Shown: positions 1 through 64,000 of the stretch, piece after piece
Position numbering within the stretch: the stretch's first letter is position 1
Layout: the number at the start of each line of letters is the position of its first letter
NCBI GenBank assembly: GCA_037952775.1
Contig: JBANAY010000004.1
Span: 5,828,001-5,892,000 of the forward strand
Direction: 5' to 3'
Length of the DNA stretch: 64,000 nucleotides
Source: Clonostachys chloroleuca
Taxonomy: Eukaryota > Ascomycota > Sordariomycetes > Hypocreales > Bionectriaceae
Made by a program: the position numbers and the translations under genes
The notes under the pieces: model-generated
Databases searched by the model: none
What the model saw: the letters and a program-made list of their open reading frames with translations, nothing else
What the model was told of the DNA's origin: nothing

Positions 1-2670
1 GACCATGCTGGATTTATTTGGCTTAAAGGCAATCCTGGCACCGGCAAATCAACGATCATGAAATATCTGTTGAAGGAGACTCAAACAGCAAACTTTTATG
101 ATACCACTCTTCATTTCTTTTTCAATGCTCGAGGTCATGACTTGGAAAAAACAACAGTAGGCATGTATCGCGCACTTTTGATACAAATCTTTCAACAACT
201 TCCAGCCTTGCAGAGTACCTTTGATAGTCTCGCGGATCACACTAAAAATCGACAACAGTGGACTGTCGAAGAACTTGAGGAGCTTTTTGAACAAACTATG
301 GAACAAGCTACAGGCTATTCCATAATATGCCTCGTTGATGCTCTGGACGAATGTCACGAAAATGATGCACGACAAATGTTGAGATTCTTCGAAAGAATGG
401 GACGGTTAAGTCTGTCGGCCAACGGCTCATTCAGAGTTTGTTTTTCAAGCCGTCACTACCCGCATGTCGCGTTCAAGGATGGGCTTGGTCTTGAAATTAT
501 TTTGGAAGACCAAAAGGACCATAGCAGTGACATCACTCAATATATAAAAAGCGAGCTAAAAATAGGCCCCAGCAACCTCGCTCGAGACATACAAACGGAA
601 TTACATAGAAAGGCATCCGGTATTTTCATGTGGGCTGTTCTTGTTGTTGAAATACTAAACCGGGAACGGGAGCATGGACGCTTATACAATCTTCATCGCA
701 AGCTCCAAGAGATCCCATCAGATCTGCACCAGGCTTTTCGTCTCATTCTGTCTCAACAAACAGAAACGGATAGCAACCGCCATCTACTCTATTTTCAATG
801 GGTCCTCTTCGCAAGATATCCACTCACTCCTAAAGAGCTCTATTTTGCCCTTATCCAGGACGTTGAGGGTGTTGTGCTAGACCCAAAGGATCTACCCCCT
901 CATGACATCAGACTTTTTGTGTTGGAGCATTCCAAAGGCCTGGCCGAGATCACCAAATCTGAGCCTCCTACTGTTCAGTTCATCCACGAATCTATTCGAG
1001 ACTTTCTGCTTAGAGATGGAGGCCTAAGCAGTAGATGGCCTAGTTTTAGCGGTAATTTAATTGGGAAGTGTCATCTTCGACTTCGAGATTCCTGCCTCAA
1101 ATACATTGGAAATGATATAGTCGGTCCACTCGGCCTTGCAGAGAAGTCACAACCCCTAAATTATGGCGCAGCCAGAGAACTTCATGACAAAGCTACCCTT
1201 TCGTTCCCATTCCTGCAATATGCCGTCCAAACCATTTTCTTTCATGCAGACTTAGCTGAGAGTGATGGCATATCACAACAGGAGTTTGTGTTTGACTTCC
1301 CACGGACTAATTGGATTGCACTTGATAGCATCTTTGATTTACGCTGGATCCGGCAATACAATCATAACACACGGCTAAACTACATTTTAGCTGAACTCGA
1401 TGCATCGCATCTTCTCAAGCATTTTTCTTCACCTGCTTCATTCTTGACAGTGGGGGAGGAAAGATGCGGCTGTCCATTATTAGTAGCCATTGCCAATGAT
1501 AACAAAGCCGCCATTGACCATTTCCGGAGTCTACTCCTGGAAAGCTTATCTCCAAAAAGCCTTTTTAGGACGAAGCTTGAAGAACTAACACAAGCCAGCA
1601 GAGTCTTAGTAAAGCTGCCCTATGACTTTGTTTTCTCAATGTCTAGATCCTTCATCTCGCATTTGGCAGAGTATGGCGCCTTGGATATTGTTGCTTTTCT
1701 GGTAGAATGTAATCGCTCCAATCTGCAGAATGAAAGGAATACTGAAGACAATCTACACGTGGATAACACACAAATGAGTTTCACCGGTAAGCTCAGAGAC
1801 ACAAAACAGATCGATCCCTGTTCCAAGGATAACACCGGCCGAACCTTGATCTCCTGGGCTGCAAAATGGAATGATCTGGGCGTTATGAAAATACTTCTTG
1901 GCTCCGGCATATCTGACCTTAACTCCGAAGACGGGATGAAACGCACACCAATCGCGTGGGCATCTCAATGCGGATCTTCCAAAATCGTTGAATATTTTCT
2001 GCAGATACGGCAAGTTGAATCCGATATGAGGGACAAAAATGGGCAGACACCACTGAGCCTAGCTGCGGTACCAGCTGCCCGAACCGTTGTGACCGGGAAT
2101 CATTTGGATGTTGTTCAACTTCTACTTGGAACGGGGAGGGTTGATCCGGACTCGAAAGATAATCATGGCCGGACTCCATTGAGTTGGGCTACAGAATATA
2201 AAGGCGTCCTTTTTGAGCATAGCCTTCGAATTATTGAGGCATTGGTCCAAACTGACCAAGTCGATGTCAATTCAAGGGATGATAACGGCTATACGCCACT
2301 AATCTATGCCAGTAAAACTTCAAACACCAAGGTGGTTGAGTATCTATCGACCCTTGAACAAATCAATTTCGGGTCAAGAGACAATAGAGGCCGGGACGCG
2401 TTGAGTTGGGCTGCCCAGATGGGAAATATTTCGTTCATGAAAATCCTAGATAAGACCAATAAAACAGTCGAGATTGACTCAAGGGACAACCAAGGCCGCA
2501 CCCCACTTTGGTGGGCGGCATGGTCATGTCAGAAGGAAATGATTTTGTGCCTTCTTGAGACTGGAAAAGCGAATCCTGAGTTCACAAACAACACTGGCAC
2601 CATGATCTTTTTTCCAGATCCGAAGATAAATAAACTTCTTGAGGAATGGAAACACTTGTATATAGAATAG
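1..2670 (+). CDS. NACHT-ankyrin NLR-like protein, 5' end outside the window
   Basis: Frame 1 is open from base 1, so the gene begins upstream; 889 residues are visible. Residues 10-18 read GNPGTGKST, a Walker A loop, and about 90 residues later LVDALDEC is a NACHT-type Walker B. The middle part (about 200-600) looks like the helical region that follows fungal NACHT modules. From about residue 610 to the end there are roughly seven degenerate ankyrin repeats, seen as recurrent GRTPLSWA, GQTPLSLA and GYTPLIYA blocks. Family knowledge: such STAND proteins act in cytosolic non-self recognition or programmed cell death, with an N-terminal effector domain (HET, Goodbye, patatin and others). That effector domain is not visible, so the output is unknown. 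No intron is needed in the visible part. It ends in YIE at a TAG stop. Confidence 0.9.
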   Translation, partial: DHAGFIWLKGNPGTGKSTIMKYLLKETQTANFYDTTLHFFFNARGHDLEKTTVGMYRALLIQIFQQLPALQSTFDSLADHTKNRQQWTVEELEELFEQTMEQATGYSIICLVDALDECHENDARQMLRFFERMGRLSLSANGSFRVCFSSRHYPHVAFKDGLGLEIILEDQKDHSSDITQYIKSELKIGPSNLARDIQTELHRKASGIFMWAVLVVEILNREREHGRLYNLHRKLQEIPSDLHQAFRLILSQQTETDSNRHLLYFQWVLFARYPLTPKELYFALIQDVEGVVLDPKDLPPHDIRLFVLEHSKGLAEITKSEPPTVQFIHESIRDFLLRDGGLSSRWPSFSGNLIGKCHLRLRDSCLKYIGNDIVGPLGLAEKSQPLNYGAARELHDKATLSFPFLQYAVQTIFFHADLAESDGISQQEFVFDFPRTNWIALDSIFDLRWIRQYNHNTRLNYILAELDASHLLKHFSSPASFLTVGEERCGCPLLVAIANDNKAAIDHFRSLLLESLSPKSLFRTKLEELTQASRVLVKLPYDFVFSMSRSFISHLAEYGALDIVAFLVECNRSNLQNERNTEDNLHVDNTQMSFTGKLRDTKQIDPCSKDNTGRTLISWAAKWNDLGVMKILLGSGISDLNSEDGMKRTPIAWASQCGSSKIVEYFLQIRQVESDMRDKNGQTPLSLAAVPAARTVVTGNHLDVVQLLLGTGRVDPDSKDNHGRTPLSWATEYKGVLFEHSLRIIEALVQTDQVDVNSRDDNGYTPLIYASKTSNTKVVEYLSTLEQINFGSRDNRGRDALSWAAQMGNISFMKILDKTNKTVEIDSRDNQGRTPLWWAAWSCQKEMILCLLETGKANPEFTNNTGTMIFFPDPKINKLLEEWKHLYIE

Positions 2671-3671
2671 CTATTGGTTAGATGTAGGTATAAAAAAGAT
2701 TGCTCCCTCTAGATAACTCGTAATCAAAATTCAATATTGTTCCGTTTATCTTGAAGTAACATTAAAGTTTAGCTTTATTACGAGTAATTAGGCTAATCAT
2801 AATACAATAAGTAGATTTTCAACTTGAGCATAGAAGGGAGCACTCAAAACTAGGTTCCGTTCCACAGATGGCAGGTTGCTATTGATGCATTGTACCAAGG
2901 CATCGACATTTCTGATCCCACCACCTTTACCCATCCATGTTGCTCAAGTACGCTTCTCTTCGATTCTATCCGAACAGCGTATATTCAACATAGCACAACT
3001 CTAATGTGGTGGACGACGAAATTATCATGGTAATCGAGATTCTCGGGCTTCCACAATATGTGAGGAGGGTTATGGTATGAAACGGCGGCCCGAATTCGCC
3101 GGCTCAATTCTCTAAGCAAGCTGGCTATTTGTGACCCTGGCTAATCACAGCATGAAAAATGCGTACTGATTCGTCAGCTATTAGAAAAATGCAATTTATG
3201 CAGGATCCACCGGGCAAGGGATGCCATGGAGTCCACGGACCGTGTCCAGGAATCTGTGTGTCATTGTGGATGACGAGGTATTGAAACAAAACAACGGCAT
3301 AATAACAACAATCGAGGAAAAGAAGAGAGAACAAATCCAAAGGATTGATCCCAGTGGCTGATGTCGTATTAGACTGCGGGAAACCGGCACGACAACTTGA
3401 AACACCAGTTTACGCACTCAGGGGTTTGGATGGATGGTTGCGAAAACCAGTTCAATTGATGTGGCTTTGCGCCCAATGGGACTATGATTGCTTCAACGTT
3501 TATCAATCCTTAAATATATCAGGTTCTTATTGTTTTTTTCTTCTCTGAACTTGAATAAAAGACTTGAACTAGACTCTGGGCCGAGTGTTAGGATGTCTTG
3601 CAAATGCTAAGCGATTTCAAGGATCCTTCGTCATATCCTTATTCGATGGCGCTCGGCGGATTTTCCTCCAA
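2671..3671. other. Intergenic, no gene seen
   Basis: AT-rich 3' flank of the NACHT gene followed by about 1 kb with only short ORFs on both strands, none with family resemblance or a plausible intron model. The only structured piece nearby is the stop-interrupted minus-strand ORF that follows. Confidence 0.5.
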
Positions 3672-4187
3672 TCAAGGTTGGGTACTACCTGGTAGATCGA
3701 CATACTGATTAAAATCAAGCTTTTGCAAACCAGGCTGAGCGGAGAATTCCATTAGCAGTAATTTAACATAATGTCCCGCTCCATGTTCCAACATAGGATC
3801 AGGAGACAGATGTCCGAGGGATCTCTCGCCCATTGAGAGATAGCGTGGAAACACGTCTCCATTAGCCAGAATAGCGTACTCTGTAGATCTCTATGGCATA
3901 TGCCAATCAAATGTCAGAGAAGAAGTAATTACTGCCCTACCAGTCACTTGAACCCCTGACGCTGTCACAGTCCTTGGCGAGGGGTGCCAAGTCGATTCGC
4001 GATAGACAAGGCGTGCTCGGCCATCCACCTCGGAGGTTTTCCCCCGCTCAATTCCAGCAAGTGCCGATGACTGACGATTTAGTGCCGGCATATGGTGTAA
4101 TACTGCGAGGGTTTCATGATTACGCGTCGCGATAGTCTTCGAAACCATCAATGAGTGTTGCTCCACCAATTGCAATTCGGCCGACAA
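3672..4187 (-). pseudogene. Unrecognised ORF broken by one in-frame TAG
   Basis: On the minus strand one frame runs from about 4187 to 3672 (about 170 codons), interrupted by a single TAG. Just before the stop it reads TFDWHMP. Just after, in the same frame, it reads RSTEYAILANGDVFPRYLS and continues to a second stop after PGSTQP. A CAG-to-TAG change would explain the break. I do not recognise the family. The composition (GHLSPDP, HGAGHYVKLLL) is protein-like on both sides of the stop. No convincing ATG or upstream exon was found, so this is probably a relic of a longer gene. It could also be a chance long frame. Confidence 0.4.
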
Positions 4188-4422
4188 AGTCCAGTCTAGA
4201 TTCCGACTAGAAATTGGTGATGCCGATCAGAAGAGGAGTGATGGCGACGTGTCGCTATCTGATTCTGATCTCATGGTTGGACGACGTCAAGGACTCCTGT
4301 ATATAAGGAGACGCGTTCTCCTGTTGTCGAAAACATTCCTCAGATCAGTACAGTCTTTCGACCACCATTCGCCTACTCCTCTCAACGTTTTTTTGACGCT
4401 TATTTGACGCTTATTTGTAACG
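4188..4422. promoter_or_regulatory. Promoter of the tetrapeptide-repeat gene (TATA box)
   Basis: A TATA-like element (TATATAAG) lies at about 4300, about 120 bases before the start codon of the secreted repeat protein. It is followed by pyrimidine-rich sequence (CTCCTCTCAACG), typical of highly expressed fungal genes. The very end holds the 11-bp tandem duplication listed separately. Confidence 0.5.
4392..4413. repeat. 11-bp tandem duplication before the start codon
   Basis: TTTGACGCTTA occurs twice head to tail, ending 9 bases before the ATG of the secreted repeat protein. It would lie in the 5' leader. It may be replication slippage; no function is implied. Confidence 0.75.
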
Positions 4423-5277
4423 ATGGGCCGCTCTCTTTACCTTCTTTCAATCGCGCTGCACCTGTCTAGCAGCTGGGCTGCTCCTCAGTTCAGCAGTGGT
4501 GCTCCTGGGCTCCCTAGCGGACGTCCAACCGACTTCCCCACGGGCATTCCCACGCCAGGTCCGCCTCCTACTGGCCGTCCCACGGGCATCCCGAGCGGTA
4601 TTCCTAGCGGTATTCCCAGTGGTGTCCCGAGCGGTATCCCAAGCGACGTTCCCAGCTCTGACCTTGAGGTACGCCAGGTACCAACACCAACTGGTATCCC
4701 AACTGGTTGGCCCACTGGCATTCCAACAAGCTGGCCCACCGAGATCCCTACTGGTTTCCCAACCGGCTGGCCAACCGGCCGGCCAACTGAAATTCCTACT
4801 GGCTTCCCAACCGGTAGACCTACCCCGAGCGGCATCCCTAGTGGTATTCCAAGCGGCGCTCCTACCCCTGATCTTGAAGAACGCCAGGTACCAACACCGA
4901 CTGGTATCCCAACCGGTTGGCCCACTGGCATTCCAACATACTGGCCAACCGACTTCCCAACTGGCTGGCCAACTGGTATTCCTACTGGCTGGCCCACTGG
5001 CCCCGTCCCTACTCCCTCCGGGCCTGGCGGGCCTCCCACCGGCCGCCCTACTGGACCAATCCCCACTCCCAGCGGCATTCCCCGAGGCCCTTCCAACGTC
5101 GATGATCTAAATGCCGTGGCTGCTGCTACTAGTGGGCCTGGTGGCCCAGTGCACACTCCTCACCCTTCTCACACTGGTCCTCCCCCTTCAGTCTCTCACT
5201 CTAGCCGTCCTGTCCCTACTCCTGGCCCTCCCCCATCGTCGGGCTTCCACACCCGCACCCGAACTGCGACCCTATAG
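4423..5277 (+). CDS. Secreted Pro/Thr/Gly tetrapeptide-repeat protein
   Basis: Single exon, 284 residues. Residues 1-20 form a signal peptide (MGRSLYLLSIALHLSSSWAA). Nearly all the rest is a four-residue periodic repeat of the form P-[TS]-[GED]-[IWFRV], for example PTGIPTGWPTGIPT and PSGIPSGIPSG. Two spacers, SDLEVRQVPTPTG (about 84) and PDLEERQVPTPTG (about 154), start two near-identical larger modules, so the gene grew at two repeat scales. The tail is rich in Pro, Ser and His and ends TRTRTATL; no GPI signal is seen. The regular Pro suggests an extended, polyproline-like, probably O-glycosylated wall or surface protein. I do not recognise the family. The repeat also produces long open shadow frames on both strands; the signal peptide, TATA box and leader support this frame. 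Confidence 0.8.
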   Translation: MGRSLYLLSIALHLSSSWAAPQFSSGAPGLPSGRPTDFPTGIPTPGPPPTGRPTGIPSGIPSGIPSGVPSGIPSDVPSSDLEVRQVPTPTGIPTGWPTGIPTSWPTEIPTGFPTGWPTGRPTEIPTGFPTGRPTPSGIPSGIPSGAPTPDLEERQVPTPTGIPTGWPTGIPTYWPTDFPTGWPTGIPTGWPTGPVPTPSGPGGPPTGRPTGPIPTPSGIPRGPSNVDDLNAVAAATSGPGGPVHTPHPSHTGPPPSVSHSSRPVPTPGPPPSSGFHTRTRTATL

Positions 5278-5970
5278 CGGGTTACCCCGTTTCTCTGGGG
5301 AGAGAATGCTTGGCGACATGGCCGGTGTGCTGCCATCCTGGACTTCTGACTGTGGTGGGCACTACGGCTGAAGGGGCTACGCGGTACATGCCACAGGGAA
5401 ATAGGTTCTTTTGTGTTCTTTCCTTCTTTTGCTACTGTTAGTGATGATTTAAGGGCTGCACGTTTAGGCCAACTTGAAGGGTTGATTGTGATTTTATACA
5501 TAAAAGCACAATGATCAAGGATTTTCACTTCTCACACTCCTTTTTTATTACCTTCCTTTTTCAATAAAATCCATTTGAGAACTCCCTCTTTATATCATTA
5601 CTCATTCCTCAAACCAATTTTACTCGACCAAAATGCGCGGTTCAGTGCATGCTCGTTGGGGGCCGGGGTCTTCTTTTTTCCTGTCAAGTAACTTTTGCTT
5701 TGTAATCTATACATTTTCGTGTGCTGGTTCGATTTCAGTATCTCAGGATTGTTAAGACTGATAAGATGAGCCACCGTCCGGCAATTCTTAAGAGGCAAAT
5801 TTCCGCGGAATTCCAGGAAAGAACGGTACCGTGTCATATATTTTCTGTATGTAGGATGATGGCGCCATCAAATGCAATTTTGATTACCGAGTTGTAAGCT
5901 CGGGCCGATCTGCCCTGATGATCAGATCGTCGCTGTGCTTCTCATGAGGTTCCCGCTAGACTTTACGTCA
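5278..5970. other. Intergenic between converging genes
   Basis: Holds the 3' flanks of the repeat-protein gene (plus) and of the alpha/beta hydrolase (minus). AT-rich runs lie near 5540-5600. No gene was recognised. Confidence 0.5.
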
Positions 5971-6841
5971 TTAACAGGTTTCTGCAATCTTTACAAGCCA
6001 GTCGACAACCTGTTCCTGCATGGAAATGTGCGGGGCATGATCTCCAGCAACAGAAGTGACTCCAACTGCCTTTCCAGAATACTTTTCCAATCTTTCAATG
6101 CCCAATCGCTGATTCTTCGGTGAAATTACTTTATCATTCTCGCTGAAGAGCACCTCAAGAGCGACCTCTGGGATCGTGTAACTGAGAAAAGTCACCTTGC
6201 TACCAAAGGCTTTCGAAGAATGTTGAGCGGTCTTCCTCGCCCATGCCATTTGCTGGTCCTTCGGAAGGTTTGAAAAAACTAGAAACCCAGAATGGGCGTA
6301 ATCGATTGGGTCTATTTTCAACCATCCATCATCCTAGACAGAGATATCAGCTTTTTTCCACCAGCTGACCACAGGCAAGACATTGTCGGGATGAGCAGGG
6401 CAGACAAACGTCGCAGTCCATTGGAATAACATGGTCCAGCGGCACATCAACCAAAATCTCGGTTGAGGCTTGATCTAGTTGGGGAATTATTGACGACATG
6501 TAGGCGAGTGTAGCAAGGCCGCCACTTTTGCCTTTGCGCTCCCGCTCGACCCTGCCCAGTCCCTCACAGCTCTGCGTTTTGGGAACACCGGAGTACGAGC
6601 TGGAGACAAGAATGACGTCTCTGCCCTCGTCGGCAAGCCTCTCGACTTCTTGAGAAATAGCTGCGGCGTCATCGAACATATCGGGCAGTGGTCGGTGATC
6701 ATCCGGTCCGAGCCGCACGGAAGGTAGTGGAAGTACGCGGGCATCGATGCCACGTTTTATCACGGCATCCCGGACATCGAAATAAATTTCGTCGGAGGCA
6801 AAAGAGCCCGGCAAAAAGACGACCGTTGGCTTCTTTGTCAT
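5971..6841 (-). CDS. Alpha/beta hydrolase with non-canonical nucleophile elbow
   Basis: Two exons, 6841-6410 and 6333-5971; 264 residues. The intron of 76 nt starts GTTTGT, has a GCTGAT branch site and ends CTGTCTAG. It joins PMDCD to DDGWLKIDP in phase and removes a stop. The start is the ATG giving MTKKPTVVFLPGSF; an upstream ATG at 6868 would add nine residues. Family features: an N-terminal VVFLPGSF strand-loop, a nucleophile-elbow region VSSSYSGVP, an acid in LFSENDKV and a catalytic His in AGDHAPHIS. The usual G-x-S-x-G is S-S-S-Y-S here, so both elbow glycines are replaced. The Ser-Asp-His triad itself can be placed. Substrate unknown; probably a cytosolic esterase-like enzyme. A relative with a canonical elbow lies at 29640-30484. 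Confidence 0.8.
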
Positions 6842-7717
6842 TTCCTTCGCAGAGAAAATCAGCAGCAAGTTCCTGGTAATATAATTATCAATTGGCTTAC
6901 CGTGGTGGGTGAGGGATGTTTCATTGAATTTAATGAGACGTGCTTCAATTCACAGAGGTAGCGGAATGCGGAGTTTCAGGCAGTGGAATCAGTGGAGCCA
7001 GCGCACAGAATTAGCGGTCAATTTTCCACTGTCTCTGGCATTCATTGTTATGATAATCACGTGACACCCTCGAGCATCAATCCCATCGCCCACCGCACTC
7101 TTTTTTTGATCCAACAAAAACTCATCCGCCTGTGGCGAAGCTAATCTCGTTGATTTTTTTCTATTTTCTTTTCTTTTTTGAAAATAGTTTTTAGACGTGC
7201 TAACTTGAATACGGGAGTTGAGAGTTAGCTCCAGCAGAAATTTTGACTTGGTAGCGAAAGTACGAAAGCAACTAGAAAATTAGATCTGATGTTAGTCACA
7301 ATTTGGTTATTTTCAATTCAGTAGATCCAAAGTCTTACCTCGGGGAACCACTATGTAATCTAGCCATCCATAGAATTAAATTAAGTGTGATACTGGCTCA
7401 ATATATAAGGTAGATAACAATGCCTGGTGTGTAAGTTGTAGGGTAGGCTGCAAGCGAAACGACCTTGGCAAGATTGGGTTAGCATTATGTTGATATCTGT
7501 GACTTACATAAGCGTGGTCACGGGACATGGGAACCAATCTGTCGCCTTTCATAAAAGCACCATCGTGCCGGTTGCCGCTGCTGCTGATAAGGGACATTGC
7601 GACGCTTTTGTCTCAATTCTTCGCCCCTTGATCTCACCCGGACCATCAAGCGCATTGAGGGATTGAACGGCTCCATCTACGACGATATCGGCAAATGACT
7701 CTGCCGTAGTTTTCGCC
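6842..7717. other. Divergent promoter region
   Basis: Shared upstream sequence of the alpha/beta hydrolase (minus) and the Zn2Cys6 regulator (plus). It contains a T-rich stretch near 7100-7190. No gene was recognised. Confidence 0.5.
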
Positions 7718-9967
7718 ATGGGCGGTCGACTTCCATCGCGGCCTATGACGTTCACAGGGTATGCGGGCATTTGTTTGGTCCCCCGGTTTTCCTCCATCCC
7801 ACCACCAGGTCCCTGACGTGCTAACACGACTAGATGCTGGACATGCAAAGCACGAAAGATAAGATGTGACGAGACACCAGTGTCTTGTAGGAACTGCGAA
7901 AAGAAGGGTGTCGCGTGCGGTGGCTATGGGATCCGGCTGCAGTGGGTCTCAGACCCGTTTACGCAACCTGACAAACAAGCTGGTGGCACTGGAGGCCGCA
8001 GAAGTATTAAACTAGGTGATTTGCTACCCTCTCCTGTCTTTTAAGCTTTCAGTTTCCTCCTCTGGAAGCCATAGGCTAACCCCCTCGACAGACAAGCTGA
8101 GTGGGCAGCGATATCGTCTGGACGACATCGACGGCTTCCTGGGTGTCATTGATGGGGAAGCCGTATCAAGGGAATCCGTGAGACATGGTCCCTTCTCAGT
8201 CTTCCCAGTCCAACCGAGTGATATTGGTGGATCGAGTACGGAAGACGACTCGGTCTCACTAGCCATCACCCCTGATCCTCTAAACCCTCACGACAGTGTT
8301 GCCCAAACTCGGCAGGAATGGGACTATGAGGACTACGCTGTGGATCTAAACGAGAACCACTCGTCATATTTACCAGTCACTGTGCCAATAGCACAATCAG
8401 AAGAGGAGCGAGTTATCGATCAGAGCCAGGTTGGTCAAGAAGATAGCCTAACCATCGCCTCGGATGAACTGGATGGAGTGTTGGATCCCTATCTGAATTC
8501 TTCTACCCCCGACATCAGCCAAGACCAAAACTTCGGTAGCGAGTTGGTCGTTTTCCAAAGCACTAGCCACAACGAAACCTCCTTTGGTTCGCCTGTTCGA
8601 ACGCTGGCCGAGGATTTCCTTCGGCATCCTGCCTTGCCCCGCAACCCACGTATCACCTTATCCGGAGACGTCGAGATAGACTCCCTCATCGACCATTATA
8701 TGATTCACGTTGCTGATATTCTACAACCACTTCTTCATCCGCAAAACCAATACCGCTCACGCGGCTTATTCCTCACCTCAGCACTCCAAGGCGCAATTAA
8801 GAACATCCTGGACCCAACCGAATGTACCCCCACCATTTATTCCACGCTATTCCACTCGGTACTGGCATCAGCAGCTTACCATCTGTGGAATCGAAATAAG
8901 TATTATGCCAGATATAAAAGTTTAGGGGTGGCGCATCAACAGAATGCCCTCAGCTCGTTGAGAGTCGCCATGCAATCACCCGCAAGTGGTGCAGACTACA
9001 AGACACTCATGATGGCCATGCTGTCCCTCGTCACCATTGGGGTAGGTAATCAGAGCCCGAGGTTTAGGAACAGGAGCTTACTATTTGATAGGTTGTATCT
9101 GGCGACGGCGCAGATTTCCAAGTTCATCTCGGGGCAGCGAATCAGTTACGGAATTCTCGTAACCGATGGAGGGTCGTCAGCAGCCAGACTCGGCAAGTAA
9201 ACGAGATCAGCTTTTTTCTGTCCCTACTCACGAGGACGCTTGCTTTTCAACCTTCATCTACGACTTGGTCTGGGAGAGAGCAACAGACCCTTGATGAAGA
9301 AATGGATCTGGTCCAGTCTAATACATGCTTCGAGTTCATGTACGGAATCACACCCGTCATCGCGGGAACCATCCTGGAAATGTGTCGCCTGGGAGAATAT
9401 CTTTTACGCTTTCAGCAAGATGGCGGTAATAGCTCTTCCATACCTGATGATCTACTTGAAGCTTGCGAGTCGCTGGGAGAAAAGCTCCTGTCTTGGAGAT
9501 TTGAGTTGGAGACGATAAGCTCGATCCAGGCCAACGACGTGTACATCTCCACCATATTTTACCACCAAGCCCACGCATGGCACCACGCAGCCCTCGTATA
9601 TTATTACAGGAGAATACAGAGCTGGAAGAGCGCAGACCTGACCCAGGAAATACAACACACGATGGAGCACATGCATGCCGCCGAGGATTCGAAGATGATG
9701 CCCGGATCCCCCAGGCAAGGTCTCATGGCACCCCTTACTTGGCCCGCCACCATCGCTTCTCTTGACGCCATTGGTGCTCAGCGAGATATTTGTCGAAGAT
9801 GGTGGGAGCGGGTGCTGAGTTACGGGCTTGCGAATATCGACAAGCAATGGGACGTCGTGCAGCAGGTCTGGGAAAGGGTCGACGAATTGCGGCAGTGCCA
9901 CGGTGTTGGTGCTCCAGATGGGATGACTGTTTATCGCAGCTTGGATATTCATATTTTGCCCGTGTAA
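7718..9967 (+). CDS. Zn2Cys6 transcription factor, ARG81/ARCA-like
   Basis: Four exons: 7718-7758, 7834-8015, 8092-9041 and 9092-9967; 682 residues. All introns (75, 76 and 50 nt) are GT-AG and in phase; the first ends in GCTAACACGACTAG. The N terminus reads MTFTGCWTCKARKIRC, a Zn2Cys6 cluster with six cysteines (CWTC, C at +7, then CRNC and a final C), followed by GGYGIRLQW. That tail is typical of the arginine-metabolism regulator II (ARG81/ARCA) group. The rest fits a Fungal_trans_2 domain, e.g. LRVAMQSP, SGDGADFQVHLGAANQL and a C-terminal WERV region. It would act in the nucleus. It converges on the ureohydrolase gene 145 bp away, so that gene is a natural candidate target. The exact pathway is inferred. 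Confidence 0.9.
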
Positions 9968-10112
9968 TCATAACTAATACAAGAATAATACAATATCAAT
10001 TTTGGTATGCTAAAATGCTCCACCTTCCGTAAACTCCAGTCATCATAACATCCACCTCTTCAATTCACATGCAAATGCTTGGCTTAGTATATCTACATCC
10101 TCACTTTGTAAA

Positions 10113-11424
10113 TTACAGTTCATCTTTTGGCTCAGTCTTGGCCTCGTCAGTCTTGGCCGGCTTCTCAAGACCCTTCTTGATAATGCTGGTCAGGATCTCG
10201 TAGGCTACTTGCGCTCCAGCCAAAGCTGTCTCCTCGCCCCTCCCATCATAGCTAGGCGAGACTTCAACGATATCGGCACCAACGACATTAAGACCCTCGA
10301 TTCCCCGCAGAATACGGATGAATTCACGGGTCGTCCAGCCACCAGGCTCAGGGGTACCAGTACCAGGGGCCTTGAACAGTATCCGTTAGCACGCCAAATA
10401 GTCAAACAAACACCGAGAATCGTAGACTTACAAAAGCGGGATCCAAGACATCAATATCCACACTGAGGTAAACGGGATCCTCAGTACCAATAGTCTTCAT
10501 GATGCGGGCGGCAACGGCACTGGGCCCAATCTCGTCAATCTCATCGGCGGCAATGCGCACCCAGTTCTGGGCGTCATCATCGAGGTAGTCCGGGTTGGGG
10601 TACTCGCTGCCGGACAGCCTCGTGCGGAGACCGGCGTGCAGGGAGGGCTGGGACGAGGAGTTGGCGATGAGACCCTCCTGGCCGGCGAGCCAGAACATGC
10701 TGCCGTGGTTGAAGTGCGTCTGCTTGCTGGACCAGGCGGAGGGGTACTTGGCCGGGTGCCAGGTGTCGAGGTGGGCGTCGAAGTGGACGACGCGGAGGGG
10801 CGCGCCGTACGACTCCTTGAGGGCGCGGAGGGCGGCGAGGGCGAGGCTGTGGTCGCCGCCGAGGGTGATGAGCTTGGGCTTGTTGAGGACGGGGGAGACG
10901 GGGGGTCGCTGGCCCAGCTCGGTGAAGGCGACGGTCATCTGCTCTAGGGCGAGGGCGTTGTCCATGGGGACGACGGGGATGTCGCCGCAGTCGATAATCT
11001 TGGCCCACGAGGCGTAGGGGTTGATGTTGGCGCGGGCGTTGAAGCCGCGGAAGCTGGTTTGGCGGGCGGAGGCGGCGCGGATGGCGCGAGGGCCAAAACG
11101 GGCGCCGGGGCGGTAGGATACAGCTGTGTCGAAGGGAGCGCCGAGGATGGCGATATCATAGACCTCGCTGGGGGTGGTGAGGCATCGCACGTGAGGGAGA
11201 TGTGCAAATGTTGAAATGCCGGAGAACGACCACTGTAGGGATTAGTTCACGTTCACGGCTCTCCCATGTCTTTCGAATTTTTTTTTTTTCCTTACGTCTG
11301 TTCCCCATTTCTTCTCGAGCTCATCGATTTCTTCCTGGCTCCATTCCCTCACCTCGCCATGACCGCCGCACGCGTAGGCTCCAAAGGGGAGCAGCAGGGT
11401 CGAGAGGATCAGGCCCGCCTTCAT
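10113..11424 (-). CDS. Ureohydrolase (agmatinase/guanidinobutyrase type) with signal peptide and KDEL
   Basis: Three exons, 11424-11296, 11232-10432 and 10370-10113; 395 residues. The introns are canonical: GTAAGG to CTACAG, and GTAAGT with GCTAAC and TTCAAG. The arginase/agmatinase fold is clear: [16 protein letters not shown] and [19 protein letters not shown] carry the Mn-binding His and Asp residues. It should release urea from a guanidino compound such as agmatine or 4-guanidinobutyrate. Residues 1-18 are a secretion signal ([18 protein letters not shown]), and the last four residues are KDEL before TAA. The protein is therefore predicted to be retained in the endoplasmic reticulum rather than to be cytosolic. 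A convergent ARCA-like regulator suggests control by arginine-derived compounds. The substrate is not fixed by sequence alone. Confidence 0.92.
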
Positions 11425-12453
11425 GATTGGGTAGAGCTGTTGGCTGTAACTGCGAGTCTTCACGTTCTGGCCTCCAAAGCAGAAATCTTCTGTCGAATTG
11501 AGGATCAGACGGTGAGGGGTCGACAACGATGAAGGTAACGATAGATGATGAGTGAGGTTTTAATAGTGAGCTCACGGAGTCACTAGCCAGCCGCTTTACT
11601 CATGACCTTCCCCACCGCCCGCACCAGCAAGCCCGCCATTGCCTGTCAAGTTGTGTCAATTGGCTAACTGGGCAGCGATAAGGACAAGATAGATGGGGCG
11701 TTTGCTAATAGGGAATGTGCATGCGATTCCGTGAGTGAGGGGATGGGGACAAAGGCGTGTTTGACAAAGCTTTGTGGGGTTTTGTTCGGAGTCTCTTGCC
11801 GCTCTGCTTCTTGTGGGGAAATCGTGGGCGAGATGGGCTAAGACGGCAGATGGTCTCGGCCTAGGAGAAACGGCTGCTCGGTGACCCCGGCCCGGTACCG
11901 GCTCGGAGTCTCCTGCCTAACTGCTTTTTTCTTATGACACGCTGAAGCATCAGGTGATTGCTAGATGGCGTATATCTGGAGAACGTATTACTACAGAGGG
12001 TGCAGCAATCGCTTGGCTGGGTACCTATGAAGGCTTCTGACAGCATTAGTACGCTAGACGAGAGTAAAGGAATAGATAATTAGCACGAAGCGCTTCAGAT
12101 TAGCCTAAGACCAGTAAGAGAAATGAATTCGAGAGACGAGTCCGCTATACCGACCGCAATTGACTGTGCTGTGATGAAACGATGAAGTCATCGAGCCGGA
12201 TTACACGATAGAGAACCCCGAAACTGGCTGTTGAATGCCGGTGTGTATGATAGCAATCGGACGGCTATTGTCTAATTCAAGTCAGATGTCAAACACGCCC
12301 TCACCTAGCACGAACAAGAAGACTTGTTCATAGCATTAAGACAGTGACAAGTTATTTCCTCGATATAATTCTTCTGTATAACCTAAGATATTCTTTTTCA
12401 TTTATTGCATTTGGCACTGGATTTCTCCTATGAAATATCTTATCTAGGTACTC
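11425..12453. other. Intergenic, no gene seen
   Basis: Upstream region of the ureohydrolase and 3' flank of the amino-acid transporter, both on minus. Only short frames without family resemblance. No RNA gene was recognised. Confidence 0.5.
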
Positions 12454-14098
12454 TCAGGTCGAGTTTGAGTTGTCAGCACAACTCCAAGCCGCTGATCCCC
12501 CAGAGATCTTGTAACTGTCGATGATCTCTACAATTGATCCGTATGTTCCGGCTATGGTAAGAAAGACGCCTAGAATGATGACGAATGCAGCCCAAGACGC
12601 CATCAGGGTCCATTTTAGAGTCCCTCGCTCTTCACTATTCCAGTTATCGTAGAACCACATGCAGGCCATGGCCTGGAAAGCCAGAGTTGTGATGAATACG
12701 GCTCCGATAAGCGACACGAGGTTTCCGAAAATGGGAACTGCGCTTGCAACAATGTATGCAATCACAGCCGAACCGGAAGTGCAGCTGAGCCACACGATCC
12801 AGTGTGTCTTTGAATTCGATGTAAGATGCTTGGTTCCTCGGAGTAGACGGACGAAGATGTACTTGGCGGGTAACTGTTCCACACTGTTAGGAGTCTGTAT
12901 TTGGAAGGAGATGTAGGATACGGTCTACATACGTGGAGGAGTAGGATGGTGCTGGCGATCAACCCAGGCAGGGCAATCCCGTAGCAAATCTTCTTGAGAA
13001 GGCCACCGGCAGATCCTAGAGCAGGAGATGCCACATAGGAGCCACAGAAGTAATAGACAAGGCATCCAATGACAACATAGGTGATGGTGACCCCGCTCTG
13101 GCACACGAGGAGGGCCTTCGTGTAGTCGCGGGGATCCTTCATCTCTGAGATGACAGGAAAGAAAAGAGGCGCAGCTGCATATGCGAAGATGTAGGTCGAG
13201 AGGGCTGATACAGCCTTTATGAAGGTCGGGCGTTTAGCGACGGCGAAGTCCGATTTCCAGGGGCCGTCTTGTGGTGCTGCGGCCGGCCGATCTTGAACAC
13301 CGACGGCAATCGTAACGGTGAAAACTGTGGAACAGTCAGGTCGATTGTTACGTCAGTGTTAGAAACCAGAGTAGAGATGCGACATACTTGAGATCAGAAT
13401 TCCCGCAAGTCCAATCCAAGCAAGCCACTGTAGACGGCCGAGTGTTCGGATACTTGCACCCATGAAGGCGACGACTGCTGCGATCGCGACAAAGACTGCA
13501 GTACATGTTCCATGGGTCGAAACTGAGTTGAGACCGATCGAGATTCCAAGCATACCAGAGCCGGCAACGAGGATATAGCCTGGTTTTGGTCAGTGCAGGT
13601 TCTGCCAAATCCTTCAGCCATGGGGAATACACATACAGAGGCAAAAGCCAACAGCGAAGAACTCGCGACCAATCTTGCCAAACATCAAAAACCCTGCATC
13701 ATCGATTCCGTAGACTTCGGGATGCCGTAATTTGAAGTTACCGACGACATAGCATGACCACGTCGCGATGCCGCCGATGGCAATCAGAAGGAACATGCCG
13801 GGAATGATTCCAAAAGCATCAAAAGTGGCTGGGATAGAAAGAACGCCGAGGCCAATGCAGAGCTTCATCATTATGATGACGGTGCCGACCCATCCGACCT
13901 ACTCCTTGTTATTCTGCTGGACTGGCAAAGCGAGAGTACAGTTAGCATCTTCAAACCACTCACGCTTCTGTAGTTAGGGCCCTCGGCCGTGATGTCCCCG
14001 AAAACTGCATCTTCGGTCGCGGTCTGCCCGTTTGCGATGCTCTTGGCTAAGGGGTCTACTGGATCTTCGTGCAAGTGATCTCTCTTAGATTCTTCCAT
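12454..14098 (-). CDS. Amino-acid transporter, AAAP family (Mtr-like)
   Basis: Five exons: 14098-13964, 13898-13637, 13579-13388, 13324-12933 and 12873-12454; 466 residues. Every intron is GT-AG and phase-consistent (65, 57, 63, 63 and 59 nt between successive exons where present; donors GTGAGT or GTATGT). The protein has a hydrophilic N-terminal tail of about 45 residues. It then reads VGWVGTVIIMMKLCIGLGVL, the first membrane segment of aromatic and neutral amino-acid permeases. About ten further hydrophobic segments follow, including AAAPLFFPVISEMKDP, typical of the AAAP (Aa_trans) family. It should import neutral or aromatic amino acids across the plasma membrane with protons. Acceptor choice at the first intron was made by phase and family fit. 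Its neighbours also act on nitrogen compounds. Confidence 0.88.
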
Positions 14099-14263
14099 GA
14101 TTGGCAGATAAAGGTAGAAAAGAGGATGAGAAATTTCCTATTAAACTCTGGGTATGGGAAATTCGTTACTAGAGAGTTGATATCGACAGAAGCTGAAGCT
14201 GGAATGGAGGAGTGCGAGATAATTAGTCTTTACAGATCTGTGCCCCTGGGCTTGCTTCGCCTC

Positions 14264-14656
14264 TCAATCTGATATCACCCAGGGAGCTTGTTGTTGGAGA
14301 CGATGAAAGCCAGGCATCATGGGATTACTTTCCCAATACGTACTGTGAAAGAGACCGAAACCTAACTCGCCAGCCGTATCGAGGAATTCGTTATGGGTCC
14401 CTTCCCACAAATACGTTTCGAATGATCCACCCTTCGGTGGCTGGCCAAGTTCAAACCGGCCTATAAGTTGGTAACCATCCAAAGTACCATGTCTGATAGT
14501 GATCCTAGCCCGGATAGCGGTTTCTCGGCCTGCTGAAAATAACTCAATAGATATAGGTATGAATGCGTTTTCATCCCTCGGGGTTCGGGGCGGGATCTCC
14601 GGAGTTGGGTAAACGGTACTAATGAGCGAACAATTGCCAAGCATGACCTCCGTCAT
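14264..14656 (-). CDS. Small hypothetical protein
   Basis: Single-exon ORF of 130 residues; the start could be either of two ATGs, at 14656 or 14644. Composition is protein-like, for example PTPEIPPRTPRDENAFIPIS and YLWEGTHNEFLDTAGELGFG, without signal peptide or membrane segment. I do not recognise the family. It starts about 2.5 kb from the ALDH start and lies directly upstream of the amino-acid transporter, so it may overlap that gene's promoter. It could be a relic or a chance frame. Confidence 0.4.
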   Translation of the reverse strand: MTEVMLGNCSLISTVYPTPEIPPRTPRDENAFIPISIELFSAGRETAIRARITIRHGTLDGYQLIGRFELGQPPKGGSFETYLWEGTHNEFLDTAGELGFGLFHSTYWESNPMMPGFHRLQQQAPWVISD

Positions 14657-15556
14657 TGGAATACACTACAGTTGAAGACGATACCGAGCGCAATTACCGA
14701 CTTTCTTACAACAAAAGTGTTAGCAACAACACACTACGACATTAGAATATTCTAATAGATGCCCTTGTTCCCCAAATAGACAGATGAACAGTGCAACATT
14801 TCTCCAACCGCAATCTAGGCTCTCCCCGCTATCAAAACGGTGGGCTGACTTGTGGTGTAATCTGGGGTGCATGGTACGGGGTTCTGTGATGCGGAGGTGA
14901 ATCCTCGATCGAATGTCTAATGATTCTATGACACATACATTCCTCTTCTGGGCTTCTCCCTCATCGAATAGCTGTAAGGGATGTCTTCGGATGCAAGGGG
15001 GAAGATGGGAGGAAATTGGGGCATGGTCGTTCACCCGCACTTTCGCCCAACGCCCGTTTACCCCGGTCCCAAATGTGTCAGACAATGGTTGCGGACGGAG
15101 CTCATCAATCGCGTGAATGAAATTTGATTGGCTTAACTGCTAATAACCATATCATTTTTGGGGCAGTTTTGGCTGGGAGTGGAGAACGAAGATCCTCCCG
15201 CCATTCCGGCAAGGGATCACTTGCCCGGGGTTTCAATCAGGAAAGTTATGGCAGCCCTAACTCTAGCAGGAGACTCAACACGAGGTTCGAACTCAATGCT
15301 GTCTATGGAGCCATGGGAGATAACGTGAGTTGGTTACGGGTTTCCTTATCTCTACTACATGTAGTATTATTAGCAATATACATAATCCGGCAGTTGGGAA
15401 TTGGTAAGATTGCTAATGAACTTCTTATGTTAAAAGTGGTCAAGTCTGATTTGCTATGTGTACTAGAACCAGCATACTGCTACTAAAAGCCGAAGTTTCA
15501 CCCAGGTTTTTGCTAGAGAAGGGGCAAGTCGGAGATCAAAATCAGACCTGGGCTTG
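14657..15556. other. Intergenic, no supported gene
   Basis: Several frames of 60-120 codons occur on both strands, but none shows a family motif, a convincing start or exon partners. The right end is the 3' flank of the aldehyde dehydrogenase. Confidence 0.45.
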
Positions 15557-17139
15557 CTAATGGGGATTAGCCCCCTCAGATGGGAACAGGAAAATGGCGC
15601 GGTGCTGCAGGAAGAGCTCGATGCCGTATCGTCCAGCGTGGCTACCCCAGCCGCTACCCTTCCACCCTGCCAGTGGCCCGAGAGCTACACGAAGAAAAGG
15701 GGTTAGTGAAATGACGTCAAAGAATCTGATAGACAAATGGCACTTACCGTCAGCGTTCAATGTCGACTGATTAAGTTGAACTTGACCAAACTCTAGTTCA
15801 CTGGCAATACGAAGCCCGCGCTCGTAATTGGATGTAAAGATTGATGCAGACAGCCCGCCTTCTCGGCTGTTGGCTTCGCCGATGGCCTCTTCATCATTGT
15901 CTACGGCAACGACGAATAAGGTGGGTGCAAATGCCTCATTCTTCGAGATGAGAGACTCCGGGTCGATGTCAGTCAGGATGGTTGGCCCCACGGAAGCACC
16001 AACAAGCTTGTTGTCCCCATATATGAGCTTAGCTCCCCTTTTCACAGCGTCGTCAACGACCTGCTGGGCTTTATTCGCAAACGCCATGGTGATTGCTGAT
16101 CCAGATACTGGGTTGTTCCGGAATGCGTCAGCTAGTAGCGAACAAAACTTGTCTTTGATAGACGAGTGAACAATGACTCGCTCGGTGCCGAAGCAAACCT
16201 GGCCGTGTAGCATTTGCGCTCCCGTAGCACAGAGAGTTGCTGCTTTGGCCAAATTGGCGTCTTCAAGAACAATAGCAGGACTCTGATCGCCAAGCTCCAT
16301 GATGATCGGCTTCAGGTGCTTTGCTGCTGTCACGCCTATGGCTCTGCCCACCGGTGCACTACCAATGAACTCAACCTTGCGAAGGGCAGGGTGAGCAATG
16401 ACCGCTTCCGTAACTTGAGCTGCTGCTGCTCTATCCGACATGATGAAATTGACTGAGCCAGCAGGAAATCCTGCTTCGAGAAAAGTTTCAACAAGGAAGG
16501 AGTGTGTCCATGGGCAAAGCTCCGAGGCCTTGAAGACAACGGTGCAGCCAGCAGCCAGTGCACTGGCTATTCCCCGAGCACCTAGAATAAGTGCACCATT
16601 CCATCTGTCGCAGGTTAGCATTTGCAGGTGAGGGCAGTGGATCCGTATCTTTATGATGCTTACGGGACGATCATGAGCACCGGGCCGACCGGTTCCTTCT
16701 GGACAAGCAGAGGCACTCCACTCGTGGATGGCGGCAGATTCCCTGTGAGGGCAGCCCGGGCAGCATGGGCAGCCTCACGCACTGCTCGGACGGTAGCCAC
16801 GACATTGAAACGTGCCCACGGCTCCTCGCAACTGGTTTCGGTAATCTGGCGATGCATGGCCTCATCACTACGCTTCTCAAAGATATCCGCAGCACGGAGC
16901 AGAAGCTGGCGCCTCTCATCGACCAAAGTCTTCTTGTACACCTTGAATGTAGCATCTGAAGACTCTACCGCTTTGACTGCCATCTCAACTGTGGACGTCT
17001 GACCATAGTGAAGAGCTTCCTGGGTCCGAGCGGAAACAACTGGAAAGCTAGCGTGCGATGGTTGGATGACATGTTTGCCATTAATCATGCAAGGAACCAC
17101 CAAGTGGCCTGCATCATCTTGGAGTGCTGGAGTTGTCAT
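15557..17139 (-). CDS. Aldehyde dehydrogenase (NAD(P)-dependent; vanillin/salicylaldehyde DH-like)
   Basis: Three exons, 17139-16664, 16604-15748 and 15684-15557; 486 residues, usual for the family. Introns are 59 and 63 nt, GTAAGC/GTAAGT to CAG/TAG. Visible ALDH residues: the catalytic Asn in VPWNGALILGAR, Lys in VFKASELCP, the general-base Glu in IIMELGDQSP and the nucleophilic Cys in LHGQVCFGTE. The usual ELGGKSP is ELGDQSP; the Glu is kept. It oxidises an aldehyde to the acid, probably in the cytosol. The closest family impression is vanillin or salicylaldehyde dehydrogenase. An in-frame ATG at 17208 exists, but a TATA-like CTATAAAG at about 17230 is only 20 bases from it, so 17139 is preferred. 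The enzyme has no obvious partner gene. Confidence 0.9.
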
Positions 17140-17545
17140 TATATGTAATGCTGAGAAGAGACTGTAAAATTGGTGCTTTGGTACGAATATCTCACTGTGC
17201 TCTTCCATTATTCCAGACTGAAGCTCTTCTTTATAGAGGCCGTTCTACCACGCCCGGCTCACCATTGTTCTATCCTTCGCGGAAACTCTTAAGTCCTAAT
17301 ACCCGTCTCTAATCCAATCACGGTCTCAGAGAGAATTACCCGTTCTACAGCAATATTTCACTTGCACGGACTTAAGAGCCGCGAGAACGGACTAACTCCA
17401 CAGCGTTCTACCCCTTGTATATACGCGGTGTGGGGATTGTTCTTACTTACCATACATATTTCTTTGCATGACGATGGTCAGCTGGCACTCATTAAAGCCT
17501 CAGTAATATCAGAGTTGACAAGAATGAAGATAAAGGGCACGCTGT
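17140..17545. other. ALDH promoter region
   Basis: Upstream of the aldehyde dehydrogenase, with a minus-strand CTATAAAG box at about 17228-17236. Nothing else was recognised before the permease relic begins. Confidence 0.45.
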
Positions 17546-17549
17546 CTAC

Positions 17550-18283
17550 GGCTATCGCGTCATGGAGGCTCCTGTTCTTCGTTTTGGGAGGTACAAGCCC
17601 CTTATTTTCCATCTCCATGCTGTTCTTCTTGCCAAATTAGCTAGAATCAATGGAAAAAGAAGGCTGAGTTGTGGTATAACGCAAGAAGGAGGATAAAACT
17701 GGTGTCACAGGCACGGTACACAAAATGTGACATGTGTTGAGATATTAATCCTTAATCATAGTGGTTGATCTTCCCCAAAGGAATCTAAGTGGTACCAACT
17801 ACCAAGTCATCGAAGGTCTTCATGATTCGAAGTCATGGTTCAGTGTGTTCTTCTACTGTATGAGTGTGACCAATGGTGGTCTAGATACGTTTTCAGCGCA
17901 AATAGTGCTCCTTGGTATGCTAACTGGTGTCGTCCAGGCTGTCTGGTCCATCCTCGCTTCCAATATCAAAACATCTCGGGGCATACTAAAACAGTGGTAA
18001 CCGCGATGGTATTTTTGGCTATTGTGTGGCCAAAATTGTAGCATCGCGCAGGCTTTCAGGCCTTCTGAAGCACCTCTTTATGAGATAGAATGGATACAAC
18101 GCGGTTCTTGGTGTGGGAAGTGCTGCTGTCGGACTGATGGGAATGTACTATGTTGGGGTCGAGCGGGAGAACAGGAAGATGGATCGGCTAAACGGAATCA
18201 TCGCACATACGATTGATATCGAATATCATAGTCTCGATGATTTGACTGACAAGGAAAAGAAGGACTGTCGTTATGTTTGCTAG
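17550..18283 (+). pseudogene. Decayed Dal5-type MFS permease
   Basis: Fragments of an anion:cation symporter / allantoate permease appear in order but in different frames. SWRLLFFVLGGTSPLFSISM with FFLPN lies at about 17560-17638. YQVIEGLHDSKSWFSVFFYC and VLLGMLTGVVQAVW lie at about 17798-17960. IAQAFRPSEAPLYE, the family hallmark before the penultimate membrane segments, lies at about 18043-18085. GVGSAAVGLMGMYYVGVERE ends at a normal-looking C terminus (DKEKKDC..) with a stop at 18281-18283. The N-terminal membrane segments and the substrate loop are missing, and stops and frameshifts separate the pieces. It sits beside an M20 amidohydrolase, so the two may once have been an uptake-and-cleavage pair. 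Confidence 0.8.
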
Positions 18284-18587
18284 GTTGGCTGCCTGGAACA
18301 CCATTACAGAGGCGCCATCCAGTACAACTGATGTCGCAGTAATGGAACGAGACCAGGGATCATCATTCTCATATGATCTTACCCAGAAACTATATCATTG
18401 CAAAAATGATGCATCGTTCAGAGATATACCTTAAGACGAGGTCATTGGTTTATTATATTATTTTGAGTCTATTTGTGAAATGTGTAATACACCAATCAAT
18501 ACACTGAATCCGACGCATTGCTATGATCTTAAATCAATAAATGCACATGAAATAACGCCAATAATCGATGGATTTGCCTTTTTCTGG

Positions 18588-20293
18588 CTAAAATTGCAAT
18601 TTGGCAATCATTTCCTCCCATTCCTTTTTCATATTCTCTGCGAAAGTTGCATTTTGTAGTACTTGGAGACCGGTCAAAGCTAGAGCCTTGGCAGTAACGA
18701 TCGCTTGATCGAAAGCGAAGTCCTGAGTTGAAAATGGGCATAAGCATCTGAACACATTTATTAAGCTTCACATGGAGTAGTATTAATGACGACTTACAGT
18801 GCCGGCGACCTTGGTAAATCCGCTGTTATGATTCGGCGCGCTGCCACCGATGGGGAATCCCACTTGGATGGATGGCAGGAACCACGAAACGTTGCCCTTT
18901 GTTTCAATATGTTAGCGAAATGAAGTAAAACTGTCCAGATCTAGCAGCGAGAATTCACCTGATCGGATGAGGCCGATGGGCTGCCTCCGGCCTCAACTTC
19001 TTCTTCCGGAGTTGAGATGCTGAATTTTGAGGTAGACTCGTCTTTTGATGGGTCAAAGTACTCGATCAGGTTGTCATAGTAGTTTTTGGCTAGTTGGAAG
19101 CTAGGATTCTGGTCCCAGTAGTCTTGGACTTTAGTGAGAAAAACAGTTGTGTTTGTACCACTAGCAGAGCCATTCACAATGGAGTTCAACTGCTCAATGA
19201 CGGCAGCCTGTCGAGCCCTTTTAAGATGAATAACTTATTAGTAATTGGAATGGCATAACCAGAGCTGTTGATGCTGAATTCTTACCGATTGGTACCACGA
19301 ACGCCCCATTCGCTTTCTACCCTGTCCGGGATAACATTTGTGACAAGGTTGTCTGTGTTTTTGATGACGTGGTGAATTCGATCGGTTGCCATCAGCTGCT
19401 GTCGGTATAGCCCCGTCATTTGATATGCAGCAACAAATCCATCCAAGGCATTTTGTCCCTGCCAAGGAGCCAGTGCAGCATGTGATGCCTCTGCGTGCAA
19501 AAAATCAGTCCTTAGATGTGGCCAGGGAGGAATATGAAGGGAGGGCGGACTTACTTCCAGTCCAGGTAATATTGGCTCTCCAGGAAGCAAGAGTTCTGCT
19601 CCATGCCCCGTATGCGTTGTTTCCGGGATGGGCCATCAAGCTACAGTCCAAGTTCTTGTAAGCACCGGCATCCAACATCTTGATTTTTCCTCCGATACTC
19701 TCCTCGGCGGGAGTTCCCAGAACACTGCATATTCCAGGCCGTATTAGGATCGCCACTAAGAAAAAAGCCTGGTAGAAATGGAGGATGCTCACACAACAGT
19801 TCCGCTGACCCCTTGATGCTCCAGAGCCTCTTTCACACCAATCGCGGCAGCGACACCAGACGTTGCAATGAGATTGTGCCCGCAAGCATGACCGATACCG
19901 GGTAGAGCATCATATTCGGCGTTGAAGGAAACTGAACGACCTTCCCCACTAGAGTAGGTGGCCTTAAACGCCGTACTCAAGTTAAACGCCGATCGGGTTA
20001 CTGTAAAACCCTGGTCTTCGAGGAAATTGGTCAAAATTTCATGAGCATGGACTTCTTCCATGGCTGTTTCTGGGTTCGCCCATATCTGTTTCCCCCTCAA
20101 GTTAAACAAGAATGCTTCCAAGCGTTGTATCGTGGTAAGTTACCTCTTGATTGACGGTTTTCAACTGAGCGTTGCGACTATCGATCGCTGAGAATACTTG
20201 CTGTGCTAGCCCATTGGTGTTGTTCTGGCAGGTAGCTATTCCTGCCATAGACAGTGCCACAAGGCTGATATGAAGGCTGGCCTTGATCGTCAT
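18588..20293 (-). CDS. Secretory M20 peptidase / amidohydrolase
   Basis: Seven exons: 20293-20144, 20085-19793, 19724-19555, 19490-19286, 19217-18959, 18896-18798 and 18722-18588; 436 residues. All six introns are 58-75 nt, GT-AG and in phase. Residues 1-22 form a signal peptide. The M20 amidohydrolase core follows: IWANPETAMEE, GHACGHNLIA (metal-binding Cys and His), VLGTPAEE (metal-bridging and catalytic Glu), LMAHPG and WTGKASHAALAPWQG. It should hydrolyse an amide or N-acyl/aminoacyl conjugate with two bound metals. The subgroup resembles AbgB or indole-acetyl-amino-acid hydrolases. The signal peptide suggests a secretory, extracellular or vacuolar site. The first intron acceptor was chosen to keep phase, removing an alternative four codons upstream. 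Confidence 0.92.
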
Positions 20294-22540
20294 GGTGTCA
20301 ATTCACGTCGTGTAAATCACGATGTATGTATTGAGGGGTGAGATCAAGAAGGGTGGTCCATAAGATTTATTTAAACCCGGGCCCATTGATCAGAACGCTG
20401 ACGGTATCACGCACAGACACGAGCCCGGTGAGGCCTTACGGCCCGACAACGGTCTTCATTAGATTGACTGGTTTATAGTACGAATAGAGATATATCCGAT
20501 GACCCTAGGCATTCTGAGACCGCGAGAAAACGGGGCATCAGTGGACCGAAAGCGTAATTGGCCTGAGTACGTTCGGACTCCTCCTATTTTTGTTCGTAGC
20601 GCGTTTTCGTCCGGGATCTTTGTGCAAGCTAGGCACCCTGGTTCATTTAACCATATTTCCTGAAATTTGAACTCCACAGCTCCCTGAAATTAGAAACTCT
20701 AGAGCTAGACATGATGAAGAAACGGCTATCCCTCTGTTTCTTTGTCTGTGAAGAAAGTCACACCCGAGCTGGCGGCAGGCTGGCTCTCGCCTTTCGACAT
20801 CCCCAACAACCTAGCTTTCATTTTCTTGTACGTTCGTATCATACTACCAATGGCCGCATGGCCCCTGATCCCTGACCCTGAGATTTACAGGGAAGATGGA
20901 ACTAGGGAAGATAAGACCTTTCAGTTTTTGGGAGGTGGTCTAGAATTGTGTCCACTGTGGGGAGAAGGCAATGAAATGGGGCGAGCTGGCACGTACTATG
21001 TACAAGCGATACCACCTTGAGATGGCTTCATTTGCTCGTGGAGAGCATAATCCTTGGGTTCGAGGAAGTCCATAAAGTGCACTTTGCCGGAGGTTGCTCC
21101 CGTAGACCCTCAAATAATATCGCGATATGCATATGATAATAAAAGAAAGAAAGAATAAAATAAAAAAAAAGGCAAAGCGACACATCCCTGTCAAGAATGA
21201 ACAAATGGAAGAGACGGTTTAAGCAATTGCGGTGCATTTGCTCCGGTAATCGCATGAAGTCAGCTCCAAGACAATGCGCAATTTGTTTCTATTCGGGGAC
21301 CTGGCAAGTGTCAGCTTCCTTTTTGTCCATGGATATGATAGAAAACTTCCAGTTCAAACTGGTATAGAGGGCTGATCTAATCCAGCCAACTTGATCTCCA
21401 GGAAGTCACCATCCGATGACTCCAATTGATTGCTAACGACCAAGCAATTTGCTTTTAGAAGTCAATACGAATAGAATAGGTGATGCATATTCTGCATGTC
21501 ACGTACCCTTCCCAGCTCTGTGAGGTCTTCATACATGGCCATTATTACCGCTTACATCCTCAACATACTGGCTATCCTGGGCAAAGAATGAACGTGTGCA
21601 TCATCAAGCCTAACAGGCAAGTAGTCTCCTTACCTATCCTGTGCATTACCCTAAATTTTAAGCTCAGAATGACGTACTTAAATCAACGAACAGATGTTTG
21701 GCTGCATGAAGCCGATATCGTATTCTAGATCATTCCTCCTTGGCCCTTAACTGATAAAGCCCGGGAGTCTATATCAAAAAACTGGGAAACTAGCTTGATC
21801 CTCCATCAAATACTTAGTAATAAGATGATTATAACTTTTGACAAACCAACCCTACACCAAAGTAAGCGACAAGCTCTCCCTGGGAGCAACCGGACCCATT
21901 CAGGTGAAGTCTGTCCTAGTTAGCCAAAGGGAACCTACCCATCAGCATAGTTAGCTCTCGTCCAGCTACATCATACAGCCCTAGACCAATTTGCAGCCGC
22001 TGTATTTCTTTGCCACATACGGGTATTCCTTCAGCACAACGAACGAAGTCTACTTTGACTACTACCAAGCAATTATCTCTAAGTATTTTGACAATACTTA
22101 CTCCCGGCTTGACAATTTCAACGTGGCAGCACAAGATTACTTGAGACAGGCTGTCGTACCGCTGTTGAACCTGTATTTTAAGAGTCCTCGAGCCAAGCCG
22201 CATTGTAGAGTATTTTCCCTCTGAAGAGGATAATCCATGTGCAATATATAAAGTGCTTTTGTTAGTCTATCTAGATATTAGACGAAACCGATAGGTAAAC
22301 GACAATAGGATTTCAAAGTACGCAGGCTAAGTAAATGCCTCTCTGCTACTGAGTAGGAAACAATCGGCCATCTCCCCTTGTTTCTATCTGACTCAGAAAT
22401 TTCCACGCTAGAGGTCTCTCTGATAAGTTTCACAGGATGTCGAGCATGAGAGTCGATATAGATTGGTGAGGGTACTCTCACGGTCTCACTGTTTGTGGTG
22501 AGAGCTCCTACACTAAGAGTGTTCTGACAAGATTATCTCA
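20294..22540. other. Gene-poor 2.2 kb, no supported gene
   Basis: The left end is the promoter of the M20 gene, with a minus-strand TTTAAATAAATC near 20365-20376. The rest has only short scattered frames on both strands, AT-rich patches and a run of A near 21150. No family motif, RNA gene or repeat was recognised. Confidence 0.5.
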
Positions 22541-23416
22541 TCAAAGTTTCCAAGCACTGGAGAGTGCTTCTGCTACACCAGGGGTGGCTCTATTCAACAT
22601 CCAGTCAGTGCAACTCTTGAAAACAGATCGAAAGATGAAGATGCTTACCCTTCCATCCCAGCAAAAAAACGTACCGCTATTCCCTTCACCCTTTTCAGAA
22701 ATGACATGAAGCATCGCGGATACGCTCTCAGCAGGGCTGATGGATCCCTTCACTTCCCAGCTGAGATCAACCTCGGACATTTCGCTGATCACATGGTCAA
22801 CAAGGGAACCCTCATTGGATAGCAAATGTCGCCTACGTCTTTACCTCTCCAGGATGAAGCACTAAAATGACAGTCTCACGTTTCTTCTGATCCGACCGTT
22901 TCAGCTCGGCCGCCATGTGGCCTAACATTTAGTTGAGCGCGCTCTTGCTCGCGGCATAGGCTCCAAATCCATCTTCAAAATCCAAGAACCGAGTTGCCGA
23001 TCCAGAATCAGATGAGATAAAGATAATCTTGGGAGGCGGATAATCCACTCTGAGATCGAACAGCTTCTGCGCGCAGACGATGGGCCCTACGGTGTTGGCA
23101 TGTAGATGGAGAGCAAAGTCAGAGAAGGACACTCCAGTCGCTCGGCCTGGGTACTTCAACACCCACGCGTTTAGCACGACATTCCCGAACATCATGCCCT
23201 TACCACAGCAATCCTCGACCTTCCTATGAAGGACTGGGCTATTGTCAATAGTTATTCACCCCCATTCTGTGCTGGATCGCGGAAGTGCAGTTACTTGACA
23301 AACTCCAAGCCTATTCCTCGAGTGGCGCCTACAGTCACCCAGGTCTGCTTAGCCGCAGGTTTGTCACTCCCTCCGATGTTCAGGCATTGAAATGAAGCCG
23401 ATATGTCCTTTGCCAT
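22541..23416 (-). pseudogene. Broken short-chain dehydrogenase (SDR)
   Basis: The relic reads in family order. It starts MAKDISASFQ and soon after shows TWVTVGATRGIGLEFV, the Rossmann TGxxxGIG motif. The cofactor-specificity and NNAG-preceding parts are almost absent, with about 90 bases in their place. Then come NVVLNAWVLKYPGRATG, FALHLHANTVGPIVCAQKL and IIFISSDSGSATRF, and the active-site YAASKSALN. Straight after SALN a TAA stops the frame, which continues as MLGHMAAELKR and LVLHPGEVKT to a TAG and then a further stop; the last part is LVDHVISEMSEVDLSW and GTFFCWDGR. At least three in-frame stops plus an internal deletion make a functional enzyme very unlikely. Confidence 0.82.
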
Positions 23417-26171
23417 CTGAATATAGCGCGTGCTGGTGTGAGGTGATGGGCCTTGCACTGCGTTGGGGTGAGACGAGTTTGAGATTGACCAAAATCTATC
23501 CAGGCGATATCGACGCCCAGTCATCATAAGATAGGACTCAAGGCATCCATGTCAGGGAAGCAAATTCTATGAGCCGAGGTCCTTCTATTTCCAAACAATC
23601 GGGGCCCAAGTAAGACTGACTTCATAGCAGGTGATAAATCATAATATTAGGTTGTCATCATGTCTCATCTCCATAAGTTCCATGCATTCCGCGCTTAGCA
23701 TGCCCGCTTACCAATCTCCCTTCTCTTGTATGCGTGAATTGATAACTAGCACCATATTTTTATTCCTCAATAATTACAAAATACTCTTGAATTGCACGGT
23801 AATCCCGAATCAGCCGGATGCAGTTAACGAGGATGCACGTAAGAAGTAATGCACTCCTGTTTAAAGCTAAGATAGGTTCCCCTCAGTGTAGTATAAGGGG
23901 AAAGCTGCAACGGGCTACCAACGTGTTACGCATCAATCGAGGTTAATTGAGGCACCAGCGATGTCCAAGTTTGGTTTCAAGGACGATTCAACAGCAAGCC
24001 GGTACTCAACGCTGAGCTGCCACGCTTCACTGCTATTCATGCGAAGGAAGCTACAAAGAATAAACATCAGTTATCTACTGAACCACCAGCCGGTTGATAG
24101 CTATAGAAGGACAGGGAATGGCTAGTCAGTGTCCAGTGGCTCGCCATCACCAAAATTGTCCACTGAAATGCTCCTGTATTTCTATCCTTCATTTCTCTGC
24201 AGCACTCCTTTGATCTGAAAGTTTTTCGATGACATTCAGATCAATTTTAATCGGAGCCTCGAAGATCACGTTAGTTCTCTTAAATACAAGAGCGAGGTGG
24301 TCAAGAAGCTCGGGGTCTTACCGAATGAAGCCCTACCCCATACCGAGGAGAGTTCGAGTACAGAGTAAAAATGGCCATCAAAGATGCCAGACCTAACACC
24401 TCAAAACGATGCATACGAAAGGCGAAGAAAAAAAAAAATAGGCTCGGTCAGCCCCAAGGCTGCAGCCATGCGGAAGGAAAATTCTGTAAATCTTCATACC
24501 GGTGACTCACTCGCCGCCGGGACCGGCCGATCGTTAGGATCCCTACCACATTCACTGTTGTGAGTGGGCTGCTTGAAAAGAACGAATCTGACCTCACTAT
24601 AGTGCATCTGCTGTCCGCTTTTCATAGAAACATGCAGGACACGAACTATTCTATAAGTTTGAAGAGAGAAAACAACACAAGAAGAAATCTAGATAACCAG
24701 CCTAACTAAAGCCAGTAGCGTCTGCGAAATATATAGCAGATATTATAGAACATACTCAATTTCCTAGAGTTGCTTCTAGATATGCCAATGAATCGCCCAC
24801 ATCTAATGTTCTCAAATCCCTTCTAAGCTAGCCAGGAGGACTCGGACGTCCGCAGACGGCGTGAGTGACCCCAGGATTAGGTGCCGTGTCGCAACCTTGT
24901 CTGTCAGGATTATCATTGGGACAATAATAAGATATTAGTTAGGCGTCTCTCCTTTTCGTTGCTTTGGATTTGTACATGCACTTACTGAATCAGTTATGGC
25001 GCAAGGCAATTTTGCTCGTTCGCCTTTCATATTGCAGTAATGACACACGCCGGGATTACCTAGATATGTCTAGATTGCTTGATGAGTTGCTGATCGGTAA
25101 AAGGATTAGGACAGTTCTTACTCCGCGGGAATTTGAAACAGCTCGCTTGCCAAGCTTTCCCTTGACTTTGCAGGCAAGAGCCTTGGGTTTGTTTGCCGCG
25201 CCTGTCTTCTTCCCTTTGGCTCCCACAGCCTTTGGTGAAGGGATTTTAACCTTCTGGCTAGCAGCTTGAGCCCTCGGAAGCGGGCTCTGGCTATGTGGGC
25301 AGGCACTTTTGCGGCCCTGCCAACCAGGGTGCCTCTTCTCACCGCATTGGCATCTTGCGGGTAAGCTTCAGCGCGGAAGTGCCCGCGGAGAGTAGGACGA
25401 ATGATACACTTAAAAAGTCGAAAAACTTCATTTTGATAGTGGGGGGAGAAAGAATGAAGATGGAGCAAGTTGTATCAAGAGTAAGTTGGCATCGGAGCTT
25501 TCTGTATATTGTAGTGATGAAAGCATCCGAAAAGCTTGGTGCAAAGCCGTTTATCTATACCCCAAAAAGATGAAAAGGCATTTGCAGAACAAAATGAGGA
25601 GGCTGCCAACGCCGTTGCATTCTCAAACTATTCTTAGCGTCAGTAGACGATGTCCGCAGAGTCATGCACCAACAGGCAGCAAGACGACGCGCGGCATGTC
25701 ACAAATGGAGAAAGTAGGACCAATTGGTTAAATGTAAAATATGTGTATTACCAACAAGCTTAGGTTTCAGGGCAATCGTGACAAGGGCCGTGTACAAGTG
25801 AATCCGCGCTTCTTACAGGCTCAGAAACATAATCAACAATGGATAGTGTTTGAATGAGTTACCCTTCCAATATAGTGGCATACTTTTCAATATGTGATAC
25901 CATTGGTTCAATTGTATACCTACTTTGTGTAGTCTTCTGGGCGTCATGAACACTCAGTGATGTAATAGGAGTGTTTTTTCATAGATATCTCCACCCTGAC
26001 GGACAGTAGCGGATGGCTTACATATGTGGAGAAACGCTCAACAACCGTAATGAAGGCGCCACCAACATGCAGAAAGTAGAACCAACATGCGGAATACGAC
26101 ATGTCGTGCCATCCTACCTAAAAGGGTAGGCGAGGCAGTCTAGAGGGAACCTTCGTGCGTAGACGGGGTTT
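23417..26171. other. Gene-poor 2.7 kb with a Lys-rich fragment
   Basis: No intact gene was recognised. On the minus strand near 25150-25275 one frame reads SQKVKIPSPKAVGAKGKKTG and continues NKPKALACKVKGKLGKRA, a histone-tail-like basic run. It has no start, no exon partner and runs into unstructured sequence. The rest is short frames. The last 100 bases would be the promoter of the broken F-box-like gene. Confidence 0.45.
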
Positions 26172-27856
26172 GTGGACAGTACTGGAGCTCCAGAGCTTCT
26201 TCATTGGGTTTTCGGTTTCTTTCAGCATCCGGCTATACATCACAACAGGATCAAAGTAGAAGATATCAACACGAGATTCGCAGATGGCGACTATGAGACA
26301 TTAAAAAGTCTCCGCCTTGTTTGCTCCCTCTTTAATCAAGTTGCAACAGTCTTCCTTATGCCGATCCTCCGCGTGCAGATCGATAAACCATCACTCGACC
26401 GAATACAGGTTCTTTCAAGAAATCCTCTTCTTGGGAATGGTCTGCGCGGCATCCAAGTCCGTGTAGGGTGTCGCTTTAAGATGCATGTCTCCTATAGAGA
26501 AGAGTATTTCAGCCATCAGCGACGCCATGTTGATCAGCTACTGAATTATCACGCCTTCTTTCTGGGACGTCGGGTCGAAGATGTGACAACCGAAACATCC
26601 CCAGCCTGTATCTGGACTGAGGCGCGGTTTATTATGCTTGAGAGGATCCGAGCTTGTGTCCTTGCAGGCGACCGTTGCCTTGGCAGGGATGTTAGAGCCG
26701 TCCCTAGCATATCCAGCGTGCCACAATCTGATTTGCAAGATATTCTCAAAAGGCCTGTTGAAGAGGCGCTTATTAATGAGCACCAGGAAATTCTCTGCAA
26801 AGCCTATGAAGATTACAAGAGACAATATGAGAGAGACTGGCCAGTGATATCAGAGGGCCTACTTATCAGCGCCCTGTCGAAGGTATTGTCTGGGCCATGC
26901 CGCTCAGTATCACTCAGCTTTCCGAGGTTTTCCGAGTGGAAACAGCACTGGCATGCATTTAATGATAAGGAAGCATCGACTAAATGGCTAGCACGGCCAA
27001 TGGGTTTATCTGAAGTTTCCGAACTAGAGGGGAAACCTATAGAGGATGAGCTTAAGGCATACAGTGCGCTCTTCTGGCATCTTCCAATCGCCATCTCTCA
27101 AACGGGAAACGTCTTGAACAGCCTTCAACTCGGCGGCCCACCAGTGGGTTATGAATACAACATTATATGCACCGATGATATATCTCCCACCATTCCGGAT
27201 CAGCCAATATAGGACTAACTTCAAATGGCGTGCCAGAATCTGCAGGCATTCATCCTGACGAATGTTTATTTTCGGTGGAGATTGCGCCACAACCGGTGTC
27301 CTATCACCGTTCACGGCTACGAGCAGCAGCCTATAGAGGAGGGCATATCCATCGGGAAATACATTGGCACTATACTTTCTGGCAATACACTTGAGAGAGT
27401 AGAACTTGATGCTTCTGTACTTGGTCTACGAGCGCTCAGTAGAGAGGGAGCCAGATGCCCACTCGGTTATGCACTGAGTCGGATGACCTGCACGAATATG
27501 AGAGTAGTTTCATTGACAAACATCGGCATCTCTCAAAAGACAGTGGAGCATTTTGCCAATCCCTCAATTCGGGCATGCAGCTGCTCAGCTTGTCGGATGT
27601 TCAACTCACTCATGGCAGCTGGGTTCCTGTTCTTGACCTGCTGCGAGATCTACTCAATGAGAGATGGGTGCAAGGGAAGTGTCAGGTACGACTATCACTG
27701 CTTGGGGGAGCCGAGATTGAACAATTGGAAGCCGCTCATAATAATGAAGAGGGCGAAACTGCGTATTTGGAAAGACTTATGGGACGGTTTATGGAATTTA
27801 TCCAAAGCCAGCAGGTTGGTAAGAACCCGGCGACTGCGCCAGGGGTCTTTTCTTGA
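26172..27856 (+). pseudogene. Broken F-box-like / hypothetical protein gene
   Basis: A long frame of 346 codons begins with DSTGAPELLHWVFGFFQ, but its first codon is GTG, not ATG, and no ATG lies near by. It includes LRLVCSLFNQVATVFLMPIL, an F-box-like stretch. The frame meets TAG and TAA at 27210-27218, then continues in the same frame with CQNLQAFILTNVYFRWR. Near 27550 the coding signal jumps to another frame: SLTNIGISQKTVEHF in one, FCQSLNSGMQLLSL in the next. The frame then ends at the stop at 27856. Lost start, two stops and one frameshift are all present. The stops alone could be removed by an intron (GTGGGT near 27145 to GTGCCAG near 27235), but the frameshift could not. Confidence 0.7.
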
Positions 27857-28248
27857 GTCTCGAGATACGTTTGAATTCGAAATGTCACCATAAAAGCAGA
27901 AAGAAAAAAAAATTGTCTGTCTTTGCTTAGATCAGTGTTGTTTAGTGGTAGGTTATATTTACTTTCAACCAGTCCCTTAGGAAGAGCACATTGCGAATAT
28001 TATAATGATACAATCAGAACAAGAGGCCCATACCGCCGTACTAATGCGCTAGGTAATGTGCTTAGTTTTTCCTAGAACGGAAAAACGCACCGTATTACTT
28101 GCGGTCAGATTATCACTATCAACATAGCAAGATCGAGCGCCTCCATAAAGGGAGCACAGGTACTCGAATATGTCCCTCCATTTGAAAGTTCAAAAGCTCA
28201 CACCTATTAATGCCCGTTTCCTCAAACCTTACCATTCTTCCAGCCACA
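27857..28248. other. Short intergenic, promoter of the SDR gene
   Basis: 3' flank of the broken gene and upstream region of the extended SDR at 28249. Nothing else was recognised. Confidence 0.45.
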
Positions 28249-29348
28249 ATGGGCCGTACAGCACTCGTCACGGGCGCCAGCGGGTATATTGCCCTCCACG
28301 TCATCAACCTTCTTCTCCAGGATGGCTGGACTGTCCACGGAACGGTGCGAAGTCTGAAGAACGCTGAAAAAGTAAAGCCGATCCTTGAATTAGAGAAAGG
28401 CTTCCCCGGCACGCTTCAGCTTTTCGAGGCTGATCTACTTGATGCAGGCTCCTTTCTAGAGTCCATGCAAGGGTGCGATGTTGTGATCCACGTCGCATCG
28501 CCTTGCTTAATGCCAGAGCATATCAAAGATCCCCAACGGCAACTAGTTACACCAGCCCTTGAAGGTACACGCAACGTATTGGAGAGCGTCAACAAGACGC
28601 CGTGTGTGCGGCGTGTTATTTTGACCTCATCTGGTACGTATACTATTGTTCAACGCCAATACTTGGTACTAACACGATGTACAAAGAGGGTGCTATGCGA
28701 GGTAACGCCAATGAAGCGTTGTTGATGGAAAACCACACCGTCCATGAAAGTTACTGGAACGAAGCAAGTTCTATAAGCCATAATGCTTATGCTTACTCAA
28801 AAACATTAGCAGAGAGAGAGGCTTGGAAGATGGCCGATGCCCAAAAGAGATGGAAGCTTGTTACCATATGCCCAAGCACAGTTGTGGGACCCAGCCTCAC
28901 TCCCAACTCAGCTTCAGCAAGTCTGGACCTCATTGAGCAAATCATGAATGGAAGTATGATTTTTGGAGTGCCTGATATGTACATGCCCATGGTTGATGTA
29001 CGGGAGGTGGCGCTGGCCCACGTCCGAGCTGCTAAGGTACCAGAAGCTCGTGGCAGATACATACTCTCGAGCCACAAGGTCACTAGTCTCTTGGAGATTG
29101 CGCTCATTATCCGATCAATTCATAAGTACCCCTGGATTGTACCCTTCTGGAAGCTTCCTGACTGGATTGTTCGGCTTACTGCGCCTATTGTCGGCGTGAC
29201 AAGAAGGTATATAGACTGTAACCTTGGAATCAAGTTTACGGTGGATAATTCGAGAAGCAAGTCGGAGCTTGGGATAGAGTACCGGTCTTTGGATGAGTCT
29301 CTAACCGATCACTACAATCAACGCGTCCTTGGTAAAGCAAGGAAATAG
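28249..29348 (+). CDS. Extended SDR, dihydroflavonol-4-reductase/Gre2-like
   Basis: Two exons, 28249-28633 and 28687-29348; 348 residues. The 53-nt intron starts GTACGT, has TACTAAC and ends ACAAAG; the join LTSS-EGAM is in phase. The ATG used has a good context (CACAATGG); one 39 bases upstream gives a poorer start. Visible motifs: TALVTGASGYIALHVINLL, a Rossmann TGxxGYIA, DVVIHVASPC in the middle and the catalytic YAYSKTLAE (Tyr-x3-Lys). This places it with NAD(P)H-dependent ketone/aldehyde reductases of the dihydroflavonol-reductase class. The substrate is unknown; likely cytosolic. It lies next to an alpha/beta hydrolase on the other strand, converging. There is no sign of a larger metabolite cluster. 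Confidence 0.88.
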
Positions 29349-29639
29349 GTTGCCGGAGTTCTCGCTGAATTTCTTTGTATTTTACCTTGTTAGCTTAGCA
29401 GTGCAATGAGAGTGTAAAATATGAGTTCAAGCCCAGATCTCGGAGTCTACACGTCATTTCACTTCGCTCCCTAATAACAAACTACGGAAGAAATAAAGTG
29501 CCTTCTCTGAAACCCATGATAAAATGATCTGGCCCAAAGTTTTAACTTCTTTCAATATGCATTGTTAAACGGGAAGTACCTCGCATGCCTATTAGTATCA
29601 TGAACGACACACAATTCCTACTCAATATAAGCAATGTGT

Positions 29640-30484
29640 TTATCGCGTAGCTATTGGTTTGAGAAGCTCTGCTGTCTTCTCCGGGCTGCTCAGAAAAGGG
29701 AAATGCCCCATAGGGAGCTTCTCCACCTGATCAAATTCTCCCATTGCAGCAAATCTTTCTTGGACCGCTGGTGGAACAACTTCATCCTTTTCGCAGAGGA
29801 TGTACGTCTTCGGAACCCGCAAATCCGTGATGATGAATTCGGAGACATACCCCTGACTTTTCCGACTTTGACTTCCTAGAACACTCGTCCATGCTGAATC
29901 CTGCTCCTCGCTTGGAAGGTCGCTGAAGAAAAGAGGCTTTGCTGTAGGCTAAATGTGGAAAACACCTTCCTGGAATTTGAAAGTAGGTCTGTAAGCTGAT
30001 GATTCTCGGAGTGCTACACGATACATACGTCATGAACAAAATAAGACTGTGCAGGTGCATCTTCCAAGTTTCCCCTTACGTTGCATCTACGCGTCCCATA
30101 TGCGAACCCAGCAACCACGGTGTACGCCTTTATGCCTCCCGTCAGCCCTTTAGACGAACGGTCTTCAACAGTCTGTCCTTGATTCGCCAGCAGGGCAGGC
30201 AAACTTCCGTAGCTATGCCCGGCAATGACTGCCTTGCGGCCTTGGTCTAGCAACGGCGTCAAGTCAGCGAGTACTGTCTGTACATCGTCCGGAAGATCCT
30301 TGTTCGCAAGGTCCTTAAATTCCTTCGTTGCGGGGTCTTTTAACGGCAGGCTTTCGGTCACTTTGAGCCGCGGAACAATGACCTTGAAGCCGTCGTTCTG
30401 CGGTATATCTGCGAATTTAGCGTAAACATCGGGACTGCAAAACCCGCCAGGGACGATGGCGATCACTGGCTTGGTTTGCGACAT
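29640..30484 (-). CDS. Alpha/beta hydrolase
   Basis: Two exons, 30484-30029 and 29948-29640; 254 residues. The 80-nt intron (GTATGT to TTTAG) joins SYFVHD to PTAKPLFFSDLPSEE in phase. Features: IAIVPGGFCSPDVY at the N terminus, the canonical elbow AGHSYGSLPA (G-H-S-Y-G), an acid in ILCEKDEVVPP and the catalytic His in LPMGHFPFLSSPE. It belongs to the same fungal group as the hydrolase at 5971-6841, with about the same length and intron position. It is probably a cytosolic esterase or lactonase-like enzyme of unknown substrate. Confidence 0.88.
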
Positions 30485-31078
30485 GATGGTTGCTTAATGG
30501 TGGAAAGAGAAGAGGTACAATACTTTCATAAAATACAACGATCATTTAGGAGCAGAGGGGGTTAGCTGCTATAGGTTTATAGAGACACAAATTCATTCAT
30601 TTCGCTAGTTTTAAGCAAATAGTCTCGGTGTTATCGGCCTTATTTACAAGCAGTCCATTCTTAAACTGCGATTTGAGAAGTTAAAATGAGGGGAGCTTAG
30701 ATCGCATCATTGGTGAATCAGATGGAGTTGGTGCTCCTAATCCCTCTGACATTGAATAGTTAGGTAGCTCGTAAGGCGAGGTAAGCGCTGATTTCTAGAT
30801 TGGGTCCACTTGGAAATAAAATCAGTAGGAAGGCATTGCACCGATATGCTTACAAGTGGTACCTGAGCTTAACAACTTGGGTCATATCTTGCTAAACTAG
30901 ATCCTGTGCGAATACGACTATTTTAGGCAAAATCTCCCAATTGGCCCTGTGATCTCAAAATATTCGATCCAATTGATGATAGACGCCCGCCTTCTTATCA
31001 TCGTATAAGGGAAAAGTCAAAGCCGTTCGCTTTACATCCATCTTCGTCAATGAACCAGTCCATTTATCCTTGTGCCCT
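30485..31078. other. Intergenic, no gene seen
   Basis: Upstream of the alpha/beta hydrolase and 3' flank of the F-box/LRR-like gene. Only short frames were seen. Confidence 0.5.
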
Positions 31079-32650
31079 CTAGCCTAACGACGGTGGGAGC
31101 CTTTCAAACTCTGCGTCGAATTCGCGTTGCTTTGCTGCATATCTCTCTTCCCATTTCTCTGGTCGCGATGATAGCTCTTGAACCTGTCGCGGGACGGAGT
31201 GGAGTTTCGGGCAAGATTCCAGCAGAGCATCCACGTCTGCCGCGGTGACTTCGCTAGAAAAGGTCACATGAAGGTCCTCGAGGTTGGTTATTTGCTTACA
31301 GCTGAGGATCATACGCTTCCCCAACTGGATCGTATGGGGATCGAGATAAACGTCCGTTAGCGTTGATGAATGCGTGACCATTAGACTTTCGATGATTCGT
31401 TCGATACGATCCGCCCACGTAGGAAGTGTTGATCCCGTTGTGTCTATATCGTGTATAGAAATTGACTTGAATCGCTGCTGAGGGAGTGACTGAGCGATCG
31501 CCTCGAGGTCTCCTTGGGTCAGGATACACCCGTATCCCAGATGTAGGCTCTCTAGAGCTCCCAGAGTCTTGACAACGTCCCCAAGGGAGCCGTTAGAAAA
31601 CTTAATGTTGTCGACACGCAAAACACGCAGACTCGTTGTCCATATCTTGCATATATTGATGAGATCATCACCGTTGGCAAGTCTACAGCGCATCTCTAGA
31701 ATTTCAAGGTAAGGGGCGCAGTAAGCCAGAATCAAGAGAGGATAGGGCCAAAAATCAAGATCTATGTCCTGTCCGAGAGTCAAAGACTTGAGTGTGGGAG
31801 ACAAATTATGTAGCATCGCCCGTACGAGCCAATTCACTTGACCATGGAGTTTCAGTTCTTGTAACTGGGCAGCGAACTTTGCAAAGCGGCCGTCAAATTT
31901 ACATAGTGCATAGATTTCCTGCTGCTCATGCCCGTATCGAAGGTTCTCAGGTAGCCACTCAGTAAATGTTGCGTACCAAAACTGAGTAACCCTGGGACTT
32001 GCGGCGAAGATATTGGCCAAATGGGTGACTTCCTCGAGTGTAATTAGCCCGACATCGGACGGGGAGGAGCCTCGTTGAATTTGTAGTTCCCGCACATTTG
32101 GACAGGCGTGAAGTATTTCAATGATAAGATCGCTGTTGTCAGGCCGAGGATACCATTGGAACTCGAGCGACTGCACAAGATGTCCTCTCTGGGGCTCCAG
32201 AACTAGACTGAACATGAATCTCAATTGCCGCTCGATTGAGTGAGCGCCCCGGGGACGGTTGTACAAATGTGGCTCTGCGAGGTAACGAAGCAGTTTTGAA
32301 GATGCTGAAAGAGAAATCAGGGTTCTCTGTCGCGCTGAATACTCAAACTCAAGAACCTGAGTAATGACGGCTTCGTAAATCTCAGTTGGCAGATACCTGC
32401 AAACCAAGTCATCATTATTTGTCGGCAAATACCTAATATGTGGGCCATCTTCTCCAGGGATCTCGTCAACCTGTAGGAATGCCGCGACCTTATTGTAAAA
32501 CCCCAACGCGAGACGAGCGCGTTGTTGCAATTCTTCATCGTTTGGATTACTTTCTGCCCGGAGAGTGATGATTCTGGTTAGCGTGGCAATCTGGGTGGCA
32601 GCGTTCCAGGTTTCCTGGTCCGGATCATTTATTTCCTGGCCGTCATCCAT
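31079..32650 (-). CDS. F-box/LRR-like protein
   Basis: Single exon of 523 residues from the ATG that gives MDDGQEINDPDQET. The frame is open a further 66 codons upstream, but that part is basic and lacks a better start. At about 95-140 it shows a degenerate F-box (RYLPTEIYEAVITQVLEFEY followed by LISLSASSKLLRYL). From there to about 490 there is a series of leucine-rich, irregular repeats (SLEFQWYPRP, LKSLTLGQD, LESLHLGYGC), as in fungal F-box/LRR substrate adaptors. It could recruit substrates to an SCF ubiquitin ligase. The LRR call is a reading of spacing, not a profile hit. The tail is acidic and basic and ends FERLPPSLG. Confidence 0.75.
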   Translation of the reverse strand: MDDGQEINDPDQETWNAATQIATLTRIITLRAESNPNDEELQQRARLALGFYNKVAAFLQVDEIPGEDGPHIRYLPTNNDDLVCRYLPTEIYEAVITQVLEFEYSARQRTLISLSASSKLLRYLAEPHLYNRPRGAHSIERQLRFMFSLVLEPQRGHLVQSLEFQWYPRPDNSDLIIEILHACPNVRELQIQRGSSPSDVGLITLEEVTHLANIFAASPRVTQFWYATFTEWLPENLRYGHEQQEIYALCKFDGRFAKFAAQLQELKLHGQVNWLVRAMLHNLSPTLKSLTLGQDIDLDFWPYPLLILAYCAPYLEILEMRCRLANGDDLINICKIWTTSLRVLRVDNIKFSNGSLGDVVKTLGALESLHLGYGCILTQGDLEAIAQSLPQQRFKSISIHDIDTTGSTLPTWADRIERIIESLMVTHSSTLTDVYLDPHTIQLGKRMILSCKQITNLEDLHVTFSSEVTAADVDALLESCPKLHSVPRQVQELSSRPEKWEERYAAKQREFDAEFERLPPSLG

Positions 32651-33256
32651 GTTGGGTGGGTGGGTGGTTGATGGTGATGAGTTGGACAGAACGAGATGGC
32701 GTAATCGCGGATGAGACCTAGAATCATGCTGGTCACGTGAGGTATGTCTCAGCCGTACAAATGTCTTAGATGTAGGCTCGCGCCGCCCACGAATCCAACA
32801 TGCGATAGAATGTCTCGATGTTTGATCTCTTACCGAAACCTGGCGCAACAGGCATCAGCAATTAGATCGGAATAAAAAGTCTGGCTGGGCGGATGGTCCA
32901 GCAGGTAGATCGGAAATTGTCCAACCAGGTTCTGGAACGATCCTCTTGCCTAATCAAAGCTTAATGGGATTAAAAGTGAGTGGAATTACAGCGGAGTTTA
33001 CCTCCTGCAAGTCAGCGGAGTTAACGTAAATCCCTGGACTCAGTGCGGCGTTTGGCAGGCTTCTCACTAATAACGCAAGCCATAAGCTTAAGGTCCTTCA
33101 ACTCAATAAAACCAGACAGGAAGCATGGAAATTTCCAATTAGCTTTCTGCTTTCGTTTCCCATCACTTTGTGTTTACATCTTCTCGTCTCTATTTGTCCA
33201 AATTTCCCTACAAACCGTTCTCGCCTCATTATCTCGCCTCAATTATCACCTTCACC
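32651..33256. other. Divergent promoter region
   Basis: Between the F-box/LRR-like gene (minus) and the NAD(P)-binding gene (plus). A pyrimidine-rich stretch (TCTTCTCGTCTC...) lies just before the latter. No gene was seen. Confidence 0.45.
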
Positions 33257-34078
33257 ATGCATCTTATCCTCACTGGTGCCACGGGCCTGGTTGGCTCTGG
33301 CGTCCTTGACGCAATGGTCAAAATGAACGAGATTACGAAGATCTCCATTCTTAGTCGCCGGCCAGTTAAATTTGCCGAAGACTTAAAAGACCCTCGAATC
33401 AATGTTGTGATCAACAAGGACTTCGAAAACTATGATCCTGCAGTGCTTTCTCAGCTCAAAGATGCGACCGGCTGCGTTTGGGCCCTGGGAATTAGCCAAA
33501 CCCAAGTAGACATAGAGTACGTAGCTTCGCAGAGCTGGGCGATGTAGTGAGCGATTGCTAATTGAGATGAATCTAGCGAGTATGTCAAAATCACAAAGAC
33601 AATGGCGTTAAAAGCTGCGGAGGCGTTCCAATCGCTGCCACCCAAGAACGAGCCCTTCAATTTTGTCTACGTCTCCGGGGCCGGAGCAACGACTACTCCT
33701 GGCAGATTCTCAGCCATCTTCGCACGTATCAAGGGCGAGACGGAACTGGCATTGGCAGAGCAGCGCAAGACAAACCCTGCTTTCCACGCCTCTTCGATCC
33801 GCCCTGCCTTCGTGGATGCTGCGGCTCACCAAGCCATCAAGCCTTATCTACCCGTGCCAACTCTTAGCATCAGGGCACTTCAAGGTGGTCTGGGCCCCAT
33901 CATAAGGAACGCGATGCCAAGTCAATGGAGCCCGACTGAGCAACTAGGACGTTTCTTGACAGAGGTTGCCATGGGTAAACACAAGAGCGCTCTTGTTGCT
34001 GGGCCTGGAGTGCAGATGGTAGGCCAGTTTCCGATCGTGGAGAATTCCGTTTTCAGGAAACTTGCTGGGCTTTCATGA
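33257..34078 (+). CDS. Small NAD(P)-binding epimerase-like protein
   Basis: Two exons, 33257-33516 and 33577-34078; 253 residues. The 60-nt intron (GTACGT, GCTAAT branch, ATCTAG) joins QTQVDI to DEYVKITKTMA in phase. The N terminus MHLILTGATGLVGSGVLDAM is a Rossmann fold TGATGxxG. VWALGIS and FVYVSGAGATTTPG are typical of atypical SDRs of the NmrA/HTATIP2-like type, where the enzyme Tyr-Lys pair is often missing. It may be a redox sensor or an oxidoreductase. The neighbours give no clue, so substrate and role are open. Confidence 0.85.
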
Positions 34079-34324
34079 GTCTACAGCAGGGAAACATGAT
34101 GAGGTGTGTATTTTGAGACGTTTCAGTCTGGGTCTGTGCAATCTATTCAGTGATGATAGAAGAATAATGATAATCAAAGACACAATAATACGACTGTAGT
34201 GTCATGCTTGAATTTGCGCGACCAGATGATCTTTCATCCACTTTCTAATCTTCTCCACTCAGATGCGAGATGAATTCATCATTCGTCCATACATGAGTAG
34301 CTAGATCTACAGGGCCAATGATAC
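34079..34324. other. Convergent 3' flanks
   Basis: The short space between the NAD(P)-binding gene and the hydantoinase, which converge. Nothing was recognised. Confidence 0.4.
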
Positions 34325-37300
34325 TTATACACCATATTCATCAATAACACTCCTTGATTCAGCGAATCCATCGCCCAATCCCACAGGTGCCATCTTTAAG
34401 CCAAATCCTTCCGGACCACCAACCTTCATCCCCTTCTCCGTTTTCCAAAGCGGGTGCGCTGGCAATGCAATGACATTAACCCTAAGCCCGTACCGTAGAT
34501 CTTGGGACCCGATCGCTTCGCCATCTTGGCCAAGAATCGAAATTAGATCAGGCACTGTGCAAACAACTTCCTCTGCTGCCTTCTCGCTTCCATCTGCCAC
34601 AGGATCAGTGAGAGCTGCGTACAGATACTCATTCTGAAAGGGTATGATCATATGCTTGTCTGTGGCTATTGTCTGGCTAGTATGGTTGGAGCTTGACGAC
34701 TCGCGGTCGTCTTCACTGAGGGGCGCGATAGTCACAGATCCCATGGTGTAGCCCCCGCCAATGAAGCGGCGGACGTCGACGATTTTTCCTGTAAAAAGAA
34801 GCTTTCCAGCACAGACATCAAACTATGAAAAATGAAAAAAGTTAGTAAAAGTCTAGACATAGAGGAATAGAGGAAGAATTAAGGGTTAAAGGGGCAGGTA
34901 TCAGTGTTCTGACTTACAATCGCGTCCACGTAGCTGGTCTTCTTTCGCCGTGCTAGGTGAACAGCGCGGCCAAGATACCACGAAAGAGACAAAGTGTTGG
35001 GGATACCACAAGACTTGATGGTCGATCCAGGTAGTGGATTAGCACACACAGCGCAGCCGAGGCCAAGCTCGATAGCTGACGTTCGCAGGAGACTTTCCAA
35101 TCGAACAGGGTTGTCCACATTCTAGTACAGAAACAAATTAGCTAAGGGCGCGAGCCCAAAGGAACTCCGGCAAGGTGCCATACCATAATAATTGAAGTGT
35201 TTCCCCGAGCATCAGAGAGAGCACACGGCGTGAGCGAGTACCCGTAAACACTAAATATTGCTACTCAAGTTTCAGCAGACTGGAGGGTTAAATGCGAAGG
35301 CTGGAGAACTTGACTCATACCGTGATACATGGTAGGATAAGCTCTGCCCATGGCATCGCCATCAATCACAGGAACATCAAAGTAAACACTAGAAGGGAAA
35401 ACGCTCATTCCATTGCCACCTCCGCTGTGTTGCTGTTAGTGAGAGGTATCTTAAAGCTACGCTCGATAACGAGGGAAAGGACTTGTGTGTATTGTGACTT
35501 ACATTTCGTCGATATAAAGGCCATCAAAAGTCTTGTTGCCAAGAACCTTGTTAAGAGCTTCGATACCTGTGGCAATTTCCTTGCCTCCCGCGATACGCTC
35601 ATTGATAACACTTGGACTGCCATACCAGGAGCCAAAGCAAACCGTGTCGTCATCCTTAAGAGACTTTGGCGAAATGATTCGCATCTTGCCTCTAGGACTA
35701 GATCGCAGAGCTTGCAAGCTCTTGAGGAACTCATGGTGCGTAGGGCCACCTCCACCGGTCCCTAGCACACCACAACCTGTGGCAAACATCTCCAGGTCAA
35801 CTTCAGACACGTACCAGACGCCATCTCGTACTTCCGGCCGATATGTCTCCAGATCAATTTCAAGAGATGGCTTAGTGGTAGGTGTTAGAGCGTCGGCGAC
35901 ACTGATTTTTTGGCCCTCATCTTCTTCGACATCACTGTCGGCCTCGACAGCTAGGGTTGATGAAGGAAAAGTGAGATCATCCGGGATGGACAGGCGTCCA
36001 ACAGCCCGGATCTGGATTCTCGTGGCGCCATTGTGCATGTACTGCAACGGCATCTTGTTTATCTCCACAATCTGGACGTCCTCCGGGGCGGCACCCTTCT
36101 CGATTGCCAAGTCAATAGCCTTTTTGCAAGCAGCGTCAATCATTTCCTTCTCGGAACGTCCTTCAGGGATCTCCACGACGTCGATCTCGCCTGAGACTTT
36201 TGCAATGGCAGCACCAACAGCATTGGCAGCCCCTTGATGTATAGGACGCAGACACTTCTCCACGCCGTCCAAGTCTTCTGTGACCAAGAGAGCACCGCCT
36301 CCGACCAGTAGGACGTGGACAGGTGCAGCAGAAACCTTCATTTGCTCGATTACTCCTTCCAGCATTCTCTTTATTTCTTTGCGTGCGTTTTCAACAACCG
36401 AGGCAGTGACATCTTGTACGAGTCCCCTGTCACCTAGTTCGGCTTTACCCAAAGCGACAATAATGTCACTGGTTGTCAGGGTCTGTCCACCAAATACTTT
36501 CGCTTCCTGTTTGAGGTAGTGTCCAACAGAGCCTGGTCCGACGGTGACAGAGCCATCCTCAGCCACACGGACCTTACTTCCTCCACCCAACCCGATGGAC
36601 AAGACTTCAGGCATAGAGAATGCTGTTCGCACCCCACCGACCTCAACAAAACCAGGAGCCTGGCGAGGAAATCCAGAAGGCAGGAGAGCACACACATCTG
36701 TGGTAGTACCTCCAATGTCCACGACAAGAAGTTGTTGCTGTTCCTGCTGCTGTTCGGTTGAGGAATTGTTGTCCTTCCGGGCCTCCCTTTGATGGTCAAT
36801 GCCAGCGAGGAAAGCAGCACCAGTCATACTGTTGGTTGGTCCGCTGGCAAATGTCTTGATTGGGTACTCAGCAGCTGCGTCGGCGTCAATGAGCGTCCCA
36901 TCGTTTTGCGAGAGGTACAGCGGGCATGAGAGGTTCAGCCGCCTCATGGCACGCTGAAATCCCCTCTTTACCCTATGGCCAGTGCGCAAGATGGCAGCGT
37001 TGAGGATAGTGGCATTCTCTCTCTCCAATAGGCCAGTTGGACCAATATCATGCGAACACACAACATGGAGATCTGGCGCTTCTTCAAGTAGGATGCGCTT
37101 ACACTGCTCCTCGTGGGCGCCCTCATGATCTAGAGGAGAAAAGATGCCAACCAAGGCGATAACCCTCACGCCAGAAGCAACGACATCCCTGGCTGTTTGG
37201 CGGATCTGCTCAGGGTTTAATGGAGCTATCTCACGACCATCGATCTCGTGGCCGCCATCGAGATAATACGCACCCCCGTCAAGGATGGTTCTAAGACCGA

Positions 37301-37634
37301 CAGGAAAGTCAGAGAACGGCACAATTTGTCTAGCAAAGGGCCCGCAAAGACGTACAACAGCGACACGATCCAGCCTCCTCGCGTCAGCCTCGACAAGAGC
37401 ATTGATGAAATGTGTAGTTCCAATCGTGACGCTCAACACGCGAGTCTGGTCGACTTGCGACTCCTGCAGCACAGCACGGATGGCAGACTCGATGCCACTA
37501 GTTATGTCTGGGGTTGTCGAGGCCTTGTGTGAAGCAAGAACACCTCGGCCGGGGCTGTCAGCAGCCCTGATATCAAGGATGGCGGCATCCGTGTTGGTGC
37601 CGCCCACGTCAACGCCAATGCGGTAGAGAGACAT
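34325..37634 (-). CDS. Hydantoinase/oxoprolinase fused to DUF917
   Basis: Five exons: 37634-35503, 35424-35321, 35260-35184, 35121-34918 and 34822-34325; 1004 residues. All four introns (78, 60, 62 and 95 nt) are canonical and in phase. The acceptor of the second was chosen to keep NTSIIMNVDNP in frame. The N half (1 to about 530) is a hydantoinase A/5-oxoprolinase ATPase-type domain: YRIGVDVGGTNTDAAILD, TIGTTHFINALVE, LVVDIGGTTTDVCALLPSGF and VLLVGGGAL. From about 620 the C half shows EMFATGCGVLGTGGGGPTHH and continues as DUF917, the family of S-methyl thiohydantoin desulfurase. The enzyme should open hydantoin or 5-oxoproline-like rings with ATP; the DUF917 part may add another step. It is divergent from an NCS1 permease that could import the substrate. 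Confidence 0.92.
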
Positions 37635-38216
37635 ACGGATGGGAGCAAAGGGAATCTATGCCGGTCCAGCAGAAAGCGCAGACAGAGAAATTCATGTCGT
37701 TCTTGTACTTGATCACCGAACTCGCCGCGGGTATTCAGAGCCCCACGGCTAGTTCATGCGAATATCGCCTCAACGAAGACGAGTCGTCAAGTTGGCCGAT
37801 GGTGACGAGATTAGGTGACATCGGCGAACCGAAGTTGGCCGATCAGCGCCCAAAATCGCTCGTTACAGCGGCCCACCACCCCTGATGACGAACTACACGC
37901 GCTGCGTGACCGCTCTGGCACGTGAAGTTGGCCGATCGCAAAACTAATCAAACTCTCCACTCCTCCCGTCATTTTTTGGTCGCGATCTAAAATCAGCCTA
38001 TCTCTGTCTCCAGTCCACTCGATCCTCCGCGCCTCGGTCAACGGCAGTTGTAATCCACCACCCACCCTCGCTTGGCGCAAGTAGAGACGAGGAGACAGAG
38101 GAAGGCAGCATTTCGAGTATCATATTTAATTTGGTGCTCTCCCAGCGCCCAATATCCATCTCTACTCCTTTCTTCCGCAATTCTCTCTATTACCCCTATT
38201 TCTCCCATTCGACTTC
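37635..38216. promoter_or_regulatory. Shared divergent promoter with repeated 12-bp motif
   Basis: The 582 bases between the hydantoinase and the NCS1 permease hold three copies of AAGTTGGCCGAT in the same orientation, at 37789-37800, 37832-37843 and 37925-37936. The last two extend to GAAGTTGGCCGATC. A GATA-type core (AGATAG) is on the minus strand near 37998. The motif is a good candidate for a pathway-regulator site; its protein is unknown. Confidence 0.7.
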
Positions 38217-40401
38217 ATGATGGATGTAAAATCGCTGCTAAAGCGCATTGAACTGCCCCACGGCTCACGATGGATTGTATGTTCTCCATCTCTCTCTCCT
38301 TCACTGAAACATCTTACTCGCGTTCTTTCAATTTCCGGGACTGACTTATCTTGTTTCACGCGTACAGAATGACGACTTGCGCCCGATCGAGACCGAGAGA
38401 CGCACATGGAATTTTCTAACTTTCCACAACTATTGTATGTCTTGATATCACTATACATTTCGGCCACATTCAAACCATAGAATCTATTTCTGACATAGCC
38501 AATAGGGCTGCTCGTCAATTGCAACATCGCGACCTTTCTAACCGGCAGTGCTCTGATTCCACTTGGTCTGACCTGGTGGCAGGCCATCATTGGTATGTAC
38601 ACTGTCAACCAACCCTCACCGTATGAAAAGTCCATCTTCCCTGACACGTAGACCAGCTATTGTTATCGGGAATATTCTTGCCACCACTGCGCTTGTACTC
38701 AGCTCCCTTGCCGGAGCCTATTACCACGGTATGTAGCCTCCCACTCCATGTCTTGATCACTTAATCTAAACAAGTCCTTCTCGCCACAGTTGGGTTCTCT
38801 GTCTATAGTCGAGCAGTATGGGGTGTCTGGGGCTCCCAGTTTGTCATTTGGAATAGAATTTTCCTCGCATTCGGTATGTCTACTCAATCGTATCTGTACC
38901 CAATTCGCCGTGTCTAAGCTAACTTATCGACCTCTTCATAGTTTGGTATGTTCACGCCGATGGATCTCTTCATCCATACCACTTCTAACTTCGACGCGAT
39001 ATAGGTATGGCTTTCAATCATGGGTTGGCGGCGAGTGTATATACTTGATTCTGCTTTCCTGGGACCCAAATTATGAGCAACGGATCCCAAACACGATACC
39101 CGCTGAGACAGGCATGACTTCGGCCCAGTTTCTCGCCTACTTCATTTTCTCCATTATCAGTCTCCCGACCCTCTGTATCAGACCTCATCGCCTGCAAAAC
39201 TTCTTTTATTTTGCCAGCGCAGTGACGTTGATCTTCTTCATCGTCCTCCTTATCTGGGCTCTGGCTACCATGGGCCCCTCGGGATTCGGAAGCACACTTG
39301 ACTCGACTGCCACTCTTCCAATCACAGGCGGGCCCTACAGCACCGTTTGGTTGATGATTTCAGGTATCATGTCCACTGTCGGCTCCATCGCTGCCGGCAT
39401 TCTTAACCAGAATGACTATGCTCGTTTCGCCACCAAGCCCCGCGATGCCATCTGGGGCCAAGTTCTTCCTTACCCTCTGTACAGCATCTTTGCCTCGGTT
39501 CTTGGTATCCTAGTCACGGCTGCTACCCAGGAACGGATGGGAGGCGAGGCCATCTGGAACCCTCCCACGCTTTTCGTTCGCCTTCTTGAACAGAACCCCA
39601 GCGCCGGGACACGGGCTGCTCTCTTCTTTTCTGGTCTGGCACTCTGCATCTCTCAGATCGGAAGCAGTCTGCCTGGGAATGCGCTTGCCGGGGGCATTGA
39701 CCTCTCAGCTGTGCTTCCACGATACATCAACATTCGCAGGGGGGCCTTCATCGTCGCGATTCTGAGTCCCATCGTCAATCCATGGCGCCTGGTGAACACA
39801 GCGACTATCTTTCTCACTGTTTTGTCAAGCTACGGTATTTTCCTTGCACCCATGACAGGTATTATGGCCTCGCAGTACCTCCTGGTCAGTAAGCAGAAGG
39901 TCAACGTGGATGACTTGTACCGTGGTGATTCTCGGGGTACATATTGGTATACCAAGGGTGTAAACTGGCGTGCCCCCTTATCCGTGAGTGTTTGTCTCCT
40001 AAGCCTACCACCCGAGTGTTCACAAGCTAATAATATTCACACGATAGTGGGTTGCTGGCGTTATACCACCATTGCCCGGGTTCATTGCCGCAGTCAATAC
40101 ATCCGTGACAGTCAGTGACGGGGCCACCGAGCTTTACTATCTAAACTATCTATTCGGTTTTATCGCCAGCGGTCTTCTTTATTGGGTCCTGCATCTCATA
40201 TTCCCTGACGAGAAGTCCGATGAGTTTGTGCGCAACAGCCAGGATGCCAAGACGCTCCAGCAGCTGTATCACACCCGGTGGGACGTAACCCTGGCTGAGA
40301 CTTGGGATCTACTGAACGAGCCGGCTGTGGTGACTTTGACTGAGGGAGGTAAAGAACCTACTGTGACTGTGGGGGTGTCAAAAGTACCCCAGATTGCGTG
40401 A
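38217..40401 (+). CDS. NCS1-family permease (Fur-type: uracil/allantoin/hydantoin)
   Basis: Eight exons: 38217-38276, 38368-38434, 38506-38592, 38657-38728, 38790-38873, 38942-38945, 39005-39983 and 40048-40401; 568 residues. All introns are GT-AG and in phase. The sixth exon is only 4 nt (TTTG). It is needed to give RIFLAFVWYGFQSWVGGECI, a core motif of NCS1 transporters, and without it the frame is lost. About 12 membrane segments follow, with NQNDYARFATKPRDAIWGQ and LPGNALAGGIDLSAVLPRYI being family-typical. It should import a purine, pyrimidine, allantoin or hydantoin with protons or Na at the plasma membrane. Substrate is inferred from its divergent hydantoinase neighbour. Two adjacent ATGs open the frame. 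Confidence 0.92.
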
Positions 40402-40844
40402 TTCGTTTTGTATGTTGCTCCTTGTGTGTATAATTGGCGAGTAGGATTGGAGTACATTTCTTATCATAATATCGATCCTCTTACTTTATTCCTAAGCTTA
40501 TCTTAATTGAGGACATTTCTATTGCTCCGTTCGGAGATCGAGCGGTGTTTAGCGGGCTGTCTCTCTGCTGGCGTCCATTAGCCGCTCACTCATGCATGTG
40601 ATCTGATGACTCCAGACCCTGTCAGCCTTGTGGCATTGCCACATCCAAAGGCGGAAAATTAAGAATCGACATTGGTTTAAGTCGCATTAGACAGAAAAAA
40701 AAAGTATAATTACCGCCTGTCCTTTCACCGACAACGGAGAGGCCAAAAAAAAACGCGAATCCACCACTATAAATATTTTATACACATCTCCCTTCCTTGG
40801 CTATACATCCGACACAAATCTAACCACGAGAATTCGAAAACGAT
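40402..40844. promoter_or_regulatory. Promoter of a small ORF
   Basis: A strong TATA (CTATAAATATTTTATACA) lies at about 40770, about 75 bases before the small ORF. The left part is the 3' flank of the permease. Two poly-A runs lie near 40695 and 40745. Confidence 0.5.
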
Positions 40845-41033
40845 ATGCCAGCTACAATCGTACCGCTTTCTAATGTTTTAGAAGGTATTGGAATCATAGC
40901 CAAATATGTTGGAAATTACGTAGGTTACCTGCGAGAGGGTGTACCGCCTGAGCAACAAGGTCCAGCGGCTCCTCCACACTCCACTGAAGCCACATCAAGC
41001 AAAGGTACCTCGCAGGAACCATCGAAACCATGA
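40845..41033 (+). CDS. Small protein of 62 residues, unknown
   Basis: ATG to TGA, 62 residues: MPATIVPLSNVLEGIGIIAK starts a hydrophobic N-terminal half that continues YVGNYVGYLREG, then a Pro/Ser/Thr-rich C-terminal half ending SKP. It has no recognisable family and is too short for a cleavable signal peptide call. Support comes from its own TATA box and a CAAAT/CACGAG leader. It could be a small membrane-associated or secreted protein, or chance. Confidence 0.4.
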   Translation: MPATIVPLSNVLEGIGIIAKYVGNYVGYLREGVPPEQQGPAAPPHSTEATSSKGTSQEPSKP

Positions 41034-41885
41034 ATACCATACCTAGTACCCATTCTCGCCCGATTCGGAAAAGCCGATATGGAAATCATAGACTTCACAA
41101 GCCGAAGTGGCGTCATCTATATACAGCCCGTTGGGCGTCATGTATCATCCCCTTCATATAACTTCACAGACCTCCCCAATTGACGAGGGTAAAGAGAGAA
41201 CAAAATACATCACGATTATGTCCTTCTTCCCATGATGCATTACTAGCTATCAAAATGCAATGAAACATTAACAATAGATGATGTTGTGCAGTTCACATTC
41301 AGAAGTCTTAACACATTGGCTTAAACCTGCTCAACAACTCACCTAGCCAGGGAAAATCGTTTTCAGGGTACACATCCGAGCCATTTCTGATCGAACCACT
41401 CAAACAAGATCATATATTTATTTCGACTTCGTAATTGAATGGTATCAGACAAATCACCAGGTGACAATCCACCAGGTGCCAAGATTCATGGATTGCATTC
41501 TACTTTCTGCCTTGAATTTCCACCAATATGAAAATACATTCACAGGACAGTTTGACTTCTTACCACCCTCTCTTCCCCCAAAATAAGCCTCGTTTGATGA
41601 TGAAAGCCAGTTACTCGCTTATTTTCTCTATAATAACAAAATGGTATTTTTTCTTGAGATTAGTTGATGTGTCCATACCCTAACAGCCAAAACATCCTCT
41701 CGAGAGGTGGCTGGTCTAGACCATATCCCCTTTTCCCCTCCAGTCATTCGCCCACGTGCCCAATAGGTGTCCGAGCTAACTAAAACGATCCATCAACAAA
41801 TTCATATCTAGGTATTCAATAATTCTGCTCTTCAAGGTTTTTTGCCTGCAAGGCCATATGCTACTTGCGGCAAAATCCTCCCCAA
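41034..41885. other. Intergenic, no gene seen
   Basis: AT-rich, with no gene recognised. The right end is the promoter of the acyltransferase. Confidence 0.5.
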
Positions 41886-43378
41886 ATGGCCACCAACCCT
41901 GGATTCCTGCGATTTGCCAGTACGCCGAGCCCAATCCCTCACTGACCTCTCGCATCATACATTGACATCAAATTGCAGGCCCTGGTGAGCAGCGTTGCAT
42001 CGCTCGTGAGGTTCTTGGTCTGTGCAACTGCGTTGTTGTCGGTGCCATCTACACGTTGCCGAGCGACTTCGGGTCTCCCACCCAGCCTGAGGCCTTCTTC
42101 CATCCGCTCAAGCGCTGCGTTCGAGAGCATCCTTTTCTCAGTGTTATTGTGCGCGATATACAGACAGACAAGCCTTTTTACGAGCAGATCCCCACTGTGC
42201 AGCTATCCCAGCATGTCTCCCTCCTGGCCCCCAGCGATCAAAGTATAACGGATGCAATTCAGGCAGCACTTGCTCCAGAACTTGATCGTCCATTCACAGA
42301 CGGCATACCTCCGTGGCGCTGTGTCGTGCTCCCTCTGAAAGAAATATCTTCTTGCTTCATCGCATTCGCCTACTCTCATGTCCTTGGAGACGGGGCATCT
42401 GGGGCTGCCTTTCATCGCACATTCCTCAGGGCTTTAGCAGAAGGCGACAGCTGCAAGCCAGGCAAACCCTCAGAAACGGCCCCTGCGTCACTCAAACTAC
42501 TTGCGCCTCCATTTGATACGCCTGCAAGGCTGCCCATATCTTGGGGGTTTCTTCTAGGGCCGCTCATCGCCAGCTTCTTACCAGCTTTCATTGCGCGACT
42601 GTTTGGTATCCATGATGCGGCCTCACACGTCGACAATGGGACCTGGACTGGCGGTCCCAATGCGCAATGGGGAGGAAACCTGGCTACTAGAATCATAGTC
42701 AAGGAGATTGAAGCCCCGGTATTGGATAACGCCCTGCAAGCAGCAAGGAATCACGACACTAAACTCACGGCCATCCTACAGGCCCTCATCGTCGGTGCCT
42801 TTAGCAAGGCTATTCCAGATCCCAAGATTACCAATTTTGTTTCACAGACTGTTCTCAACATGAGGCCTGCCGTTGGCATTTCCGCTGACCAGATGGGAAA
42901 TATGACTTCTGCGGCCTATCCAATCTACCCTCGCTCCAGTTCTCCAAACGGCACATTCTCGGATAGCGACTGGGCTGTTGCACGGGACGCTACTAGAGAA
43001 CTTGCAGAGAATGCATCGAGGTTACGGGACCAAGCCATCGGCCTATTACGATTCGCCATGAGCGTGCGTATGTGGATGCTAGGGAAACTCGGACAACGAC
43101 GAGAGTGCTCGTTCGAGCTTAGCAACCTCGGGGCGATCGAAGTCGGTCATTATCCGGACGGGCCTGGGGCAAAGATCACCAAGATCATTTTCTCGCAAAC
43201 CGCATCCGCTATTAGCGTCCCGATCAATTTCAACTTCTCGGCAGTAAAGGGTGGGGAAGGTCTCATCTACACTATAACTTGGCAGAAGGGTGCATTGAAC
43301 ATAGCCGAGCAAGATGAAGAGGGCTTTGTGGAAGGACTGTGCCAGACTCTGTCACAAGGGCTTGAAAACCTACGATAG
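41886..43378 (+). CDS. Alcohol acetyltransferase-like acyltransferase (PF07247 type)
   Basis: Two exons, 41886-41919 and 41979-43378; 477 residues. The 59-nt intron (GTACGC, CACTGACC branch, TTGCAG) joins MATNPGFLRFA to SPGEQRCIARE in phase, giving the start expected for this family. Visible: AYSHVLGDGASG, the His-x3-Asp-Gly (HxxxDG) active-site motif of CoA-dependent acyltransferases, and FELSNLGAIE, like the DFGWG-region counterpart. It should transfer an acyl group from acyl-CoA to an alcohol or similar acceptor; the acceptor is unknown. The downstream glycosyltransferase (minus) may or may not be related. Confidence 0.85.
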
Positions 43379-43802
43379 TCTGTTACACTATACGGGTGAG
43401 TCAAGTACAATAATACAAGCAATGGAAGATGCGCCCTGGGAAGCTGCGACAGATAATTGGAAGAGGCTAGGAGAGATAGCCTTTACCGGTTGTACAAAGA
43501 GCAACAAAAAGCAAGGAATCGGAATGACAACGCAGAGAAGTGACAGGTCAAGAATTTGCCCTCATCAGGTTGCTATAAAGGCTCAAAGAAGCAAAGCCGG
43601 TTCAGCTGGACTGAAACAACTGAGCTCAGCCCAGATTACTTAATCAGTTCATGCTTGTATTTTAGAGCCCAACACTGCCACCTTTGGGCCGCCATGTCTG
43701 TGACTTGCATCCATCACCACTCCTCCAAGTGAACCCTGAACACTCGCCCATTCTTTATTGATCGCTCGAACAACGCCAGCTTTCGAAAATTATACAACCA
43801 GA
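43379..43802. other. Short intergenic
   Basis: 3' flank of the acyltransferase and promoter of the F-box gene. Nothing was recognised. Confidence 0.45.
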
Positions 43803-44942
43803 ATGGTTTCCATCTACGAGATCTTGCCAATTGAACTCTTGGATTCAACTCTCGCCTTCCTCTCGTTGCCTGACCTCGAGGCATTCGCCCTCACCTCGAA
43901 GTACTCCCGCCAGGTCGCTCAGAACCGCCTCCAAATTCAGCGAGATCTATTCCGCCGAGCTTCAACTTTTAAAGTGGATGGATTCTGCGAGCTAGGGCCT
44001 GTTCCCTGGCTTGCGCCAGTAATCCAGGTTCTCCGTGAGCCATTCTTTGGAACCTACATCCAAAAGCTGGACACAGATGTCTTTTCAGCAGACAGGACAC
44101 TTGAAGTATGCCTGAAAGAGCGCCCCGGGAGTACTAGACGCGATTTTGTGCCTGATTCCGACTGGTCACTCCTTCTTCAGGCGGCCGAGAGATGCTTCAC
44201 CGACTGGTTCGATTATCCCGAGGCCCCAAGTTATCAGGAGGCGTTCTTCAACTGTATCGAGAATTTGGGGTCTTCGGCACTACTCGCCGTGTTGGCCTGC
44301 CATCTTCCCAATCTTCGGGTCCTCACACTCACTACCGCGTGCTATGGTGGCATGGTAGACCTCCCATGGTTTTTAGCGTTGGCTCAGCGCATTCATGTGA
44401 GACCAGACGGACCACTCCTCGGCTGTCAACCCTTTGCTCGTCTAGAGCATCTAAAGGGGGACTCATACAACGGCTTCTATGGCTTAGACTTCCAGTGCAT
44501 CGCTCCATTCATCGCACTCCCAAGTGTACGGTGGCTTGAAACGCCGCAGAACCAGGAACAGGGGTTTGACTGGCCAATCTACCTCCCTCGATCCAATATT
44601 AGAGAGATCGTGCTCGATGGGAGTTCGGTCCCGGAGCATGTCATCAGGGAGTTCGCTGCAGACGCCCTCAAAGGCCCCTGTGTCATCAGGCAAGCGTGGA
44701 CTGTAAGGAGAGATGGCGAAACGCCGGAGCCAACATGGAACCGACTGGAGATTCCTTTTGAAGGGGCCGAGGCGGAGGATCATATAGTAGAGTTCAGACA
44801 GGACAGAGATCCTTACATGGTACCATTCGGTGACATATGGTACTCGAAGATAGGATGGGAGGTCAAGGGTGGAGGAAGTCTGCTCGGGAACAGGCCAGTT
44901 CTGGACGTCGACGGGGGTTCCTGGCATACGCCAGAATACTAG
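43803..44942 (+). CDS. F-box protein
   Basis: Single exon, 379 residues, from the ATG in CCAGAATGG. The frame is open further upstream but without ATG. An F-box lies at 5-45: EILPIELLDSTLAFLSLPDL then EAFALTSKYSRQVA. The rest is not a clear LRR or WD repeat; it includes hydrophobic LLAVLACHLPNLRVLTLTT and several Trp-rich parts (PWFLALAQRI, RWLETPQNQ). It is likely an SCF substrate adaptor of unknown target. It is distinct from the F-box/LRR gene at 31079-32650. Confidence 0.8.
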   Translation: MVSIYEILPIELLDSTLAFLSLPDLEAFALTSKYSRQVAQNRLQIQRDLFRRASTFKVDGFCELGPVPWLAPVIQVLREPFFGTYIQKLDTDVFSADRTLEVCLKERPGSTRRDFVPDSDWSLLLQAAERCFTDWFDYPEAPSYQEAFFNCIENLGSSALLAVLACHLPNLRVLTLTTACYGGMVDLPWFLALAQRIHVRPDGPLLGCQPFARLEHLKGDSYNGFYGLDFQCIAPFIALPSVRWLETPQNQEQGFDWPIYLPRSNIREIVLDGSSVPEHVIREFAADALKGPCVIRQAWTVRRDGETPEPTWNRLEIPFEGAEAEDHIVEFRQDRDPYMVPFGDIWYSKIGWEVKGGGSLLGNRPVLDVDGGSWHTPEY

Positions 44943-45175
44943 AAATCATTGCATCTAGGTGGACTCTCAGTCAACTTTCAGCTTAATTTCTTTGTTTATT
45001 AGTCATGAGTTGAGTTACGTTCGAAATAATTCTTTAGCCATACAAATGCCCTCATTGTAAAGTTTGATGATTACCCTTCCATTATATTGTCATCAAACAC
45101 ACACAGCTTCGGCTCTTCCGTGTACGAGCGACCCTATGAGACACGTGAACGTAATGCCGTACTCAGCATGGCACT
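44943..45175. other. Convergent 3' flanks
   Basis: Between the F-box gene and the glycosyltransferase, which converge. Nothing was recognised. Confidence 0.4.
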
Positions 45176-46844
45176 CTACTTTCTCCAGATAGAATGTAGG
45201 TAGCGGAAGAAATCTCCACTGTGCGTCCATCCCAATTTTCCCAGTGCGAAACTCGCGCCCGTCGCCCCGAGGATGGTGACTGCTCCCACTGCCATGAGAT
45301 CCCAATTTCTAGCCCTGTACAATGGCATCCGCATATCTGCTGTCTGTAGATGCATCGGGCGTATCTCTTTGCCGTCTTGGTAGCGCAGCTCTGTGTCATA
45401 CATGAGTTCCTCGATGAGATCAGCGCCATGATGTTTCCGTCGTGACGCAATATGAGCAATGCGTTTGAGCCTGAGAACATTCCGCTCAAATAGACAATCC
45501 TTATCCTCAATAATATTTTTCGCCTTGGTATAAAGCTCCTCGGATGTGAATTGGAACTTATTGAGCGATTCGGCGACGCCGCCCCCAACAAGGCGTGCTG
45601 TGTTGGCAATCTGGTCTGAGAAGATGCCCATTGACAGCATCGGCTTTCCGTGATATAAGCCTTCGTTGGCGCTGGATCCGCCTCCGTGGGTATAGTAGAT
45701 ATTCACCGAGTCGTGATCAAGAATTGCACGCTGCGGGGCGAAGAATGGGAAGTAAAATTGTGAGTGCTTTCCTTCGACGAGATCACCAAACCGTAAAGTC
45801 TTTCCTTGGAGCTCGTATGTCTGGTTCATGTCCATGTCTTGGCGCCCACTCTTGCCCACTGCCCAGATTACACCATCAACCAACTCTTCTTCTAGGAGCC
45901 GGAGAACACCAGTCGTGATTTTGACGGTATCGGAGCTGGACAGAATGATATGAGTCCCTAACGCGATGTACATGACCTTGCTATGGCTGCTAAGGAAATT
46001 ATGGCAGACAGTATCCAGTGGTGGATATTCATCGCTTAGAATGGGGCCTATAGCCGAGCAGAGTGGTGGAAGGTCTTTGGGGATCTCCAGACCAAAGAAT
46101 GAGTTGATAAAAAGTAAATAGTCAGGTTTTGAAGGAGTCGGCAGATCATAGTTCACGCCCTCCTTACGTCGCATTCTTCTCGTCCAGCTAAAGAACTTGA
46201 GGATGTGAGGGAGGGCACGAACTATAACCCATTCGTTTTTGAAGCGTAGCCACATGGAAGCGTTTTCTGAGGTGAGTGTCCCGTCAAGCTGGAATCCGGG
46301 TTGACCTGGGATATAGGAACACGGCATCATCAGCATAGGCATTTGAGGCCAAACCATGGCAATCGGGACGTGATACTGCACGTGGATATCCTTGACCGCA
46401 TCGACGAAGAAGTCTCCGATCAACATATCAGGTCGTGCCGCTGGAGCTTGGTCCATGATCTTTTTTAACCCATGATAGGTCATTGGCCAAAAAGAATCGA
46501 ACATATACTTGGAGATCATGGAATTTCCCAGACCCTTAGACATGTCCCATTCGCGCATACGGAGATAATGGGCGTCCATTTGCTTCTCAGTAGGGCCAGG
46601 TCCCAGTGAATAGACGCGGGAGATGAATTCATAGCCTTTGGTCCATTTTTCTTGACCATCCAATGTTGCAAATTCTACGGCGTGGCCCCGATCAGCCAGC
46701 ACTTTGCCCAATTCAAGGACAGGTGCTGGATATCATCTGTCAGCAATTTTGATAGCTTTGAGGAAGTCACATTCACTCACCTGCGTGCGTATATCCTCCT
46801 GTTGTCACCACGAGCAAAATTCTCTTAGGCGGGTGGATTTCCAT
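45176..46844 (-). CDS. UDP-glycosyltransferase (GT1) with C-terminal membrane segment
   Basis: Two exons, 46844-46781 and 46725-45176; 537 residues. The 55-nt intron (GTGAGT to ATCCAG) joins VTTGGYTHA to APVLELGKVLADRGH in phase. The acceptor-side GGYTHA motif is typical. Near 330-395 the nucleotide-binding PSPG-like box reads FYFPFFAPQRAILDHDSV and continues IYYTHGGGSSANEGLYHGKP, with SDQIANTARLV after it. At about 490-515 LMAVGAVTILGATGASF is one hydrophobic segment, so the enzyme may be membrane-anchored. It should add a sugar from UDP-sugar to a small or lipid-like acceptor. No cleavable signal peptide is seen. The acceptor is unknown. Confidence 0.88.
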
Positions 46845-48446
46845 GGTGGCGATTGACTCAAATTGTGAAGAGTCCTGACCTCTTAACTCAACTAGATCAA
46901 TTCCCTCTCCCGACCGCGAAGATTATAAGTGGTATGATATTCGGGGTTCGGAATTCATGCGAATGCGTCACGTCGTGGATTCTGCCCTTCCGAAGAAATG
47001 TCTAGCCGGGATTCGGGAAATCATGGGTCGGGTTTAATTTGGGTTGTTTGTTTTCATTGATAGCGAATCTACAAATGGTGTGAATACTTCTCGTTGTATG
47101 CCAATTCAACAAAACAAGATTCGATTCTCGTCTTGCACTGAAAGAGGCCGGAAGGAACGGAGCCAGGAGATCAAGAGCACTCACCTCCATTCGTAAGTTG
47201 AAGACAGGCTGGGCACGGCTTGGCTGCAGGCCAGCTTATCAGAAGAAGAGCTTACGTTTCTGGTTAATTAGAAGGGTGGAGAAGAGAAAATAATCGATGA
47301 ATAAAGTCCCTAACGAGCAAAGTCCCTAATGAGGTCATCAGCAGCTCCTCATCACCTAAGAATCAGACAAACAATTGATTACATGGTTGGCTACGGCGAT
47401 GAGCCTCGCCCCTACGCAATAGCCTCTCAAGTACTATATTTGATACAAAAGGACACATTACATTTTCTATGATTTTCTATTCTTGACATCATAAGTTCAA
47501 CTGTGCCACATCACAATGCAGTTTGGCTGAGGTAGTAGCCATTGTCTCATTCAATTGACCAACTGCATGAATGCTCAATAACAGCTTTTGGCTCTTGTCA
47601 TGGGACGATGCATTTCTTTAGGTGTTGTTGGTTTGTGTGCGTTGATGGGCCGGTTTATTTTTAAGCCATCCATGAGTGTTATCAAGGACATACATATGCA
47701 CTGGCATCACCAACGTCTAAAAGCTAGAAAACAATAAAATAGCGCCATGGGTGTTGCTTCTGAATACCAGCTGCATACTATGCCTGAGCCAACCGGCTGG
47801 AAGGATTCGGTTGGTGCCGTGCAACATCAAGGGACGGCGGGCCTTGCTTGGTGTTGCGTGTGCCAACTGCAGCTGTCTGTCTAATTTTAGGGGCCGCCGC
47901 AACAAGGCACAACAATTATTAGTGCTGGGAGCATTAAAATATTAATCAGAGGGCTCCTTGTGCGAGCGGTTGGGGCGCTGACCACAAACTGGGGCACTGC
48001 CAACATCCTCCGGAACAGGCAACTCCCATCTTCTAATACAACGGCTGGGGATTGCGAATCGTAATATCAGCGCCCCTGATCAATTGCGGAATCTGCCCAC
48101 TGCGGGCTAGCGCTGACCGCGTGTGGAAGGCGATGCTGGTCGGCAGGGGACTTCGGGGCCCAACGTATGAGAAGGAGGATCCATTTGCGAAAGGATTCAC
48201 AGGCTTACTAGCCGTGATGCTATATTTAGCAGCACGCGCTTGGATCTTCAACTTTATATATAGACCGGTGCCGAAAGAGACATATATATCACATCTTTCC
48301 TCCGCCCCGTAGCTCACCGCTCGTCTCGATCATCCACCGATCACATTACAACAGAGCCTGTCTACGTGCTTCGTAATCTCCACCATTTAATCAATTTTCT
48401 TAAGTCGCGGTCCAACCGATCAATCACATCTACTGCCACTTTCAAA
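46845..48446. other. Gene-poor 1.6 kb; promoter of the acidic repeat gene
   Basis: The left end is the promoter of the glycosyltransferase, with a minus-strand CACTTATAATC near 46925. AAAGTCCCTAA[CT]GAG occurs twice near 47304-47334. At about 48255 TTTATATATAGACC is a TATA box for the secreted acidic repeat protein. No gene was recognised between them. Confidence 0.5.
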
Positions 48447-48986
48447 ATGGTCGCCATCAAGCAACTCAGCGCCGCCGCCCTTGTTGGGTTTGGTCTTTTC
48501 AGCCAGGTTCTCGCCAACCCCAGCGATGCCGCACAAGACCTCGCTGCCAGAGCCGAGGGAGCCGAGGTGGCTTCCGAGGTTTTCGCCCGTGACCCCGCTC
48601 TCGAAGTTGAGCGAGCTATCGAGGAGGACCTGAGCGAGCGCGATCTTGAAGAACTGGAGGAGCGCGACCTTGATGAGTTCCTCGACGAGCGTGACCTCGA
48701 GGACATTCTCGACGAGCGCGATCTTGAGGAGCTTCTTGACGAGCGTGATCTTGAGGAGCTCCTAGACGAGCGTGATCTCGAGGAGCTCCTGGCCGAACGA
48801 GACTTCGAGGACTACCTGGACGAGAGAGCTTTCGAGGACGAGTTGGAGGAGAGAGATTTCGACGATGAGCTTGAGGAGAGAGACTACGATGAGGAGCTCG
48901 AGGAGCGAGACTTCGAGGAGGAGCTGGAGGAGAGAGACTTCGAGGAGGAGCTTGAGGAGAGAGATGTTGAGGAGGACTTGGAGTAA
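48447..48986 (+). CDS. Secreted acidic decapeptide-repeat protein
   Basis: Single exon, 179 residues. Residues 1-23 are a signal peptide (MVAIKQLSAAALVGFGLFSQVLA) followed by a short region containing RAEGAEVASEVFARD. The rest is about thirteen copies of a unit of nine or ten residues: ERDLEELLD in the first half, ERDFEEELE in the second, plus variants such as ERDYDEELE and ERAFEDELE. It contains no Cys and no KR or RR Kex2 sites after the pre-region. The repeat is very acidic, with a probable helical heptad-like character. It is not a recognised family. The strong TATA and leader suggest good expression. No tailoring enzymes such as UstY/DUF3328 genes are next to it, so it is not an obvious ribosomal-peptide precursor. 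The role might be in the wall, at the host surface or in metal binding. Confidence 0.82.
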   Translation: MVAIKQLSAAALVGFGLFSQVLANPSDAAQDLAARAEGAEVASEVFARDPALEVERAIEEDLSERDLEELEERDLDEFLDERDLEDILDERDLEELLDERDLEELLDERDLEELLAERDFEDYLDERAFEDELEERDFDDELEERDYDEELEERDFEEELEERDFEEELEERDVEEDLE

Positions 48987-49459
48987 GGGGACTGGATCAG
49001 AGCTAGGAAGTTGGACGTCTACTTTCCTGTTTCCAAGTTTTTCTTAATTCTTGCAGCCTGAAGCGTTATTGTGCATTTGTTAGAAAAATCAATCACCACC
49101 TAAACACTGAACAGAGCGCGATTCATCACTGAATAATGTAAAGCATGCCCACAGAGTGACCAACCTAGCGGGAGTAGTTAACATCATTATAATTCTCGAT
49201 ATCACAGCTGGGCCGTTGCCCACAAACTAATGGCTGCATAATGAATAATTGAGCTTTCCACAGGCCAAGAGATCCCTAAAGTTCTGGGGGCCTACTTAAC
49301 GCAATCTATAAGATTGCTTCGCGAATTAATTGGCAGAATATTTTTTTTCCTATGAACCTTAAAGTCGCTTTGTAGGAGTTCCACCTGATTGGTGATCATT
49401 GACTTTCGCACCCTTCTAATTGCTTGCAGGCTTCGGGCCAATATCTCAACCTCCAGACT
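48987..49459. other. Intergenic left of the transposon
   Basis: 3' flank of the repeat gene; nothing recognised up to the TA target site at 49460-49461. Confidence 0.45.
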
Positions 49460-49461
49460 TA

Positions 49462-49503
49462 AGTTCCAACCCTAGTCAACCGAACACCCCCTCAACCGAA
49501 CAC
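49462..49503. repeat. Left terminal inverted repeat of the Fot1/pogo element
   Basis: Starts AGTTCCAACCCTAGTCAACC, is about 42 bases long and is preceded by the TA target site (49460-49461). Matches the right end except for one C in a C run. Confidence 0.92.
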
Positions 49504-49603
49504 TTTTTTTTCCATCCACACTCGCGTTACCTTCCTTCAATTTACGCGATATCTTTACTAATTCTTATCCAATTTAATTGATTTATATATCATTGAACTC
49601 GCA

Positions 49604-51199
49604 ATGAAAAACTACACAGAAGACGCACTTCAACGGGCGATTTCGGCCAATAATGAGGGTATGGGCCTGCGTAAGGCTGCGAAGCTCTGGGGTATCCCAT
49701 TGACTACATTGTACGACCGTATCAACGGCAGCAAGCCACGCAGAGTAATCGCAGAAGCCCGTCAACACCTCTCAGCGAAGCAGGAAAGGGATCTCGTCGG
49801 GTGGGTATTAACTCAAGACTCTATCGGCAATGCTCCTTCGCATAGCCAGGTTATTGCGATAGCCTTATCATTGCTCCCGGCTTCAGACCCTCCAGCGCGT
49901 CTTGGAAAGCACTGGTTGGAGGGCTTCTTGAGACGGCACCCGGAAATCAAGACATTACGAGGCAAGCGAATTGACCTCCTTCGCGTTAATGGGGCTACAA
50001 CTGATCGGGTCAAGGATTTCTTTACAATAATGAACAATCCGGCTATCAAACTCATCGCTCCAGGAGACCGTTGGAATATAGATGAAGCCGGTATTATGGA
50101 GGGAGTCAGAGGCAACGGGCTGGTACTTGGATCGTCAAGGAAGCGATATACCCTCCTACAACAGTCAGGATTGCGGGATTTGATAACTGCTGTTGAATCT
50201 ATTAATGCCCTAGGTCGGGCTCTTCCTCCCCTTTGCATCTTCCAAGGGAAGTGGGTTCAACGGTAGTGGTTTCCTCCTGAAGTTGAACCGTATAAGGAGT
50301 GGTTTTTTACAGCTTCTGCAACAGGCTGGACTAATAACGAGATCGCTCTTGCATGGCTAGACCTAATCTTCATCCCGTTGACGAAGCCCGAGACGAAGAG
50401 GCCTAGGCTGCTTATCCTTGATGGCCACGGAAGTCATACAACCGATGAATTTATGATCAGATGCTTCCAGAATGATATATTCCTTCTTTTCCTGCCGTCG
50501 CATTCATCGCATGTTTTACAGCCGCTTGACCTCTCAGTCTTTTCGCCGATAAAGAGAGCCTATCGCGATGAGCTTGCGAAGAAGGATATTCTAATTGATT
50601 CCTCGCCAATTAGCAAGATGACCTTCCTAGAGTGTTATTACAAGGCTCGATTAGTTGGTCTAACAGCTATGAATATTCGCTCCGGCTGGAAGGTATCCGG
50701 CTTGTGGCTAGTTAATATTACAAAGCCGCTGATGAGTCCGTATATATTACAGCCGCTCATAGGACCCTTCCGGGTACCCTCACCTCCCTCAACTCCTCCA
50801 AGGGCCGGGATGAAGCGTAAAGATGATTATAAATATTATATCTCAACGCCTAAGGGCAGCTACCAGGTCCGGAAGATCATTCGTGATTTTATCGATGACA
50901 AGCAAATCGATCCACCGATGAGACTGCTATTCCGGAAGATTTGCAAGGGTCTTGACGAGCAACAAGTGAAGATATCAATTAACACAGCGAAGATCACGCA
51001 ATTAGAGAGGCAAAATGAGATGCTCAGGCCGAAAAAACGGGCTCGATTGCTTCCTAATCCAAATAGCAAGTTCGCAACAGTTGAACAGCTAGCTGAACAA
51101 GCTGACCGGTACACTGCGATCCCAGATGAGATAGAGGCACCAGATGAATTAGAAAATTATATCTTTGAAGAGCTATGCTTTGTCTGGCAACTTGAATAG
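49604..51199 (+). pseudogene. Fot1/pogo transposase with one in-frame TAG
   Basis: One frame from ATG to stop, 531 codons, with a TAG at 50264-50266 after GKWVQR; the next codons read WFPPEVEPYKEW, so the frame and family continue. N terminus: DALQRAISANNEGMGLRKAA is a Psq-type helix-turn-helix. RRHPEIKTLRGKRIDLLRVN is the CENP-B/Tc5-type DNA-binding region. The DDE core shows WNIDEAGIMEG (first Asp), LILDGHGSHTTDEF (second Asp) and SHVLQPLDLSVFSPIKRAY (third Asp). The stop may come from a CAG/CAA-to-TAG C-to-T change, as RIP would give, but this is one site only. If the codon is not suppressed, the element is non-autonomous. Confidence 0.9.
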
Positions 51200-51270
51200 C
51201 TTCTCTTTTGAATATCTATTGAATTAACGTTGCTGTGTTGATTTTTAAATCTATCGCGATTTTCATCTTG

Positions 51271-51313
51271 GTGTTCGGTTGAGGGGGGTGTTCGGTTGAC
51301 TAGGGTTGGAACT
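51271..51313. repeat. Right terminal inverted repeat of the Fot1/pogo element
   Basis: Ends GACTAGGGTTGGAACT and is followed by TA (51314-51315); one base longer than the left repeat because of a longer G run. Confidence 0.92.
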
Positions 51314-51315
51314 TA

Positions 51316-53998
51316 TGCGATTTGCATAGAATCAAGATACGTTGTATCATAAATGTAGCCATTTCTTGTATTTCAGCAGCCGAGCAGGTCCCGTCAGGGG
51401 TGGGAACTGACTGGATAGAGATGATCTCGGATAGAAATGCTGGGCAAATCGAAAGTGTATCCCGCCAAAAATAACGACGTCGCACCACCATTCTTCAATT
51501 TTTTCATAACCAGAGCTAATTTAATAACATGAAGACTTATACAACACGAGAGAAAAGTACTCGTTCTAGGTTCTGAGAGTATACGCGACCCAAGGGCCTA
51601 TAGGTTCTTTCTAGCTAGCACTCAGTAGTTTATATTGGACTCTTTCAATTCAATGCCTAAAAACTTCCTGTAAATATAAATCCTGAAATTCCTATTATAA
51701 AACAAGCGACACGTGGGAGGCTAAGAAATGGGGCGTCAACAAACCGGGAAAAGATCTCACCAGTGGGGGATGAGACAACTTTCTTCTTTCCTAGATTCTT
51801 GTATCGGCACTCTACTCGAAAGATCTCTCGATGACCTTCGGCTCAAGCGAAAAGTCAGCCAAATTGTACACTAGGTCTATTTTTACGTCTCTTCTCCCAC
51901 TTTTACACCTGAATAGTGTTACAACGTTCGTTCCTAGTTTTCTGTACCGTCCGCCCGTGTCTAATTTTTCTTTGAAGCAGATGTTATCGGAAAATTTTGA
52001 AGGCTTTCAGATTAGATTGCTTTATCTCTATGGTATTTACAACTTCTGTGGTGGTAGAAAGCGATTGGGATTCTACTCCTCTTGAGGAGGTAGGTCCTCG
52101 ACACAGCAAGCCCATCATGAGCTGCTCGCTCAGGTACCTCGCAATTGTGTACTTTTTACCACTCTCCTTAAATGTATGCACATATCATACATGCCGAACA
52201 ATAAAATCTAAATCAATAGCATCATCGACGTACGCAATATGATGTCTTTTTTTTTCTCCCAACATCGTTCGTATAAATAGTTGATGCGACCGTTATAACC
52301 GCCTGTAACCCATGAATGTAGCCATATATTCATAGTCCTATTCTGCATCTAACCGTTGGGTGCAACAGCCATTAATCCAGGCCTTTCCAGATGCTCCAAT
52401 GTTGGCCACCACTCGCCCAAATCCATCAAAAAGAGAACAGATGAATAATCAGGCTTCCCCCAAACTTAAATGCCTCACTGTACACCCGGGAATTGCTCGT
52501 CCATGGTGCTCAGCGGGTCCGCTATGTCGCAATGACACCCCGCTATCCCCTGACCGCGATTCACGCACTGAATCAGTGGGCTCTAGAAAATCCCGACGCT
52601 GAAAAGTACCCGTACTGAATTGTCCAATGGCCTCTGTGTTCCGGTAGGCAAGGGCGGGTCGAAGAGGCCGGAGGTCCACCATTGATGGGCTTGGCTCGGG
52701 ACAAGGCCGCAGATATCGGCGAGATGTTGGACTTCTTCTGACATTCAGAGATAAGAAAGGCAGAGACAGATTGAAGAAAAGCGTCCTATCTTAGCTTTTG
52801 GTGAACCATTCCGGCATTATTATACTTTATTGCAATGCATAATCTTATGGACAGGTACGATTCCCATCATTTCATTGGTTGTGAACCTTGTTTGCCGCTA
52901 CGATTCGCCAAATACAACCAATCTTTAGATTAGCTGGTCACCCAAGGTTATTATTAATACCGGGCCTAGAATCGTCTGGAGAACGCATATTTCAGGGCCG
53001 TGCTCAACAAGACGTAGCCTCCGACCCGTTTTTCGAACACAGGAGTGTCTGGGGAAAGAGAACCGAGGGCGAACGTGGCCGGGGAACGAACCATGAGGGG
53101 ATTTCTCTCCCATAAGAATTTTTCATCGAAACATCGATGACTGCCCACTATCAGTGCGAGAATTACAGATGCATGAAACAGAGCCACTTTTTCATTGCCA
53201 GCCAGCATGGGCCCTCTGTCATTCGCGCCTTATGTTGACGAGCCCGTGGAGCAGATCTCTAGCCATTACCTAATATGACAAACAGGAACCACATCACGCC
53301 GAAATGCAAACACGTTGTGAATCCCGTTGTCAGACTGAGGCCTGCCGCTTTGGCTTGGGGGCCTCGCTAGCAGAATTTGCCGCCTGTCATTTGGAACATC
53401 CTGAGTGTTCGCCAATGCTGGAGGTGGTTGGGTCGGCATCAATATCCTGCGGACGCATTCGTCACGAAGGTGACACATCCGGCCAAACTTACACTTTTGA
53501 GTTACTTTTACAACACAGACTAGGTTTCGTCCATTGGATAAAACGCGCTTCCTAAAACAAAGGATGGTTGTTTTTTGTATCCACACTGGCCTCAGTCCAT
53601 CCAGAAAGTTCCTGACCCCAACGGTTTGCTCTCTTGACGTAAGAGAAACCAGTCCTCCTCGACTAGCCAACTGGACGAAGCAGGGGGACCGATGCAGATC
53701 TATTACATATAGATGTCCGTAGATGTACTATTAGGATGACATGATTATAATCGATGCAGAAACACCGACTTACGCGGGGCCCCAATTCCCCACGTCTACT
53801 TGGTTGTATGGAGCTATCCTGCGTTACCCTCTTAAGCTTTACGTTTCTTATCTAGCCGCCTGGCCCTCTTCTTTTTTCCTTTTCTCTTCCCCTCCTTCTT
53901 CTCCTTTTCTTCTCTACATCCTTCACTTGGAATCAGTGTCTCTCTTCCATACCAAGACACTACTCCCAGGTGAACAGAATCTTCATACAACAGACAAG
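51316..53998. other. Gene-poor 2.7 kb
   Basis: No gene was recognised right of the transposon. Several short frames near 52380-52680 and 52890-53550 lack motifs. A long pyrimidine-rich leader (CTCTTCTTTTTTCCTTTTC near 53867) precedes the amino-acid permease, suggesting its promoter and 5' leader. Confidence 0.5.
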
Positions 53999-55956
53999 AT
54001 GGCAACTGGAGATGATGAAAAGCCCGACATCAAGGACATTGAAAATGTTCTGGCCGAATCCGGCAATCAGAATGAGCTGAAGCGTGACTTCAAGCCTCAC
54101 CAGGTCTTCATGTTCAGTATCGCCTGCGCCATCGGAACAGGCCTGGTCATCAGCACTGGAACATCTCTCGTCCGCGGTGGACCTGGAAGTACCCTCATTG
54201 CCTACCTCCTCATTGGTGCCGCCGTCTTCTTCGTCATGACCTCCCTCGGCGAGATGGCCGCCTTCTTGCCTATGAATAAAGGATTCAGCGGTTACGCCAG
54301 CCGCATGATTGATCCGGCGCTAGGGTATGATTCGCCTTTGATTTGAAGTAGATATGAGGTACTGACAGATTCTCGCACCATAGATTTGCAACAGGTTGGA
54401 ATTACTTCTTGAAGTATATTGTGTCGACACCGGCAAACTTGACTGCTTGCGGTCTGATTATTCAGTACTGGCGACCCGACTTGAACGTGGCCATTTGGGT
54501 CACTGTCTTCGGCGTCCTGGTCATCCTCACCAACGTAAGTTAGCACAGGCATTCCCCGTCCAGGCAACCAGGATTTCCATCTTACCATGGCTGTTTCTAG
54601 GTTATTCATGTTCGCCATTTTGGTGAGCTACAATTCTGGCTGAGCATCGCCAAAGTCGCCATCATGGCCGTCCTCATTGTCGGGTGCTTGGTTGTCGCTC
54701 TCGGTGGCGCACCCAGCCATAAGCGAACTGGATTCACCTACTGGAACGACCCAGGTGCTTTCGCACACTATCTTGCCGATGGTCCCAAAGGCCAATTCCT
54801 CGGCTGGTGGGCAGCCATGGTGAAGACTTGCTTCGCGTATACTGGTACCGAGGTTGTAGGTATGACATTCGGAGAGACTCCTAACCCTCGAAAGAATATC
54901 CCAAGGGCTGTGAAGCAAACCTTCTACCGAATCGTCGTCTTCTACATTCTCAGTGTCATTGTTCTTGGCATGTGCGTGCCATACAACGACCCCGAGCTGC
55001 TTGCCGCCACCAAGAAGTCCACAAGCGGAGGTATGATTCCTCGCTCAACTCAATTGTCACAACAGCGTCTAATTTATTTGTATAGCTGCTTCTCCTTTTG
55101 TCGTTGCCTTTAATCTGGGGGGCGTCAGAGCCATGGGTGATTTTGTCAACGCCAGTCTCCTTGTTTTCACATTTAGTGCTGCCAGTACCGGTAAGAAACT
55201 CAGTGCGAAATATCAGGCCAATGCGATCAGGTTCTAACTCGTCTCAATGTTCAGACATATACTGTTCTTCCCGATCCATTTATGGTCTCGCCAAGGATGG
55301 GCAGGCCCCAAAAATCTTCGCCAAGGCGCTCGAGAACGGCACTCCGTTGTGGGCCATTGCCATTTCCTCGGTTTTCGTTGCTCTGGGCTACATGAATGCC
55401 AGCAAGGATGCCGGCCAAGTCTTCGATTATCTCGTCAGTCTCATCACCATCTTTGCCATCCTTAACTGGATCGCTATCCTCACCTCTTACCTGGGCTTCC
55501 GACGCGCAATCAAGGCCCAAGGCATCAGTGTCGAGTCGCTTCCATTTGTTGGATGGCTCCAGCCCTACGGTGCATACTACTCTTTGTTTATTTCGCTCTT
55601 GGTTCTCGTTTTCAGCGGTAAGTCCTTCTCCTTGGTTGTATCTCGAGAGGCGTCACGAGGCAAGCTGGTGTCTAAATTGTGAAAACTTGGCTAATGACTT
55701 GCGCTTCTTAGGATATGATGCTTTCATCCCCACCTTCAAGGTTGACCAGTTTATTCTCAAGTATTTGGGAACAGTTATTTTCGTTGGCAATGTTGTCGTC
55801 TGGAAGTTAGTCAAGAAGACCAAAATTCATCGTCCAGAGGACGTGGATTTGGTGACTGGCCGACGACAGTTTGAGGAAGTCGAGACCACAGATGACCATA
55901 GATGGAACGAGAGCTGGTGGAAGAATGTAGGTGCAAAACTCAGGCTGAGGAAGTAA
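53999..55956 (+). CDS. Amino-acid permease (APC/YAT family)
   Basis: Six exons: 53999-54324, 54384-54534, 54601-55030, 55086-55190, 55255-55617 and 55712-55956; 539 residues. All introns are short, GT-AG and in phase. The start follows a pyrimidine-rich leader. The cytosolic N tail ends FKPHQVFMFSIACAIGTGLV, the first membrane segment of fungal yeast-amino-acid transporters. Further landmarks are GWNYFLKYIVSTPANLTA, ETPNPRKNIPRAVKQTF and the RSIYGLAKDGQAPKIFAK loop. About 12 membrane segments in all. It should import amino acids by proton symport at the plasma membrane; specificity is not clear. A Zn2Cys6 regulator lies 600 bases downstream on the same strand. Confidence 0.92.
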
Positions 55957-56560
55957 CTTGTTGGGTGGATCGGGATACAAACGGCCAGGACACTCTGTCT
56001 TACCTTCATAGATCCAACTAACTAGAGCCCTACAGAGAGTGGCAACGCCTCATTCGAGAAAAGATTTCACTCGTTATATAGTCATAGCCATCCAAAGAAC
56101 ATTCAACGAATTGACCTGTGTTTAAGTCCCCCTTCTAGTTTGAAACGTGCACCATTGTATTAATTATTTTTAAAATTACCTAGTTCCGTTCCCTTAACCA
56201 ATCCCTTTTAACAACCTAAAAGAGATATTCTCGATTTCCTCACGATCAAGCCTTGGAACCAGATGCAATAGAAGGTAATGTTGATAAGTACAGAGTATGT
56301 CAACTTGCAGCTGACTCAGCAGTAATGCTTAAGTAATACAATCGATCTAGGGTAGACAATTCCAGCCTCTTAGTTGCCCGGCCTCGGGCAACCGCGTAAG
56401 GAAAGCCCACATAAAAATCAGGGGAAGCTTCGGCCAACTTCTCAACCAGCCAGAGGGATCGCAGAACCTCTTTGTCACCTCCACATCCTTCCCCGTAGCA
56501 GGAAGCCGGTGCGTAAGATTAGCCGGCCTCTTCCTTGGCCTGTTGGAATGATTGGCTATC
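55957..56560. other. Intergenic between the permease and the regulator
   Basis: 3' flank of the permease and promoter of the Zn2Cys6 regulator; nothing else was recognised. Confidence 0.45.
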
Positions 56561-58956
56561 ATGCAGCACGAGCAACAACCGTCCTCTGCCCCACGGGGAA
56601 GCCACCAGGGCGCCCGTCGGTACACGATCCAGAGTAAATTTGGCAATGCCCGCACACCACGGAGCCGAAAGAATAGGCCCTGCGACATATGCCGCCGGCG
56701 GAAGACTGCCTGTGTCATCACCGATAAGCCTCCTTGTGAGTCCCATATTTCTGTCTGTCCGGCTGTCTCTGGGGTAGTTCACCATCCAAGACATCGGTTA
56801 TCTTGTCTCTTAGCCAAACAACGATAGATGGATCAGCTGGGTGCCGACTCCTCACTCACCAACTTGTAGGTCACTTCTGCAAGAGCCGAGGTCTAGAATG
56901 TCTGTCATCGCCTTTGGTACCAAATGCTGCTGCTGCCAGCGCGTCTCCGGAGGACGTGGAGTCAGCAGGTCAGTTAAGTGTCGGAGAAGGAGTCTTCTCC
57001 AACATCGTCGCACCGTCACCCTCAAATGCTGGGGGCCAAGACTCCGCATCTCCCGCCGTGGTTCACTATGGCCTATCACACCTCCCACCAGTCATTCAAC
57101 CAGATGAAACCGTGGAGAACAAGTCAACTTCTATGCCCAGTCGAGGTTCGTCCATCGACGAACAAGACACAAGCCAGCCACTTCATGCACTAGAAGATAT
57201 TGGGGATAGAACCTCACATTCCATGGGTTCCGCGGCCGAACAGGACCCCCATTTCCTCAGCGCGTTTCGCTCTCTACTTCTCAGCGAGCAGGACGAGATT
57301 GATGCCAATATCATCCAAGTCCATGATGGTGGCCAGGGCGTAGGCCGACATCCCGTTCATTTTCTTCTCCTGCTGAATGGTTTTCCTGACCACACCAATA
57401 ACGCGGTGAAGGCGGCCTCGGACACGATTGAGACCAAGGTTTGGCCTCATGGCCCTGCGCTTGTACGCTTATACTTCAAGCATATCCATCCAGTGTACCC
57501 CATCGTTTCTAAAGTACGATTTCTTCGCCGATATGCCGATGACAGACTGGAATTGCCCGCATCCTTAAGAGGCGCAGTCTATGCGCTGGCATGTGTATTC
57601 TGGAATCAAGACCCTCAACTCACCGACCCTTGCCCATTTCAACAATACGAGCTCGTTGCTGAAGCCCATTCCGCCCTTCGACGCGAGTTGGAGGCACCCA
57701 ACTTGTTCAAGTTGCAGGCTTGTCTCCTCCTGCTGCATATCACGCCACCAGATATCGACAGTGTGGAAACGCCCACTACTTGGTTCATGGCTTCGCAGGC
57801 CACAGCATGCGCGCAAATGATTGGTCTTCATCAGGATCCGGGCCCGTGGAATATTGCCCCATGGGAGAAGAAGCTGAGGAAGAGGCTTTGGTGGGCAGTG
57901 TTTGCTACAGATTGCTGGTCTGCAGTGTGCCATGGTAACCCGCCCCATATTGGGCCCTCAACATTCGACACAACGCCTCTGACTGTAGATGATCTCCGGT
58001 TCGACGAAGATGTGCCTGAGGATTTGCACTACCTCGTTAACCCAGAGGACAGACAGTTCTGCGTCGCCAACAGCGCCCGGTGTTTGGAAGCAGTCAATCT
58101 CGCCCAAACCTTACGAACGATCCTTGATTGTAGCTAGTAAGTGTTTCTCTACACATGCAATCTACGTCAACGACTGGATATGACGCATGACCATGTTGGA
58201 CGAGACTAACCTCCTTCACAGCTTAGTCAAACCAACCATGATTGAGCCACAGGCGCAATGCTGCCTGCAAACTGCCTATGATCGGCTGCAAGAATGGCCA
58301 AGCCTCGTTCCGCACTGCTTAACGGTAGGGTCCGGTCGAGAAAATCCTCACAATGGTACGTACGTCAGCTATGCAGTAGCACAGCTATTGCATAATATGA
58401 GGTGGGTCTTGTGAGTGCTGACCTTCTTTAGGTCCCCTGAACCTATCATACTATGCCGTTCAAGTCCTGCTGTTCCGGGCGCTGATGTCTCCAGCAACAC
58501 GGGAAGCAAAGGCAAATCCTGACTCAAACCTATCCAAATGGTTCAGCACTGCTCTGGAATCCTTCAAGTCGTTTGCATGCTTTATGGATGAGATCAGTGA
58601 AGAAGACTTGACAGGCTTCTGGGGGCGTCGTAAGTATCTTGACATCTATCCTATGAATGTAAGCTGACATTAACACGTCCTTACAAATAGACGCGCGGTC
58701 GCAGCTGATCCTCTGCGGAAACTTTCTGATATATCTCTTCTTGCTAGCCTCGAAGCCACAAGACATAGAAGCTGCATACAGGCTACTTGAAAAGTTCCAC
58801 CAGTCGCTTCAACGTCTAGGGGGGACGGAGGATTTGAGTGCCAGGCTTCTTCTTCGTCCCGTGATTCTGAGGATTGACTCTTTTTTCCTCCAAGCAACGG
58901 AATTGATAAAAAAGGGTCGGCAGGATGTTGTGGCCGAATCCCCTTCAGTAGCATAG
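56561..58956 (+). CDS. Zn2Cys6 transcription factor
   Basis: Five exons: 56561-56735, 56870-58136, 58222-58355, 58432-58629 and 58691-58956; 679 residues. The first intron (134 nt) splits the zinc cluster: CDICRRRKTACVITDKPPC is completed by HFCKSRGLEC, giving all six cysteines. The other introns are 60-85 nt and in phase. After a Ser/Pro-rich linker the fungal-specific TF domain (PF04082) begins with VRLYFKHIHPVYPIVSKVRF, then AVYALACVFW and WWAVFATDCWSAVCHGNP. It should be a nuclear DNA-binding activator or repressor. The 3' neighbour on plus is a pectin methylesterase and the 5' neighbour an amino-acid permease; either could be a target. No close named relative is claimed. Confidence 0.9.
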
Positions 58957-59936
58957 GATAGAAAGTATGGACTACTACTTCCAATAGTCTTCACGAATTC
59001 TATGCTCTAATCTTTCCATACAGCGGAGAACTTATTGCGCTTTTGCCAAGCGTGAGGTGTTATGGCAGATTTCTACAGCTATTTGAGCCTTTTCTACGTA
59101 GTACTTAGCTAGCTAGAGGCGTGAATAATTCTGAGCTTCAACAACTTGGCCACCAAGACTCCTAAATCAAAGCCAGGACATCTGCAAACCGGACCACTGT
59201 GCCAACATTGAGTCAGATGGGCCTTGTTGGTCAAATCCCCAGAAATAAGCTGACCTTGATGGAATCTGGGGACGATTTGACTTTGTTTTCCGGGGAAATA
59301 GACGATGGAAATTGCAAGATCCTCCGTACCCTTGTAGGTAGTCGGTAGTATTACCCTGATATTCCTTACCCGACTTGCAACGGCTTAATATTCTTCCTCC
59401 AACGATGTCTCATGGCGCATCCCCACTTCTTGCGATCCGGGGCATTGGATTCAATCCACCTCATCTAGTCCCCCAAACCAGGGAATGCGCTTACTCTATC
59501 TAAATATTGTCTCTGGTATTCTGTGGTATTGCCGGGGGTTTCTTGTTCAATTGGGAAGAACTGTCTTGGACCATAATATTGCAAGGCCATATTTCTCGAC
59601 AATTTCAGAGTATTACTTGTCCCTAGGTCGCCTTGAGCCCTCAATACGATGCATAGAACGCTTTAAGGATGGAAGAAAATACATGTAGTTGCCGTAATAA
59701 CCGACGAGATGATGGCGGGGGAGCCCAGGCCTTTGAGACTGGGGTCGCATCATAGCCTAAATCCGAGCCTAGTATGCTCTGGTCGTCAAACTACATACGC
59801 TCTCAAAAGATTCTGGGAAATTTGGCCGATTGGGACGTCTAATGGGTTCTTCTCATATATATGCCGTGAAAATGGCCATTGATATCGTAAATGAGTAATT
59901 CAGCCAAGACTTGCAGTCCCAGCAGACTACATCATC
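58957..59936. other. Intergenic, promoter of the pectin methylesterase
   Basis: About 1 kb; CATATATATGCC near 59856 is a TATA-like element about 80 bases before the pectin methylesterase ATG. No gene was recognised. Confidence 0.5.
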
Positions 59937-61221
59937 ATGCCTTCTATCCTCAGATGGAGCATTCAGCTCTCCTATGTCGCTTCTCTGGTATTCGCAGCTG
60001 AGAAGAGACCCTCGGTTGCTTACAAGGACTGCCAAAAGAAAACAGACAACCCGCTAGATGGTTGCCCTGAGGGCACTATCTATGTGAGCAACGAGGATGC
60101 AACAGCAGACTTTCCCACCATACAGGATGCCGTCCATTCACTCCCAAATGATACGGCTCCATATGTCATCCTCGTCGGCGCTGGCATTTACACAGAGCAG
60201 ATCAACGTCACTCGCTCCGGCCCTGTTACTCTTCTAGGCCAGTCTGACCGACCTTGGAACGGCGAAGTGTACTCGAACGTAACATACAATGAAAATCCCC
60301 AAAACGAGGTCCAGGTGTACTGGAACGCAGCCAACTCTGCCACCTATCCCGACAATCTTTACACCAGCGTCCTGGCCGTCGGCCCAACATACAACGCTAC
60401 GCAAACCGGCGCTGGCCCAACTGGCTATCCCGTTCCAGCAGATACTCCCTTTGGGTGCTCCGACTTCAGGGCTTACAACATTGACTTCCGGAATGAGTTT
60501 GCCCCTCGTGCTGCCGGGCCTGCCCATGCTGTCGCGGTTGGATATGCAAACGCGGGCTTCTACTCTTGTGGCTTCTACAGCTACCAAGACACCGTGAGTG
60601 AGACCCCTGATATAGGGTCCTTGTTGAGCTTCTCTCTAACAATAATAGGTCTATATCGGAAAGAAGGGCAACTCGGTCATGTATGACTCCGTTATCGCGG
60701 GCCAAACTGATTTCCTTTACGGCTTTGGCACTCTCTTTGTAGACAAGTCGACTCTGCTACTGCGTAGCTGCGGCGGGGGCATCACGGCTTGGAAAGGGAC
60801 CAACACCACGTTCCCGAACAAGTACGGCGTGTACATCGCAGACACCAACATCATTGCCACAAACACGACTGTGTTGCAGAACTTCAAGGGGAAATGCTCC
60901 CTGGGCCGTCCCTGGAACTCGCTGCATCGGTCTCTCATGATGAACAGCTACCTTGACGAGACAGCCCTTCCTGCTGGGTACACAACGTGGAATGGAGGCA
61001 ACTTCGATAAGAACACGACCATGGCAATGTACAATATGAGGGGTCCGGGAAACAATGAACAGGCTCAGCGCGATGGGAATGTCACGCTGGTGTGGGACAG
61101 AGAACAGGCGCTGCCGTATGCGAGACCGTTGAGTGTCTTCATGACGGCTGAAGGGGAGCAACCGAATGTGGACTGGATTGACCCTGTGGTTAATGTAGGA
61201 TGCAAAAAATCACAACCGTAG
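59937..61221 (+). CDS. Pectin methylesterase (CE8), secreted
   Basis: Two exons, 59937-60593 and 60649-61221; 409 residues. The 55-nt intron (GTGAGT to ATAATAG) joins GFYSYQDT to VYIGKKGNSV in phase. Residues 1-20 are a signal peptide. Pectinesterase motifs: ADFPTIQDAVHSLP, GFYSYQDT with the first catalytic Asp, GQTDFLYGFG with the second Asp, and LGRPWNSL with the substrate-stabilising Arg. It should remove methyl groups from pectin in plant cell walls, releasing methanol and acidic pectin. It has several NxT/S sites. Its neighbour upstream is a Zn2Cys6 regulator that might control it; this is only position-based. Confidence 0.93.
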
Positions 61222-63390
61222 ATAGATCTCAATCTGGTATATCATAAGTAGCACCATGCTTTATTCTATCAACTGTGAAGAAGACGGGATACGGTCAAAA
61301 CCACGTCGAGTTGAGACCCAAGTGCTCACCCAGCGCTGGGCGACGCGCTGAGGCCCTGTAACTCCAGACCTCATAGGGGGCACAGCTCCATCATGATTCA
61401 CACCTCAAATCTCTAGGGGGAGATATGAATCACGTGGTGATTAACGGTCTAATTCCAAAAGAATTTCAATGAGAAAAGAGAGAACACTCGCAGATCGCAA
61501 TTCCAGCCACGGTTGGTTGCGTCCATCTTGGGCTGATGTGCTCCGTTGGGAGATGGAGGCTCCGGGAAGCGTGGCAAATTCAGGAGCCTCGGTACTTGGT
61601 CAGGCATCTGTGCACGCCAAGCAACGTGTCATCCCATCTCAGGCGTTGCGATTCAACATGAAACAATGACATGACAGCCGCTGGTAGATCGCTTGAACTT
61701 TATTGCGTCATTGGGTGTTCAGCTCTGTGTTGTGTGCATGATTGAGCACTGCCCTGCGCCGACGCGACTGGTGAGAATTGATATGTGCCTACCCTGTACC
61801 ACGTCATAACAACAATAACAGGAGCAGAGTGGCATCGGCACACGTAAAGAAAGAGTTTGACGAATGCCTTTTCGCAGTTGGTAGTGACGCAATCAAAGAA
61901 TTAAATACCGGGTTATCTTTCTGGGCTATAACGGGCATTATTGTACAAGTTGTGGTTGATGGGACGGACAGCATTCACAGATTTGGTCTCCAACTTGAAG
62001 GCTTGTAAATGGATTACGGTTAGGTTTTTCAGCCCGTTCATGACTCTCGAATCTCATAACCACACATATAATTTTTTTTCTTGTTCACTGATAGTACATT
62101 TCAAATATATCCTCAAAGGCGCTAAATACGGGCCGCCGGGAGGAATCTGAAAGATTTGACAAGCATTGTATCATTTTCTCTCTGTGCGAGGCCGGCATTG
62201 GGCATGCATGAAGAAAACGAATATGGCAGGCATCGGATCACCCGGTTGAACCATGGATGCTTATCCTAATAATAGCATAGCCTACAGCGTTCACTCTGCA
62301 CGGGGCCCCTCATCGTAATTAGCTGCCTGTTGTGGGCTCTCTTGCGATGGGCATCATTGCAGGCAATTCTCAAGTGATGCGCGCGCGCTGCATGTGGCGG
62401 GTAGCGTTTGCGGCACAATTGAGGCAGGCATACGGGTCGCAGGCAATCCAAGACTCCAGAGATGAAGTTTCAAAAAGTTTTCAATCGCCATGTATTTCTT
62501 GGCACAGGCGGAAAGTAACAGGGCCGGGGAGTGTTGTGGTGGGAGAATCTCGCCATTCTTCGCGCGCGGTGTGAAAATGAACCGTGGACGAGGGTATATG
62601 TTTCATCAATTGATAGCATAGATACCATGGCCGTGCATAAGAGACGAATTTTTCCCTCTGGAAGAATGGATTGAACAACGCCCTGTTTTATTCTCCTGGT
62701 TCATGCGCAGTAAACATCGCTCGGCTACGGAGCTTGAAGTGCACTGACGATTCGGTGATAATTGGGCCCAGTTAGCACGCACCCTGAGTTAATAAACCCC
62801 ATCAATTCATGCCTGATGCTTTGGACTGGTGAATCAGATTTACCTAGTGAGTCAGTCGGTCTGGATGTAGGCCAAGGAGTCCAAAGGCTGAGGTCATGTT
62901 GGTGCACTGGGCATGTCCTTGCCAGCCATGCCCTTTGCTCGTACAGGGCAAAGGCCGGGGGACTGCTGTGATCAATTAATGCTTGCCACCGCTGACAAGG
63001 TTTGCAGGGAGACTGGTGCTGACCCAGCACACGACGGAGGATGCTGATGACTAGAACAATTACTGCACCGCCAGCATGAGTCTTGTGGGCCGCCACAGGG
63101 ACTCCTCCGTCTGGAGAAGGGAACACCACATGCGTTGCTGGGGCTTCCAGAAGGCGAACTGGGAGGCTCTGAAACAGGTTTGGGATCTGGCACTCTGATT
63201 TGTCCATGTCTCTGGCTTGATCGGCCCCCATGAGAGGCGGATGTCGAGGGCGTTGATCCGGTCCGGGCCCCATTCTGCTGCAACCTGGCAGCGTGCTGAT
63301 ATATCTAAGCTCGCCTGCCCTCCCTCTCTGAGGCGGTACTTGGCATACCAATATTCTGTGAATAATTGAGTGTCCGGTGAGAGCGCAAAG
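61222..63390. other. Gene-poor 2.1 kb
   Basis: No supported gene. A 208-codon minus-strand frame at about 62725-63351 has no family motif and overlaps the promoter of the next gene, so it was not accepted. Other frames are short. Confidence 0.45.
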
Positions 63391-64000
63391 ATGCAGGCCA
63401 TCTTGTCTACCGTCTCGACTGCGATCATTCCGTCGACTCCTGCAGAGCCTCGTGCAGCCCCCGGGTGGGGTTATGAGTGCTATCCAGGGACGCTGTGCGT
63501 CTTCCCTCGCTGCAGGCTGTGTTGCTACAAGTTCGAGGAGGGTGATGATGCTATCATAGGTATGCCTCCAAAGTTCCAGTCCCTCCCCCTTGGAGGAACT
63601 CCCTACTGATCGAACCCCCAGTCACATCGGATTATCGACTGTCGGCCCCCTTCCAGTACTGGTTCGATGAGCGACACTTCGACGAAGAGCTGAATCGACC
63701 CATCTGGTGCTGCTCGGCAGCATTTGGATGGATCCGAGCCGACGAACGAGCCATCGCCTGCCACAAGAACTGCACCGACATGTTCAGCCACCTGCAGCCA
63801 TCGGTCGCCTTCGAGGCATTTATTCGACAGCAGGACACCCTGGCCAGCATGGTCGACGCCGGCGACGAGAACTTTTCCGGTCTGACGGTAGACGACGCGT
63901 CTTTCAAGAACAACCTCCACCGACTCCACGAGTCGACGGTGCGGGCCACCATCGACGAGACCTCCCCGGCGGAGAACCCAGCGGCTGGACCGGCGGGCGA
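63391..64000 (+). CDS. Cys-rich hypothetical protein, 3' end outside the window
   Basis: Exon 1 63391-63559 and exon 2 from 63622 to the edge; at least 182 residues visible. The 62-nt intron (GTATGC, CTACTGATC branch, CCCCCAG) joins EEGDDAI to IVTSDYRLSA. The start is the ATG giving MQAILSTVSTA. A Cys-rich part reads YECYPGTLCVFPRCRLCCYK, and after the join WCCSAAFGWIRADERAIACH is followed by KNCTDMF. The spacing CxLC...CHKNC suggests a zinc-binding module like those of fungal proteins of unknown function. The end visible is acidic and Ser/Pro-rich. I do not recognise the family and the C terminus is missing. Confidence 0.7.

What the first reader, a model, noticed from the sequence alone, without database searches (positions are those of the whole stretch)
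34325..40401. Hydantoinase-DUF917 fusion and NCS1 permease as a divergent uptake-and-degradation module
A 1004-residue protein joining an ATP-dependent hydantoinase/oxoprolinase domain to DUF917 shares one promoter with a Fur-type NCS1 permease. DUF917 is the family of a sulfur-removing thiohydantoin enzyme, so the fusion could act on thiohydantoin or hydantoin compounds taken up by the permease. The pair is a compact candidate pathway. The hydrolase and transporter families are known, but this linkage and its substrate are inferred.
Basis: partly seen in the sequence, partly recalled or inferred. Interest (0 to 1): 0.75.

Follow-up and report, generated by a model that had tools for sequence, protein, structure and literature searches.

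The report
Fungal ring-opening enzyme beside its importer
In a soil fungus, a two-part enzyme that probably uses ATP to open small nitrogen-containing rings sits back to back with a likely importer for its food molecule, an arrangement that recurs in many fungi and in some bacteria, but what it eats is still unknown.

Summary
A spliced gene (37634..34325, minus) encodes a 1004-aa HyuA-DUF917 fusion; 582 bp away, divergently, lies an NCS1 permease gene (38217..40401, plus). The genome is a Clonostachys (fusion 98% identical to C. rhizophaga). The orthologue scores 46-50 bits against desulfurase cut-offs of 440-450, seven conserved positions are all replaced in six true desulfurases, those have no HyuA neighbour, and the genome gave no urocanase hit. 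New here: 20 HyuA loci of this genome split 13 with HyuB and 7 with DUF917, none with both, so DUF917 probably replaces HyuB as the hydrolytic half of an ATP-dependent cyclic-amide hydrolase. The shared promoter carries three direct copies of a 12-mer found only 20 times in 59 Mb. Substrate unknown; hydantoin-like rings are the best guess.

The parts
34325..37634 (-). Gene for the 1004-aa HyuA-DUF917 fusion; exons 37634-35503, 35424-35321, 35260-35184, 35121-34918, 34822-34325
   Evidence: splicing and translation; Pfam; homologues over full length
35949..37634 (-). HyuA (ASKHA kinase-like) half, about residues 1-562; phosphate motifs DVGGTNTD (res 9-16) and DIGGTTTD (res 306-313), Lys37, SGP (264-266)
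34325..35801 (-). DUF917 (S-Me-THD-like) half, about residues 612-1004; positions E679, E710, N715, D734, D762, E780, Q902 shared with HyuA-partnered relatives
37635..38216 (.). 582-bp divergent intergenic region
   Evidence: between the start codons of the two gene models
37789..37800 (+). AAGTTGGCCGAT copy 1, candidate operator
   Evidence: 20 copies in the whole genome
37832..37843 (+). AAGTTGGCCGAT copy 2
37925..37936 (+). AAGTTGGCCGAT copy 3
38217..40401 (+). NCS1 permease gene, 568 aa; exons 38217-38276, 38368-38434, 38506-38592, 38657-38728, 38790-38873, 38942-38945, 39005-39983, 40048-40401
   Evidence: splicing; PF02133; homologues
38942..38945 (+). 4-nt microexon (TTTG) that completes the substrate-site motif VWYGFQSW
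   Evidence: gene model; disrupted gene models at the same place in relatives

Best explanation
A co-regulated uptake-and-hydrolysis module for a small cyclic amide or ureide, most likely a hydantoin-like ring. The NCS1 permease imports the compound. The HyuA half binds ATP and activates a ring carbonyl by phosphorylation, as proposed for 5-oxoprolinase and caprolactamase. The DUF917 half, standing where HyuB stands in those enzymes, adds water to the activated carbon and opens the ring. A pathway-specific regulator binding the three 12-mer copies would switch both genes on together. Shown here by computation: gene structures, domains, conserved linkage, conserved phosphate motifs, the HyuB/DUF917 exclusion in this genome and the repeated promoter motif. 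Inferred: phosphorylation, ring opening, transport, substrate class and the regulator.
For: Domains and full-length relatives. ATP-site residues D9, T13, D16, K37, D306, G308, T310 and D313 kept in 16 of 16 fungal orthologue rows and 65-66 of 66 prokaryotic rows, matching the CapA motifs described in PMC8453981 (passages). Confident model of the 98% orthologue (pLDDT 89.6, pTM 0.89) whose halves match ATP-dependent carboxylase/caprolactamase/N-methylhydantoinase subunits and 2o3i. HyuA loci in this genome: 13 with HyuB within 5 kb, 7 with DUF917, 0 both, 0 neither. HyuA in 75 of 80 prokaryotic DUF917 loci; HyuB found in 2 of 80 with one HyuB query. Transport genes recur there: Opp/Dpp-type ABC parts in 29-45 of 80 depending on the part, NCS1 in 9 of 80. 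Fungal linkage. The permease profile's only solved relatives are Mhp1 hydantoin transporter sequences; Mhp1 residues Trp117, Gln121 and Asn318, which bind the hydantoin (passages of PMC4195764, 57), align to W, Q and N. Promoter repeats.
Against: I found no characterised HyuA-DUF917 enzyme, so the reaction is inferred. The adenosine motif GxxPGP of CapA-type enzymes is absent here and in the related HyuA rows. Of four paralogue rows of this genome in that table only two show D9; the others are incomplete or misaligned at the N terminus. None of the strictly conserved DUF917 positions is histidine, unlike the Asp/His metal site of CapB. The Gln121 position is Thr, Asn or Ser in 27 of 67 relatives readable there, and Mhp1 Trp220 is not kept, so transported substrates may vary. 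GATA-factor sites are not enriched. Four of the seven fusion loci in this genome have no permease hit within 8 kb.
Confidence: 0.6

Rival explanations
1. Thiohydantoin or S-methyl thiohydantoin desulfurase fused to a hydantoinase: DUF917 removes sulfur, HyuA then opens the hydantoin.
For: PF06032/PF20906 are named S-Me-THD-like; NCBIfam equivalogs for two such enzymes exist and are matched weakly by the orthologue.
Against: 50.1 bits against 450 and 45.8 against 440. E679, E710, N715, D734, D762, E780, Q902 are replaced in 6 of 6 true desulfurases by P/A, Q, S, V, A, S, M. Six 19-kb stretches around them show no HyuA hit; in the one examined gene by gene the desulfurase sits with ErtD, ErtE, a thiourocanate hydratase and an aromatic-lyase-family gene. 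No urocanase hit in this genome.
Confidence: 0.06
2. A 5-oxoprolinase of glutathione turnover, as PMC8683091 assumes for a C. rosea hydantoinase/oxoprolinase gene (passage).
For: HyuA domain; the 6yra chain labelled 5-oxoprolinase and other family members share fold and ATP motifs.
Against: No HyuB half; the genome has 13 separate HyuA+HyuB loci for such chemistry; the neighbour is an NCS1 carrier.
Confidence: 0.08
3. The natural substrate is a cyclic dipeptide or another peptide-derived ring rather than a hydantoin; the chemistry is otherwise as in the best explanation.
For: Peptide-type ABC transporters and, in 11 of 80, an AroM-family neighbour in prokaryotic loci; DUF917 and AroM are enriched in gene clusters with cyclodipeptide-oxidase genes (PMC11055893 passages).
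Against: NCS1 carriers handle nucleobase-size rings (established knowledge of the family); Mhp1 ligand residues kept.
Confidence: 0.14
4. The permease and the enzyme are neighbours but act on different compounds.
For: Four of seven fusion loci lack a close permease; Gln121-position variation.
Against: Linkage in many fungal genera and in bacteria of three groups of the HyuA tree.
Confidence: 0.08
5. An ATP-dependent carboxylase of the acetone/acetophenone type.
For: Best structural matches of the first half include carboxylase subunits.
Against: No HyuB-like carboxylase partner domain in the protein; the same fold also occurs in hydrolases.
Confidence: 0.04

Closest known systems
Caprolactamase CapAB / 5-oxoprolinase / ATP-dependent (N-methyl)hydantoinase (HyuA+HyuB)
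   Same: HyuA half with both phosphate-binding motifs and the conserved Asp/Lys/Pro residues; same fold
   Different: HyuB half absent and DUF917 in its place; GxxPGP adenosine motif absent
Thiohydantoin desulfurase (NF058529, in an Ert-type ergothioneine cluster by NCBIfam names) and S-methyl thiohydantoin desulfurase (NF058532)
   Same: DUF917 family (PF06032+PF20906)
   Different: 24-26% identity to the four desulfurases aligned; conserved site residues differ; no HyuA nearby; standalone protein of about 365 aa beside a thiourocanate hydratase
Prokaryotic HyuA-DUF917 gene pairs with NCS1 or Opp/Dpp transporters (also L. rhamnosus WP_005715297-WP_005715299, by consecutive accessions)
   Same: Same two enzyme halves, same conserved site residues, sometimes the same transporter family
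   Different: Encoded as neighbouring genes in most loci seen (fusions were not looked for systematically); function not described in the passages read
Mhp1 hydantoin transporter and fungal Fur-type NCS1 carriers
   Same: Mhp1 is the only solved relative of the permease profile; W117, Q121, N318 equivalents kept
   Different: Trp220 equivalent not kept in the alignment; coupling ion and substrate untested
CV_3147 of Chromobacterium violaceum (PDB 2o3i)
   Different: Labelled hypothetical protein in the PDB; 21% identity

Membership tests
ATP-dependent hydantoinase/oxoprolinase (HyuA+HyuB) | HyuA N-terminal and core domains | tested here: met
   PF05378 105 bits, PF01968 92 bits
ATP-dependent hydantoinase/oxoprolinase (HyuA+HyuB) | Phosphate-binding motifs DxGGTxTD and DxGGT | tested here: met
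   motifs as given in PMC8453981 (passages)
ATP-dependent hydantoinase/oxoprolinase (HyuA+HyuB) | Adenosine motif GxxPGP | tested here: not met
   GHYLKQ at that place; also missing in the aligned relatives
ATP-dependent hydantoinase/oxoprolinase (HyuA+HyuB) | HyuB half (PF02538), in the protein or next to it | tested here: not met
   not in the protein; nearest PF02538 hit on the contig about 171 kb away
Thiohydantoin / S-methyl thiohydantoin desulfurase equivalogs | Score above curated cut-off | tested here: not met
   45.8 vs 440 and 50.1 vs 450 on the 98% identical orthologue P0001
Thiohydantoin / S-methyl thiohydantoin desulfurase equivalogs | Conserved residues shared with true members | tested here: not met
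   seven positions differ from 6 of 6 NF058529 members; no NF058532 member above cut-off was found to compare
Thiohydantoin / S-methyl thiohydantoin desulfurase equivalogs | Upstream (thio)urocanate hydratase in the genome | tested here: not met
   no PF01175 match (six-frame search, strongly split exons could be missed)
DUF917 / S-Me-THD-like | PF06032 and PF20906 above cut-off | tested here: met
   183.5 and 205.8 bits vs 27
NCS1 permease | PF02133; TIGR00800 cut-off | tested here: met
   323 bits on the window protein; 362.5 vs 353.1 on the 97% orthologue P0121
Allantoin permease equivalogs (NF008476, NF047713) | Score above curated cut-off | tested here: not met
   169 vs 620 and 130 vs 800 on P0121; these models serve bacterial and archaeal annotation
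Hydantoin transporter (Mhp1-like) | Transport of hydantoins | not testable with these tools
   needs uptake assay; ligand residues W117, Q121, N318 kept

The most novel reading that the evidence does not exclude
DUF917 of the HyuA-partnered branch is a second, unrelated solution to the job of HyuB: an undescribed class of ATP-dependent cyclic-amide hydrolases shared by fungi, bacteria and archaea, often with its own importer, here under a dedicated regulator that reads AAGTTGGCCGAT and serves scavenging of ring compounds, possibly from prey fungi.
Probability: 0.3. Interest if true: 0.75.

Novelty: new variant of a known kind. Interest (0 to 1): 0.5.

Why it matters
Relatives of this fusion are very common (3194 of 7997 scored candidates matched at E <= 0.001, by no means all of them shown to be fusions; the 120 listed rows carry the hydantoinase and DUF917 domains together) and many are named hydantoinase or hydantoin utilisation protein; I saw no function shown for any of them. 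The pattern found here, DUF917 in place of HyuB with a neighbouring importer, gives a concrete reaction type, a candidate residue set and a two-gene knock-out that would assign a function to the branch, and it warns against carrying over the desulfurase label.

Tried and rejected
Ergothioneine/thiohydantoin route: tested through urocanase, aromatic lyase (one hit), NCBIfam and residues; not supported. Literature on the desulfurases: searches listed no paper on them (one search listed 30 of 33), so the NCBIfam names are the only source seen. Finding true desulfurases: with NF058532, 0 of 45 genomes over cut-off and 0 of 398 (its control rang nowhere); with NF058529, 6 of 398.

Nitrogen control by GATA sites: one HGATAR in the 582 bp, no enrichment in the window as a whole (174 found, 178 expected). 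The 12-mer as part of a dispersed repeat: rejected, flanks of the 20 copies look unrelated. The 12-mer as a genome-wide regulon: of the 17 copies elsewhere 10 lie inside ORFs of at least 100 codons. Two lie about 150 bp upstream of ORFs, a PF02133 carrier (L101) and a Sde182 nucleoside-hydrolase-like protein (L111); the carrier has no meaningful BLASTP match to the window permease's orthologue. A third, 161 bp before an aldehyde-dehydrogenase ORF (L112), is probably inside that gene because the ORF starts in mid-domain. This is only a lead.

Limits of the comparisons. The 80 prokaryotic loci are the best 80 of 565 and were found by the peptides LGTGGGG and DxDxMGRA, so conservation at D732/D734/M736 is partly built into that sample; the other six positions of the seven are not in those peptides. 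In one search I used 106 of the 120 fungal hits (motif and length filter) and 72 of 134 prokaryotic DUF917 ORFs (340-420 aa, within 300 bp of HyuA). Shared contigs are equal lengths of each cluster's longest contig; two permease rows without a length were left out. The first ORF picking missed frames and was replaced. Neighbour families were named from one representative each. In the tree the label count compares NCS1-linked bacteria with fungi only; that they fall in three groups (Bacillota, Actinomycetota, Acetobacteraceae) is my reading of the printed tree. The second look by fold barely tested parts outside residues 8-557 except for 2o3i. Counts of HyuA, NCS1 (22) and DUF917 (7) loci are my merging of the exon hits; two weak HyuB fragments lie away from any HyuA.
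Full report
What is there. The window lies in a 59.4 Mb genome held as four contigs; the fusion is 98% identical to a Clonostachys rhizophaga protein and the permease 97% to one of Bionectria ochroleuca. Splicing four introns gives a 1004-residue protein on the minus strand from 37634 to the stop at 34325. It carries Hydant_A_N, Hydantoinase_A, S-Me-THD_N and S-Me-THD_C, and no Hydantoinase_B. On the plus strand, eight exons from 38217 to 40401 give a 568-residue Transp_cyt_pur protein. One exon is only four bases long (38942-38945). The start codons are separated by 582 bp.

Is the linkage real. Names show consecutive locus tags in 12 assemblies: Neonectria magnoliae, Fusarium decemcellulare, F. 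sp. NRRL 66182, F. torreyae, F. austroafricanum, F. zealandicum, Cylindrodendrum hubeiense, Aspergillus hancockii, Cordyceps sp. RAO-2017, Trichoderma viride, Verticillium longisporum and V. albo-atrum; a thirteenth, a second V. albo-atrum assembly (ACHAQH_005820/005819), uses a fusion hit. In Ophiocordyceps polyrhachis-furcata the two tags are 16 apart. Orientation is not known for these. In the window's own genome a second pair is also divergent (L009: permease minus 2902-4954, fusion plus 5551-8803); matched segments are 31-44% identical for the fusion and 28-48% for the permease. A third fusion, on the minus strand, has an NCS1 gene on the plus strand about 7 kb away with other genes between. 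So 3 of 7 fusion loci have NCS1 within 8 kb, against 0.04 expected.

Bacterial counterpart. A scan of prokaryotic species genomes with a DUF917 alignment gave 80 loci, the best of 565. A HyuA frame was found in 75 of 80, and both were called in 74. Recurrent neighbours, named from one representative per family, are Opp/Dpp-type ABC parts, AroM (11 of 80), and NCS1 permeases in 9 of 80, each next to HyuA or DUF917. A HyuA tree puts the 20 fungal rows on one side of a branch. A paper on Lactobacillus rhamnosus lists hydantoinase/oxoprolinase, DUF917 and cytosine permease with consecutive accessions WP_005715297 to WP_005715299 (passages of PMC7513527).

Not a thiohydantoin desulfurase. NCBIfam holds equivalogs for thiohydantoin desulfurase and S-methyl thiohydantoin desulfurase; the orthologue scores 45.8 and 50.1 bits against cut-offs of 440 and 450. 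Six of 398 genomes had a true member of the first. Their 19-kb neighbourhoods show no HyuA (0 of 6). In the one examined gene by gene (L131) the desulfurase sits with hydantoin-5-propionate amidohydrolase ErtD, N-carbamyl-L-glutamate amidohydrolase ErtE, a thiourocanate hydratase and an aromatic-lyase-family gene, an ergothioneine-utilisation set by the NCBIfam names. At seven positions (E679, E710, N715, D734, D762, E780, Q902) 72 of 72 prokaryotic HyuA-adjacent DUF917 sequences agree with the window, as do 102-106 of 106 fungal rows, while all six desulfurases differ. D734 lies in a peptide used to find the prokaryotic loci, so its conservation there is partly built in; the other six are not. 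Two divergent paralogues of this genome keep E679, E710, N715 and D734; D762 and E780 are each kept in one of two, and both have K at Q902. No urocanase was found.

Permease. The profile of 30 relatives finds only Mhp1 among solved structures at E 0.001. Trp117, Gln121 and Asn318 of Mhp1, which bind the hydantoin ring (passages of PMC4195764), align to W, Q and N of the window protein; Trp220 is not kept. At the Gln121 position relatives have Q in 40, T in 23, N in 3 and S in 1 of 67 readable among 70 intact sequences, so specificity may differ between fungi.

Regulation. AAGTTGGCCGAT occurs three times, same orientation, within 148 bp of the shared promoter (37789, 37832, 37925; none of 100 shuffles had three) and 20 times in the genome against 3 for the reversed control. 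Flanks look unrelated. HGATAR sites are not enriched.

Expression lead. In C. rosea facing Botrytis cinerea or Fusarium graminearum, six genes were induced by both prey; two are a hydantoinase/oxoprolinase (2.7 to 16.5 and 16.5 RPKM) and an NCS1 uracil permease (5.3 to 50.0 and 82.3) (PMC5999205, section 3.1 read whole). Their numbers (BN869_T00005393, BN869_T00013396) are not consecutive, which speaks against their being neighbours, and I could not map them to these genes.

What is known. DUF917 proteins were called experimentally uncharacterised in PMC11055893 (passages), although NCBIfam now names two desulfurases in the family. Among the papers listed by searches (lists capped at 20 of 37, 20 of 27, 30 of 33 and 40 of 96) I saw no title or abstract describing this fungal pair; the library lacks most subscription journals. 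The fusion itself is widespread and annotated; what is added here is the conserved pairing, the exclusion of HyuB, the residue evidence against a desulfurase and the promoter repeat.

Noticed in passing
window 38942-38945: The permease gene has a 4-nt microexon inside the substrate-site motif. In the public relatives, 50 of 120 gene models fail an intact-motif pattern here (at least two, P0179 and P0224, only because of the pattern), many with extra or missing residues at this place, so the microexon is probably conserved and often mis-annotated.
   Followed up: partly
L101 3001-3012 (minus) and L111 2001-2012 (minus): Two of the 17 other genomic copies of AAGTTGGCCGAT lie about 150 bp upstream of ORFs: a distant NCS1 carrier and a Sde182 nucleoside-hydrolase-like protein.
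   Followed up: partly
L010 and L011: A diverged fusion paralogue lies near a Fungal_trans regulator, a 2OG-Fe(II) oxygenase, a zinc dehydrogenase and an NCS1 gene, so it may be part of a larger cluster.
   Followed up: no
P0218, P0229 (Colletotrichum): Two permease gene models are joined to a Fungal_trans domain (PF04082), suggesting a transcription-factor gene next to the permease in Colletotrichum.
   Followed up: no
PMC5999205 Table 1: A hydantoinase/oxoprolinase and an NCS1 permease are among only six C. rosea genes induced by both prey fungi.
   Followed up: partly
G000: The genome holds about 20 HyuA loci and about 22 NCS1 loci by my merging of exon hits.
   Followed up: no
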